Assembly (NCBI GenBank): GCA_025786725.1
Contig: JAHLTZ010000044.1
Coordinates: 1 to 64,000 of the forward strand
Direction: 5' to 3'
Length of the DNA stretch: 64,000 nt
DNA from: Syncephalis fuscata
Lineage: Eukaryota; Zoopagomycota; Zoopagomycetes; Zoopagales; Piptocephalidaceae
The translations under genes and the position numbers were made by a program. Under the pieces are notes generated by a model, which made no database searches, was not told the DNA's origin, and saw nothing but the letters and a program-made list of their open reading frames with translations. Below are positions 1 through 64,000 of the stretch, one piece after another (positions within the stretch are counted from its first letter, which is position 1; the number at the start of each line of letters is the position of its first letter).

Positions 1-291
1 TAGAACAATGATTTTTGCAAAAAATGTTAGCCGAAAATACGATTTACGTGTAAATAGTAACAAAAATTCAAGCTATATGTATATCAATAGCATAGATTAC
101 CACTGTATATCGGTATTGTTGATATTAACTTGTTATTGTAATTGTTATAGAGAGAGTTTCAAATTTATTTAATTTCGTTTAATTTTTAATATTAATTTTG
201 AAATCATAAAGTTTAATCATCTTTTTGTTAATAAATATTTACGTAAATCGTATTTTCGGCTAACATTTTTTGCAAAAATCATTGTTCTATA
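1..291. repeat. MITE-like element with 49-bp perfect terminal inverted repeats
   Basis: Bases 1-49 are the exact reverse complement of 241-289. The interior (about 190 bp) is AT-rich and has no open reading frame. Both ends can be read as TA followed by GAACAATGATTTTTGC inward, which fits a TA target duplication as made by Tc1/mariner-type transposases. The element touches the window edge, so its true left end is not certain. It is a non-autonomous element or a folded hairpin locus; no transposase is present nearby. Confidence 0.75.
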
Positions 292-1970
292 AGTCATACC
301 AAACGATACAGCCAAGCACGGGGAACTCGAATCTGGCAATCATTTTGCTGTAGTTTGTTTATACAAGCCATAAATGACTAAAAACTGCCATTTTTGCACA
401 TTTATTAGCGTATTATTATAATTATTGCACCATCACACAATACAATAACGGTATACGTTGCCAGTAGCTACTTACATGTTATACGCACACTTGTGCAAAA
501 TATCAAGCAATTTGCTTTATTATACGTAAAGTTATACGTAGCTTTAGCATTTTATTAATTAAACGATTACTATTGTTTTCAATTCACATTTTATGATGGT
601 AATAGATATTAAAACACAAATGGCACATTTCGAGTTTGCCATAGCCATTAGAAATAACAAATATTACGAATTAGGATGGCATAGTTATTAGAAATATTAA
701 ATACCAAATTTTATAATGTGCATCTGTAGTAACAATAACCGATACTGTCATTTTACAATGCTCATGACTATTACACATTGTGCCAGAACATTAACATCAC
801 CAGTGTAGCTATTATTTGGAATCAAGATCTACAGTTGAACGTGCTGCTGGTATTTTTGTTTGTAGTTGAATATTGCTAATCTAATCGCCAACTGTCAAAA
901 GTTGTTTGATATCAATGATGAGCACAATGTGTAAATATAATATTGACAGCGCAGCTATTAAATATAGATACTTTATGACAGATGCGTATCGATTGAAGTG
1001 CTTGGCGATGCTATCAATGATAGGTTTAAGGCTATCTTTTTCTTATTATTGTCGGTAATGCAAGTAAGGTATTTTTTGTTAGTTCTCCAGCACAAGTATC
1101 AATAAATCATTTATCTCTACTACTTGTATAGCCGTGGTTATGCCTACAATACGATAAATTATGCAATATGGTTTCATCAGCAGGCAAATTGTAGACAAAC
1201 ATTGAAACATTAGCACGTTTTGTCAATTTGATGTTCAAGTTTGGCATGTTATAACAATTGGATTCGCTGTAGTTGATAGCAGCATTGTGTTTGCATTGCA
1301 CGTGAAGTGTTCGTATTTATAGCAGCATTGGTTTATTATCCAATCGTTTGCCTGCTGGTCTACTACAACGCCTTGGACTGATATATACATAATAAGTACG
1401 ACTGTCATTAAAGCAATATTATCGAGTTATAGCGATATTGTACCAAACAATCGGAATGTTTTTATGGGTCTTGGCCTTATCACTGGTGCATGAAATCACA
1501 GATTATAATCGGTAAATACAGCAATGCATGAAACTTCAAACCAGTACCGCAAAGGTTGGGTCAAAACTTTGATGCAATAAAGCGAGCACAAACTTGTATC
1601 GTGCAAGAATATGAAACATGCAGTGTGCTATAATGAGTAAAATCAGTTCTACAATATAGCACATTGATCTATGTGCTGGTATATTTGTTAATATAAATCA
1701 CTATTTCTAAAAATAAAAACAATTTATAGCATACAAGTATAGTTGGCAAATTGTGGTAACATAATGTATAGAAGATGCGATTTCGATAACAATGGGATAG
1801 TTGGTTGACTACATGAAACACGAAAGTAAGAGCCATTAAGGACAGGTGTGTTTTAGCATGGTGTGCTTGGAGATGTTGTTTATTGCATCATTCAAGACCT
1901 AAAAAAGAACACCCCTGGTCATGGGTATAATCACGAAACACATTTTAATATCTGCCAATATGAGATTGAA
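292..1970. other. AT-rich intergenic DNA, no gene seen
   Basis: Only short chance reading frames occur here (one of 64 codons on the minus strand at 1107-1301). No intron signals linked to conserved protein sequence, no RNA gene and no clear repeat were recognised. Confidence 0.5.
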
Positions 1971-1977
1971 TATAAAT
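1971..1977 (+). promoter_or_regulatory. TATA box of the CAP-protein gene
   Basis: TATAAATA-type box about 165 bp upstream of the preferred ATG at 2141 and 25-30 bp before the likely transcript start region. An ATG at 2003 would lie only about 30 bp after the box, which argues that 2003 is in the leader and that 2141 is the true start. Confidence 0.55.
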
Positions 1978-2140
1978 ACTCGGCTATCTATATGGTCAAT
2001 GGTTGATTCAGCATCTCAAAGCAACAGCTTCTGCAACAAATTACGCCATCATCTTTACGCCATTGATTACAGCTAGTCTGATCAACCAACTAAACTCACC
2101 ACTGTTACGCACAACGTTTAAACTTACGAACATTATCATC

Positions 2141-2626
2141 ATGCAATTCCTCACTACTCTTGTTATGATTACTGCATTCGTCGCTAGTGCGATCGAAGTA
2201 AGCGCCGGTCCGGTTAGCTTCGATCCAACAAAGATGATTTGCCTGGTCAACAAATTCCGCGCTGGAAAAAAGCTTCCACCATTTGCAGTTTATGTCGGCC
2301 TAAACAAAGCTGCACAGGACCATAGTACACTTCAAGCCCGCAACAAGCAAGTCGGCCATGAACTTCCTGGTGAGCTTGGCTTAATGCAGCGCTGTTCCGC
2401 CGGCGGTGGTGGATGGAACAGTGTAAGCGAAAATGTTGCAGGTGGACAGACATCTATGGAGCAAGTCATGAACAGCTGGATCAACTCGCCTGGCCATCTC
2501 AGGAATCTAGTAAGCGATGCTACGCATTTCGGCAGTGGCATGGCTTTAGACAGCAGCGGTCGAGCTTACTGGACACAAAACTTTGGTCGCAATGTTAAAC
2601 TGCCAAAGGACCTCCCAAAATGCTAA
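2141..2626 (+). CDS. Secreted CAP/SCP (PR-1-like) domain protein
   Basis: Single-exon gene of 162 codons. Residues 1-22 form a signal peptide (MQFLTTLVMITAFVASA...), followed by a CAP domain: an N-terminal helix (MICLVNKFRAGKKLPPF), a central SENVAGGQTSMEQVMNSW stretch, then SPGHLRNLV, HFGSGMALDSSGRAYWTQNFG. The last part carries the CAP1/CAP2 signature. Cysteines are few (three in the mature part), as in short fungal PR-1-like proteins. CAP proteins are secreted and bind sterols, fatty acids or other small lipids, often acting in host or cell-wall interaction; the ligand here is unknown. The in-frame upstream ATG (2003) would add 46 residues before the signal peptide and is rejected. AATAAAA at about 2699 may be the polyadenylation signal. 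Confidence 0.9.
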   Translation: MQFLTTLVMITAFVASAIEVSAGPVSFDPTKMICLVNKFRAGKKLPPFAVYVGLNKAAQDHSTLQARNKQVGHELPGELGLMQRCSAGGGGWNSVSENVAGGQTSMEQVMNSWINSPGHLRNLVSDATHFGSGMALDSSGRAYWTQNFGRNVKLPKDLPKC

Positions 2627-3949
2627 ACAAGCAACGACCTACAATTGAAATAGAATAATGGATAACATTAGAACTAGACCAGCATCAAGAGTTTTAATTA
2701 ATAAAAGTTATTTTATTACAGTCCATCGTCTTTAGTTTACTAATTTACTCATGAATTTGAGTCAGACTAAACAGTTTATATTTAAAAGGTTGTCATTGTT
2801 AATGTCGATACAATCAAATAGCATAATCCATTTTGAAAAAAATTGCTGTTGATGTTGGCACTATTAGCGCAAATTGATTATTTGTTTGTCTAATGACTCT
2901 AGTATATTATAAGTGATTAGTTTAGACAAGTTTAAAATGTCATAAACTCAACAGCATTGTATTTAGTTTATTGCTTTTAATGAACAAAATAAATGCAGAA
3001 TAGCAATGGATTATCATTTATAAATAAATGTCACAAATAAATAATAGTGTCAGCGATATATACTTGGATGTTCTGTACTGCACCATTAACACAGTGCATT
3101 ATTTAATACGATTGCTCACACATTTACAACTAGCAAGTATTTATTGATCATATGATCGTAATTGCTGTTTTTATTGTTATTAATTGCTATCGATATTTGA
3201 TATATATATTATTGTCCATTCACATACGATGTTAACAATTAGTTTAATAACACGGTTTATCCAATAGTCACATCGTCATAGCAATACAAACATAACATCA
3301 AAATGGTAGCATTACGATAAGATATTTTATTGAAAATGGCCATTGTTTTTAACTTTTGAAATCACAGTTGTTTAGCTTTGTCATTAAAATCACTATGTTT
3401 GACTAGGATAGAATGGCATTACCATAGTGGATAGGATATAGAGCATAAGTATAATGGTTATGATGCTGTTTATTAGTTTTATTTTATTATGTGTTAAGTT
3501 TAATTTATTTTAAAAGCTTCTATTGTTTGAATCAAAGTATAATAGTATGATTATAGCAGATAATGTAATGTTTACTTTTGAATCTACACGGCCAAACAAT
3601 TGTAAGAGTAATAGCTTAGCGATGAACAGATAGAATGAGGTAGATTACTAAGCAACTGAATAAAAACATGGCATTTCATTTAACGATAAGTGTAAAACAG
3701 TCTTTTTTGAATGTACGCCATAAATACACGGTAAATTGTATGATTTTGTTTATGCTTGTTGGGCATGTTTTATTGAATAAAAACATAGCAATGTTTGTTT
3801 GATAAATAAAAAGTGATACGTTTCCAATATAAACTAGTAGGATATGTTGCAAAAAGAATAACCTGCAACAATCCATCATAAACACTGGCACCAGCCACAA
3901 TATTGGATCAGGAAAGGCAGTGTAAAAACAAAAAGGCTAATATAGCGCC
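2627..3949. other. Intergenic DNA without recognisable gene
   Basis: Very AT-rich. No conserved coding stretch, tRNA or organised repeat was seen. The minus-strand frame at 3676-3900 has no family resemblance that I recognise. Confidence 0.45.
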
Positions 3950-4267
3950 TCAAAAACAACAATGCTTAGAAAAAAGTACTGATGAGTGAGATTGTTCGGG
4001 TTGGAAAAGAGCAAAGAATAAGACAATCAGCGGAGAGGGAACAGGACATACAGCTAATACAGCAATCATGTTGCCAAAGTCATTGCATGCTTTAGTTTTG
4101 CTATAGATTGCCACTATGAATCGTGCTAACAGCAGCCTGTACCGTCTCGACAGTAGCAAACCACACTGCCTTTGTTGAGATTGCAAAGCTGTTGTCAGAT
4201 GACCTGTAATGGCGACCCATAGCAAAACAAAGCATACAACGAGATTTGCACGGTGCATATTCAACAT
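3950..4267 (-). CDS. Possible small secreted protein inside a dispersed repeat
   Basis: Open frame of 105 codons; residues 1-28 look like a signal peptide (MLNMHRANLVVCFVLLWVAI then TGHLTTALQ). Family not recognised. A homologous stretch at about 8900-9060 (minus strand) aligns over the signal peptide and the following 50 residues but is broken by stops. The frame may therefore be the best preserved member of a decaying family, or a chance frame in a repeat. The 5' flank (4300-4620) is shared between copies, as expected for a duplicated promoter. Confidence 0.3.
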   Translation of the reverse strand: MLNMHRANLVVCFVLLWVAITGHLTTALQSQQRQCGLLLSRRYRLLLARFIVAIYSKTKACNDFGNMIAVLAVCPVPSPLIVLFFALFQPEQSHSSVLFSKHCCF

Positions 4268-4620
4268 AGCATAAACAAAGCCAGAAATGCACTTAACGTG
4301 CCAATAAAGATGCCAATATCAATGATTGAAGTGAAAAGATGCTTTGTAAAATGTAGATTACAAAAGAGCAATGCAAGGACATAAAGTAAATAGCATATAT
4401 AGAGTGTACAAGTATATGCAATGTATATATGCTATCAAGTGTAAAGAAAGAGAAAGAGAAATGTGATGACGTAGATTGTGAGATGTGAGCCTGTCAGTCA
4501 ATATTTATAAACAGTGAGTTTAATTTAGTAATAAATAGAGTGTAAATAATAAAAGTCATCTACCCAACATGTGGTACATTATAGAACAGATTAATAGTAA
4601 ATAAATAAATGCATTAATAA
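4060..4620. repeat. Dispersed repeat family R1, copy A
   Basis: About 560 bp shared with 8690-9460 and, more distantly, 48540-49140, all in the same orientation. The best conserved block runs from GAGTGTACAAGTATATGC (about 4404) through an AAAGAAAGAGAAAGAG tract, a GATGACGTAGATTGTGAGAT block and a run ending near GCATTAATAAATAA. No terminal inverted repeats or target duplications are evident. Confidence 0.6.
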
Positions 4621-5193
4621 ATAATATTATAAATCGTTTACTATTTAAAATTTGTTACCATGATGTAATGTTTATAGATCAGTACACTTAAAGACACGGC
4701 AACCAACTTTATCATATAAATGGAAAATAAGTTTGCTATACTTTAGAAAATGAAGTGGTAAATCACTCGCATAATAAAAAAAAGATGGTTTGCTTATTAC
4801 ATTAGTAAGCTTATGGTATATAAAACGAATCAGCAGGCTGTGAAAATGCACATGTTGTCAGTTAAATGTGTTTAAACAAAACAGCTAGTCTCAATTGTGC
4901 AGATAGTTGATAGCTTGGTTTGAATTTTGTCTGCTGCTTTGTTATCTGTACTGACAACTGTTATATTCACGATCAATTTGTAATGATTAAACTATTATGC
5001 AATTTGTTAAGCTTTAGTTAGTTTGTGTTGCTGTACATTCTTAGTACACTACAATTTAAAACATAAAGTGCCTAATAAATGAATAGCCAATGTAGTATAT
5101 TTAAAATATAACTTGGTTTAATGTTATATTGAATATATACAAATTGCATTAGAATAAAATATATAGATACAATATATCGAAGCATCAGATTAT

Positions 5194-6168
5194 TTAGTTT
5201 GCAGTGGCGATTTGCGACAAGTGAAGAATATGGTAAGTCTTGGGACGATATGCAGAGTGGTTTCCATTCCCCATATTTTGGCAGTGTCTAATCAATATGG
5301 TTGCAACAGTAATCCTATAAACAGTTTAGCTATGTATATCCAGTCAACCACTAGTACTTACCAATCAGCACTAAAAAGCATATCACGGTTAGCACTGCCA
5401 ACACAGCTAATTATAGCAATGCAGCAAGTAAGATTAATTGCTAAGGCCAAACATATTGTTTGTATTCCATCTTGTGCTAGTCGCTTCCATGCATCAGATC
5501 CAAACATATAATATTGTTTTAGAGCAATACGGCAAAAGACAGCTGAAAAAAACACGTTGATTGGCATATTTGTTCCAATCCAGTACCAAAGAAAAATAGG
5601 TGGATAGTAGACTGAGCAGCCAACCTTGGCTTCTAAAATAACAAAAGAGTAGCGTACCAAGATAAAAGCAAAACCTAATTGAGGTAATATAAAAATAATG
5701 CCGATATAAGTGACCCATTTCTTTTGGTAAAGAACCAGATTGACTTTTAAAAGAAGAATTGTACTGTTAAAAATTACTCCTAATGTAATAAGGAATCCGA
5801 CCACCATGCCATTATTCTACAATTAAAGCCATAGCCTGCAAGCAACAGTATAGGCACTATACTATACATAATACCATTAATAGCAAGCATTAAGCAGCAC
5901 CATGAAAATATGCTATATGGCCGTGATAGGACCATTTTGATTGCTACAATAGTATTGTATAAAAAAATAAAAAACATTATAACACAAAATACAAGTTAAT
6001 TTGTATGCTCGTTAAACGGAGACGCTGCTCGTCGATATGACCTGTAGCTTCCATCAAGAAATCAGGCACACTCATTTCGCCAAGCGGATGAAGATCGATG
6101 CCCCATTTTTTTGCAGCATTATGTCTCCACTCGGTTTGCGTTGGATCGGTATTGTTAATAAACGGCAT
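5194..6168 (-). pseudogene. Multi-pass membrane protein, paralogue of the 23902 gene, with two frameshifts
   Basis: Relative of the intact gene at 23902-24933. The N-terminus (MPFINNTDPTQTEW... with GIDLHPLGEMSVPDFLMEA) matches WGIFLHPSGETSILDFILEP there. The C-terminal half (KRLAQDGIQTICLALAINL, ending in FSADW) matches YLARNGIQTMLLILI...FVIDW. The same final intron is kept: donor GTAAGT at 5361, acceptor before 5314 (47 nt), with exon 2 reading ITVATILIRHCQNMG against IIVLTILSYHCLDMI. Reading frame is lost near 6000 and again near 5815; each break has the sign of one missing base. About six or seven hydrophobic segments are encoded. It is either a recent pseudogene or a functional gene with two sequence errors. 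Function unknown. Confidence 0.7.
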
Positions 6169-7719
6169 TTTAACTTTGTAATAATAACAGTAGTATGTAT
6201 AGATAACTAGGTAATAGAAGTACAGGCACGTAATGTTGGATGGTTTGCAAGGAGATATTCGGGGCAAAGGCCATATCAGTTTTGCTATTCATGCATAGTA
6301 GCTGATGCGGTACACGGGCATTCAACCATGTATGTACGCGACATCAACTGCAGTATTATGCATTATCCAGAAATGACAGCAATTGCAAGTTGAATAATGA
6401 TAATAGCTGATAAAACATTAAACTTGAAAACAACATTGTGCCACAGCAACATTACAATATTAGTTCCGACAGGTAATATATAGAGAAACCATTAAACTAT
6501 TGTAAGATTCTAGATTCAACAACAGCACACCAAGGACATACTCTAGCCAAATTATGCAGCTTAGGCCAGCTATGCATTGTTTTATTTTTCACAGTAGGCT
6601 AATGATTGGACCAGCTTGCTTGAGTTCTTAACTAATGATAGGTGATTTCTATGCTTAAACATCTGCATGTATTTAGCATGGATGTGGCTAGGAAAACTAC
6701 GGAAAACCCACGTATTATTACTGAAACACATTTACTTTATTAAGATCATTCAAATTAATGCAAATAAACAAGTGTTATACTATTGTGTATTCTAACTCTT
6801 ATTCTACAGCATTGGAACAAAGCAAGAGTGAAGCTTATAGCCATGTCAACAATGTCGGCTATTTATTATACTGCATATAGATATAGACATTTTAGCAATA
6901 TCAATTGTTCAACGCGATTGTTATGAATTATATACTGCAGTTGATGCTTTCTCCATATACCCAAGGCAAATGATACGAAATTATAGCCTAGAGATTTTTA
7001 CATGCGTTCATTGCACCCAAATCCATTTTTGTTAATAAACTTTAAAAGAATGTAGCTACTGTAAATGATATAGTATACCAATCTTTGCTTTGCTTTATAA
7101 TCATGTTAACCTGCAGTGCTTATATATATTATTGGCATTGCTTCAAATCAATATCGCATAAATGCACATTTTAATATCATTATTAGCCATCAGAATTTAA
7201 TCCAAAATGCAATGTATACTCTATTTATGGTGCAGTGATTGATTTAGACTTTCACGTTAACGCATTAGCTGTTTGTGATTTTAAAGTTGGCCTTATGACT
7301 TATTAGACGTGGTTTTTCTTGTTGCATTTATATCCAATCCACAGTCAATATTCATATAACACGCAATGGCTGATTAAACGCATGGCCACAGTTTAGTTTA
7401 GTCAGTGCTAATAATCTTACAGGATTAATTTTAATCATTTAAAATATCATTACAATCGAGTATAGATTCAATCATTCTTCAAGATATTTGCTTGTATTAA
7501 TGTGCACCTATTTAGCCTACTACTGTCATGAGCGTATAGCGAGTATTATGTACATGTTACTATGTATTTCATTGTAATTGTGATATATACAACAAATTTG
7601 AGATAATAGATTAACAGCGACATAAAACAATTGAGAACTTGTCTCCACCCACTTGAAGAAATGCACGTATTTAATTTCCTTACATAAATCGCTGACGACA
7701 TTGCTAAGCAGCGTCTTTG
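6169..7719. other. Intergenic DNA without recognisable gene
   Basis: AT-rich, no conserved coding segment or RNA gene seen. Two overlapping minus-strand frames at 7526-7744 have no recognisable family. Confidence 0.45.
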
Positions 7720-7729
7720 GCCAGTTGAC

Positions 7730-8200
7730 ATGCAAGTTCAGCATGTAACGTTTGCTATCGCATCTTTTATATTTGGACGCAATATTGTTATTGTCAGCAG
7801 AATATTCATATCACGACTTCATAACATGGCATCTTGGCGCTGTTTTGTTCCTTCTACTTTGGACATTACAACTAGTCTGATGATTATATTCATGTACTTG
7901 ATTTTTTTGATATCTGTCGAATTATGACATGGATTTCTCTATTTAGTATGTCATTTACAATGACTGGCAACAACATAATACTGCTTCAAAAGATGTATTT
8001 AGCGCTTTGCCGACAAAGATAGGTGCAGTATATTTTGTCATATTGCTTTAAATCAATATCATTTATTTGGATTAGAGGTATGGAAGAACTGGCAGGCAAG
8101 GGAATACAAACAATGTGCGATATTATTTGCTCTATTTTTATCATTACATACTTGACTGCAATCAATAGTGACTTATTTCTAACGTAGATTGGTAAGTAGT
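7730..8200 (+). pseudogene. Relic of the 23902-type membrane protein family
   Basis: The first part encodes FIFGRNIVIVSRIFISRLHN followed by a Trp-Arg-Cys motif, resembling FILAGCVFIHNFNISRKLVA and its WCCL motif in the intact gene. After a gap with stops, bases around 8060-8185 encode MEELAGKGIQTMCDIICSIF, matching the conserved YLARNGIQTMLLILI segment near the C-terminus. Segments are in different frames and the middle is missing, so this is a decayed copy. Together with 5194-6168 it shows local expansion and loss of the family. Confidence 0.6.
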
Positions 8201-8689
8201 GTCGAATAACCAACTAAACTAGATTAGCATATGTTTAGAATGGTTATGACGACAGTATTCGTCGACCATTGCCAAAATATGGGCAAAAACGTTAGTTTGG
8301 CACACCAACCAGAAAGCAGCCATGTGTTTAAGCTGTCTTAAACTGCCACTGCAAGATGTATAAATTATTAATAAGATGTATTTTATTATTGTATTCCAAT
8401 AAGCCACGATGCTAAATAAAAGTTACCATAAAGTTATTTATTTTATTAGCCAATTAACTATATATGCGTCGTTTACCATCTTGGTATACCCTTAAAAGTT
8501 CATGATACTTGTTACAACTCATTAAGTTAAACAAATGTATCATTTAGTATGATTTGGGATTAAATGACTAAAATTATAACATTTGCAAGATTAAACTGCC
8601 ATTCGTTCTATTGAACATGGAACTGGATAATGAGTAATATTAATGAATAAAATAATTAGTATCATAGATTTATTATCCAGTTGCATATA

Positions 8690-9460
8690 GCGTTCCCATC
8701 ATATACCTCAATATTATATACTGTTCCATCGGTGGAGAGTTAACAGCACATATAGCCATCGTAATCATCGTGTTGGTGGCTGTGCACGTACAATAGCAAT
8801 AGTAGTATATTGTACTACTACTGTTGTATGCGTACAGTATCTGTAAATGATCATTGTAATGACTATATGCTGTCAAAGTCATTGTATGCTTTGTTTTGTT
8901 ATAGATTGCCGCTGCAGATCGTATTAACAACAGCTTGTACAGTTTCAATAATAGCAAATTGCACTGCCACTATGGAGATTGCAAAGTTGTTAGCAGATGA
9001 CCTGCAATGGTGATCTATAGTAAAAATGAAGCATACAAAAATCTTGACAACATATTAAAAAAAACATAAAAAAAGCTAAAAATGGCTTATATGCTAGTAA
9101 AATACCAACTCAATGATCAGAGCTGAGGTGATTTGCAAAAAAGATCAGATTACAAAAGAGCAATGCAAGGCATAGTGTAAAGGTGTTTGTACATAACTAT
9201 TAGTGGTCAACTACTGACACATCTAATTGGTATATATGGAGTGTACAATATATGCATGGATATATGCTATCAAGTGTAAAGAAAGAGAAAGGGAAATGTG
9301 ATGACGTAGATTGTGAGATGTGAGCCTGTCAGTCAATATTTATAAACAGTTGAGTTTAATTTAGTAATGAATAGAGTGTAAATAATAAAAGTCAATCTAC
9401 CCAACATGTCGGTACATTATAGAACAGATTAATAGTAAATGAATAAATGCATTAAGAATA
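8690..9460. repeat. Dispersed repeat family R1, copy B
   Basis: Same orientation as copy A. Shared blocks include TCATTGTATGCTTTGTTTTG (about 8879), the GCAGATGACCTGCAATGG block (about 8993) and the long 3' part at 9240-9455, which is nearly identical to 4404-4615. The minus-strand coding potential seen in copy A is interrupted by stops here. Confidence 0.6.
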
Positions 9461-9831
9461 AAAGCCATTTGACACCGAATTATTATATGCTGATATAGTA
9501 ATAGTATATTTATTATAAATGGATATGCTAACTAATTGGTTATTACAGAATGCAAACTTACTTGTAATCAATAAAGATACAGTAACGCAGACACTCCACT
9601 GGCAACTATCTACAATTAGTTCAAGTTATGTATACGCAGGACTATACAAAAACATGTCATTTCTGTTGCGCAATTAACTACCAATAGACAATGTGCAAAC
9701 AATGAGCAGACAGTGCGCAATAAGCGCCTTTTAACTTCATGTGGAAGTCGTTGATTTAGTGCGTTACATTAATAGGGATAAACATAATAGAAAGGGCTAA
9801 TCATAAAAAGTAATTCATACTTTGCTTAAAG

Positions 9832-11469
9832 CTATTTTTCCACCATGCCTTCTTCAGGGGACGAAGGCTTTGGCTGTGGGGTGTACAAATCCTCATCTTC
9901 ACCGGATAGCTCCTCAAGCGACTTGCCGGCTGTTTCGGGAATGAAGAAGGTAAACAAGAGGCCGATGAACATGAAGACGGCGAAAATAATGATAAGCTTG
10001 GGGACAAATTCGCCCTTGCCGCCAATGTCCTTCATCTGAGAGAAGCCAACCTGGGCAACAATGGCACCCAATTTACCAGAAGCAGCCGAGATACCGTGGG
10101 CCGTTGAACGGTAACGTGTAGGGAACACCTCGCCCGGTACGATAAAAGTAGTGGTGTTTGGACCAAAGTTTTGGAAGAACTGCGTAAGCGTGAAGATAAC
10201 AATAAATAGTACAATGCTGGTGTCGCGAATAGCATTGAAGCCAATGCCCATGATCAAGAAAAGAACCGTAAGAATGGCAAAACCACCGAGCTGAATGCGC
10301 TTGCGTCCAATGCGGTCGACCAGGAATACAGTGACCCAGTAGCCAGGTACAGTACCAAGCATAGCAATAATGATGTTACCAACCGAAGAGGTAAACAAGT
10401 CACGGTATGGCGAGCTATGGTCAACAAAGCCCATTGCATTGAGAATGATCGCATTGTTAAGACCGGTACCGTAGAAGGCAACATCAAGAGCAAACCAGGA
10501 CATTGAAGTACCGAGTAAAACCTTCAGGTTCGACCATTGCGAAAAGTGGCGGCAGAAATCGCTCCATGATGCCTTAGGAGTTTCCTTAACGTGTTGTTGG
10601 GCAACCTGGGCGGCAGCGGCAATATCACGATCGTGGTCATCGGCATTTTTGTTCAAGACGTTGCCGATATCCTTGGTAGCCTTGGTAATGTCGTTGTCAA
10701 TGTCCATGGTGTAGCGTGGCGTTTCGGGGATAGTCAAACGGAAGTAGATGGCAATAATACCGGGAATGGCACCAACACCAATACAAATGCGCCAGACATA
10801 GTCAAAGTTCATCACATCCTCTTCGATGGCACTTTTGAAGGCGGCAACCGTGGCGGTCGATACAAGAGCAGCGGCAAGAATACCAAAACCTTGCATAGCA
10901 AACACGGCAGCAATCATGGCACCACGACGCTTAGTTGTGGCAAACTCGGCTGTGATGACTGCGGAAAGTGGATAATCACCGCCGACACCAATACCGAGAA
11001 TGAAACGCCAGATAATAAGCATTGTAGTGGCGCGAATACCGCGGACGGCATCGGCAGCAAAGGCGGACGTAATGGTAAAGACGACAATCATAAGCAACTC
11101 GATACCGTACATCTTCTTACGGCCAAGACGATCGGCCAAGTAGCCAAAGAATAGCTGTCCAATAAGTGTACCAACGGCGGCGGAGACCTTAAGGCCAAGA
11201 TCAATAGCAGGTGGGACAGTGTTTTTATTGTCGGCAAAATAGACATAGCCCAACATTTGCACCACCAAATTGATGATGAACAAATCGTAGGCGTCGGTGA
11301 AGAAGCCAATGCCGGAGACTAGGCATGCTCGAACGTGGAACCAGCCAAACTTGGCATTGTCGATCTCGGCAAGAGCTTGACGGCGGCGTTCACGAGCGTC
11401 CATCGGTTGGTTAAGCAGCACTTCCGTAGTGGCGCCTTGGTCGGCAGAAAAGTTCTGTTCGGCAGACAT
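9832..11469 (-). CDS. PHO84: High-affinity inorganic phosphate:H+ symporter (PHO84 type)
   Basis: Intronless gene of 545 codons, a usual length for PHO84-type MFS transporters. It imports phosphate with protons across the plasma membrane. Visible signatures: ACLVSGIGFFTDAYDLFIIN in TM1 (FTDAYDLF is typical), GYLADRLGRKKMYGIE in loop 2-3, RFILGIGVGGDYPLSAVIT (the phosphate porter signature) in TM4, PETPRY before the long central cytosolic loop (about residues 255-310), DRIGRKR in the second half, and a PETAGKSLEELSGED-like end. Codon use is GC-richer than neighbouring DNA, typical of a highly expressed gene. The antisense frames over it are shadows. Its 5' flank (11470-11900) is long and free of genes; no perfect CACGTG site was seen there. 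Confidence 0.97.
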   Translation of the reverse strand: MSAEQNFSADQGATTEVLLNQPMDARERRRQALAEIDNAKFGWFHVRACLVSGIGFFTDAYDLFIINLVVQMLGYVYFADNKNTVPPAIDLGLKVSAAVGTLIGQLFFGYLADRLGRKKMYGIELLMIVVFTITSAFAADAVRGIRATTMLIIWRFILGIGVGGDYPLSAVITAEFATTKRRGAMIAAVFAMQGFGILAAALVSTATVAAFKSAIEEDVMNFDYVWRICIGVGAIPGIIAIYFRLTIPETPRYTMDIDNDITKATKDIGNVLNKNADDHDRDIAAAAQVAQQHVKETPKASWSDFCRHFSQWSNLKVLLGTSMSWFALDVAFYGTGLNNAIILNAMGFVDHSSPYRDLFTSSVGNIIIAMLGTVPGYWVTVFLVDRIGRKRIQLGGFAILTVLFLIMGIGFNAIRDTSIVLFIVIFTLTQFFQNFGPNTTTFIVPGEVFPTRYRSTAHGISAASGKLGAIVAQVGFSQMKDIGGKGEFVPKLIIIFAVFMFIGLLFTFFIPETAGKSLEELSGEDEDLYTPQPKPSSPEEGMVEK

Positions 11470-14400
11470 GGCTTGCTTGTGGGTGTGAAGATAATAAAAA
11501 TGTGTTTAAATCAAGCAAATAGAGAACGCAGCAGTCGTTAAAAGTCAAAAGACTCAAATGAATTAAAAAATAAAGCGCTAGAGTTGCGTGCGTGCAAATA
11601 AACTAATTAATAATTTGGTTATTATTTAACGGGCACCAAAAGCGGCGCGCACGTAAAATTAAGCAAGAAAGCAAAAAAGAAGGCGTTGGTAAATGACCAC
11701 AAGGAAACCCGGTGGAAAGACGGATAATTGCTGGGCTTTTATATGCAATGCGTTTTAGTAATACACACATGCGATAATAAATATAATCACCGACAGCTAC
11801 GAACACATCTCACACGACAATAGCAATGAGCGAGCAGCAATGCTATTCGGGTAAAAGCGGGGACGCCCAAAACATGGGAGAATCGAAGCGCTTGTTTATT
11901 CGGTGTGACGCGGTTTTACAACTTCAAATTTCAAGTGCCGCAAAGGAACTATTGATTAGAAAAAAGGGTATTAGTATTTCATCAGTAGGCACGGCTATTG
12001 GCTGAATTTTATCTTGTACGCTGATCCGCTTATCAGTAACGGGCAAATGCATTATTGGCGGAATAAAATCTGTGCTGTGCATGGAATATTCCACGGTAGC
12101 GCAATAGCTGCAAACTTAACAATGTACTCAGCTCAATAGTTGAAGGTAAAATTTACATGTGAATTGGCAATATACCCACACCGCACAATTTCATTTATTT
12201 ACAAAAAATGCTATTAAAACGTTTTATCTATTATCAGTTGCAAGATCAATCAGTAAGCGTAAGTCGACTTAGTCGACTGTATGATTATCTTGATATGGCG
12301 TCTGCAGGTGCACGTCAGTGTGTGCGTCTGTAAAAAGCACCATCTGATTTAAGCACCTTGCCAATGCGAATATGCCGAGCACAGGCGGCTTCTATTGGAT
12401 GGTTTTTTGGTTTTAGACATTGCCTCAGTGCCTGTTGTTGCCATTAAATCAAACCAATCTACAAATAGCTACGTCGCCCATGCTGGTGTAGCCATGTTTG
12501 GCGGGCGGATATAATGGCACCCGACACTGCAATTCCTAGCATTTCGTCAGATCACCCATGGCACACAGTCCGCTCTCTGTAATAACACCCAACAAGAGAG
12601 CAGCTATTTGTGAATAGACATGAAAACCCGTCGCACGACTTCTCCGACCAGCATTTTTGTAGTGCCGCACGTGGACGGCGCAGCCTCTACTTTGCGTTTT
12701 TGTACTTTGGAAACTTTCACCTTTAAAACAAACAAACAATAAATAGCACCCTTTATTTTGAGACTTTCTACGGAAAGGTCGAAAACAACCTTAATCTGGG
12801 AGTAGAGATTATCCCTCATCAACAGATTCATCTATGAAGTCATAGGTAAATTTTGAGTTGGCACGCAACGCTTGTTTAACGTGTAACATCATATGGGCTG
12901 TTTACTTGAACATATTTTGTCTTAATTGTATTTTAGCTACACAGTATCATGGACCTGCATTCACGCCCCACTTTTACGACATTGTTTTCTCCCTGAGACA
13001 TTAATAAACTTGTTTATACCTTGCCATCTATACATCTACGTAATTGGCATAGCTATCTTCAAACAATGTTACAATCACCCTGCCATGCAGTAAGATATCA
13101 AACAATGGTGACATAGTTGCCAAGGCTAGTACTGTTTTATTTATTTGAATCTACTTTGTTAAAGTGGTAATAATAGTGAAACAGCTAGTAGTAATGGATA
13201 TTAGTTTTTAGCACCACTGGGCCATTTTCGCTTCCACCTCGGTTGTTTACATTTGGCCTCAAATCTAGCAACTAGTCGCTATGAGATGAACGTGCAACGG
13301 ATCCTTTTGTCAAAGGCCTCGCGAAGCTAGTTGCACAACGGTAGATGGGTGTGTATCTATTAAACGATGACAAATATTGCAGAGGCTATGACGCTATTAT
13401 CTATCAGGGTAATACCAAATCTGCATTCAAATTGCAACTTACAATACATGTCAACAAACGCACTTTTATCGGTGCAACCATCTCAGCTGACCATACATTT
13501 CTATTTATATGTATGCGTCGTCGGTTATTGCTTATTTTAGCATAGGTATGTTACTATATGCATCGATATCGCTACAAACAATACGTATAGTATCTGCAAT
13601 TAATAATATGATATTGTTCTGTTTTATTATAGTAAACTAATAACTACATTAACTTGTTTATCATTTAGTTTTAATAATTAGTAGCTATATGTTGCATTAT
13701 AAGAAATTTGTAGGTTATAGAAACGCAGCTACTTTTTATTAGTATGGCAACATTTTATTTGCATTGCTATTCTGACCGGTCACACAATGAATTAGATCAT
13801 GTTAACAGAAAGCGTAAGTATTTTATTTTACATTTATAAATTAACTAATATATTTAACTTATGGGGAATTTACTAAAATGCCCGCTTTTTGGTAAATTGC
13901 CCTTATCTTGTTTTAATATAATACCAGCTATCAGTCAATGATCTAATCAATACTATGTGTACTAGAATACTATAAACTATACTATTTTTTATCCACCATA
14001 CAAAAAACAGTTTGTACAATATGTATGTAAAGAAATCAAGAAAATAGTTTAACAAACTGCCTAACACCAACTAATAGATCTTTAACTTAAACAGTATGTT
14101 TCGAAATTAACTATAGAATAACTACTAATATAACTCTGATACAATCGCACATTTTTATAGGTTATTGCAATACAACTCCCTGTTTCTAATTATTATTATC
14201 ATTATAACGTTTGCACTGCTACAACCGATATATCCTATTGGCTATTGCATTATCCTACAATTAATCGATAAACTTGAATGATGTACATTAGTATTTTATT
14301 AATATTAACGTACTTGGCTCTTACTTTTTAAATAGTAGTTTATTTCGTTTTATGCAAATAGTAAACAGCTACACCCTTCGTTATTGGTTGCTTTTTCTTT

Positions 14401-15404
14401 AATACTGGCTCAAACTACAACATCAATTAACACATATTTTTCTAGTTATTTTTTATCACCAGTCTAAAACAGTACAATACATTTGAATTAAAACATGGAA
14501 ACAATAGGTACGAAATGACATTCAGATGCAGTGTTTGGCCAACCATGCGATGTAGAATGCCGCATGTGTATGCTATCCCAAATAGGCAATACAAATGCAG
14601 ATCTTTTCTTTTTGACAGATTGTTATGTAGCAACTAATTTGACGCGCTACATATAATCTATTGCCAAGATGTGGCCAAGATTACACAAAACAATCATAAT
14701 TCTTTAATTCTACCAATACTTATTATACACTTATTATTTATCAATTACAGCTATAAAATGTATGGAGTAATTTATTGATAAGTATAGCTACTGCATATTT
14801 AGCGTATATTTTTATTAAATTAATACATAACATAGCATTTAAAAGAATTAATAGTGTACAACATTTGTTCAGCATTAAATAGTCTATTTATTTTTTATTA
14901 AAATAAACACTTTGATCATATATATATATTAGTTATTATACACATGCTTGTTGACTGACTTGTAGCCAGACATATTGATCACAGCATAGCAGTATCCATT
15001 CCTGAAACTTGGAATGATGATAGTTGGTTATTTTATTCTTGGCAATCCATCAAAACAATGTCTTTAATTGAAAATAGCACACATACTCACTTAGCAAGCA
15101 ACGGTAACTAATCATATGCCAAGAAATTTAATAAAACCATCATAAGATGCTTTTTTACATGTTGTAAATGCTCGGGACCCAGTATATCATATGTAATTGT
15201 GTTCAGACGACCTTGGAAATCACCGGATTTATCAGCTGTCAACTCCGTGACCAATCACAATAAGCACATCTCCTCGGAGTGATATTCAGCAACAATCTCA
15301 ATAAAAGACGCTTCTTTTCATTCTGCAATTCATTTTATTATTCATCTCATTCATCATACTAGCACGTGCTTGCTCAAGCTTCATACACATATAATAGCGA
15401 TACC
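11470..15404. other. Long gene-free region between PHO84 and SVF1
   Basis: About 3.9 kb. Frames at 11603-11806, 12536-12831, 13345-13545 and 14442-14633 are short and have no recognisable family, conserved splice signals or codon bias. The first few hundred bases should contain the PHO84 promoter. The rest is AT-rich with no clear repeat. Confidence 0.45.
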
Positions 15405-16579
15405 ATGCCTCCTACCACAGTGGCCGATCATCACGTCCTTGTCAAGGCATCAGACAGCGCTCAATCACCGGCCGAACTAGCTAGCAGACTTACCGACAAG
15501 GATTTACAGTGGACAGCACTCTCCAGCGCCTGTTCCGAAACACAAACCGTATATCTGGTAACGGAAGACGGAGGCTTATTCTTTGTTCAGTTGGCCTATG
15601 CCAATGCAGGGTAGGTAGAAGTGATGTCGCGCTGTTTGGCCAAGTAGCAGGCTCATCACTAACGATTTATTCAACAACTTTACAGTTTTGGCACGACCAT
15701 TCAAGTCTCTTACCGCTATGTCCAGGTGCAGATCAAATCAATCAATTTGGAACACACGGCTGCTCAAATAGCGATTACAAGCTATCAGAGGATCGTTTGT
15801 CGGTGGATTGTCGTCCGATCAGCATTCATTTGAATGATGCACGCGACACATATCAGATTCGACTAAATCAAGATAAAGATCAGGTCGAATTGACGATTAC
15901 AATTGAGGATCGTGGCTATACACTAGGCAATGGTCGTACTTACTTTGGTAAAGGTGTCGATGCGCCATATCTTTCGCATCGCTGGTGGCCACGATGCACA
16001 ACAAAAGGTGTGGCCGTTCTAGATGGTCAAGCACGTACACTTGATGGCCGTGGTTCGTTTATCCATGCATTCTCCGGTATGAAACCGCATACAATGGCCA
16101 GTGCAACAAACTTGGCTATCTTTCAATCGAACCGAGTAACGCTTTCTCTTATGGAATTCACGCCACCACGTCAGTTTAACGAAGATAACTTTTTGCAAGG
16201 ATCAATTGTATTGGATGGTGCGCTGTTAGCCGTTACCGTTAAAAACACCGTCGAACTACTGCAGGAGGAGCAAGACAGCGAGTCGGGCTATCCGGTGCCG
16301 CAGCGTGTACGCATTCAATGGCGTGGCCATACAATAGAAGAAACAAGTCGTGAGGTCGATGTAACAGTTGAGACGCCATTGGCTGTGCTTATCGGGCGTA
16401 TTGATGTACTTGGTCAGCTGCCATGGCTAGTACGTCGACTAGTGCAGGCATTGGTCGCCAAACCATTTGTCTATCAATGGCTAGAGGAAACAAAAGTGGA
16501 GGTACGCATCGACGACCAATTAATCGAGGAAAATGGACATTTGCTATTCGAGCGAGCATTTATTAATAACAATATTTAA
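15405..16579 (+). CDS. SVF1: Svf1 family lipid-binding protein
   Basis: Fungal Svf1/lipocalin-like protein, known in yeast as a survival factor that moves ceramide at the ER-Golgi. Exon 1 (15405-15610) has TALSSACSETQTVYLVTEDG and FFVQLAYANAG, matching the family's ETQTFYL-GK-AQ-VHSN region. Intron 1 starts GTAGGT at 15611 and ends TTTACAG; exon 2 starts TTTTGGCACGACC. Exon 3 holds the typical FGKGVDAPYLSHRWWPRC, GRGSFIHAFSGMKPHTMASA and NLAIFQS motifs. To join exon 2 to exon 3 the frame must change by the equivalent of one missing base. A 56-nt intron at 15726-15781 (GTGCAG to ACAAG) would do this; a sequence error near 15770 is an alternative. An in-frame upstream ATG at 15366 exists; 15405 has the better context (ACCATGCC). 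Confidence 0.85.
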
Positions 16580-16651
16580 TTATCATTTCTTATTAAATAA
16601 ATTGGATTTAATTGAAGTAAATCACACAATACATAAAATTGCTTATATGGT

Positions 16652-18881
16652 TTATAGATTGGTGGGTGTACGAAGTGACCATCGAATTACTCGTGGTTGG
16701 TGAGGGTCTTTGTGTGCGTTGACAAAACGACGCCGTACTAGCAGATCTATGAGTAGTGTGATACGCTCCATACCAAAATCCGGCAATAGCTGTTCCAGCG
16801 TTGCCATATCCTAAACGTATTAATGTGTTAGTGTAATATTTGATATTTCTTCATTTAATTACCAATACTTCGCCAGATTTATTTTGGAATACATTATACA
16901 ATTCCTGTAATTGCATTGATCCCGGTGGTTTCTAATAACAATACTATTAGCGATTAATAATGTTAATAAAACAAAATACTTACTTGAAAAGCACCCGGGA
17001 ATAGTGAAAGATCAAATGTTGGTAATGAATCTGTTTCTTTTGATAGAGTTTCTTTCGAATCGATATCTATATCAACGTCCATCATTGTTGTTTTTACGTT
17101 TGCAATAGCACTCGATGGTATATTGCTTATTTGACTTTGATCGTTAGTGGCCGACATGCCAAATGGCGTTTCATTGTGTTGTGTGAACTTTGGCGGCTGT
17201 GGACGGCCAAATGGCATCGGTGTAGACGAAAGCTCTGGAGACCAGCGATTGGATTTACGCATGGGACGTGGGGAATTCTCAGCAGACCGGTACTCGCTAT
17301 CCACTTTAATATCCATATTAGGATTATTAGCATCCAAGTCTACAAACAATGGATTAGATGGTGATGATACATTAATCATTCTATCCATTTTAGTTAATTG
17401 TTTGCGAGCAGATTCAATCACTGGGGTATTAGGCATGGCCAGCAGTGTATCAATATCGTCCAAATCCGTGACAAACTGTTCTAAACTTTGCCCAGGAATT
17501 GTAGAAAGTCCTACACTACTACTCTGTACATCGTGCAGCTCTTTATGTTTATTAGTTGTCGACTGATAACCTTGATGTCGTTTTACATAGCTAGGCATTT
17601 CATTTATAGAGTCAAATGCCATATCGCGTCCATTACCTCCTAATGGCCCTGCTGCAGCTGTTGTCGATGGCCCAAACAGACTGCTATCCATATTGGCCAT
17701 AGCTTTACCTCGTTCGTTTTTACCCTTCATAGTAGTCTCTTGGATTCGTGTAAGAAATTCTGTATTTGAGGGACTGTTAGATACAGGCGACATTTCTTCT
17801 AAAATAGCATCAACAGCAGTACGACCAGGTGTTTTGGCAATAGGCATTGTAAATTGTAGTGTTACAGGCGGTGAATTCATTGCCAAATAATGATCATTTG
17901 ACTGATCGACGTCATTTAAGCTGTCATGCTTATTGCTGTTGTTGTTGAATTTACCAGGATGGCGGCGACCAACACCATCATCGTCGTCATCCGATGTGCT
18001 TGCGTCAGAAAAAGGTGTAGCAACATCAAATAAAGCATGAGGATCATTACGTGGAGTAGATGTTTGTCGCTTATTTTTGTTTGTAAATTTGGCTTTTGTC
18101 GCTGCTGTAAGTACCTGTTGCAGTAGTCGAGGTGTACTGGTTATTTTAGGTGGTCGAGCCTTCATGGGTGTGCCACGCAATATAGAGTTATTCATGTGTA
18201 AAGAGCGAAAGTGTAGCGAAGGTGGATCAATGGAAATGATTCCTGAAGTGTTGCTTATCTGTGATGGATCATAATTGGCAGAGTCTGCATGAATTGCACT
18301 ATGGATTGCAGGAGAGGCTGCGCTATTACTGGCACTATCCCCAATTATTGATCGTGGCAAGTTAGGCTTGACAGGCGTATGAACGAGTGATGGCTCAATA
18401 GCCGATAGTAGTGATCGACCATGGCCACCACCAACTTGTGCTGATACAGGTACATTAGATGCCATCTTTGACAAATCCGAGCGATAAGATGGTGCATGGC
18501 TGTATTCTAGACGCGTCGACAATTCCACACGGGCAGAGCGGTCGGGCGTATTGCTGGTTTCGGTAGGAGAAGGTGGTAAAGGAATCGACGCCTTTTGACT
18601 AGATTCAAGCGATTGAAAAAAACTAAGCCAGGCCTATACAAGAAATGTTTGTATGCTAGTTTAGTTAAATATAAATAGCAGGTGTCAATATACGCTACCT
18701 GTGAACTTATCCAGATCTGTCTCGATAAATCGCTAAACTTGTCGATACGCGGCAATAGCTTGGTGGCCACGGTGTTATGGCAAGCGGCAAAGTTATGATC
18801 AATTTGTTGCAGAGTCAACGTAATATTCTGCTCAACTAATTCCAGATGAGCAGCCAGATCGGCTGTACGTGGCTGTGACAT
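16652..18881 (-). CDS. ASK1: DASH/DAM1 kinetochore complex subunit Ask1
   Basis: Four exons: 18699-18881, 16984-18633, 16863-16931 and 16652-16810. The N-terminal segment (HLELVEQNITLTLQQIDHNF, then LPRIDKFSDLSRQIW) is the diagnostic Ask1 helix region that joins the DASH ring on spindle microtubules. The rest is long, low-complexity and Ser/Thr-rich with many S/T-P sites (TPMKARPPKITSTPRLLQQV, MPNTPVIESARKQL, SPVSNSP), expected for a Cdk/Mps1-regulated kinetochore protein. The C-terminus is conserved across the last two introns: MQLQELYNVFQNKSGEVL, then DMATLEQLLPDFGMERITLL, and a positively charged end. All introns have canonical ends. Start at 18881 is preferred over the in-frame ATG 24 bp upstream because the family begins close to the helix. 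Confidence 0.85.
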
Positions 18882-18984
18882 GGCAAATTGTAGACGTAGT
18901 AACAATAAAAGAATAAAGTATAAACAAATAAACGAGATGAAATACGCGTGATGTCTTTATTATTTTTACAATTAAAGTGGCTAA

Positions 18985-19322
18985 AATTATACAGTAAACA
19001 TCAATGATGATATAAAATTACGAATGTTATTTATTAAGTGTTATTATTACCCAACCTAACGTGAAAATGAATTATATATATCGTAAACAAACAACATGAT
19101 TCTCAATACATAATACAATGATTTGAATACTACTTATTAATACCACATTTTCCCTCTTACTCGCACATCTTTCTGTGGAAAAAACTATCCAATCTCTAAG
19201 AAAGACTATGTATTCTTTTCATTTTGAACGGAATAGTCGATATTTTTTAAAAGTGCGGAAATGTGATTATCTGCATTACGGTGAAGTTGATGATTCACTG
19301 GTTTCTTGTCTAAATTCAATTA
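18985..19322. repeat. Left arm of 338-bp inverted repeat
   Basis: Reverse complement of 23129-23465 with very few differences (one is a small change around 19072, GAATTATATATATCG versus GAATAATAGATGTATATCG). The arm encodes on its inner part an open stretch (YSFHFERNSRYFLKVRKCDY...) also present in the other arm. About 3.8 kb separates the arms. Confidence 0.8.
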
Positions 19323-19436
19323 AACCTTTATCATTATTTTATGCTTTGTATGTAAAAACAACGTATATATGTTTAGTTGCCATCATAGTTCCATATTATA
19401 CCATGAAATTCACACTTGAGTAAGGCATGTATCTTA

Positions 19437-19877
19437 CTTTGATCTAATAATTGTCATCTTTTTTAATGTTCTTTCTTAAATCCGTTACAAACTTGATTTG
19501 TTAAATATTCATCAACGTAAATAAATTCAATAGAACCATTAGAATTATCGGCCAATTGCTTGATCGTTTTGGTGATTTGTCATGTAGGAACAGATAATTT
19601 TCCTTTCATAGACGCGCCAAAGTTACCATTACCAAAGGCAATGGTTGTTTTTCTGTGAAATGTGACAAGATCTTTAGATAGTAAAAGAATTTATTTAGCT
19701 TTTATGGAAAATGGTTTTTTTGAAACCAACTTCGCTTTTCTTGTTGTACTTTTGGCTCTTGTTGAATGATCTTTTAGCAATTTCAGCGGTACCTTTTTGT
19801 TTTTTGCTATAAATCATGAGATTTGGTTTTGCTAATCCAGCTAAATATACATTTACATTAGAATGTAAACCATTCAA
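19437..19877 (-). pseudogene. Fanzor/TnpB-like endonuclease relic
   Basis: The minus strand encodes, in at least two frames, KTTIAFGNGNFGASMKGKLS followed by SVPT, then IEFIYVDEYLTNQVCNGF. AFGNG-F...SVPT and VDEY-T---C match the C-terminal RuvC and zinc-ribbon region of eukaryotic Fanzor proteins (family typically VDEYRTSK-CS-C). Upstream lies a 60-codon frame (19695-19877) with many Lys residues including AKRSFNKSQKYNKKSEVGFK, which also fits a nucleic-acid-binding protein. The second zinc-ribbon cysteine pair is missing and a TGA/TAA interrupts the frame. It is a short decayed fragment, not an active nuclease. Confidence 0.6.
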
Positions 19878-20702
19878 CTATTATGCAGTATATAATGCAC
19901 TTGCCAATTATCTTTACAGTAATAATTGTACAACATTGTTAAAGCAAGCATAATCTTTATTTATTGTTCATTGTTTTACAGTTGCTATTATATAATTGAC
20001 ATAGATGAAAAGCAATCGATGAAAAGTACAGAATTGTATTAGTACTATTCACACATTTATATTCAATTTGTTTCTCGCGACAATGCCAGTTTATAACGTG
20101 GACAATAATGCGTAATTTAGTAAAATTTGACACTGATGCTACATCTATAGTTACTCATAAATCCGTAATCTATTAGTAGTGATAATTAATCAATGCGCTT
20201 TCAATAAAAACCATTTAACGACCAAAAGAGCCAACCACAATATGAAATACTATCATCGGACCAAATCACCATCCCATTTTTTTCAAACACTGAGATTAAA
20301 GCCAAAATGTATACAAAACGTGTTTAATTAATACATGTAAAGCAGAAAGTATACCAAGACATATCCACAATGGTACATTTGATACTTTATTATCATTATT
20401 TGCATTGGATAAGTTTTTATTAGATACTTCGCCACTATCATTATTTGATGCCAAGATTATGATCAGCTGCTGCCGGTTAATAATTCTGATTAAGGGCGTA
20501 TAGTGTGGACTTGGAATATAAGTAGTAGTATATTACACCATTATATAGCAAAAAACTAATCATTGTTCAAAGCGACAAATCATTTGATGTTTAAATGTTT
20601 GAATGAAAATTTGCTGCGCTCAATTGCTTGCTCACATTATCTTACGTTGACATTATTTATTGAATTATTATGCGTGGCACTTGATGAAAAATGAGAAGCA
20701 AG

Positions 20703-20855
20703 CTGGTTTACTGACGTAAATATTAACTGTATTTACAAACCACCAGCTCGTTTTACTATCAAATGCACTAAAGGCGGCAATAAAGATAGATATCTGGATT
20801 TCATTGAAATACCATCATTAATCAAATATGAAGATGAGGCTAGCAAACCATCTTG
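20703..20855 (+). pseudogene. Unidentified coding relic
   Basis: A frame without usable ATG encodes SWFTDVNINCIYKPPARFTI then KCTKGGNKDRYLDFIEIPSL and ends with a stop. Composition is protein-like, but I do not recognise the family. It lies between the arms of the 338-bp inverted repeat and could be part of the same decayed mobile element as the Fanzor-like relic. Confidence 0.35.
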
Positions 20856-20959
20856 ATATCATATATCAAATGTTGTTATTGACCGAATTGAAGTAGAAAT
20901 AAATAAATAATATATACAAAATGTTTATTTTCAAACATTCAATAGGCAATATTTGTATA

Positions 20960-22775
20960 TTAAACTGTACTAAGTTGCGCATCGCTGCCTATCGCTTTTA
21001 CTTCACACCCAACAGTTGTCGTGCCATCAAAAGCAATACGATCCATTGATTGCTTTTCCTTAGGCCAACGTACGCCCCAGACCGACAAAAGAACAAAGGC
21101 ACGGATTAAATATGCTATGTCGTATATATGATCGACGATGAGCATTTGCGTAGCTGTTGGGTAACTAAATAACAAAGCCAGAAGAATGCACAATAGGATT
21201 ATAGTATTTGTAAAAGTTGACACTGCCGTAAATACTGCCAACTGGAATAATGATAAGTATCAGTATGAAAACAGACATGTACATACCTTAATAAACCGCT
21301 TACGACCTTTGATATGTTTTTGCAGTCTGTATGCGCTTAATGAAAACCATATCGCTATTAAGTGTTAGTTCAATAATTGCTTTTTGTAAAGTGAATTTCC
21401 TTACTGAATCCATAAAACACGAGAATAGTGACCACTGGCATGAAGGACTCTATCCATATGAATATTTCATGGAAACCAAACAATGAAATATTCAATTTAT
21501 ATGGATTTGAATAAGGAATTGATATTATATAAAGATATAAAGCAGTGCCCATAGCAGCATCAAATAGTATAAGCATTCGAAAGGCTATAACTGCTTTACG
21601 CGGAAACAATTGTTTTCCAACACTTGACCTAGGTAAATAAAGCGTAAGAATATTTAGTAAACAATAACAGTTGATGTCTACATACCAATGCCAAAGTATT
21701 ATATTCACAGGGATTCTTGCCAAAAAAGAATAAGTGGCGCTGTAATGTTTGAACAATTCAATTCGAATAGCAAAATGAATTAATAATGCTGCGTTGGACA
21801 ATAAGGTTAGTAAAAGTATTTTGGTGAGCCGTAATTACTTACAAATGCAATAGACTACCGTGATAACAAACGATACCAAGAGAAGATCACGTCGTAGCAT
21901 TTTCAACTTGGCCAACATTCCAGTACGAGCACATATATACAGGAGAACAGCTAAAAGCTATTGAACTACAATTAATAAACTTTCTTGAAATACTTGGTCT
22001 TCTTACCACTGAAAAGCATACCCATTTATAAACAAGAAACCCGGATGATAAAAATACAGAATTCCAGCTGCTAGGTGCTAGTAGCGGCAAAAATATTATA
22101 CATACAGCATTCAGTATTTAACAAAACTTACAATGACTAGCAAAGTAGTAGAAATTGCCGCTTGAATAATTCCATGTATCGTCGAGTAAAGTATTATTTA
22201 TATTTACCACAGTTGTTCTCATCGACGACAATTCGAGTAAACCATCATACAAATCTAATCGATTAAGAAGAATATATCCAAATCCCCACAAAGGTAGACT
22301 TGTATAATCATTTACCAAAATCAATAGCCGGATTTCTGGAAATCCAGCATCAATCATTTGTTGCGACAAATCTGCTATTGCGTTATTTACCTAAACATTG
22401 TTTTAGCTAACGGTTTGTTATTAAATATATATTTACTTGGTTTTTAGCTTTGCAGCCTGCCTGGTGGAAATCTTTCATTTTCATCATAATGGCAAAGTCC
22501 GGATGTACTGATGCTATTGTCGCCATACTACGTATGTAGTTGTCGGTGATATTGACCGATTGTACGGTACAACTATTCTCTACTGAGCTAGATTGAAAGC
22601 CCCAAGTAATTCCCACTCCATTGTAATGATAGTCAGACTGCGTACTAAGAAAATAATCGGCAGTAGTGTATACTTCTTTTTTATCTTTTGTATTGGTTAT
22701 AGAAATTGTTGCAAATGCGGTATTTTCTTGTACTAAAAACCAAACAAATAATGCTGAAAGGAACTGAATATACAT
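20960..22775 (-). CDS. Receptor-like multi-pass membrane protein with secreted ectodomain
   Basis: About seven exons: 22437-22775, 22132-22390, a short exon near 22010-22080, one near 21845-21955, about 21404-21795, about 21289-21349, and 20960-21244. The start has a signal peptide (MYIQFLSALFVWFLVQENTA) followed by a roughly 190-residue ectodomain with cysteines (NSCTVQSVNITDNYIRS..., HQAGCKAKNQ, MIDAGFPEIRLLILVNDYTS). The latter two resemble the layout of a protease-associated (PA) domain, but the match is weak. Then come about seven hydrophobic segments with a basic loop (LAKLKMLRRDLLLVSFVITV, LLIHFAIRIELFKHY, FIWIESFMPVVTILVFYGFS, IILLCILLALLFSYPT, IYDIAYLIRAFVLLSVWG). Overall it looks like a fungal seven-helix receptor with an extracellular ligand domain. 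Ligand and pathway unknown. The acceptor of the third exon is ambiguous: two sites give different open frames. Confidence 0.65.
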
Positions 22776-23128
22776 TGCGTAATGATACTACAAAAAACAT
22801 ACTAAGACTTGCAAAACATTGGACATACGGACAACTACGCTGATTTATTAACGCATGTGCTATCCGTAAATAAGGCCTTTTGCATAAACATCAGGTGCGA
22901 TGGACTGTTACCTGGTCCATAAAAAGAAGCTCATTCGTATGGTAACCTGAAACAGGTTCTTTGTAGCTGGAAAGAAATCCATCAACGTGTCACAATGACG
23001 GCTAATCCAAACTATGCACTATTGTTCACGTTAGGAATTGAAATTGACTGCAAAAAATAAATTGAACACCAATGGATGAATTGTCCTGATGCGACTTTGA
23101 ACCTTTTATCCATAGCTTAAATTGATTG

Positions 23129-23465
23129 AATTTAGACAAGAAACCAGTGAATCATCAACTTCACCGTAATGCAGATAATCACATTTCCGCACTTTTAAAA
23201 AATATCGACTATTCCGTTCAAAATGAAAAGAATACATAGTCTTTCTTAGAGATTGGATAGTTTTTTCCACAGAAAGATGTGCGAGTAAGAGGGAAAATGT
23301 GGTATTAATAAGTAGTATTCAAATCATTGTATTATGTATTGAGAATCATGTTGTTTGTTTACGATATACATCTATTATTCATTTTCACGTTAGGTTGGGT
23401 AATAATAACACTTAATAAATAACATTCGTAATTTTATATCATCATTGATGTTTACTGTATAATTT
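23129..23465. repeat. Right arm of 338-bp inverted repeat
   Basis: Inverted counterpart of 18985-19322. The similarity ends near CTAAATTCAATT on the inner side and near TACAGTAAACATC on the outer side. Confidence 0.8.
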
Positions 23466-23901
23466 GTTGAAATCACACAAATAGTCATGCGACAATTTTA
23501 ACTATAGAACCATATGAAGTTTTCACGTGGTCTCTACTGCATAAGTCGTAGGCACGGGATGGCCTGATTGTATTTTATTTTAGATATTGACATATAGTTA
23601 AGCTATTCATTTGCACGCAATTCTATACCTAATTAACTTTATATTAATAAACAAACCACCATTATTACATACAATATTCTTTTAATTAATATAATTTCAG
23701 TGGTGTATTGGTCCGTTTATATCGTAATACATACGCTGTATTAGGAGTACGAAACAGGACAATCATGACTAGAAACAGGATATATTTGGAAAACCAACAA
23801 GGATCTGGTAAACCGGATAAAAGACCATAGTCTTTTGCATTGCACTACGCTCTTGTAAACTTCTATTTCATTCATTTTATTCCATACATGTATGCTCTAA
23901 A

Positions 23902-24933
23902 ATGCCTACCACTAGTACTTATACCGGTGTTCCTATAGAGAAGCTGCTCCATAATGCAACTTATTTATGGGGTATATTTCTACATCCATCAGGTGAAACG
24001 AGTATACTAGACTTTATACTAGAGCCAGCAGATAATGTAGTTGCAGTTCAAAAAAGATCGTTTGGATTTCTGCTTCAGGTGGCTTGTTTTATACTAGCAG
24101 GATGTGTATTTATTCATAATTTTAATATTTCGAGAAAACTTGTCGCATTGCAATCTAGCTCACTCTCCGGGTGGTGCTGTCTAATATCATCTATTATTGG
24201 TATTATTATATCTGCTTTATTTGGATTGGCCATCTATGAGCCAAAACTAAACTGTCGAGTTTTAATTTGGACTTTTGGAATAACTAGAAGCATAGCAAAC
24301 GTGTGCCACTCCATTATCATGCATCATCGAGCATATTTAGCACTTTGTCAACAGCGATGGGTGTTAATTGGCGGTATTATTTTAAATTTCTTTCATATTG
24401 GTAACATGCTCGTTAGTATTATCTATTCGTTCGTTACAATTGACGCATCGTTTGGCTGCATTATTTACTACAACCAAATTCTACCCTATCTTACTGCTTT
24501 AAGCAATGCGCCTTTCAATGGTTTTTGCTTTGGCATTTTCACCTATATAACCTATATTCAATACAAAAAACATGGGCTCAACAGCTGGAGATACTTGGCC
24601 AGGAATGGCATTCAAACTATGTTATTAATTCTAATTTGTAACTTTTCCTGCGATATCATTATTCTTCTTGAGCTAATTGGAATTTATTCTGAAATATTCT
24701 TTGTCATTGACTGGTAAGAAGCCCGCTAGTTATAAAACATGACTAACAATTATTATAGGATAATCGTGCTGACCATACTGTCGTACCATTGCCTTGACAT
24801 GATCAACATGAATAAAGTCACGGGTACAATAAATCAAGTGCTGAAAGAAAATGCACCACCAACCATAACCTCTTTACAAAGACCAACACTATCGGTTTCT
24901 CGTTTAACGTACGATTTTTATTCACGAGTATAA
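23902..24933 (+). CDS. Multi-pass membrane protein, lineage-specific family
   Basis: Two exons, 23902-24713 and 24759-24933, joined by a 45-nt intron (GTAAGA, branch-like GACTAAC, TATAG), giving 328 residues. About seven hydrophobic helices: FLLQVACFILAGCVFIHNF, WCCLISSIIGIIISALFGLA, VLIWTFGITRSIANVCHSII, WVLIGGIILNFFHIGNMLVS, a loop with SFGCIIYYN, a segment ending GFCFGIFTYITYI, then GIQTMLLILICNFSCDIIIL across the intron. The topology resembles a GPCR-like or transporter-like fold, but no diagnostic motif was found. The N-terminal LHPSGETSILDF and the YLARNGIQT segment are conserved in the copies at 5194-6168 and 7730-8200. Confidence 0.75.
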
Positions 24934-25201
24934 CTTTGCTTTTTTCTAATTTATTACATCAATAAATTCAGAACACAATACCAACAGTGTGTATTCAATT
25001 ATCAAATAGTGTCTTGCAATATTAACTGCGACTATGTTTGATCAACCATGATTCATCATCATTCATAGAGTCACACAAAAATAATTTTTATTAGTAGCAA
25101 TTCATATTTCTTTCCAGCGTCATTTCTCTATTCTTAAGCATAATTGTATTCGCTCGCTTTGCTGTATTCATACGACTAGATAACAATCACACGCCAATAC
25201 A

Positions 25202-27105
25202 ATGGACGCAGCTCAATCCCATGGCAATTGTGCATTGCATGCGGTAATTCCAAGCCGACATATTCGCGGTAAGTCAATAGCTGTCCTTTTTTCTTAATTA
25301 GCGCTGGCCGATATTAACTAGTTGGTATTAATAGCATTTTCCAAAATACTACAATGTCTTTCCCGTATAGGAGACGAGCTTTATATCGAGGCGTATCCTA
25401 ACAAAGTAGGCTATTTTACACGCTATTAATAAACAAAAATCTAACATCTACCTAGCTACTCTTATCCACCGTCAATCAAGCACGATCTGTCGTCGCGATG
25501 ATCCATTGCAATGCCCGGTTTTTTGAGACCTATCAAGTAAGATCAGGATCTGCCTATCAGCAACATACTAGTAATGGATTCAATCAGCATAACACGGCAT
25601 CAACATTCCATTTGGACGAGGATACAGCACCGCATTGCCGTGTTCAACTTAAAGTAAGCAAAACAGTCGTAATGAATAGATTCGACACCACTTTATCTAC
25701 AGTGTATTTACTAATACACTGCAACAAACTAGGCATTGCTCTCTATGTTCCGTACATCTAGTTCAATTGATAAAAGTGTTGAACAAGCTGAACTATTACT
25801 TGAAGATGGCCAATTAGGCCATCCTGAGTGTCGATTCAACGTTCGTCTCTCCTGCAAACATGGTATGTACTACTTATTAGCCTATTTCACTTTCTACAAC
25901 GTAATCTTCATAACTAGGTGTTGTAATGGCCCGTCATTTATTTTATGAAGTAGGAGAACCTCTTCGGGCCATCTATAACAAGCAGTCATGTCGCTACTCT
26001 TGGCGTGCCTCGTCAAAAACACTTGGTGACTGGATGGCCTATTTCCAGCCTCGTCTTGGCGAATTGACAACCATATGTACACCAACAGGCATTAAACTGC
26101 GTAGCTTTGACGAAACAAATCTAACTGTACCATTTAGTAAGTTTGCAAATAGCAACTACACGCATTCACTTATATACAATTACTAGATGATGCACAGGCA
26201 CTATTACGTACTGAGCTATCGGCTGATATAACAGAGTTTGAGCGATATCAAGTTGAATCACCAGTCGAGTTAACCTTTGGATTAAAAGAATTTAAAGTAA
26301 TTATTAGTAATTTTATTTATAATATCCATAACATTTATTTATAATTTGTATAGGTTATTGTCCAATTGGCCGAGAATTTAACTGCACCTTTATCGGCTCA
26401 TTTCGAACAAGAAGGCAGGTAAGTTATCGCTGCTCGCTGTTGTTAATAATTTTATTTGTAACAATATGTAATAAACCAGTCCAATGCTATTATGTATTGC
26501 ACATCATGAATTGGTGACAGCCGACTTTATTGTATCTACCGTAACCGATATGACAACTACAATGCCCACTGGCATGTCCAGTCAAGCGTCGATTAGTGAA
26601 GCTGACCCACTTGACGCAGCATTAAGAGCATCTCCGCAAACGGCGCTTATCCTTCATCGAATGGCGCTACACGACATCAACCACCTCTTGTAGGTGAATC
26701 ATCAATACTACACCAAGAACCACTATCCCATCCACATCCTTCTTTATTGCCATCCACCAATGTTATGGATACTTCTTATTCATTTGTAAGTAATTTGTAT
26801 TACTACTTTATATATCACTAATTAGTCAATTACTGGTCATTAGCTGCATCCAAGTCATTTAACACATCCACGCAATGGATATGGTGACAATGACAACGAT
26901 GATGACTCTGTATGTGAAGATAGTGATGTAGAAAGCACTATAGGCGATGAATCATATGAACAGCCGTTACAACAACAAAGCACTGCACCACAACCTACAT
27001 ATCCTTCAACGTCTTCGTCAAACAAAAAGGTAACAAGCACTAATACGTCCATCTCTATCCATTCATTAATCAATTATAATTTTATAGGCTCGTTTACTAT
27101 TTTAA
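25202..27105 (+). CDS. RAD9: Rad9, subunit of the 9-1-1 checkpoint clamp
   Basis: Ten exons: 25202-25268, 25335-25405, 25456-25653, 25733-25862, 25918-26136, 26187-26296, 26354-26418, 26480-26785, 26844-27029, 27088-27105. The clamp fold is recognisable from VIPSRHIRAFSKILQCLSRI, GDELYIEAYPNK, LLLSTVNQARSVVAMIHCNA, then EVGEPLRAIYNKQSC and ELVTADFIVST. Rad9 forms the Rad9-Hus1-Rad1 ring that is loaded at DNA damage and activates ATR/Mec1. The C-terminal tail (from about 26600) is acidic, Ser-rich and disordered, with a short basic end (NKKARLLF) that could be a nuclear signal. Exon 8 changes frame once: a 44-nt intron at 26576-26619 (GTCCAG, branch-like GCTGACC, GCAG) restores it, and one missing base is the alternative. 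Without either, translation would stop at 26691. Confidence 0.9.
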
Positions 27106-27237
27106 ATCAATATCCTAGTGGACAGCTTTATTACTAAGAAAACAATAGCATTATCCATCGCCTTATTCTTATATTCAACAGTTAATCTTAATAAAACATC
27201 AAACACATGATACGCACAAACATAGCATATACACATG

Positions 27238-30200
27238 TTATGGATGAATACCAGGTTCCTGATGGATACCAGGTGGTTCGAAATAGAAAGATGCAACAAA
27301 TACTAAATAGGCGATTGTTAAAATCGAGCCCTTAAAATAGTTTGATTTGCCTTCGATATAAATATACGTCAGTAAAAAGACGGAAAGTATCGAAACAACT
27401 ACATCCCATGTCGGGAATAATAGCCTATATAGAACATGGGTTAATTCAAGTATCTATAATGTACAATAACTTACAAGAATCCACGGTGTGCAACATCAAC
27501 GACACCCCAGTTAAGCCATACGCTAAAGGCTACCACAGCGGGTATTTGTAGTAATGTCACTTGAACAGCGTAGGCTGATCCGATTTCCATACTAATGATT
27601 ACAATCATGATCATTATCATTAGTAAATAATAATAACAACGCCAATAGTGCAAAATATTAATAATTAATAAAATCTGTTTCTTACCTTAAAGCAATGTTG
27701 CCGTAAAGAGCAAAAGCAATCGCATTGGTGAATTCAGTAACATTAGGAACTAGAGCAAATAGAGTAACACCAAGGAACTTTTCCTCAAGTGTCAAATTCT
27801 CCATAACTTCATCGACCGTATCCACCAGCAATTCTATTTGTGCACTGGTAAATTAAATGTATAAACCGCATTGTATTTACTTACCGGCAACAGCAGCAAA
27901 TAGAACAGTACAGCTTAGTAGAACAACGCTACTCTTTAGCTTACTCCATTCGGGTGCATCATGACCACCATGGCCACCACCATCACCATGGGCACCGCCA
28001 GCCTGATTCGCCTTTTGTGCTTCATCCTCTATTAATATCTGGGCTGGTTGCATAACATCAAGTGGAATGGCCACGTTAAGCGTGTGACCTGTTGGATTCT
28101 CACAAGATCCAGTCGTTGAATTGACGCCGATATTGAACCATGAGAAACAGGTGCAGAGGGTGGATGAGCCTGAGTGTGTCCTTGTGCACCATTAACACTA
28201 TTGATGTTCGTGCCATTAATAGTAGCCGTTGATGACCGGTTAGTAGCAGCAGGAGCAGATACTGGCGCCCGAATCGGTCCATTAGCCTGGCTGTTGGATC
28301 CACCCAGCATTGGTGGCATTTGCTGTAATAGCCGCTTGTAGAATGAGGCACGCAATGCATTGGCATTTTCTTGTTGCGTTGGCTCTTGATGGTAGATTAG
28401 TTTAACATGTGTACGTAGTGTGAACCATAATGCCACCAGATAAGCCTATAGTCATTCATTGTATGCGTATTAGTTTAATACAAGATAAGCCAGTGCTATT
28501 ACTTACCAAAGGCAGCATAGCCGTACAGATATACATCAATGGCTTTGTATTTGATTGGAAAAAGGCATCTTCTTCAGGTTTGGTCTGGTCGTAAACACAT
28601 TGATCGCATCGCCAGTTTTGACCTTGTATTATTAATTAGTAAATAGGCATTGTTATAAATTAATCACTTATTTACCTGGTAGATAATCTACTGGACAACC
28701 TTGGCAAGTCAGTTTGAACTAAATGATAATTAGCACTATTAACTATGTGCTGACTCGTTAATTACTTACACTACCGTAGATTTGATGGAATAGCGTAGGA
28801 GTGAACACACCAATAAGTGACAGAATCAACATAGTCGACGTGACACCGGCGCTCTTGGAATTAAACTTTTGTTCTTTACGCCGTATACCGCCACTCAACA
28901 TACTCAGTCCTGGCAATAGCAATAAACCGCAGAGTAAACTGCCAATTAAACTGCCTTCAACGAGCTCTTCTTTGCCTTGAAGAATAGCAAAACAGTAAAG
29001 AATGACTTCAACAATACTGCCAAATGTAGCATTGATTACCGCACCCATGCCGAGAGAGGACTGTGCACTAATACTAGACACTGCCATACCAATGAAATAC
29101 GCCAACGGAATAACACTGCAAAGACACATCGCAAAAATGGTACCTGGCTTTGTGAATACATTTTCGTGGTCTGTATATGGTCTAAGTATATGCGCACAGA
29201 ATAGAACAAAAAATACGAGTGGCAAAGATTGATGAAAAAGATATTAATACCATCATAGGTGTACTTGTAGTAGCGTAGTCCGCTTGCTTTGTAGGTACAT
29301 AGCAATACGGTAGAATTGGGTGACCGAGTTGCACCACTTCTGAATCGAAGTGAAAGTGGTGAAAGAGCAAGATGCGAGCCAATCCTTTGTTTAACTTGGC
29401 CATTGGCAACGTGAAAACAAAGAACCAACAAATGGCCGACATTAAATAAAGCATAGGTGCTATTATCATTAATTCATTAATTAGTATTGCTATTATTATA
29501 TTGTATAATGTATATAACCACTTACCGATGACCAAAAAGAACGTTAAGTAGTAAACAGCGCCGCCTATACCTAATCGCCATATACTAGTGGCCCAGTTAT
29601 GTGCAGCAATTCCTGGCGGTTGATAGCCTGGTAATTGATCATGCCCAATGGTCTCTGCTTCCTCAAGTTCATTTTCGTCTTCACTGGCATCGCCGTATAT
29701 AGATCGAACGGCAATTGAACGCAACGTCCCTTGCTGTTCCAATGCAGCCCATTCCGAACGCATTTCATCAGTAACACTGCTACTCCACCGATCACGTGTA
29801 ATACGCTCTACACAGCGTCCAAATGGCCAAAATAGATACCAGCCAAGTCCACGGAACACACGAGCATAGGGGCGGCCAGTGCGTACTAGCATAAGTGGCA
29901 CTGAGACTGAGAATGCAACAATGGACATCCACCAGCCAGCCAATAACAGCCAAAGAACATTATCGATAGAAATATAACGCTGAGCTGATGGCATAGAATG
30001 AACCGCAGACTCAGCTGCACGTTGCACTGATCGATCCTTTTTATACAACGCCGGCTTCCATAATGGCAAACCAAAAGGATGAGAGCTATTAATTGCCTTG
30101 TATACATCATTAGCTTACATGTGAATAAATACTACTATAAAAGCCAATTACTTACCTCTTGTCGATCTTTAAGTGTCATTTCATGATCACTTAGCATATC

Positions 30201-31562
30201 ATAGTCTTCTTCATCCTCATCGTCGTCATGGACAATATATTGGGAATTTGGATTACGTGACGTGCTTGCTTCACCGTTTCGTGCAGCATTAAATCCAGCT
30301 GACTCGTTGGACATTAAACTGCTACTCATGTTGTTTCCACCGTCGCTAACATAGGCTGATTGAGCACGACGTAGACGTGCGCGTCGTTTACGAATAAGAC
30401 GACGGCGACGATGGCGTCTTTGAGCTCGTTTTCTTTCTTCTGGATCGCCATAATCGTCGGTATCTGATGTTGAACCGCTTAAATAGTCGCCCTCTTCAAT
30501 TAAATCGTCCAATTCTTCTAGCTCGCTTTCTGTACGTTCTCGTTCGCTATCTGCATAAGCAGAAGTTGAAGCACGTCGAGGACGTGCAGGACGACGAGCT
30601 CGTCGCCGTTCTGAATGTCCCATAGTATTGCTGTTATACTGATTTGGACTTGGTGCCACTTCGTCCACGCCAGCAAACGTAATAGGACGTGGATTTGTAT
30701 TGGCGCCACGACGATAGAAGTAGTCGCGCGACTGATCAGATGGAGCAGGTGATGGCTGGATTGATGCTACACCGCCTGGTGCAGAAGTAGGAGCTGTTAA
30801 TGGCTGACCGTCATTAGCTGATGGAGATAAATGAATAGCGCTCGGCGGTCGTTGATCTGATGCAAAAGCATTGGGTCCAGGTAGAGCCGGTCGTTTTCCA
30901 GGCATTGTGGTACTTGAAATAGCTGGCTCGGACGACGATAATGCTGCTGCTACTTCAGGTGACGTTAATGGCGATAGAATAGAAGTATTACCTCTGGCCA
31001 ATGCATCTTCATGCACCATGGTGCCGGTAGAGTTGTTGGACTGCAAAGAAGCAGAACGTGCCATACTAGAGCCGACAGTAGCATCCACCGATGGTGCAAC
31101 CGCCGACGGCTCATCTGGATTAAAGTTAACAAACGATAATCGCTGTAAAGCCGGACTGAGTGTATGCGATGTAAGATCGGCCACGGGATGAGTAACACCG
31201 AGTTGTCCATTGCCGTTGGCTTCGTTTGACGATGCTGTTGCGGGTTCAGCTGTACCAACAGTGGCATTGGCAGCCGAGTAATCATTACTATCGTTAGCTA
31301 ATAGCGACTCATTTCCATCGGCTGCTGCTGCTGCTGTTGAACGACCAAGATCCGCAGCAATCATACTATCGTTACCTGCATCTTCAGCTCCTATATCGCC
31401 GGTAGACATATCTTGCAACAGCGACTGGTCGTCGTCGTCACGTTCCGGCGTCATGTTACCCGCGGCAGTATAGAAACTATTGAAAGAGCCGAGTGTAGAG
31501 GCAGTAGAGAGACGCTGGGGATCAGGTACTGGTATACTGTACTGATCACCACTGCTAGGCAT
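27238..31562 (-). CDS. VNX1: Vacuolar cation/H+ antiporter of the VNX1 (type II CAX) family
   Basis: Nine exons: 30156-31562, 29526-30096, 28770-29459, 28676-28718, 28507-28622, 27885-28445, 27686-27833, 27475-27591, 27238-27424. Exon 1 is a disordered Ser/Asp-rich cytosolic region with an Arg-rich tract (RRRARRPARPRR and a second basic stretch). The family core follows: HPFGLPLWKPALYKK, STVLLCTYKASGLRYYKYTY, GMGAVINATFGSIVEVILYC (first CAX repeat, GNA-xx-E), LTCQGCPVDYLPGQNWRCDQ, then LVPNVTEFTNAIAFALYGNI (second repeat) and YIEGKSNYFKGSILTIAYLV near the end. It exchanges Na+/K+ or Ca2+ for protons at the vacuole. Frame breaks occur in exon 3 (near 29350-29380 and near 29230, between FINL and PLVFF) and exon 6 (near 28110). 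Each equals one missing base. Introns of 56 and 50 nt could explain two of them, but not the one at 29230, which falls in a conserved helix. Confidence 0.85.
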
Positions 31563-32270
31563 GACCAAGCTGCCAAGAAAGAAAAGAAGTTAAACAATAA
31601 ACAGCGGACGGGGTGCGTATGTGCGTGTGCGTAGGTATGTGCAAAGGAGTAGTGATGTTAAGGTAAAGAAGATGCGAGTAGATGTTAAAAAACCACTAAA
31701 ATGCCTAAATAATCGCTGTGTTGTTATGATAGTGGTCATTTGAGTGGGCATAAATCACGCTATGAGCACATTCAACACAATTACATCATTTGGCTAACCA
31801 GTGATCTCAATTGGCTCAACAGTCACATAGTCACCTGATAATTCACCTGATTATACTTTATGCCCCTATCCTTAAATTGAAGAATAAAAATATCCATAAC
31901 TCAAATAAATCGTCGATCAATTTTTAATACTAAAAAATATTATTTTTTGATGCGACACTATGTCAGTTTTGTTTGAATTAGTTGAAGATAAACCAGTCCG
32001 CATAATTTCAATATTTAATACTAGTGTTAATAAATGTTAAATAGTATTTCATGTTACTTACAATAAAGTATAATAAATAAATGTTGATCCATATTATTGT
32101 TGCTGTAAATTATTCAAAGCATTGCAATTTGATATTTAATGTCACTCACCATTCAGCTCCATGTTTAGTAAAACAACAAATGTGTAGTTTAATCAAGTAA
32201 AGAATGTCAATTTCGATCTTTTGACACTAAATCATATAAGTTTACTAATAAATTAATTAACATTAGTGAG
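31563..32270. other. 5' flank of VNX1, no gene seen
   Basis: AT-rich, no coding stretch recognised. The first 100 bp contain a GT-rich run (about 31612-31635) likely to lie in the promoter or leader of VNX1. Confidence 0.4.
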
Positions 32271-33000
32271 CATTATACTTTGACTCCTAATTTTTATTTA
32301 CTCATTTGCCATCTTTTCTTATTACTATATTATTGTTCTATTCAGCAATATATTATGTTATAATGCCAAATATAACAATATAAATACATGTGTATTTGAA
32401 CATCAATAAAAACACTATTCAATCTCTAGTCTTTATTTTTCTTATTTTAATTAACACGTGTTCAAGTAACCTCAACGGCATGCCGTATATTCTGGTTACA
32501 GTTTTCGCCACAATATCTTCCTGGTGAATACACTTAGCCTATCATTATTGCATATGGTGGAAGCCGATTTGCTTCATCAATGGTTGGCAAAGCATCTGCA
32601 TATACCAAGTTGATACCAACAATGCTCAAGAAAATGATGAACATCAGAAATGCTAGTCGTCCTACATTTTTTGTCGCCATAGACGCGTATCTTACATTGT
32701 AAATATGCCCAAGATGCAACAATAAAAGATTGGAAAATAGAATAAACAATTTAAGTTCAACAAGCCATGCTGTACGTAGATGCAATAACGACAATGACTG
32801 AGAAACGACATGGAATCGCAATCGTATGGTTTCTATTAATATTTGATCAATCTTTCTACACATGGGCAACAATAACAATTAGCTTCGTGAATTTCAAAGA
32901 AATCAAATAGTATGTTACATTCTTTATTTAAATAAATTTATTAACTGCATTTTAATAGGAAGCAATATAATTATGTTATGCATAACAGCCATTGAAATAA
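32270..33000. repeat. Duplicated small-peptide locus, family R2 copy 1
   Basis: About 97% alike to 40150-40797 across the shared part. Related fragments lie at 44405-44621 (inverted orientation, covering the 5' flank only) and 46930-47480 (same orientation, diverged). The similarity includes the coding part, the 3' flank and several hundred bases of 5' flank. Confidence 0.8.
32534..32680 (-). CDS. Small secreted peptide precursor, copy 1
   Basis: 48 codons from the ATG at 32680: a clear signal peptide (ATKNVGRLAFLMFIIFLSIV then GINLVYA) followed by the short mature part DALPTIDEANRLPPYAIMIG and a TAA. The longer open frame to 32878 adds 66 codons without family resemblance and is probably leader. 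Directly after the TAA the same frame stays open for 23 codons, reading VYSPGRYCGENCNQNIRHAV plus three residues, before a TGA. So the gene either ended prematurely by mutation, or is spliced: a 96-nt intron from GTATCA to TTCACCAG (with a CTAAG branch-like site) would join the signal peptide to GRYCGENC. The cysteine-rich tail suggests that the ancestral product was a secreted cysteine peptide. Function unknown. Confidence 0.45.
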   Translation of the reverse strand: MATKNVGRLAFLMFIIFLSIVGINLVYADALPTIDEANRLPPYAIMIG

Positions 33001-33292
33001 ATTTGCTTTGAGGATTCGAAAAGTAAAAGTTAGAATGAAATGGAAATTCTTGAGCAATGCCCATTTTTTAATTCCCAATTTTTTAAGTTCCATAATAATA
33101 AACTACAATTTTAAATAAGCATAAATAAAATTATTATCAATTTTTTATTAAGAAAATATATCTAAATGTCTACCAAACTATCTAAAAATCTATGTTTATT
33201 AGTATTGAAAAACTGAATATTGCCACTAATGAGTTTAGACTTGTTGGCAATTACAATTTTAAGAGGAAAATATCGATTCAAGAATATTACAG

Positions 33293-33426
33293 CTTACCTG
33301 TCCTCATAAAGACCGCTTCAGCAAGTATCAGTTTGTTTTGACTGTCAAAAGCAAAAGACTGGACTAGTAGAAATCGTTCAATGTGATTTAACCATTCTAA
33401 TAATTGTGCATATGATTGTGGTAATA
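33293..33426 (-). pseudogene. Possible retroelement gag-like fragment
   Basis: The minus strand encodes EWLNHIERFLLVQSFAFDSQ then NKLILAEAVFMRTG before a GTAAGC. The spacing of W, F, LA and G resembles a retrotransposon gag capsid segment, but the stretch is short. A nearby segment (33718-33732) is bounded by TTTTTTAG and GTATGT like a 15-nt exon. Neither could be tied to a full gene. Confidence 0.25.
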
Positions 33427-33429
33427 ATA

Positions 33430-35097
33430 ATATTAAATATATTAATGAGTTTATTACAAATGATGTCGCTACATTCTCAATTATGAAAAGGCATTTTTAT
33501 TATTATTTGAATAATATTATTATGTATTTATAATGTTGTTGAAACATAAATAAAAGTTACAAAGCTAAAAATCCTTGATGGGAGAAAGCTAATTATAATA
33601 AATGCAATAATTTTAATTTAAAACTCTGTTTATTTACGTAGTTTAGTCAATTGTGGCAATATTAAAAGCAATGCCCATTGTATTTTATTTGTTAAAAGAC
33701 TTCCTGCAACATACCTGTGGCAAACGCAACTAAAAAACACAATACAAGAACAGGCTCTGTAAGAATTAGTATTAATAATATTAAGCTAGTAGTTAATGTT
33801 AAAAACAACCGTTTTTATTGAAAAATACAACTACTAATGAAACAACTATCAAAATAAATAAAGTGTAACGTAAACATAAATGATATAATTAATATTTTTT
33901 TAAAAATATAAAATTGACCAACAAATAAAATTATACTGGTTTGTTTAAAGCGTTTCAAATATCAAATTTAGCAATTGAACAATTCCAAATTACATGAAAG
34001 TATTATTGTTTTGATTAACTCAAATTAATTAGTTGGTGTATTAATCAAGAGTGAAGACATGCAAAATAAAACCGTCAGCATGGCATTTGTCATTGATAAA
34101 CTAAAACAATCTACTCGCAACATCCATTCCTAAACATCGTAGTAGTTCCTCCAATGTTCTAATTTAGAAAAGCCATGAAGCATAGCGAAAAAAGCTTAAA
34201 AGGGTGTTGTGGCGGATCATTTAAACCACTTGATTTATATTAAATTTTATGATATTTGATTGCTTAATGCAATTTGGTAGTTAAATAGCTATAATAGTTG
34301 CACATTTAAACTACATATCCGCTTTATTGGAAATAAAACTGGGTGATAAGTGTCATTGGCGCTAAAATGTTTACTATTACTATTATTGTACTGTACATAT
34401 CTATCCTGTATACATATACTATATGTTCATCTATATTATTAATATTGGAAATCGTAGAAACTATATTAATAAAAGCTAAAAGTTTATTGCTAACTGTATT
34501 CTTTTAGTAGATTTTAATTTATTTCGTTCATTACTCTTGACCAATTTTATACAGTATAGTTTTACTATCACTATTCACGTAGTTGATTTGTCTATTTATT
34601 TTGGTTTATAATATTTTATACTTTATTGCCATGTTTTATTAAATAACGTTTTTATTTGAATTTCAGTATACTATTATTTGGCTATATAATAATGATAGTT
34701 TTGCTACTATTCATACCAATCTATGCTTATAGCTTACATGATATAATCATACACATTTTGTTAATTTAACTATTTAATTAATAGTTAATCATTGGATGCA
34801 AATAAAACATGATTATAGATATAACAATTTGATTGTATATAGTTAAGATGAAACCATAAGTTTATTACTATAAGCTTGCACAGTTGAATAGAAACAACTA
34901 GATGCAAGCCTGTTGATAAAATAATGATTCCATTGATTAAAGACTGGATAAACCGGAGCATTGGCCAATACTTGATATATAAATAGACTGGACGGCGTAG
35001 TTGTCAAATGGTCTTGATTTTCACCGAATATATACCTAAAGTGTATTGGAATAGTGGCTTGATTGCACTACCAATTCTGCTATCTTGAAACCATCGA
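33430..35097. other. AT-rich DNA downstream of the microexon gene
   Basis: No gene recognised. The first 60 bp after 35098 remain open in another phase (NNRWFQDSRIGSAIKPLFQY...), a frame that would be used only if microexon phase changed; it probably is 3' untranslated sequence. Confidence 0.4.
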
Positions 35098-38000
35098 TTA
35101 TTCTGTATTTACAAATAAATATATCATATGTTATATGATTAATGTATAAACAATCAATAAACAATGCTACTTACTGCCTATTAGTATTAAGTTATTGATA
35201 CACACATTGAATAGCATGCGATTAGCTCATAGACGATTAATATACAATATTATTTACATTCTATTAATATTAAATAATTAATATCACCAATAAATAGTAT
35301 AGTTAATTTATAGGTTATCAATATACAATATCACTTACGTTCTATTAATATTAAATGATTAATATCATTAATAGATAGTATAGCTAATGTATAGTCATTT
35401 AATATACAACATAACTTACTAGCTATTATATTAAGTTGTTGATATACACAATACATGGTATATAATTAGCTAATAGTTAACCAATATACAACACTACTTA
35501 CCGCCTATTATATTGGGTTATTAACGTACATAGTACATTGTACATAATTAGTGAATAACCAATTAACATACAACGCAGCTTACATCCTATTAATATTAAA
35601 TAATTGGTACAATCAGTAAATAGCATAGCTAATACATAGGCAATTGATATACGATACCACTTACTCTCTATTAATATTAAATAATTAATACCATTAGTAA
35701 ATAGTATGCCTAATGTATATTCAACTAATATGCAATACCACTTACTAGCTATTATATTGAGTTATTAATATACACGGTGCATAGTATATAATTAATCAAT
35801 AGTCAATTAATATACAATAAAACTTACGGCCTATTAATAAGGTTGTTGACGCACATATTACAGCATATGCAATTAGCTAATGCTCAGTTAACATATAACA
35901 CAACTTACAATCTATTAATATTAAATAATTAGTACCATTAATAAATAGCATAGTTAATTTATAGTCAGTTAATATACAATATCACCCACCATCTGTTAAC
36001 ATTAAACAATTAGCACAATTAATTAATAGCATAGTTAATGTATAGTCGATTAATATAAAATACAACTTACTAACTATTGATATTAAATAATTGATACAAA
36101 TAGTAAATAGCATGGTTAATATATATTCGATTAGTATAGAATACGACTTACTAGCTATTAGTATTAAATAATCGATACCAGCAATAAATAGTATAGTTAA
36201 TGTATATTCAGTTAATATACAATATAACTTACCCTCTATTAATATTAAATAATTGGCACAATTAATTAATAGCATAGTTAATGTATAGTCGGTTAATATA
36301 CAATACAACTTACGACCTATTAATATTAAACAATCAATGCAATTAGTAAATAGCATGGTTAATGTATATTCGATTAGTATAGAACACGACTTACTAGCTA
36401 TTAATATTCAATAATTGGTACAGTCAGTAAATAGTATAGCTAATGTATATTTAATATTACTTACGATCTATCAATATTAAACAATTGGTATAGTCAGTAA
36501 ATAGCATAATTAATGTATAGTCAATTGATATATAATACAACTTACAAGCTATTAGTATTCAATAATTGGTACAATTAACCAACATTATAATTAGTGTATA
36601 GTTAATGTATATACAATATCACTTACGATCTATTAATATTAAGTAATTAATACCATTAGTAAATAGCATACTTAATATATAGTCGGCCAATATGCAATGC
36701 TACTTACAGTCTATTAATATTAAATAATTGATACCATCAATCAATATTATAATTAGTGTGTAGTCAGCTAACATACTATAGCACTTACTGCCTATTAATA
36801 TTAAATAATTAATACCATCAATAAATAGCATAGTTAATATATAGTTAGTTAATATGAAATACCACTTACCATCTATTAATATTAAATAATTGATATTATC
36901 AATAAATAGTATGTGATTAGTCAATAGCCAATTAATATACAATACAACTTACAACCTATTAGTATTAAGTTATTGTTACACACGATACATGATATATAAT
37001 TAGTGAATATTCAGCTAATATACAACACAACTTACATTCTATTAATAAGGTTGTTGATACACACAGTACATGGGTATAGTTAGTAAGTAATTAATTGATA
37101 TATAATACAACTTACGACCTATTGTATTGTTAACACACACAATACATAATATATAATTAGTGTATAGTCAATTAATATGCAATGTTACTCGCTCACTATT
37201 CCATCAAATTATTGATACACATAGTGCATGGCATATAATTAGTTTATAAGTTGGTTGATATGCAATGCTACTTACTGCCTATTAATATTAAGTTATCGAT
37301 ATACACAGCACATAATATATGATTATTCAATGCTCAATTAATATACAATTAACTTACATTCTATTAGTATCAAGTTGTTGATATACATGGTGCATGATAT
37401 AAAATTAGCACATAGTTGATTAATATACAATACACCTTACGATCTATGGCATTAAGTTGTTGATATATGCAATACATGGTATATAGTTAATTTACAAGTC
37501 GGTTGATATGCAATGCTACTTACTGCCTATTAATATTAAGTTATTGATATACACAACACATAATATATAATTAGCCAATGCTCAATTAATATATAATATA
37601 ACCTACATTTAGCTAATATTAATTTGTATATAGATACAGTACATGGCATATAATTAGCGCATGCTTTATGGATATGTAATGCAACCTACCAGCTATTGAT
37701 ATTTGTTTGTTGATGAACACAGTAAATAACATGCAATTAGAGCATAGTCAGTTAATATGCAGTACAGCTTACGATCTATTATATCAAATAATTGGCGTCA
37801 GCAATAAATATCATAGCCAATGTATAGGCAAATAATATACAGCAACTTACCTTCTATTAATAGTAAATAATTGGTACAATCGGCAAATAGCATATGGTTA
37901 GTGCAGTCAGTTAGTACACAATACAACTTACTGGCTATTATAATCATTATTTAGAAATGCTGTTAGTAAACAAAATTCTATGCTATATTTATTGATATTG

Positions 38001-38102
38001 CAACATACCACGACGAACTAAGGCTGGCTTAGCATCCACGATGACTGTAGCGGCTATCAAAGCCACAACGACGGTGCAAACTACGGCAATAGAAAGCTTC
38101 AT
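35098..38102 (-). CDS. Secreted cysteine-rich peptide encoded by an array of 35 microexons (34 of 3 nt)
   Basis: Exon 1 (38009-38102) encodes MKLSIAVVCTVVVALIAATV IVDAKPALVRR plus one base, then donor GTATGT. Lower ends of the following exons: 37932, 37851, 37773, 37690, 37607 (6 nt), 37524, 37441, 37358, 37276, 37189, 37116, 37036, 36953, 36870, 36789, 36708, 36627, 36546, 36465, 36395, 36314, 36233, 36152, 36071, 35990, 35909, 35828, 35746, 35665, 35584, 35502, 35420, 35339, 35258, 35175. All but one are 3 nt, each between ...TAATAG-type acceptors and GTAAGT-type donors. The last exon (to 35098) gives AA-TAA. In exon 1 phase the product has 68 residues. After the Arg-Arg (Kex2-type) site comes AKDPAKCNQCTSQCYGNYPY followed by PSQAINDCPKRCAKQCK. 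Six Cys at 38, 41, 45, 59, 63, 67; no stop. Family unknown; probably an effector, toxin-like or antimicrobial peptide (inference). Splicing is predicted, not shown. Confidence 0.75.
35103..38008 (-). repeat. Tandem intron array, mostly 81-bp period
   Basis: Thirty-six consecutive introns. Most are 78 nt (78 + 3 = 81-bp unit), others 67-84 nt. Two sequence types occur. One has ACTATGCTATTTATTAATGG in its middle and prevails at 35258-36870. The other has a TTATATATTATGTGT-like middle and prevails at 36953-37690, with some copies at 35175-35830. Ends are strongly conserved (GTAAGT and TTAATATTAATAG), whereas the 3-nt exons differ from unit to unit. That contrast is the reverse of an ordinary satellite and points to selection on splice signals. 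Confidence 0.85.
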
Positions 38103-38238
38103 GGTGATATTGATTTGTTGAGACAAAAAAATAAAAGAAATAGTAGAGTGTAGTTGGTATAGGGTGGAGAGTAGTGTGTGTTTAGCAGAGAGTAGAGTGT
38201 GATGAGGATACCGCAGTTGATTGTGTATATTTTGCGGC

Positions 38239-38246
38239 TATTTATA
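38239..38246 (-). promoter_or_regulatory. TATA box of the microexon gene
   Basis: TATAAATA on the minus strand, about 137 bp upstream of the ATG at 38102. The intervening leader is unusually A/C-rich on the minus strand (many CTCTACTC-like runs), a typical leader composition for strongly expressed fungal genes. Confidence 0.55.
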
Positions 38247-38439
38247 CTTATGGTTATGCTGAGATGCTAGTATAATGTAGTATACGAGATATATCATTGA
38301 TGTGTAATATGAACCAATAAAACAATCCAAACAGTGGCCTGAGGCCCGCGTGTATCAATAAATTCATGGCATGATATCATACTCTCAGCCTTTAATTCAG
38401 TCTTCTCGGCATTTACATAGATAACGCGGTAATTCCAAT

Positions 38440-39090
38440 GAACAGTAAATATGCAATAGATACATGTACATTATCCTGTATTTTTATTACATTAACTATT
38501 TGGTGAAAACAAGTATACTATTTGGTTTTGTAAAAACAGCAATGCTGACTTTTCTGCTGCTCCCACTGAATGACTCGGGCCCCGATATTTGCATGCATGC
38601 AAATAGCGTACAACCTGCCCGGCCTTTACTTCAATCTGCCAGTTATTTGCACAAATGATGTAGCAATGATAATAATTCAGTAAATATGCGATAGAGACAT
38701 GTACAGCATCCTGTATTTTTGTTACACGGCCTAGCTATCTGGTGAAAACAAGTATATTGTTTGATTTTGTAAAAACGATAATAATGTCTTTGCTGTCACT
38801 TCCACCGAATGACTCGGACCCCAATATTTGCATGCATACAAAATAACACATAACCTGCCCGGTCTTTACTTCAATTTGCTAATCATTTACACGAATAATA
38901 CGATAATGATAATAATCCAGTACACAGGCAATAAAAATAGACATATTAGCCTGTATTTTCTATTACGCGATCTAACTATTTGGTAAAAACAAGTATATTG
39001 CTTGGTTTTTTAAAAACAATAATGATGTTTTTATTGTCACTTCCATCGAATGACTCGGGTCCCAATATCCGCATAAATACAAATAGCGTA
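38440..39090. repeat. 240-bp tandem repeat, about 2.7 copies
   Basis: Units begin near 38443, 38680 and 38919 and contain the shared blocks GACATGTACA, CCTGTATTTTT, TTTGGTGAAAACAAGTATA, GAATGACTCGGGCCCCGATA, TTTGCATGCATGCAAAT and CCTGCCCGGCCTTTACTTC. The third unit ends near 39085. Units differ by point changes, so the duplication is not very recent. It sits 340 bp upstream of the microexon gene and could be its upstream regulatory region. No convincing gene is encoded, including the 64-codon frame at 38464. Confidence 0.75.
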
Positions 39091-40150
39091 CAATATTGAC
39101 GCAAAAACAAGTTTATTGTATCAAACTGGTATTTTATACAGGTTTTTACTGCCATACATAAGCCACTTATAACCCCTTAAATTATAAAGTGTGTTAATTG
39201 GTACATGTATGCATATCATTCGACAATATGCCCATTGCTATGGGGCAATCACTGCTTTGAATTCACAAATACATCACATCGAGGCATATCATGCCACATG
39301 CTGTGCAACTGCCATCATTCAAATGACGGCTAATCCAAATTACCTGAAATCGACTATACAATAAGTACTGTTTGTAGCATGATGCATTATGACATTTTGA
39401 GCAATGGAACATTTCATTCAACTAATGATGTTATTCGTTTTTGTCTGTAAAGTAGATTGAATCGGCTAGGTTACACGTAATACAATATGTAGACACTAGA
39501 CTAGACACAATAGAAAATTTTAGCCAAATATCACCAATTTCGAGTGCATAATGTCAATGGATTGCATATCAACCGGTAATCATCCAAGGCATAACTGCTG
39601 CTTACATCTTTGAAACCACTTCTGGCAAGTCAAGCAAGATGGAATATAGAAAAACAAGTAAAAGCAGAAACCAATGGAAAAACAATTGGCAGCTCAAAGG
39701 CTTACTAATTTGACATATAGCAAATCATTATAGTTGTGCTAAGTTGGATTGTGTTTATCAAAAATTGGCTGTTGCTGATGCGGCCAGAACAGCAGCAATG
39801 TTAAACCGAGATAACGCACAGAAAACAGAGATATGTAAATAAAATTGAATCAATGGCTTTTAGTAGTCAAATAACTTATTATTGTCACTATACTTTATAA
39901 TTCTAATTGTTTGTACGAATAAATATTTACAATCGCATTGTAACTTCTTATATACTCACATTTATACAACCACCAACTAAGCCAATTATTGTAAGACTTA
40001 ATCTAATTATTTATTAAAGTAAACAGCTAGTATTATACACTATTGCAATAATAATAAAAACATTTTTTATTTATTGTCCATTAATAAAAATTGTATAGCT
40101 ATATATTAAATAAAACAAAATAACAAATTGAGCGCGTAATATTTATATAA
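39091..40150. other. Intergenic DNA without recognisable gene
   Basis: No coding stretch, RNA gene or organised repeat recognised. Confidence 0.4.
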
Positions 40151-40797
40151 TCAAGCCATTTTTATTTACTCATTTTGCCATCTTTTCTTATTACTATATT
40201 ATTGTTCTATTCAGCAATATATTATGTTATAATGCCAAATATAACAATATAAATGACATGTGTATTTGAACATCAATAAAAAACACTATTCAATCTCTAG
40301 TCTTTATTTTTCTTATTTTACATTAACACGTGTTCAAGTAACCTCAACGGCATGCCGTATATTCTGGTTACAGTTTTCGCCACAATATCTTCCTGGTGAA
40401 TACACTTAGCCTATCATTATTGCATATGGTGGAAGCCGATTTGCTTCATCAATGGTTGGCAAAGCATCTGCATATACCAAGTTGATACCAGCAATGCTCA
40501 AGAAAATGGTGAACATCAGAAATGCTAGTCGTCTTACCTTTTTTGTCGCCATAGACGCGTATCTTACATTGTAAACATGCCCAAGATGCAACAATAAAAG
40601 ATTGGAAAATAGAATAAACAATTTAAGTTCAACAAGCCATGCTGTACGTAGATGCAATAACGACAATGACTGAGAAACGACATGGAATCGCAATCGTATG
40701 GTTTCTATTAATATTCGATCAATCTTTCTACACATGGGCAACAATAACAATTAGCTTTGTGAATTTTAAAGAAGTCAAATAGTATGTTATATTCTTT
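40150..40797. repeat. Duplicated small-peptide locus, family R2 copy 2
   Basis: Close copy of 32275-32925 in the same orientation, 7.9 kb away, bracketing the microexon gene. The coding part carries about six amino-acid changes out of 114 codons. Beyond 40797 the two loci are unrelated. Confidence 0.8.
40406..40552 (-). CDS. Small secreted peptide precursor, copy 2
   Basis: 48 codons: signal peptide (ATKKVRRLAFLMFTIFLSIA then GINLVYA) and the same mature part, DALPTIDEANRLPPYAIMIG, as copy 1. The TAA and the open 23-codon cysteine-containing continuation after it are identical in both copies. All substitutions relative to copy 1 fall in the leader or signal peptide, none in the mature part, which may hint at purifying selection but rests on few sites. 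Confidence 0.45.
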   Translation of the reverse strand: MATKKVRRLAFLMFTIFLSIAGINLVYADALPTIDEANRLPPYAIMIG

Positions 40798-42330
40798 ATT
40801 TATCATCGTATATTGATTATCCATTATTCATATATTCAGTATATACTCATATCGTTAAAAATGTATGTTTATACTATTGTATATTATTTTATGCTATATT
40901 GTATAAATTATATTGTTATGTGTTTAATTACGTATAGCTTGCTAAATAAATGAGGAGAACGAGTTGAAATTTATTAATAATAGCGTTAGGACAAAATAAA
41001 ACCAGTTTTGGATAGAGAAAGATTAGGCGAATATAAAATGATATATAAATGATAAATGTACAGTGAGAAAACACATAAAGTAATGTTAAATTTATAGTGT
41101 ATATAATGCAACGAGTAGAGTGAGTGAAGTGTATTGAAATATATAAACAATAAAATGTATTTGATATGTTATAAAATGATATATAGTAGTGTGGCACAGA
41201 ATGGAAATGATATAGGTGAATAGAGAATATATGTATACTGAATAATACATTTATGATAATGAGTATTTTGGGCCCTGATGTGAATTATTCCCAGTTTCAT
41301 TTTCAATAAAAAGAAAGTTTAATTTAATGTGTAAATATTATTAAATGTAATTATTTAAGCATCAAATTATATTAAATAATTAATAAACCGTTTAATGTTT
41401 GCAAGAAAATGGTTTTATTTATTTATTCAGTAAATGGGAGAGATATACAAGCCATAAATCAAATAGTATTGCACATAAAAAGACTATGAATAAATTGAAA
41501 TACAAATGAGAGAGCTGCTCAAGTAGTGGAATAAAACAAAGAATAAAAAGCAATCGTATAAAAGCAGATATATTTATAGAATATGCCATTAATAAATGAA
41601 TAAGTGTAACAAGAAGAATAGATAGCAAACAATAAAGATGAGTAAATATAAAATATTATTATCAGTAAAACAATGACAACAGTGACAAAAAGGATATTAC
41701 GAATAGATTAATATATAAATATTACTACAGTATAGTGCTTTTAAGTCAATATACGTAAAATGCGACACGTTAATACATTCAGAAAGCAAAGTAATGGATA
41801 TTAGCTATATAAATAGATTACATCCATTTTAATAAGTCTGGAATTATTACAACTGTGCGCACACACTATTCGGTCTTTTAAAAAATCTACAATTTATTTT
41901 TTATTCAAAATTACTCGTTTATCGTATTAAAATGCTATTTCAATGCCTTTTATTATTAATGATATTGAAAGTTTCTATTTGGTTGAAGTGGAGTTTAGGC
42001 CTCATAACTTTTATTTCAAAAAATAAGGGCTCAAAATAAAATAGTTCAGAAACGCTGATTAATGCAGATACAAGTGGCAACATCGGTATTCACTGATTCA
42101 GCAAAATACAGCAAAGGCAAAACAATATGTTCACGCGAATAGTGGATTATAAAACCAATTAATGATACAACACAGTGCTTATTAACAATTTTTTCAATGT
42201 CAATCAACATAGAATATCACTCAATCACATTTAAATGATCAATGTATCTTATGATGCATTTAATAAAATAAATACTATAAATTTCTTAATAATACCAACA
42301 AATGTATAAACAGTTTAATTTAAAAATAAG
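40798..42330. other. AT-rich intergenic DNA, no gene seen
   Basis: Two minus-strand frames (40928-41197 and 41419-41628) are built almost wholly of Ile, Leu, Tyr, Phe and Ser codons and reflect base composition. Nothing else recognised. Confidence 0.45.
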
Positions 42331-42334
42331 CTAC

Positions 42335-43470
42335 CTATAGTTTTCTTCCAACATAAATAGCAATCTTACAGTAAAAACGACAATTATTAGCCTCGTTATG
42401 AAGATTATCATAGGCTGCATCGACATCTTCGATAGTCTCATTAAAATTATCGACAAACTTGCTACGCATTGATGATGTACCGTCTATATAATTTTGCATA
42501 GCCAGTTCGCCTAATCGACCATACCAACTACCTATTGGCAATTGATAGTATCGCACTTCTTCTAATCGCAGCCCGGCATCTTGCATCACCTCAGGGATAT
42601 CCCATACAGCACCAAGATCTACTTTACCCAGTGCACAAAGCTTTTTGATCCAAGTGCCGATTTTTATTCCTAATGGGCCCCCATTGTGAAACACTCCATC
42701 CGTCTCGCATATCTCTACTGCACCACTGGACGAGCATATTCGAGCCATATCACGAATAAGTGTTGGCCAATATGTCTTAGGAATAGCTGCGCATAAAAAT
42801 CGGCTATGTACATAGTCAAACGTGTTTGCTTCATAGCGCAAACCTTTAGATATGTTAATATTAAATTTTGTACATCAGCAATGCTTACCTTCTAATATAT
42901 TCATAATTTCAAAATTAATGTTTGGTGGCCGAATTGATTTGGGTTGGATAGGCGATATATCAATGCCAAGAACCTGGCAATCACGGAACTCGGCTGCCAT
43001 TTCCTAAATATAGCATTAGTGTAAAGTTTTAAAATGTAGCTACAACTTACCATGGCCCATGTCCCTGTCCCAGCGCCAATATCAATTATTCTACGTGGAT
43101 TATCCAAATTACACAAATGATTACTTTTGACTAATTCGTGAACTATATAATGTTGTGTATCTAGCCTAATCATACCATAATGTAAATGGTACAAACATTA
43201 ACCATTAGACGTCAACAGTGGCTGTTTAATTAGAAATCAATTTACACAAATGACGAACGTGATGTTGGTTTACCTATCAGCCTCTTCGATATCATTTGGT
43301 AAAAGATAAGGCACATTTTTCTCGTTGTGATAACGGCGACCCAGCGACATTTTAAAATTAGATGTATCGCTTTTATGATCCCCAGATCCACTACTGCTTT
43401 TATTTGAGTTGGTTGCAAAACTAAATTGCTTTTGTTTTGAAGATGGATAATTGGTTAAAAGGTTGCCCAT
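42335..43470 (-). CDS. SAM-dependent methyltransferase (TAM/LaeA-like)
   Basis: Four exons: 43274-43470, 43051-43165, 42889-43003 and 42335-42843, all with GT-AG introns. Domains in order: a disordered Ser/Asn-rich start (MGNLLTNYPSSKQKQFSFAT...), RRYHNEKNVPYLLPNDIEEA followed by DRLDTQHYIVHELVKS, motif I IDIGAGTGTWAMEMA (SAM binding), motif II CQVLGIDISPIQP, motif III FDYVHSRFLCAAIPKTYWPT with a following AVEICETDG strand. This is the Class I methyltransferase arrangement of the large early-diverging-fungus family with (N)EEADRLDxQH. Substrate unknown; relatives include secondary-metabolism regulators such as LaeA, but many family members are uncharacterised. All key glycine and acidic residues are present, so it is probably active. 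Confidence 0.9.
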
Positions 43471-44050
43471 CGATAGTGCTAGTTCAGTTCTATAGTAAGG
43501 CTGCTGTACTCGGTAGCTTTACTACACTTAACAAAACTATACTGCTATTCAATAGGCTTAGAACAATATGTTGAAATACAAAAATACAAGTGTTAAGACG
43601 AATAAAGGCAAACACTGCTGAGGCATGGGAGATATGCAAATGAAACACGCTTTCTTGCATATTATGCAGCCTTTGAGACTGGCTGTAACCTGAACACCCG
43701 AACTACTTCCACACATCTACTGAGGTTCACGCCGTGGCAATACACCAATCACACATTTTAAGACTTTAGTCACACTCTCCTCAGTTACGTGCTTTAGCCA
43801 TCAATTACTCTTCAAAGTATTGCGACTAAAATAACGCAATGTTCAACATTGCTATAAAACTACCAAAAGCATACTTTTATACGCTGTTGAGTAGTTAAAG
43901 CGTTTAAGCAACCACATATTTATTATTTAGTGCACAGCCATTACTAAATAGTGTGAATTACTAAATAAAGTTCATTTAAATTAATTGCTTTATTTGGTCG
44001 ATGTGTGTTGAATAAATCGATATAATATGCTTGCTGCACAGGCAGCTACT

Positions 44051-44397
44051 TTAAAAACGACGTGAAGCCAGTTGATTTGTATAGGCATCACGCAAACGAT
44101 GCGTCTCAGCCAAATTCTCGGTAAATATGCTATCCACACCCATTTTGAACATGGCTGTCACGCGTTCAGGCACTGCAGGTACCTCGGTGTTGATTTCTCG
44201 AGAGTCAGCGACTGTATACACAGAGAGACGCAGACCGCGATTATGAATCTCCAATGGAATACGAGCTGGAGCAGTAAATCCACCCATTTTGTTGATATGA
44301 TCTTCGTTGTAAGGCACTTTGTCGCTTAGCACTACCTCTTTAGCATCGGTGAAATAAAACGTGGTTGAATTTTCTTTGCGCCCCTATTTCAAGTTCC
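44051..44397 (-). pseudogene. C-terminal fragment of a glycerophosphodiester phosphodiesterase-like protein
   Basis: The frame encodes NSTTFYFTDAKEVVLSDKVP, then GLRLSVYTVADSREINTEVP, VTAMFKMGVDSIFTENLAET and a short basic end. GVDSI-T-N resembles the conserved end of the PLC-like/GDPD TIM barrel (GVDGI-TD-P). The N-terminal part with the catalytic HRG, the metal ligands and the GDPD insertion is absent. Just beyond 44405 the sequence becomes an inverted fragment of repeat family R2. The gene therefore appears to have been cut at this junction and is a remnant unless an upstream exon lies elsewhere. Confidence 0.6.
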
Positions 44398-44404
44398 TAA
44401 AGTA

Positions 44405-44621
44405 AAACTTATTTCAATTGCTGTTATGCATAACATAATTATATTGCTTCCTATTAAAATGCAGTTAATAAATTTATTTAAATAAAGAATGTAACATACT
44501 ATTTGATTTCTTTGAAATTCACGAAGCTAATTGTTGTTGTTGGCCATGTGTAGAAAGATTGATCGAATATTAATAGAAACCATACGATTGCGATTCCATG
44601 TCGTTTCTCAGTCATTGTTGC
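44405..44621. repeat. Family R2 fragment, inverted
   Basis: Reverse complement of about 32785-32995. Runs from CTTATTTCAATTGCTGTTATG to TCTCAGTCATTGTTG and ends inside the element, with no coding part. Confidence 0.75.
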
Positions 44622-45204
44622 TGTACTAATATATACATGCTATTTACCATTTCATTTTTAACTTTTGATTTTAAATTTTATAAATCTCGATACTTGTTAA
44701 TGGAGTTAAATAAAATACACTATCATAGATTCATTATCCAGTATGTATATATACGCTATTCACATATACCATTCCTATTGTATAAATATACCGTTGTATA
44801 TCATTATTGACATTATCATGGATAAGACAGCTAACTAATCAATAAAATAGAATCAAGTGAAGGTCAATATTTTATTATAAAATGAGCAAATCACGTACAT
44901 ATGCATATTGAGTGTGTAATACAAAAATATTCTAACATATGTATGTCGAGCAACCTAAAGATATCTTTATTTGTAGAATCACTATAATGGAAATGAATAA
45001 TGCAAGAAAGGCACTTTTGTTACATTAATAATTTACTGATTTTAAATTATAATTTTTAAAAAATCATAATTAATTATGGTGATTTTATTATGTTTTAAAG
45101 AGGAGCATTTTGGTAAGATAAAATCAAATAATGGGTTATTTTTTGAAAAATTTTGTGCACACTAGTTTTAAAAAACTTTATTAGAAAAAAGCTAAAAGAA
45201 AAGA

Positions 45205-46248
45205 TTACTCAGTTAAAGCGCCACCAGTAGCTGTTGTTGTATCATCCTGGTCGGTATTGAACACTTCGTCTTCTTCATCCTCGTCATCATCCTTATCAAG
45301 CTGTCCGTCCGACTCAGCATTGGGGCAGTTGCGAGCAATGTGGCCGGTTTCATTACAGTTATAGCACGTTTTAGTGCTATCTCGGCCTGTACTTGCTGCT
45401 TCCTCGCAGTCGCGGGAAATATGGCCTAGTTGATTGCAGTTGTAGCATTTAATGCCCTCAGACTTACAGTCACGGGAAAAATGGCCGACGTCACCGCAAT
45501 TATAGCACTTGGGACCACTACGGCAATCGCGTGCCAAATGTCCATGCTTGTTACAAGAATAGCATTTAAGATCGTTTGCTTGACAATCACGAGCGAAATG
45601 ATTATATCCGTTGCATTTATAACATATAACCTTACTGCCTCCATTGCCGCCGCCGATATTACCGCCGCCATAGCCGCCTCTACGCGATACACCACCACGG
45701 TTGGTGCGACAATCGCGTGCTAAATGACCCTAAATACATCATCACTGTTAATAAATGGCTATTATTTAATGTATTATGTGTATTTACAACACGGCCGCAA
45801 GTATAGCAGCTATTTGGTGTATTACGCGGGGCACCTGATGGTGGGCTACGACGCGTCGGGCGCTTAGGCCGGCTGGTTGTAGCAGTGGGACAATCTGCAC
45901 GCAAATGACCAACTAAATAAACATTCATAGTTAAAGCTTGCGTAAGCATCTACCAGTATATATTGAGCTTATTAACCAAGCTAATCACTTACCTTCACCA
46001 CAGCCAAAGCATTGTTTGGCGTCGTTGGAGCGCGGTTCTGGACATTCGGTGGCCTCATGGCCTGACTGCTTACAATTATAGCAAAGACGTTCTACTTCCG
46101 GGCAGACATCGGCAAAATGACCAACTATTGTTCAGTAATAAAGCAATGAACATAAGCATTGCTGTTTTACTTGCTTCATCTAGCCTTGAAAAATGCTGTA
46201 CTTACCATTGCCGCACTTGAAGCAGCTCTTTGAGCGATGATACGGCAT
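45205..46248 (-). CDS. CCHC zinc-knuckle nucleic-acid-binding protein (GIS2/CNBP/Byr3-like)
   Basis: Four exons: 46206-46248, 45993-46124, 45788-45912 and 45205-45729. Nine or so CX2CX4HX4C knuckles: CFKCGN-GHFADVC, CYNCKQSGHEATEC, CFGCGE-GHLRADC, CYTCGR-GHLARDC, CYKCNGYNHFARDC, CYSCNKHGHLARDC, CYNCGDVGHFSRDC, CYNCNQLGHISRDC, CYNCNETGHIARNC. A Gly/Arg-rich linker (RGGVSRRGGYGGGNIGGGNG) follows the fourth, and the C-terminus is a very acidic tail (DKDDDEDEEDEVF). CNBP/Gis2 proteins bind single-stranded nucleic acid, associate with ribosomes and stress granules, and promote cap-independent translation. The first three introns interrupt knuckles at nearly the same place, after CX2CG-x. Confidence 0.9.
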
Positions 46249-46929
46249 CCTATACAAATATTTTGAAACACTGGCTAGAGGACACTACGTACACGTATAT
46301 ACGTTTGTAGATCTTTAGAAGAAACACGCCGATATATTCAAACCAATACAACTCTTCCCTCAACCTCAAATACGACAGCGACTGCTGCTGCTGCTACCCT
46401 TTCAGAAAACCACGACGACAACACCTTCACGCACAACGGTGAAAGCAGTAAGGATAGTAGAAATAAAGAAGACGCTTTAAAGATATGGGGGAACTTGTTA
46501 TCTGAGCCATTGCCATCATGGCCATCACTGTCCTCGTCATACTTATAAATGGCACCCGGCACTACAGGTGAGAATGATGGCGTACAAAACAAACTGACAC
46601 CAATGAATAACCTTGCTGTCTGCCGGAGTCTAACAGTTTCTGCTACAAAACTATTATGCCGTCAATCCAATCAATGGAAAACTAAAGCACTAGGGGCCTA
46701 CCCTTGCCAAATAAACCATAAGCAGGATGATGTTATTTGTTTACATGGACACGCGTATTAAGTATATAATAGTATTAACAAGTCATCAACTCTACTACAT
46801 TTACTAGTGGCACCATTACTGTTATTATTGCAATTATTAAACCAGTCTTTTACTCAAATACCGTATTACGTTGTGTGTATTTTTGCAGCAACAGCAGTGT
46901 ATTAATTTGGTTCAAGTATTTGAAACTAT
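46249..46929. other. 5' flank of the zinc-knuckle gene, no gene seen
   Basis: Includes a short CTG run (46381-46394). Frames at 46338-46592 and 46549-46761 are low-complexity or unrecognisable. Confidence 0.4.
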
Positions 46930-47480
46930 TGCACTTTGACTCCCACACCTTTTATTTGTTCATTTCATCTCATTTTTTTAATACTTTCAGATATAATTAA
47001 ACATTTATTTATCGCTATTCCATGTGTATTGTAACATGTATAATAGCACATTCAACATGAATTAATTTATGTGTAATTACCAGTACAATAGTGTAGTTAA
47101 TTAATTATCTTTATTATTGCTTTAATATATACATTGGCATTGTGATATTAATTGTTCAAATGCCATTTATTTAGTCAGATTGGCTATAGTGAGAAGTGGC
47201 AATTTAATAAACAATATTTATAATAATTATATTAATCTTGATCTTACATCACAAATATGCCCAAAATACAATAGTAAAATATTAGAAAATAGAAGAAAAC
47301 ACTTAGATGCAATAATCCATGCTGTACATGGATGCAATAACAACAACAAATACAGAACGACATATAATTGCAATTATATGGCTTCTATTAATATTCGATC
47401 AATTCTTCTAGACATGGTCAGCAACAAGAATGATTGGCCTCAAATGTTTCAATGAAACCAAATAGTACGTTACATTGTTT
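46930..47480. repeat. Family R2, diverged copy 3
   Basis: Recognisable by a CTTTGACTCC-CACC start, AATATGCCCAAAATACAATA, ATCCATGCTGTACATGGATG and TTCTATTAATATTCGATCAA blocks, all in the order of 32275-32940. The secreted-peptide frame is not preserved. Same strand as copies 1 and 2. Confidence 0.6.
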
Positions 47481-48539
47481 ATTTAAATATTTAATATTAT
47501 TACTGATACACTGTTCTATTACAATTAATTCTATTCTATAAAAATGATAATGTTATTACATTACATTAATATCTATTATAAATGATGATTTAAACACAAT
47601 AATCAAATCAAATCATTACGATCGATTGCGTAAAATGATTTACTGCGCTGAATAGAGGAGATCAAAGTAGATGTCAACATCACTGTCCATTCGTATACAA
47701 TATAACTTTACCATTTTATTGGCTTATAGTGATATACATAATTAAAATAAATAACAAACTGCATTGCTATGCCACTTCAATCGTGATATGTGCAATCTAT
47801 ATTACTTGTGCATAAGCAATCGTTTATTGACCGGGCTCATACTAATTATATATCAACTTTGTTGCCATATTACTGTTTTGCTGTTTAATTCGATCAATTA
47901 TTAAAAATTAATAGCTACTATTATACTAATTCTAATAGAATACTACGTAAGCCATTATGTAAACAACAATATGCTAGTAATATAACCAATAAACGACATT
48001 GTACAATCACTATACGCATACCGTTTATTCCATTTATTGTGTTTTATCCTTCTATCTTTATATCACTAAAGAAATAATGGTAGTAGTATTTATGTTATTA
48101 AATATATTTCACCATAGAGCTATTGCACTTGACCAGCAGTTGCTGCATAAAAACACTACCATTACATAATAACATGATGATCGTTTTGCTTAGTAATGAT
48201 TGATCTATCCAAAGTTTTTTATGTGCAATAATCCATATAGCCATTTGTTTTTGCATTATCTTATTAATTAATTAGATAATAATTTTTTACAAACAATAAC
48301 AAATTCATTAATGATTTAGTGTGAATCGGTGGTTGAATAACTAAACGTAATAACATTTGTGTATTTGTACTAGACATTCGTTCTATTAAATACTTTATAA
48401 TAGTAGTAATAATACAGATTAACATTATTCTTGGTATCGTTTATCTATTAATTATACACTATAACAATAAACTATAGTAGCTACCAATTTAATATTACTC
48501 ACCACTAATTACAACTATATATATTAGCACATATACTAG
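47481..48539. other. Intergenic DNA without recognisable gene
   Basis: AT-rich; no coding, RNA or repeat signal seen. Confidence 0.4.
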
Positions 48540-49140
48540 AATATAGTCTATATGTGATCAGATGTCCTTAAAATGCTACAACTTGTAGCACAGCATATAT
48601 CATAAGCTGTCACAATTTTAACAATTATTAATTTTAGTACTGTATACAATCTATATACTGCCAAAATCACTGTATTCTTTAGTTTGCCATAAATTTCTAT
48701 TATAGATCGTGCCAATAAAGTGTTAGCACCAATGATTGGAGTGATGAAAATAATTCGTAAAAAGATTAAAGAAGAGCAATGCAAGAACATAGTGTAAATA
48801 GTGTTTGCACTTGACTGGTAATCAATCAACTACTGGAACTATATATATATATGATATATAGAGTGTACAAGTATATGCAATGGATATATACTATCAGGTG
48901 TAAAGAAAGAGAAAGGGAAATGTAATGATGTAGATTGTATGTTGCATTGTTAATATGAGTGAATTAAATACTGATGTCAGTTGATAACAAACAACTACTC
49001 ATTATTATAAAACATGTTCAGTATTAATCAATATATCAAAGCTTAAATTAATATAATTAAAGTCGTTTGATCCTTAAACACTCATTATTATAGAACAATT
49101 AAAAGCAAAGTGATGCATTAAAGAATAAAAATTAATTAAC
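48540..49140. repeat. Dispersed repeat family R1, diverged copy C
   Basis: Blocks GCCAAAATCACTGTATTC (48660), AGAGCAATGCAAGAACATAG (48774), GAGTGTACAAGTATATGCAATGG (48860), TATCAGGTGTAAAGAAAGAG (48892) and AATAAAAGTC-like sequence occur in the order of copies A and B. No intact frame. Confidence 0.55.
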
Positions 49141-49358
49141 CCCAAAAATGCTCATTATCATATGACATGGTATTAAAACTTTCTTCGTTCTTTTTTGGTA
49201 CCGTTTTACTTCAACACGCGTTTTAGAGCAACAAGCCCGTGACAAACGCGTTATCGGTTTATCGACTTATTCAAGCTCTAGCAATATCCACAGCTATATG
49301 AGCACAATTACAATCTGCAGGTTCAAGTATTGCTTGCGTATTTCACCGCTGTTTTATC

Positions 49359-51807
49359 ATGGAGGCCCTAGAACACGAGTTGGAATCAACGCCTACACCG
49401 CCACCGATTCTATTTGAGCAATTGCCACCTATGGCAACAGAAGGTACAAACAAACAAACAAACAAACAAACAAGCAAAAATTAGGCGGCATGGCAAACTA
49501 CTAATAAATATAAATTGAGATAGACGTTATAATGGCCAGTCAACTAACTATGGCACCGTCGTCAGATTCCAAACTGACTACCGGGCACTATACAGGTATT
49601 CATGTTAGCTATCTGCGTTCGTTTGCATATACGGGCAACGACCATATTCCTGATGCACTAGGTATTGAGTATTTTAAAAAAGACCATGAACATGCACTAC
49701 ATGAGATATTTACGCGAATTCAACAAGAGGTAAAGCTAATATGAATGCTATAAATAGTTGATTAAATGGCTATATTAGATGATGACATGGAATCAGGATA
49801 CGCGATGGCGTATTGATTTGTGGAGACGTCCACCATCCAGTGCCGTCAACTGCAGTGTGGACAATAATCAGCATATTAGTCATATTGAACACCAAATACA
49901 AGCGATGAATGAACAGCAAGCAAGACGTGCGGTAAGTTGAAACATAAACTAACATTAACTTATAAATGAACGAATATATGAATAAGTTAATTAATGGTTT
50001 GATTTGATGGATTATTTAGTTGGTGGAAGCAATGTTAAGAGTAAAGCAGTATGAAGTTATGACAAGTGAACAGTATAAAGAACTAGCTAAATTGGTAGAG
50101 TACATGTTAGTAGCTATTACAGCTACAGTGCTAAATAGCTATAATTAGCGACAAGAAATAGGACAGCTAACAAACGAGCAAGTTTCGCTGCAGCTTAACC
50201 AACTTTGCCAGCATTATACGCACAAGGTAAGTAGAAGAGTTATTAAAACGTTAATTGTATTGCTAATGTATAATTACAATAACAGGAACAAGAAAGGGAG
50301 CTTCAACATGCAGTAGAACTGCGTCTTAAAGCGCAAGAAGTACGCGCTTTATCCAAACGTGTAGATCTACTGAAAGCCACCATACACCAAAAGATTGAAA
50401 GCCAGCCTGAGGCTATCGAAAAACTGAAGCAGATTGAAATGGCCGCATTGGATGATAGAAAACATCATTTAAAAGAGCAGCGGGCGCTACGCCGAAAGGT
50501 ATAAGCCTTATAATATACTCTACATACAACTTATTTTTCATTTCAGCTGCGTGCCTCGGAAGGAAAAGTACACCACGCTCAAGAGTCCATTGTTAACCTG
50601 CGTGGACAACTCCTGGACTATCAAAGAACATTTGGCATGCTGCATACGCCTGTCGATGATGTAAGTATACACAAATGGCTAATCAGTTGCTCATTAATGG
50701 CGTAGAACCCACCGGATGTAGCACTTTCAGTTGCATCATCTCAGTATGATTTACCCAATACTGAAGATCGATCAGGATTGGATAATCTAGCCTCAGTAGC
50801 AGAACGTCTTATGTATTCAAGTCAAAACGATAGTCCTGAATTAACAGCATCACAATCTTTATCGCAGCATACGGACTCAATGACATCTGAATACAACGTT
50901 CATTGGGAAAAGGAAACAGACTATCCAAGTGTAGCTGCAATGGAAGAAGAGGTGGAAGTAGAGGGATTTTCAACAGAAAGTGACGATGCCTTGCCAGAGC
51001 CTGGTTCAAAGTGTAAAGAAGTAAGTAGTTGTACTGGGTAATATACCAATTAATAATCAAACGCAATGACATAAACAGACCATCACTTCACGGTCAAGAT
51101 CATTTCCAATGATGTCAAAAGCAGGCTACTATTCAACCTCAACAATATATTCACAAAATGGACCTGTTTCCCATCATACTTCCTCGTCAGATATGCTGGC
51201 ATCGACACGGCAATCATTATCACGTCCGCTAGTTAGACCATTTGCCGCTTCGATAAAAGATACGCAGCCTACTGGTTCAGTAACATTTCTACCAAGTACA
51301 TCGGCCAAACTAGCACCTGTTAGAATACCACGAAGTGCTTCTATGCAATCGTCACCACGGCCTAGAGTTGCACACGTTCGTTGGACACAGGTTGAGGACG
51401 AACTGCTTCGACGTGCAGTAGAAGAGTTTGGCGAGCTTGGTGGCTCATGGAATCTTATTGCATCAAGAGTGCCAGGTCGTGGCTCATCTCAATGCCGACA
51501 CCGATGGTTCAGAATACGTACAAGCGAGGCACAGCGTAATGCAAAAGTAGGCCGCCCACGTGCTTTAACAGCATCACAACGATTAGCTGCATCAGCTTTT
51601 GATCTTGATACTAATGAAGCATCATCGAATTCAGCGTCAGAAACGGATACGCCACCCGAAAGAGATGATCCTATTATTACCACTGCCACAACAACAACAA
51701 GACTTGATAAAAAACATAAATCAACCAAATCTATAGACGTAACAATTCATGGTGTTAATCGAAAGGTAGAAATACATACGACAACAGTTGCACAGCAAAA
51801 ACAACAA

Positions 51808-51842
<35 letters not shown>

Positions 51843-51846
51843 ATAA
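49359..51846 (+). CDS. Coiled-coil protein with C-terminal Myb/SANT domain and polyglutamine tail
   Basis: Nine exons: 49359-49443, 49524-49729, 49779-49931, 50020-50094, 50149-50226, 50286-50498, 50547-50660, 50706-51020 and 51079-51846. The middle (exons 5-7) is helical and strongly charged (LRLKAQEVRALSKRVDLLKA, QIEMAALDDRKHHLKEQRAL), likely a coiled coil. Exon 8 is acidic (AAMEEEVEVEGFSTESDDAL). Exon 9 carries a single Myb-type repeat: VRWTQVEDELLRRAVEEFGE, LGGSWNLIASRVPGRGSSQC and RHRWFRI, with the three regularly spaced tryptophans. Basic linkers and about 17 Gln close the protein. It probably binds DNA or chromatin; similar layouts occur in snRNA-activating factors (SNAPc) and other Myb regulators, but I cannot name an orthologue. 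Intron 1 contains a (CAAA)n run. Confidence 0.8.
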
Positions 51847-52110
51847 TAATAATAGCAATAGCTATAGTAGTACATCAAGCAATGTTATTATCATAAAGTT
51901 TGATACTAGAACCAATATACTCATACTTATTTTTTGTTATTTATCTTTCTAGTTTCAAAAAGCAGTTTTTGTTTGAATGTATAGCCATTGAATCTATTAA
52001 ATAAAAATTAAATATAATTAATAATAAACTGCTGTTTAATGATTTCAATAATTATTAAATCAAAAGGATAAATAGTATTTATAATTTCACCACGTTTGAA
52101 TAAATATTAG
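51847..52110. other. Convergent 3' region, no gene
   Basis: Short AT-rich stretch between the Myb gene and the hydrolase gene, with a TAATAATAATAG run right after the stop. Confidence 0.4.
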
Positions 52111-53298
52111 TTAATTATCAACAATTAAATTGATGGCTTGACGTACAGCCGTCAAATCATCGAGTAATGTCATATGCCCATGAGTTGAGTAGACTGTTTT
52201 ATATGGAATTCCTTGAGGCAATTGGGCACTGGATAAAGCAATAAGACCGTCACCTTTAACTTGAATGGCCTGCGCGTAGTCAATATCAAGTAGTCCATCT
52301 GTCGTTTCTTTAGCTTGGTAGCGATATGGTGTGGGTAAAGTGTTACCAGCAATAATAACAAACTTTGGATACACAAAATTTGAATGGTTTGGCTTTTTAA
52401 TGACACCATCTCGAGATTGACGGGCCCGCTCAATAGCATAGTGCAAATAATCAACGCGTTCCTTGTAACTGCCCATTGCTAATTGATTGGTCGTTGAAAG
52501 AACAGGGGACAATTTGTAGCGCAGCCATTCATTAGCATCATAATAGTTGATGTGCCAATCAGATCCATCGGGTTTAACAAGACCTGTGCTATCAAATGGG
52601 AAGAAACTAAAGCTTGATTGTAATTGAAAATGAGTTTCAGCAGTAAAACATTCAGTATTACGGCCTACAGGTGTACCATTTAGTTTTGCTTGAAGTGCAG
52701 TGATAGATCCATTAAATGGCGATCCAGCAAAAATGGCGGCTTTGAATAATTCAGGCCGTTTATGCACAGCATTAAGTGTAATAATACCGCCCATAGAGTG
52801 CGCAATAACCGTCACTGCCCTACGTTCACGACGACGATATATATCTTCTACGTAGTGAATAAATTTTGCTATGGTATCGATATTATTGCGTCTAAAATCG
52901 TAGTCGAACAAATGTACACGGAAACGACCGTTGGATACACGTGCTGCATCTTCAATACCATTGATAAACGATGAATAATACTCAATATACGTCTTATTAG
53001 TAAGATAGCCATCAGTAATAATTGGATCCGGCTCGTTATCACGTGTCGTTATTGGCAAGTGCATTGGTGGATGTATTTTATCATCGAGTAATTCTTGGGT
53101 AATCCAATATTCTTTATTATTTTGACGTGTATCGACTAATTTCGATCCAGCAAATCCATGAATAACGATGATATCACCCGATAACTTATCGAACGTTTGA
53201 GTTGAAGCGGTAGGCTGGCTAATGGTCATGGTCAATTGTGGTGATATGTTCAATAGGATAACAAATAGAACGGCAATAAAATAGATCATATTAAACAT
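52111..53298 (-). CDS. Secreted lipase/LCAT-like alpha/beta hydrolase
   Basis: Intronless, 395 codons. Residues 1-28 are a signal peptide or anchor (MFNMIYFIAVLFVILLNISP). HGFAGSKL (47-54) is the oxyanion-hole strand as in lecithin:cholesterol acyltransferase and phospholipid acyltransferases (HG--GS-L). FDYDFRR (131-137) corresponds to the LCAT-family YDWR. AHSMGG (166-171) contains the nucleophile Ser168. GDGLIALSSAQLPQ near the C-terminus resembles the GDG-V segment preceding the histidine; HGHM (373-376) supplies the likely catalytic His, and an Asp such as in DGLLDIDYAQ completes the triad. The protein is shorter than yeast Lro1 and lacks a clear lid with cysteines. Expected substrates are glycerolipids; whether it hydrolyses or transfers acyl groups is not evident. 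Confidence 0.8.
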   Translation of the reverse strand: MFNMIYFIAVLFVILLNISPQLTMTISQPTASTQTFDKLSGDIIVIHGFAGSKLVDTRQNNKEYWITQELLDDKIHPPMHLPITTRDNEPDPIITDGYLTNKTYIEYYSSFINGIEDAARVSNGRFRVHLFDYDFRRNNIDTIAKFIHYVEDIYRRRERRAVTVIAHSMGGIITLNAVHKRPELFKAAIFAGSPFNGSITALQAKLNGTPVGRNTECFTAETHFQLQSSFSFFPFDSTGLVKPDGSDWHINYYDANEWLRYKLSPVLSTTNQLAMGSYKERVDYLHYAIERARQSRDGVIKKPNHSNFVYPKFVIIAGNTLPTPYRYQAKETTDGLLDIDYAQAIQVKGDGLIALSSAQLPQGIPYKTVYSTHGHMTLLDDLTAVRQAINLIVDN

Positions 53299-53506
53299 GA
53301 TACAATAGCTATTGCCTTTAAAAGTGTAAAAAGGAGCAAAGGCACAAATAATAGAAAGAGAACGAACGTTTTATTTATATCCATTGCTTTACGCAACATG
53401 TGCCATTTATTCTACAGCTCCTACCTTTCTTTAGCTATCAATCAGAACAAGCCGTTTATGTAGCAGATATTATTTATTAATTAACAAACATAATAAAATA
53501 CCCATA

Positions 53507-53540
53507 TTTAATTATTATTATTATTATTATTATTATTATT
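53507..53540. repeat. (ATT)n microsatellite
   Basis: About ten consecutive ATT units in the upstream region of the hydrolase gene. Confidence 0.9.
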
Positions 53541-53994
53541 GGTTTTTTATAGCAACAGAATAGAATATACCGTAAATATAAATAGGATGATAGACTAATA
53601 ACTAGCTACATACTATAGATCTATTATCGCTTCCTTTTCTTGTTATTTTGCTAATAAATTGCCACACTATATAATAGGAACAAATACGCACAATGATCTA
53701 CAAAAATCCAAGAGTAGAAAGGCTAGCTTCCCTGTCATCATCTACACTACTTCTTTTGGCGTAATCACTTTCTGTCTCAGTCTTTCTAACATGTTCTGCC
53801 ATTCTTTACTATGCCACGTTGTTCCAATCATATACAGTCGACGTCTCCAGAAATAGGCATCCATTGATACTGCTGGCCAATAAACACGCCTCATTGACTT
53901 GGAATCCAATTGTGTTCCAATAGGTGCTGTCGTCATTCCGAGTGGGAAATTACATTCATTCAGAGCAAGAAATCGTCTCCCCCAAGCCATCATC

Positions 53995-54205
53995 CATACA
54001 CACGCACACACACACACACAATACACACAGATTCATCCACACACACACACACGCAATCGTTCACATTCATAAACCACACACACACCTCACCATCGCGCGA
54101 TTGTCTCGTTTACATATCTGCCACACATTTACTCGCACCACGCTCATCTGTTCGCTTATTCGCTTGTCGTTCATCTATATCCATCCATCCATCCATCTAC
54201 TCACT
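53995..54205. repeat. (CA)n and (TCCA)n tracts in the 14-3-3 leader
   Basis: CACACACACACACA runs (about 54000-54050, 54074-54090) and a run of TCCA (about 54180-54196), all in a strongly pyrimidine/CA-rich 200-bp leader directly upstream of the 14-3-3 ATG. CT/CA-rich leaders are typical of highly expressed fungal genes. The plus-strand frames over it are repeat-encoded (Thr-His) and not genes. Confidence 0.85.
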
Positions 54206-54257
54206 TAACTCTTCCAACCCATTCGTTTATATTGTCTTTTATCATCAATCAAACAAC

Positions 54258-55406
54258 ATGTCCGAAGACAAGCGTAACAACTATGTCTATATGGCCAAGC
54301 TTGCCGAGCAGGCCGAACGCTATGACGGTAAGTAAGCAATGATGAGCGTGGTTTCAGAGCATAGAGCAGTGGTATGGGCTATAGGCTACAGATGGCCGAT
54401 TGTAGACGCATCATCTGCAGTAGATGATGCGTCTTGTTCGACAGATGGGCTGCGAGATGAGCAAAAGTCGCCTCATCTGGCGATGAGAGAATCGGCCATG
54501 GTCGCGAAGTATATGCTATCATCTGGACGGTAAACGTCACAGAAATACGACAAGCTCATTACTAATAACAAACGATTGTTATTGCTGTTGCATCATGATG
54601 GCTATTATTAGAGATGGTTGAAAACATGAAGGATGTTGCCAAACTCTCGACTGAGCTTACCGTTGAGGAGCGTAACTTGCTATCTGTTGCCTACAAGAAC
54701 GTCATTGGCGCCCGTCGTGCTAGCTGGCGCATTGTTTCCTCCATCGAACAGAAGGAGGAGTCCAAGGGCAACACCAACCACGTCGACAAGATCAAAGAGT
54801 ACCGTGCCAAGATCGAAAGCGAGCTCCAAGGCATCTGCAATGACATTCTTGATGTCCTTGACGAGCATTTGATCAAGAATGCTGAGTCTGGCGAGTCCAA
54901 GGTGTTCTACCATAAGATGTAAGCACATAAATGCTATGTAAATATCTATAAAACTATAGATATTAATATAGATGGTACTATTATGCCAAATACTAATACA
55001 CTACCTGTTGGTTTATAGGAAGGGTGACTACCACCGTTACTTGGCCGAGTTTGCCTCTGGTGACTTGCGTGAAACTTCAGCCGACGAGTCGTTGAAGGCG
55101 TACAAGGCTGCCAGCGATGTTGCCGTAACTGAGTTGCCATCAACTCATCCAATCCGTCTTGGTCTTGCTCTTAACTTCTCTGTGTTCTACTATGAGATTC
55201 TTAACTCGCCAGACCGTGCCTGCCATCTTGCCAAACAGGCATTTGACGATGCCATCGCCGAGTTGGACAACTTGTCTGAAGAATCATACAAGGACAGCAC
55301 TTTGATCATGCAATTGCTCCGTGATAACTTGACCCTCTGGACTTCTGATATGCAGGATGAGGAGACCAAGGAAGAGGAGAAGACCGAGGAAAAGGCTGAT
55401 GCTTAA
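54258..55406 (+). CDS. BMH1: 14-3-3 protein
   Basis: Three exons: 54258-54327, 54612-54918 and 55019-55406; total 254 residues. Introns have GTAAGT/GTAAGC donors and TTAG/ATAG acceptors. Signatures: [20 protein letters not shown] (first helices), [60 protein letters not shown] and [20 protein letters not shown]; the acidic tail ([15 protein letters not shown]) is typical. The amphipathic groove residues (Lys, Arg, Arg, Tyr that hold phosphoserine) are present. 14-3-3 dimers bind phosphoproteins and act in Ras/PKA/TOR signalling and the cell cycle. Codon use is GC-richer than the surroundings, fitting high expression. The yeast symbol is used as the nearest name. Confidence 0.97.
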
Positions 55407-55598
55407 ACCGTTAGTAATCACTTACCACAACATTAAACTTGGTGAAGCGAATTTGTCTCGTGTTATGCGTGAACCTTTCGCATGTATAAGGTGTGAAAAG
55501 AATGTATTTACAGTCAAAATAAACGGCTGTTATTATTCTTCAATACTATAAAATAAGACGCGTGTCTATTGACAATATAATATAATGTATAAACTGTT

Positions 55599-56791
55599 TT
55601 ATTCTTCAAGTTCATGATGAACACGTTTCCGGCTTCGTATACCTGCTGTAATGTCCCAGGTGTCATCCTCGCCCGAGTCGGCATCTAATTATTTATGATT
55701 TTATGTTATATATATTATATATATTGCTATTTAGCCATCAATCACTTACCAAATAAATCTGGATCCACCTGCCATGGATTTGTATTATTGTCTCCGCTGT
55801 ATTGTGCCCGATTGGCCGGTATTAATCCGCGGCTAAATCGCGTAGGCTGTTTAGTACACATGGCCCTGGGTGGCTATTAATGTCGCTTACATTTGCAATT
55901 CGGGTGAAGTATCAGTGGTAGAACGACGGGCCTGTCGTCCTAATGCACTTGGCCGATATGTTTGTATACGATGGTCAAGATTAGAGGATCGATTGACGCT
56001 GTTGCCACCGCTGTTGCTAGAATGGATGTTGATGCCGTTGCTACTATTCATACTACCATTGCTATTGCTGCTGTGATGACCATTGCCGCTACCGCCGGAA
56101 AAGCCGCCATTTCCATTGCTGTATGGATGGGCATTAGAGCCTGATCGGTCCAGTATAGGCGTGCCTCTGGCCACGGTCATAAGCGTGTTTGTATCTTGCG
56201 CCAGTTATATGCATACTACAGCCTTCCCCGCGACGACTTACCGTCGACTGCCGGCACGGCCTACGTTGCGTCCGGCTATACCCAGACACTTTTCCAAATG
56301 AGGCGCGTATCGAGAGGCAACGAATTGGCGTTTGCAGTTGGTGCACTCGACAATCTCTTGCGTGTCTGGCATTGGCTTTTGGCCAAATATATCTAATCCG
56401 GGTGCGGACGCTGCAAATAAACCAGCGTAAATTGATCATGGTTACTAAAGGTTGCACTGCTAGCAGTATATGCATTCATCTGTAATCTACTTACAAAAGG
56501 CGCGACATCTGCATGTCCGTCAATACAGTGTTACTTTTGCGATAGGTGTGCTTAGTGCTAATGCACACATACACTGCTTACCGAGTTCTACAAATGCCAC
56601 ACTTGGCGGCAGCCAGCCGTGCCTCTCGATGAGCAGCAACTACTGCGTCCAGTACACACTCGTCTAGTAGTTCGGTAACGAGGTCCGACACCTATTTGGC
56701 GTCAGTATGTAGTGCCGAATCTCGTAGCTACTCGCTAACTTACCGCCTCTTTGATATTGCCACTAATCGGCTTTCGACTAATGTCTGACAT
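55599..56791 (-). CDS. SGF11: SAGA DUB-module subunit Sgf11
   Basis: Seven exons: 56744-56791, 56582-56691, 56495-56508 (14 nt), 56242-56410, 55891-56166, 55750-55832, 55599-55684. N-terminal helix [20 protein letters not shown] with [21 protein letters not shown] binds the Ubp8-Sus1 side. The Sgf11 zinc finger is clear: [20 protein letters not shown] then [19 protein letters not shown], with the C-x2-C-x11-H-x3-C ligand set that docks on the nucleosome acidic patch. The C-terminal half is Ser/Asn/Gly-rich and disordered. Sgf11 is needed for histone H2B deubiquitination by SAGA. Exon 3 is a genuine microexon: without its 14 nt the conserved CRTRCRAF motif and the frame to the zinc finger are lost. 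This shows that the organism splices very small exons. Confidence 0.9.
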
Positions 56792-57639
56792 GGTGGGTAA
56801 AGAAATGATTGTACAAAACAAAGCGCAATTCCAATCTTTCCCCAATCTATTTGCCATGTATTCGTCCTAATCAACAACATAAACAATACATGCTGAATAT
56901 TTAATACACCCTGGATACGCTAAATAGTAGCAAATACTATTTTATGCAATCATAGATATAGATATATATATGATTCACACTGAACTTTCAAGCAAACTAT
57001 TTGCTATATGCTACTTGTAATTTAACATTTTATTGTATAATAAAGTGCAGTATATACGGCTACTAAAACAAAAGCGCGTTATTTGCACCATTCGTTTTAT
57101 GGTTGCTATACAGCATAATAAAAGAGTTTTATTACATATCATTGCTATTGAGTAGCAATCTATGTATAGCATATTGGTTAATTCGTACTGGTCATCTATG
57201 TTTTGTTTTACTAATAAAGATTATTTATTTCTAATAAAACTAATTCATAAACAATATACGATAGCAGTTAAACTGAATAACATATAACAGTGTTACTAGT
57301 CTAGTCAGTCTAATGGGAATGTATGCTAATTGTATATGGGCAAAATAACAAACAATGCTATTTGCTAATAATGGGGTGAAATGACAATTAATTAACTAAT
57401 TGGTTAATTAAATTACACAATTTATTAAAGCAATCTATCCAACGTATTACCATATCTACAACACATTTACACAGCAATATCTACAAACCTATGTAACTAT
57501 ACCGCATTTTTTATTTTATATTAACAATCCAATAGCTATAGCGTAGCTAGAGAGTAGCTTTTTACGCAGTTTAGACAAATTTTAAATGTTTAAATAGCTT
57601 TTAAAATATGTAATGGTTTAGGACGTAAAATTAAGTAAA
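56792..57639. other. 5' flank of SGF11 and gene-free DNA
   Basis: AT-rich; nothing recognised apart from short A/T palindromes such as the TTAATTAACTAATTGGTTAATTAA area at about 57390. Confidence 0.4.
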
Positions 57640-57723
57640 GGTAACATGGCCGAGCGGTCTAAGGCGCTACGTTCAGGTCGTAGTCTACTTCTGTGGGCGT
57701 GAGTTCGAATCTCACTGTTACCA
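57640..57723 (+). tRNA. tRNA-Leu (anticodon CAG)
   Basis: Acceptor GGTAACA pairs with TGTTACC (57716-57722). D arm has TGGCCGAGCGGTCTAAGGC (box A). Anticodon stem CTACG/CGTAG encloses loop TTCAGGT with anticodon CAG. A long variable arm (class II) is followed by the T arm GTGAGTTCGAATCTCAC (box B GTTCGAATC). No intron. A pol III terminator-like TTTT lies directly downstream (57725). It decodes CUG as leucine, so there is no sign of the CUG-Ser code. Confidence 0.96.
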
Positions 57724-58756
57724 TTTTGCTGCGTATTTCTATACTTTTATTGCTTTCTACGCGTGTAAAACAGTAAAAACTAAAGTTCAAGTGTGGGAGC
57801 GAATATATGAGAAGTTTGATACATTTTTACCACTCAAAACAAACATATTAGCATTGATTTCAGTTCCAAATGGCCACTGTAGAAATATATCGGTAAATAA
57901 AGGTAAACATATTTGTCATTTCTATTATTTAATAGCTAGTATCGTACATATTTCAGTTACTATTAAATATTTATTTAGTAATAGGTCATTGATATATACA
58001 TGGTACTGTCAATACAATGATAATGTGTGTGTGTGTGTGTAAATACCAACAACAAATATTGCCGATAATATAGTAGTATGGAATGAACAATACTTGATAC
58101 AAATGAAAACTACTGAATAAATACCAATAATACTTTATTTACTATGATCAAATTACAGTTTATTTATACACGGATACTACGAAGGTAATATCAGTCACAA
58201 TTACCAAATAAATTAACACAAAAAGTTTATATTTTTGCACCACTAAATCGTACAATATAGTTTAGTTTTAGTAAATGTATACTAATAGTAATCTAATAAA
58301 ACGTTGATACTTATTGTCACATAACATATTTACTAAGTAGCATAGTAATATTGTTTGCACCATTATTTATTAATATATATATATATTAGTGCTTAATATA
58401 TTTGTTAGTAGTATGTGTCATTGATGATTGTATTTGTATAGCCAAATAATGTCTTTATCAACATAAAAATTAATGTATTAATTGTTTTAAACGCTAAGCA
58501 CAACTATTTATTCATTTTTATACTATGCAATATTAACAATAGTGCATTATGTGCGACGATATATAGTCGCTAGTACAATGAAATTGTACATGTGCAAGCT
58601 GGCCTTTAAGACTTTGCAGCGTATGGTTCCACAACAGTAATTCATTGTCTTTGTTTATGAAGTAATGTTCATTGAACATGGCAATTAAATTGTTTCTTTT
58701 TCTTTTTCTCGGCCCAAACATTTGTTTATTCTGCATTTTAAATCTCTGCATTTAGT
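57724..58756. other. Gene-free DNA after the tRNA
   Basis: AT-rich. Contains a (GT)n tract of about 16 bp (58024-58040) and a (TA)n-like run (about 58374-58386). No gene recognised. Confidence 0.45.
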
Positions 58757-60241
58757 ATGTTGTCTGTCAAAACACGACAAGACGACCCAAAGCGACTTAT
58801 TATAGTGCGCTCCATCGTCATTTTTTTTATATTAGCAAGTCTTGTTATTATCACTATTATCCAAGCCAAAAAAGCTGCAAATCCTGTATATATCTATCAA
58901 ACAAGCGAATCAGCCGGAGCAATACCCATTCCAACCATTATATTCAATGACTTGCCTGCCACATTATTTGACGTATCCATCCAAGTGACTGGTGAATACA
59001 TCGATGCCATTGGAGCCAAAAGATACGATAAAACTTTAACTTCTGCTTTAAAAAGATTGAGATGGGGTGAAGATGTAGTAGAAATATTAGACACCAACTT
59101 TAAACATGTAAACGGCCTAGTTGGGGCATCTAATGTTTGGAGTTTTCAGCCACCACCTACCTGGCAGTTTACACCGGCAGGACAATTCAACATATCCGAC
59201 ACTTCAGGTCAAAAAAATATCACTGAAGTCACAATCACAATTACTGCTCAACACAATATATTGTCTTCTAATAGAACCGAAAACCGTGGAAGAATTGATG
59301 TATATCTGGTGGAAGATCCAGAAGCACTTTATTCTGCACGTCGTAGGCATAAGCCATTTGATCTTAGTTCCGTTGGCGGCAATCTAAAAACAACTGTTAG
59401 TTGGGAGAACAAACGTAAAATTAATTTCCGTTATTTTGAAGATCATTTAAAGGATGAAAAGCATGTGAGATATGATGTTCACTCTGAATTAGGAAGAACT
59501 GAGCAAAATGTAGCAACAATAGTACTTTCGGCACAAAATCCAACTGCTAGTGATAAAAGATATTTTGTATACGAAATACGAAAAAGACGAGCAAACTTCT
59601 CGTGGCTGGATTGTTTCGGCTCAATAGGCGGTGCTTTGACCTTTTCTTTAGCTTTATTTGCATTTTTGTTTGGTCAACGTCGAGTACGTCCTTGGGGGAT
59701 TATTCAACGGTATATATTTCGAAATCGGATACTTGGCAAATTTCCTAGATCAGTAGTTGAAATTAGCTCGATGTCTATGTCAAGAAACAGAGCTACAGCT
59801 GGGCATGATCCTGTTTTCAATCAGGATGGCGTTGGATATGATTCAAAAGTGCAGCTGAATAATAGGCAGCATAGTTTAGAAAATACTAATGAACTGAGTG
59901 CAAATATCAGCAATTATAATTATAATCAACTATTGACAATTATGAACTCATCAGTAAACCCACCTGGACAGCCTATGGCCGCTAATAATGAAGTACTTGT
60001 TCAAGAGGTCACGGAGCTAAAATCCTTAGTATATTCTTTACTGAAAGCTAAAGAATCATCAAATTCACGTTTTGGCAACTTAGACAGCGGTGAATGTACT
60101 AATATGCGCATTTCGGAGCTGGAGTCTTTTCGTCAGCGTGTAGAGTCATTTTATTTAACAGATGATTTATTTTATAAACATGAAAACCAGACTGTAAATA
60201 GGCGGTCTGCAGTGAAAACCATATCAGAGTTGAATTGGTAG
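58757..60241 (+). CDS. Two-TM membrane protein, tandem paralogue 1
   Basis: Single exon, 494 codons. TM1 at residues 14-36 (LIIVRSIVIFFILASLVIIT), then a lumenal or extracellular domain of about 245 residues with three N-glycosylation sequons (NISDTS, NITEV, NRTEN), and TM2 at 282-306 (DCFGSIGGALTFSLALFAFL). After TM2 comes a basic motif, FGQRRVRPWGIIQRYIFRN, and a Ser/Asn-rich tail ending with a short coiled-coil-like stretch (VQEVTELKSLVYSLLKAKES). The SIGG...FG-xRxxPWG pattern belongs to a large uncharacterised family of early-diverging fungi; function unknown. No introns, unlike most neighbours. The second copy lies 2.8 kb downstream. Confidence 0.85.
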   Translation: MLSVKTRQDDPKRLIIVRSIVIFFILASLVIITIIQAKKAANPVYIYQTSESAGAIPIPTIIFNDLPATLFDVSIQVTGEYIDAIGAKRYDKTLTSALKRLRWGEDVVEILDTNFKHVNGLVGASNVWSFQPPPTWQFTPAGQFNISDTSGQKNITEVTITITAQHNILSSNRTENRGRIDVYLVEDPEALYSARRRHKPFDLSSVGGNLKTTVSWENKRKINFRYFEDHLKDEKHVRYDVHSELGRTEQNVATIVLSAQNPTASDKRYFVYEIRKRRANFSWLDCFGSIGGALTFSLALFAFLFGQRRVRPWGIIQRYIFRNRILGKFPRSVVEISSMSMSRNRATAGHDPVFNQDGVGYDSKVQLNNRQHSLENTNELSANISNYNYNQLLTIMNSSVNPPGQPMAANNEVLVQEVTELKSLVYSLLKAKESSNSRFGNLDSGECTNMRISELESFRQRVESFYLTDDLFYKHENQTVNRRSAVKTISELNW

Positions 60242-61565
60242 TGTTGGCTGTCAAGCTTGTATATGATACACATAGTATTCTAAATGCATTTAATAAAATA
60301 TTATTGATTGCACCGCAAGGCGTATTAGCCATGCTTTAATACAAATTAACAGATTTCAGGGACATATGATTATTTAGTGTAAATGATGGTATTTAAATTA
60401 AGACAGCAACCGATTTATTATTATCACTACAATGCAATTGTGCTAGTATAAAAACTGGTATGGTTTTTAAACATAACTGCCAATCGTGTCATTAATAATT
60501 TTTTCTAAATAATTATTTTAGTTATTTTTTATTTTTTTGGTTACCAGCCTAAACATACCGTATTACTGATTTGTTGGTATATTTTCTCATTACTTTATTA
60601 TTATGTGCTCTTTTCCTGTTGTCATTATAGATCTATTTTTAGTTGTTACTATTTGAATATTACAGGTGATAAACAAAAGCGATAATGAAGACCCTATGGA
60701 GCAAATAGTTAATTATACAGATAATTATTGCATTTAAAAACCATATGACAGTTATTACAAAACCATGTTTATTGTGTGATTTATAAGCACAATTAAAAAC
60801 TGAGTATTCCTAAAAGTAGCGTACGGTATGACTGCTTTTTTACTAATATTGCTATTTATTTTTACGATACTATAGTAAATAACGTTTTAATGCTAATAAA
60901 GTTTTAGTTAAATAAAGTGTGCATGTGTGTTAGTAAATATGGTGCTTTGAAACAAGATAATGCATTAGAATAATGTGCGCTGCAATAGTTTAAATAATAT
61001 GCAGGTAGTTGTCTTTAAGCAAACAAAACAAACCAAAAAAGTTATTTTAAAGTAAACACATAGACTGTTTTATAACCGACAATTATATATGTGCTTTAGT
61101 AAAAAAATACAAAGATTAAATGAAATAAAACCAAAGAAATGATAGACAAGTTGAATTGCGAAAGTGAATGTGTAACGTCGGCTTTAGAATTCTATACTAT
61201 GCCCTATTAATAGAAAATGTCTACAAAAGCAGCTGTAACACGAAAATGATACAAGTAGCACTCGAATACCCCGTAATCCCGTGATCATATAATCTAAATG
61301 TCCTTACCAGGCGCATTCATAATACGTAGTTATACCTTTTTACTTCGTCAAAATCCACCTTGCTAGCTAGCTTTCAGTACTATATTAGTTTTATTTGCGT
61401 AAGCAAGACTCTCGGATTATACTAACACGACGGCAGGCCATAAGTCCGTGACAGTAGTTCATCGCCCTTTACCACAAAACACTTTGCCCTGGATATGGCA
61501 AACAGTTTATACCTTCTATTTTTCTACTAGCTTGAGTTTTTCTAGTTTTCGCCTCCATATTCGAT
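60242..61565. other. Spacer between the tandem paralogues
   Basis: The first part (to about 60850) resembles the 3' flank of the second copy (63200-63850), e.g. ATACACATAGTATTCTAAATGCATTTAATAAA against ATACACTTAGTATTTCAAAT...; the duplication therefore covers about 2.8 kb including flanks. No gene recognised. Confidence 0.6.
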
Positions 61566-63182
61566 ATGTGGTTTGCTGCAATAAGACAAAACGAGCCAAT
61601 ACAACTTATTATAGCGCGTATCCTTGCCATTATTTTGCTAACAGCTGTCTTTATTAATATTACTGTTTACCAGGTCAAGAAAGCTGTAGATCCTATATAT
61701 ATTTATCAAATAAGCGAATCAACCGGAACAATACCTGTTCCAACTATTATATTTTATGGTCCGTCTATTTCGCTATCTGACGTATCCATCCAAGTGACTG
61801 CCGATCATATTGATGCTACTGGAGTCACTGGTACAGATAAAAATTTAACTTCTGCTTTAAAAAAATTGAGATGGGGTGAGGATGTGATAGAGATATTAGA
61901 CACCAACTTTCTTAGTGTAAGGGACCTGAAAGAGAACTCTAATATTTGGAGTTTTCAACCGCCGCTTGACTGGCAGTTTATGCCAGCAGGACAATTCAAC
62001 ATATCCGACACTTCCGGTCAAAAAAATGTCACTGAAGTTAGGATCACGATTACTGGTTCAAACAATATGTTGTTGCCCAATAGAACTGAAAACCGTGGAA
62101 GAATTGATTTATGTCTGGTGGAAGATCCAGAAGCACTTTATTCTGCACGCCGTAGACATAAGCCATTTGATCTTAGTTCTGTTGGTGGAAATTTGAAAAC
62201 AAACGTTGATTGGGAAAACAAACGTAAAATTAATTTCCGTTATTTTAAAGATCATTTTAAGGATGAAAGGCATGTAAGATATGATGTTCATTCTGAATCA
62301 GAAAAAGGCGAAAAAAATGTAGCAACAATAGTACTTTCGGTACAAAATCCAACTGCTAGTGATAAAAGATATTTTGTATACGAAATACAAGATAGACAAG
62401 CAGACTTTTCGTGGATGGATTGTATCAGCTCAATAGGTGGCGTCTTTTCCCTTTTTTTAAGCGTATTTGCATTTTTGTTTGGACAAGGTCGAATAAGTCC
62501 TTGGGGCGCCGTTCAACGATACATATTTCGAAATCAAGTACTTGGCAAATTTTATAGATCAGTGGTTAGAGTTGCTCCAACACCTATATTAGGAGAAAGA
62601 ACTGCAACTGGACATAACTCTAATTTCAATCGGCATGAAACTGCACATAATTCAAACGCACGCTTAGATAATAGGCAACAGAGTCCAGGAGTTTTTAGTA
62701 GATTGAGCGCAAATATCAGCAACTGCAATTTCAGCCAAATACCAGAAATTACAAATCTATTAGTAAATCCACCTAAACACAACTCTAATTTTAATCGGCA
62801 TAAAACTGCACATAATTCAAACGCACACTTGAATAATAGGCAACAGAGTTCAGGAGTTACTAATAGATTGAGCGCAAATATCAGCAACCGCAATTCCAGC
62901 CAAATACCAGCAACTATGAACCCACCAGTAAACTCACCTGAACATCCTATGACTGGTAATAATGAAGCATCTGTTCGGGAGGCCATGGAGCCTAGATCAT
63001 CAGTATATCCTTTACAAGAAGCTAACGAACCATCGAGTTCACGTTCTAACCATTCAAGTAACAGCGAATCCACTAATATGCGTATTTTGAGGCTAGAGTC
63101 TTTTTGCCGGCGTATAGAGTTGTTCTACTTATCAAATGATTTGTCGTCTCATAAATACGAAAACAAGACTTTGGATAGATAA
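61566..63182 (+). CDS. Two-TM membrane protein, tandem paralogue 2
   Basis: Single exon, 538 codons. The same layout as paralogue 1: TM1 (LIIARILAIILLTAVFINIT), lumenal domain with NISDTS, NVTEV and NRTEN, RRRHKPFDLSSVGGNLKT identical in both, TM2 (DCISSIGGVFSLFLSVFAFL) and GRISPWGAVQRYIFRNQVLG. The tail is longer because of an internal duplication of 55 codons (62613-62777 and 62778-62942). The frame at 61448 overlaps the leader and is not used. Membrane-proximal parts are more alike between the two genes than the tails, which have diverged and expanded. Confidence 0.85.
   Translation: MWFAAIRQNEPIQLIIARILAIILLTAVFINITVYQVKKAVDPIYIYQISESTGTIPVPTIIFYGPSISLSDVSIQVTADHIDATGVTGTDKNLTSALKKLRWGEDVIEILDTNFLSVRDLKENSNIWSFQPPLDWQFMPAGQFNISDTSGQKNVTEVRITITGSNNMLLPNRTENRGRIDLCLVEDPEALYSARRRHKPFDLSSVGGNLKTNVDWENKRKINFRYFKDHFKDERHVRYDVHSESEKGEKNVATIVLSVQNPTASDKRYFVYEIQDRQADFSWMDCISSIGGVFSLFLSVFAFLFGQGRISPWGAVQRYIFRNQVLGKFYRSVVRVAPTPILGERTATGHNSNFNRHETAHNSNARLDNRQQSPGVFSRLSANISNCNFSQIPEITNLLVNPPKHNSNFNRHKTAHNSNAHLNNRQQSSGVTNRLSANISNRNSSQIPATMNPPVNSPEHPMTGNNEASVREAMEPRSSVYPLQEANEPSSSRSNHSSNSESTNMRILRLESFCRRIELFYLSNDLSSHKYENKTLDR
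62613..62942 (+). repeat. 165-bp internal tandem duplication (2 copies)
   Basis: The unit begins HNSNFNRHETAHNSNARLDN and contains NRQQSPGV, RLSANISN and SQIP; the second unit reads HNSNFNRHKTAHNSNAHLNN and so on. In frame, 55 codons each. The single corresponding unit in paralogue 1 ends ELSANISNYNYNQ. Confidence 0.85.
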
Positions 63183-64000
63183 TCTGCATTGAAAACTGTA
63201 TCAGAGCTGAATTGGCAACCTTAATTAACAAGCTTGTATACGATACACTTAGTATTTCAAATGCATTTAATAAATCTTATTTATTGAGACGTAGAACATT
63301 TTAATTATGGGCTACTATCAATAGATATATTCTAAAAATGTTTGTTCAACGCAAAATTTAGTATTTATAATATGGTGCTTATCAATTAATCTTCATTATT
63401 ACAGCGCAATTGTGTTGAAATAAAAATTGGCATGCATTTTATACACAGATGCCGTTTATGCTATCGCCACTTTTCTATACTTATTTTTAGTCCGTTAATT
63501 AGACTTGGTCTGCTACTTGCTACTTTTTGCTTAGCCGGCTTAAACCTAATATATCATTGCGTTATTGCTCAATATACTTATTTTATTATCTTATCATTAT
63601 GCGTTTTTTCCTGCCGTTATCTTACATCTATTTTCAATTATTACAATCTGTATATTACAAATGACAAACGGAGATGGCAATGTAAATGCCATGGAATATA
63701 TATTTAATTATAGAAATAGTTATTATATTTAACAATTACCCAACGGGTGTCATAAAACTATGTTTTGTCATATAGCATATGAACACAAGTAATAATTAAA
63801 CTGCCAAAGTAGCGTACATCATAATTGCTTTTAATCTGTATGGTACAAAACACTACCTGATATATCTATGCTCAAATGATTCAAACCGGCTATTGCTGAA
63901 ATTGATGGAAAAATGCTTATAAGGCTTTACTGGCATGGTTACACAACAGTTCTTTGTTCTTTAGCACAAATACATGCCTATTAATACAGCAAACAACCTA
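63183..64000. other. 3' flank of paralogue 2, no further gene seen
   Basis: Resembles 60250-60850 in its first half. The 91-codon plus frame at 63432 has no recognisable family. Confidence 0.45.

Follow-up and report, generated by a model that had tools for sequence, protein, structure and literature searches.

Tandem one-codon exons as the probable coding design of a large cysteine-rich peptide family in Syncephalis fuscata

We analyzed a window of 64,000 nucleotides from the Syncephalis fuscata genome (assembly GCA_025786725.1, contig JAHLTZ010000044.1, positions 1 to 64,000 of the forward strand). On its minus strand lies what we consider, with a probability of roughly 0.92, to be a protein-coding gene of a large S. 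fuscata family, in which a six-cysteine mature peptide would be pieced together from tandem units of one phase-1 intron and one codon's worth of exon. A sequence-only reading of this stretch had proposed an exon 1 with donor GTATGT, 35 blocks each bounded by an acceptor and a donor, and a terminal acceptor and stop, and every one of these elements is present where it was placed, on the minus strand. The array thus proposed is real and its reading as a coding gene is supported; the existence of a large family and of uninterrupted copies goes beyond what had been claimed.

The coding region of the window gene runs from 38102 to 35098 on the minus strand, 3,005 bp carrying 207 coding nucleotides. 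Exon 1 (94 nt) ends in phase 1 at the donor GTATGT and is followed by 35 microexons, of which 34 are 3 nt long and one is 6 nt long; the terminal exon starts at 35102, behind the acceptor ATACAG, and its stop codon, TAA at 35100-35098, is in frame. The 36 introns measure 67 to 80 nt each, close to the anticipated 36 or so introns of about 80 nt in a 3-kb transcript with a 207-nt coding sequence, and the region forms a tandem array with a period of about 81 to 83. The joined coding sequence consists of 68 codons and a stop, with no internal stops, and its 68-residue product has six cysteines downstream of exon 1 and the C terminus KQCK; the stop-free run of 37 joined codons predicted earlier, with its six cysteines and its final KQCK, was reproduced from the sequence. 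The expected 34 single-codon exons are indeed 3 nt long, with the nuance that the introns are in phase 1, each such exon straddling a codon boundary: its first two bases finish one codon, and its third base opens the following one. The features are as follows.

38009-38102, minus: exon 1, 94 nt; signal-like peptide, short pro-region with terminal Arg-Arg, then first base of a split codon
37935-38008, minus: intron 1, 74 nt, donor GTATGT
37932-37934, minus: microexon 1, also in deposited model P0125
37851-37853, minus: microexon 2, also in deposited model P0125
37773-37775, minus: microexon 3, donor GTAAGC
37690-37692, minus: microexon 4, donor GTAGGT
37607-37612, minus: microexon 5, the sole 6-nt microexon, donor GTAGGT
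37524-37526, minus: microexon 6
37441-37443, minus: microexon 7, donor GTAAGG
37358-37360, minus: microexon 8
37276-37278, minus: microexon 9
37193-37195, minus: microexon 10, weaker GC donor GCGAGT
37116-37118, minus: microexon 11
37036-37038, minus: microexon 12
36953-36955, minus: microexon 13
36870-36872, minus: microexon 14
36789-36791, minus: microexon 15
36708-36710, minus: microexon 16
36627-36629, minus: microexon 17
36546-36548, minus: microexon 18
36465-36467, minus: microexon 19
36395-36397, minus: microexon 20
36314-36316, minus: microexon 21
36233-36235, minus: microexon 22
36152-36154, minus: microexon 23
36071-36073, minus: microexon 24
35990-35992, minus: microexon 25, weaker donor GTGGGT
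35909-35911, minus: microexon 26
35828-35830, minus: microexon 27
35746-35748, minus: microexon 28
35665-35667, minus: microexon 29
35584-35586, minus: microexon 30, donor GTAAGC
35502-35504, minus: microexon 31
35420-35422, minus: microexon 32
35339-35341, minus: microexon 33
35258-35260, minus: microexon 34, weak donor GTAAAT
35175-35177, minus: microexon 35
35098-35102, minus: terminal exon, coding portion; two bases that finish a Lys codon, followed by TAA

For this contig, NCBI has a deposited model, P0125, that comprises exon 1 and microexons 1, 2, and 3 and then runs into the following intron, matching letter for letter; that it abandons the array after microexon 3 counts against the preferred reading. 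Sequence past the terminal coding part is conserved in relatives.

Judged by sequence similarity, the window gene is a member of a large S. fuscata peptide family. The exon-1 peptide has at least 150 matches in the genome, the window's own included (150 scored among 323 candidates), and the 28.95-Mb genome has 2,716 copies of the strict splice unit TAATAGNNNGTAAGT (TAATAG-NNN-GTAAGT), far above chance, and 5 of the reversed pattern. We modeled 51 exon-1 loci in 299 kb, 44 of them with a donor. Of these 44, 11 had fewer than 10 modeled exons and 2 had an exon 1 that did not fit the phase; both groups were left out, and the remaining 31 models each have 10 microexons or more and an in-phase exon 1. 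The models were built from site scores and a short acceptor profile, with codon information not used. They contain 844 microexons, of which 800 are 3 nt long, 40 are 6 nt, and 4 are 2 or 4 nt; the prior of the models favors 3-nt exons, a caveat on the preferred reading. Strict units account for 67% of these 844, extrapolating to about 4,000 microexons genome-wide, a figure inflated by redundancy among contigs.

Across the modeled microexons, the donor is GTAAGT in 723 of 844 and the acceptor TAATAG in 637 of 844; a TTTAAT motif is conserved, with A at -10 from the exon in 88%. The array introns carry the donor and acceptor consensus of spliceosomal GT-AG introns, conserved between copies. Where a terminal acceptor was listed, 17 of 23 models end in frame no more than 8 residues past the last microexon, 12 of these 17 with exactly six cysteines; the other six comprise three with a 2-nt exon and out of frame, one with a premature stop, and two doubtful cases. 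At C24:514680-516645 and C19:3371-8208, like splice units recur about every 313 bp in arrays that may belong to another family, with no exon-1 match close by among the matches listed.

For some loci, a small contig and a large one give the same reading (pairs C164/C267, C280/C267, C158/C168, and C104/C212), which suggests haplotigs or recent duplication. Such repetition, as between C164 and C267, is what could be cited for an assembly artefact or contamination as the source of the arrays; we give this a negligible probability, given that arrays with differing codons lie on many contigs and that 12 deposited S. fuscata proteins of the family correspond to contigs of this genome.

The reading frame was followed across the microexons of all 31 genes. 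Four models were truncated where an exon length was not divisible by 3, so that the test covered 785 microexons and 825 codons. Read in the exon-1 phase with the exons in native order, these codons include 1 stop and 138 cysteines, whereas 2,000 within-gene shuffles of exon order gave on average 44.7 stops (sd, 5.0; minimum, 29) and 62.4 cysteines (maximum, 81). The two other phases gave 9 stops with 5 cysteines and 79 stops with 32 cysteines. Stop avoidance and cysteine enrichment are confined to the exon-1 phase and the native exon order. Mutual information between the last base of a microexon and the first two bases of the next one, an intron away, is 0.315 bits (shuffled, 0.044), and two microexons away it is 0.100 (shuffled, 0.048). 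A scan by pattern only found 2 stops in 555 (expected, 30.1). Among strict neighboring pairs genome-wide, a third base T is followed by AA or AG, creating TAA or TAG, in 4 of 459 cases where about 85 would be expected, whereas AA or AG follows a third base other than T in 177 of 957; within-array pairs and duplicated contigs are not independent in these counts.

These results bear on the possibility that the array is noncoding, a minisatellite inside a 2.9-kb intron that is removed either whole or by recursive splicing that bypasses the 3-nt exons, in which case the product would have 32 residues. The sequence is a tandem repeat, as such an account would have it, and exon 1 spliced straight to the terminal exon would also be in frame; stop avoidance, cysteine enrichment, and order dependence across introns speak against it, as does the presence of the same peptide in uninterrupted paralogs. 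We reject it as highly improbable on the frame, order, and paralog tests together. Translation of the array as coding sequence, as the sequence-only reading had supposed, is strongly supported by the frame and order tests, the genome-wide avoidance of stops, and these paralogs, all of them comparisons of sequence.

One of the paralogs is the deposited S. fuscata protein P0122 (69 residues), encoded without interruption at C212:181832-182038 and also on C104. The joined mature peptide of the window gene is identical to it in 19 of 37 columns (51%; E = 2e-11) over a match that spans 36 of its 37 residues, and it scores 46.2 bits, compared with at most 24.3 for 1,000 exon-order shuffles and at most 23.1 for 1,000 residue shuffles, which strengthens the case for a putative coding array. 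At another array gene (C135:460300), the 15 microexons 33 to 47 spell 14 residues that are contiguous in the uninterrupted locus L079, with 38 of 42 bases identical and all four differences at codon position 3. When the 31 joined peptides were compared with 17 uninterrupted peptides by shared words, the longest words in native order were 14 in one gene, 7 in another, and 4 in the next best, and the longest in 60 rounds of exon-order shuffling was 5; only 2 of the 31 surpass the shuffles in this way, from which we take most mature parts to be too divergent for a word test. Against a profile of the same 17 peptides, the joined peptides scored a median of 6.6 bits and the order shuffles 0.35, with 12 of 31 beating all 100 shuffles and 19 of 31 at least 95. 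The profile includes L093 and L096 with overlong ends and leaves out 3 near copies and 8 peptides with a different mature part from a total of 28.

These 28 uninterrupted loci (6 + 22) have one open frame and no donor or unit in the stretch examined, and they come from 91 exon-1 loci, of which 51 were modeled and 40 picked for long open frames, so that 28/91 is no natural proportion. Three of them (L094, L098, and L099) may contain an intron near the end, and the deposited protein P0124 ends differently from L094. The same three together with L105, L107, and L109 have the same signal-like peptide with quite different mature parts, and exon 1 seems to be common to several peptide types. Loss of the cysteine frame in relatives had been named as an outcome that would count against translation; within this genome, this outcome did not occur. 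An alignment of 14 selected members of the family, of which 4 were joined from microexons and 10 are uninterrupted, has six invariant cysteine columns, and another alignment, of the mature parts of 12 uninterrupted peptides, has only four. A profile search with the peptide family found 12 proteins among 495 candidates, all from Syncephalis fuscata.

As to the origin of the uninterrupted copies, in five of six uninterrupted loci, alignment with the window gene begins about 1.7 to 1.9 kb upstream, the sixth being cut by the contig end, and downstream homology extends for 0.25 to 0.4 kb in four and about 1.35 (to 1.36) kb in two, with some of the matches overlapping owing to repeats. A retrogene would share homology restricted to the transcript; here homology extends well beyond the coding region, and we reject a simple retrogene origin. 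Recombination in place with spliced cDNA is the most likely source, and the one we prefer without regarding it as proved, since independent intron gain at every codon is hard to imagine.

The array genes could be retired copies, formerly spliced codon by codon and by now little expressed or mis-spliced, with the peptides made by the uninterrupted loci. One array gene (C230) has a premature stop, another (C2:599496; L036) lacks the usual exon-1 donor GTATGT and yet is followed by an array, the deposited model reads into an intron, and uninterrupted forms are common in the nonrandom set of 91 loci. Two array copies with a 92-nt exon 1 have a reading that contains stops. We nevertheless consider retirement of the arrays quite unlikely: 17 of 23 array models finish in frame, and splice sites differ by only 1 to 2% in close pairs of genes in which intron interiors differ by 8.5%, a disparity that points to recent selection on splicing. 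This comparison used six disjoint close pairs selected from 11 aligned, in which differences were counted at 8/750 donor, 14/708 acceptor, 703/8308 intron interior, 95/372 microexon, and 5/570 exon 1 positions. Splice sites change least, introns more, and microexons most in these pairs.

The excess of change in microexons depends on the divergence of their flanks. With flanks at most 12% diverged, 12/207 microexon and 176/8269 intron positions had changed (P = 0.002), and with flanks at most 20% diverged, 42/258 and 442/10302 had (P = 4.5e-13); under the strictest filter (at most 8%), there was no microexon excess (4/177 versus 89/7072; P = 0.29). Part of this excess may come from exchange between units. 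In comparisons inside single genes, 40 unit pairs whose flanking introns are both at least 92% identical (mean intron divergence, 0.048) differ at 58 of 120 microexon bases, and the 5 pairs with at least 95% flanking identity differ at 1 of 15. A 641-bp gap between C14 and C267:48400 corresponds to eight codons.

Duplication, deletion, or exchange of units would add, remove, or swap whole codons with the frame and the splice sites left intact. It is plausible, though we put it forward tentatively and at somewhat less than even odds, that the array works as a codon-cassette device for diversity, in which unequal exchange and conversion edit the peptide codon by codon, conversion homogenizing the introns while selection diversifies the codons. 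With one codon and one intron to each repeat, editing of this kind would be free of frameshifts and splice damage.

In the preferred reading, exon 1 encodes a signal-like peptide and a pro-region with a terminal Arg-Arg, and each repeat unit then contributes a short phase-1 intron (about 78 nt) and an exon worth one codon. Recognition would take place by intron definition through the strong donor GTAAGT, the TTTAAT motif (a possible branch site), and TAATAG; the intron length and these three elements fit recognition across the intron. The introns are probably spliced out one by one, each event adding three bases to a growing exon, since a 3-nt exon could hardly hold both splice complexes together. 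A further possibility is that the set of included microexons varies, one gene thus yielding a mixture of peptides. With 840 of the 844 modeled microexons multiples of 3 in a single phase set by exon 1, skipping would preserve the frame, while the uninterrupted paralogs correspond to full inclusion; we consider variable inclusion rather unlikely, if compatible with the preferred reading as an addition to it, and it could form a second layer of diversity at the RNA level.

The peptide itself is probably disulfide-rich and under diversification in a parasite of fungi. By eye, the exon-1 product resembles a signal peptide followed by an Arg-Arg site, and the mature peptide is probably secreted and may act extracellularly on fungal hosts or competitors. 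According to the part of the literature consulted (PMC6784888), a sister species and the genus Syncephalis are obligate mycoparasites. A Pfam search returned no family for the window peptide. One of 14 members matched Toxin_2 (scorpion short toxin; E = 2.5e-4), and the joined mature peptide of C249:40593 scored 24.0 bits against this family (cutoff, 25.1), with no match for five other mature peptides; membership in Toxin_2 was rejected at this score. The structure predicted for the mature peptide of L078, an uninterrupted paralog (alignment of 12), has three short helices with a mean pLDDT of 70.8 and a pTM of 0.43, a confidence too low for a fold search.

Several known systems resemble this design in part. 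Aphid bicycle genes have exons longer than one codon and encode larger proteins. They too form a large, fast-evolving family of putative effectors whose internal exons are unusually small and almost all share one phase, with a mean of about 17 exons and more than 100 microexons in a related aphid gene, and the sections of the report consulted describe neither a tandem array of intron plus one codon nor uninterrupted paralogs (PMC9168663). Many small internal exons in one phase are likewise found in the 31 modeled S. fuscata genes. Schistosome MEGs encode secreted variable proteins from small symmetric exons of roughly 6 to 36 nt; S. fuscata microexons share the symmetry but not the size range (800 of 844 are 3 nt and 40 are 6 nt), and we know of no tandem repeat of about 78 nt in MEG introns. 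MEGs are expressed in secretory esophageal glands, according to the part of the source consulted (PMC5825161).

Exons of 1 to 3 nt can be spliced, as in the isolated 3-nt exons of mouse Ncam and Drosophila TnT (PMC8042270) and in the 1-nt exon of Fusarium CYP621A, for which an intronless relative also served as evidence (PMC12940212). The portions of these reports consulted describe one such exon per gene, whereas the window gene has 34 of 3 nt. Recursive splice sites (ratchet points) combine an acceptor with a donor within a few bases and leave nothing in the mRNA, whereas each S. fuscata unit leaves three coding bases; introner elements place many similar introns in one genome, whereas the similar introns here stand head to tail inside one gene family. 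A search of open-license literature (titles and abstract starts of the best matches), Syncephalis microexons included, found no gene of tandem one-codon exons. We regard the design as categorically new because the unit of known microexon genes is not one codon in tandem repeat; with more weight on the word microexon, it could be called an extreme variant.

If the reading is right, this would be the most finely divided protein-coding design known to us, with about one intron per codon through the whole mature peptide and in a large family. One-codon exon arrays would strain exon definition, would allow the sequential removal of introns to be tested in a naturally occurring series of similar units, and would show cleanly how tandem-repeat dynamics act on single codons. 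The uninterrupted paralogs enable direct comparison with something cDNA-like, and standard annotation can overlook a secreted-looking peptide family of this kind.

Elsewhere in the window, a 241-bp tandem repeat of 2.7 copies (38443-39083) lies just upstream of the array gene, an open reading frame of 207 aa at 2003-2626 encodes what we take to resemble a secreted CAP/SCP-type protein, and a phosphate transporter at 9832-11469 is 93% identical to its Syncephalis plumigaleata counterpart.
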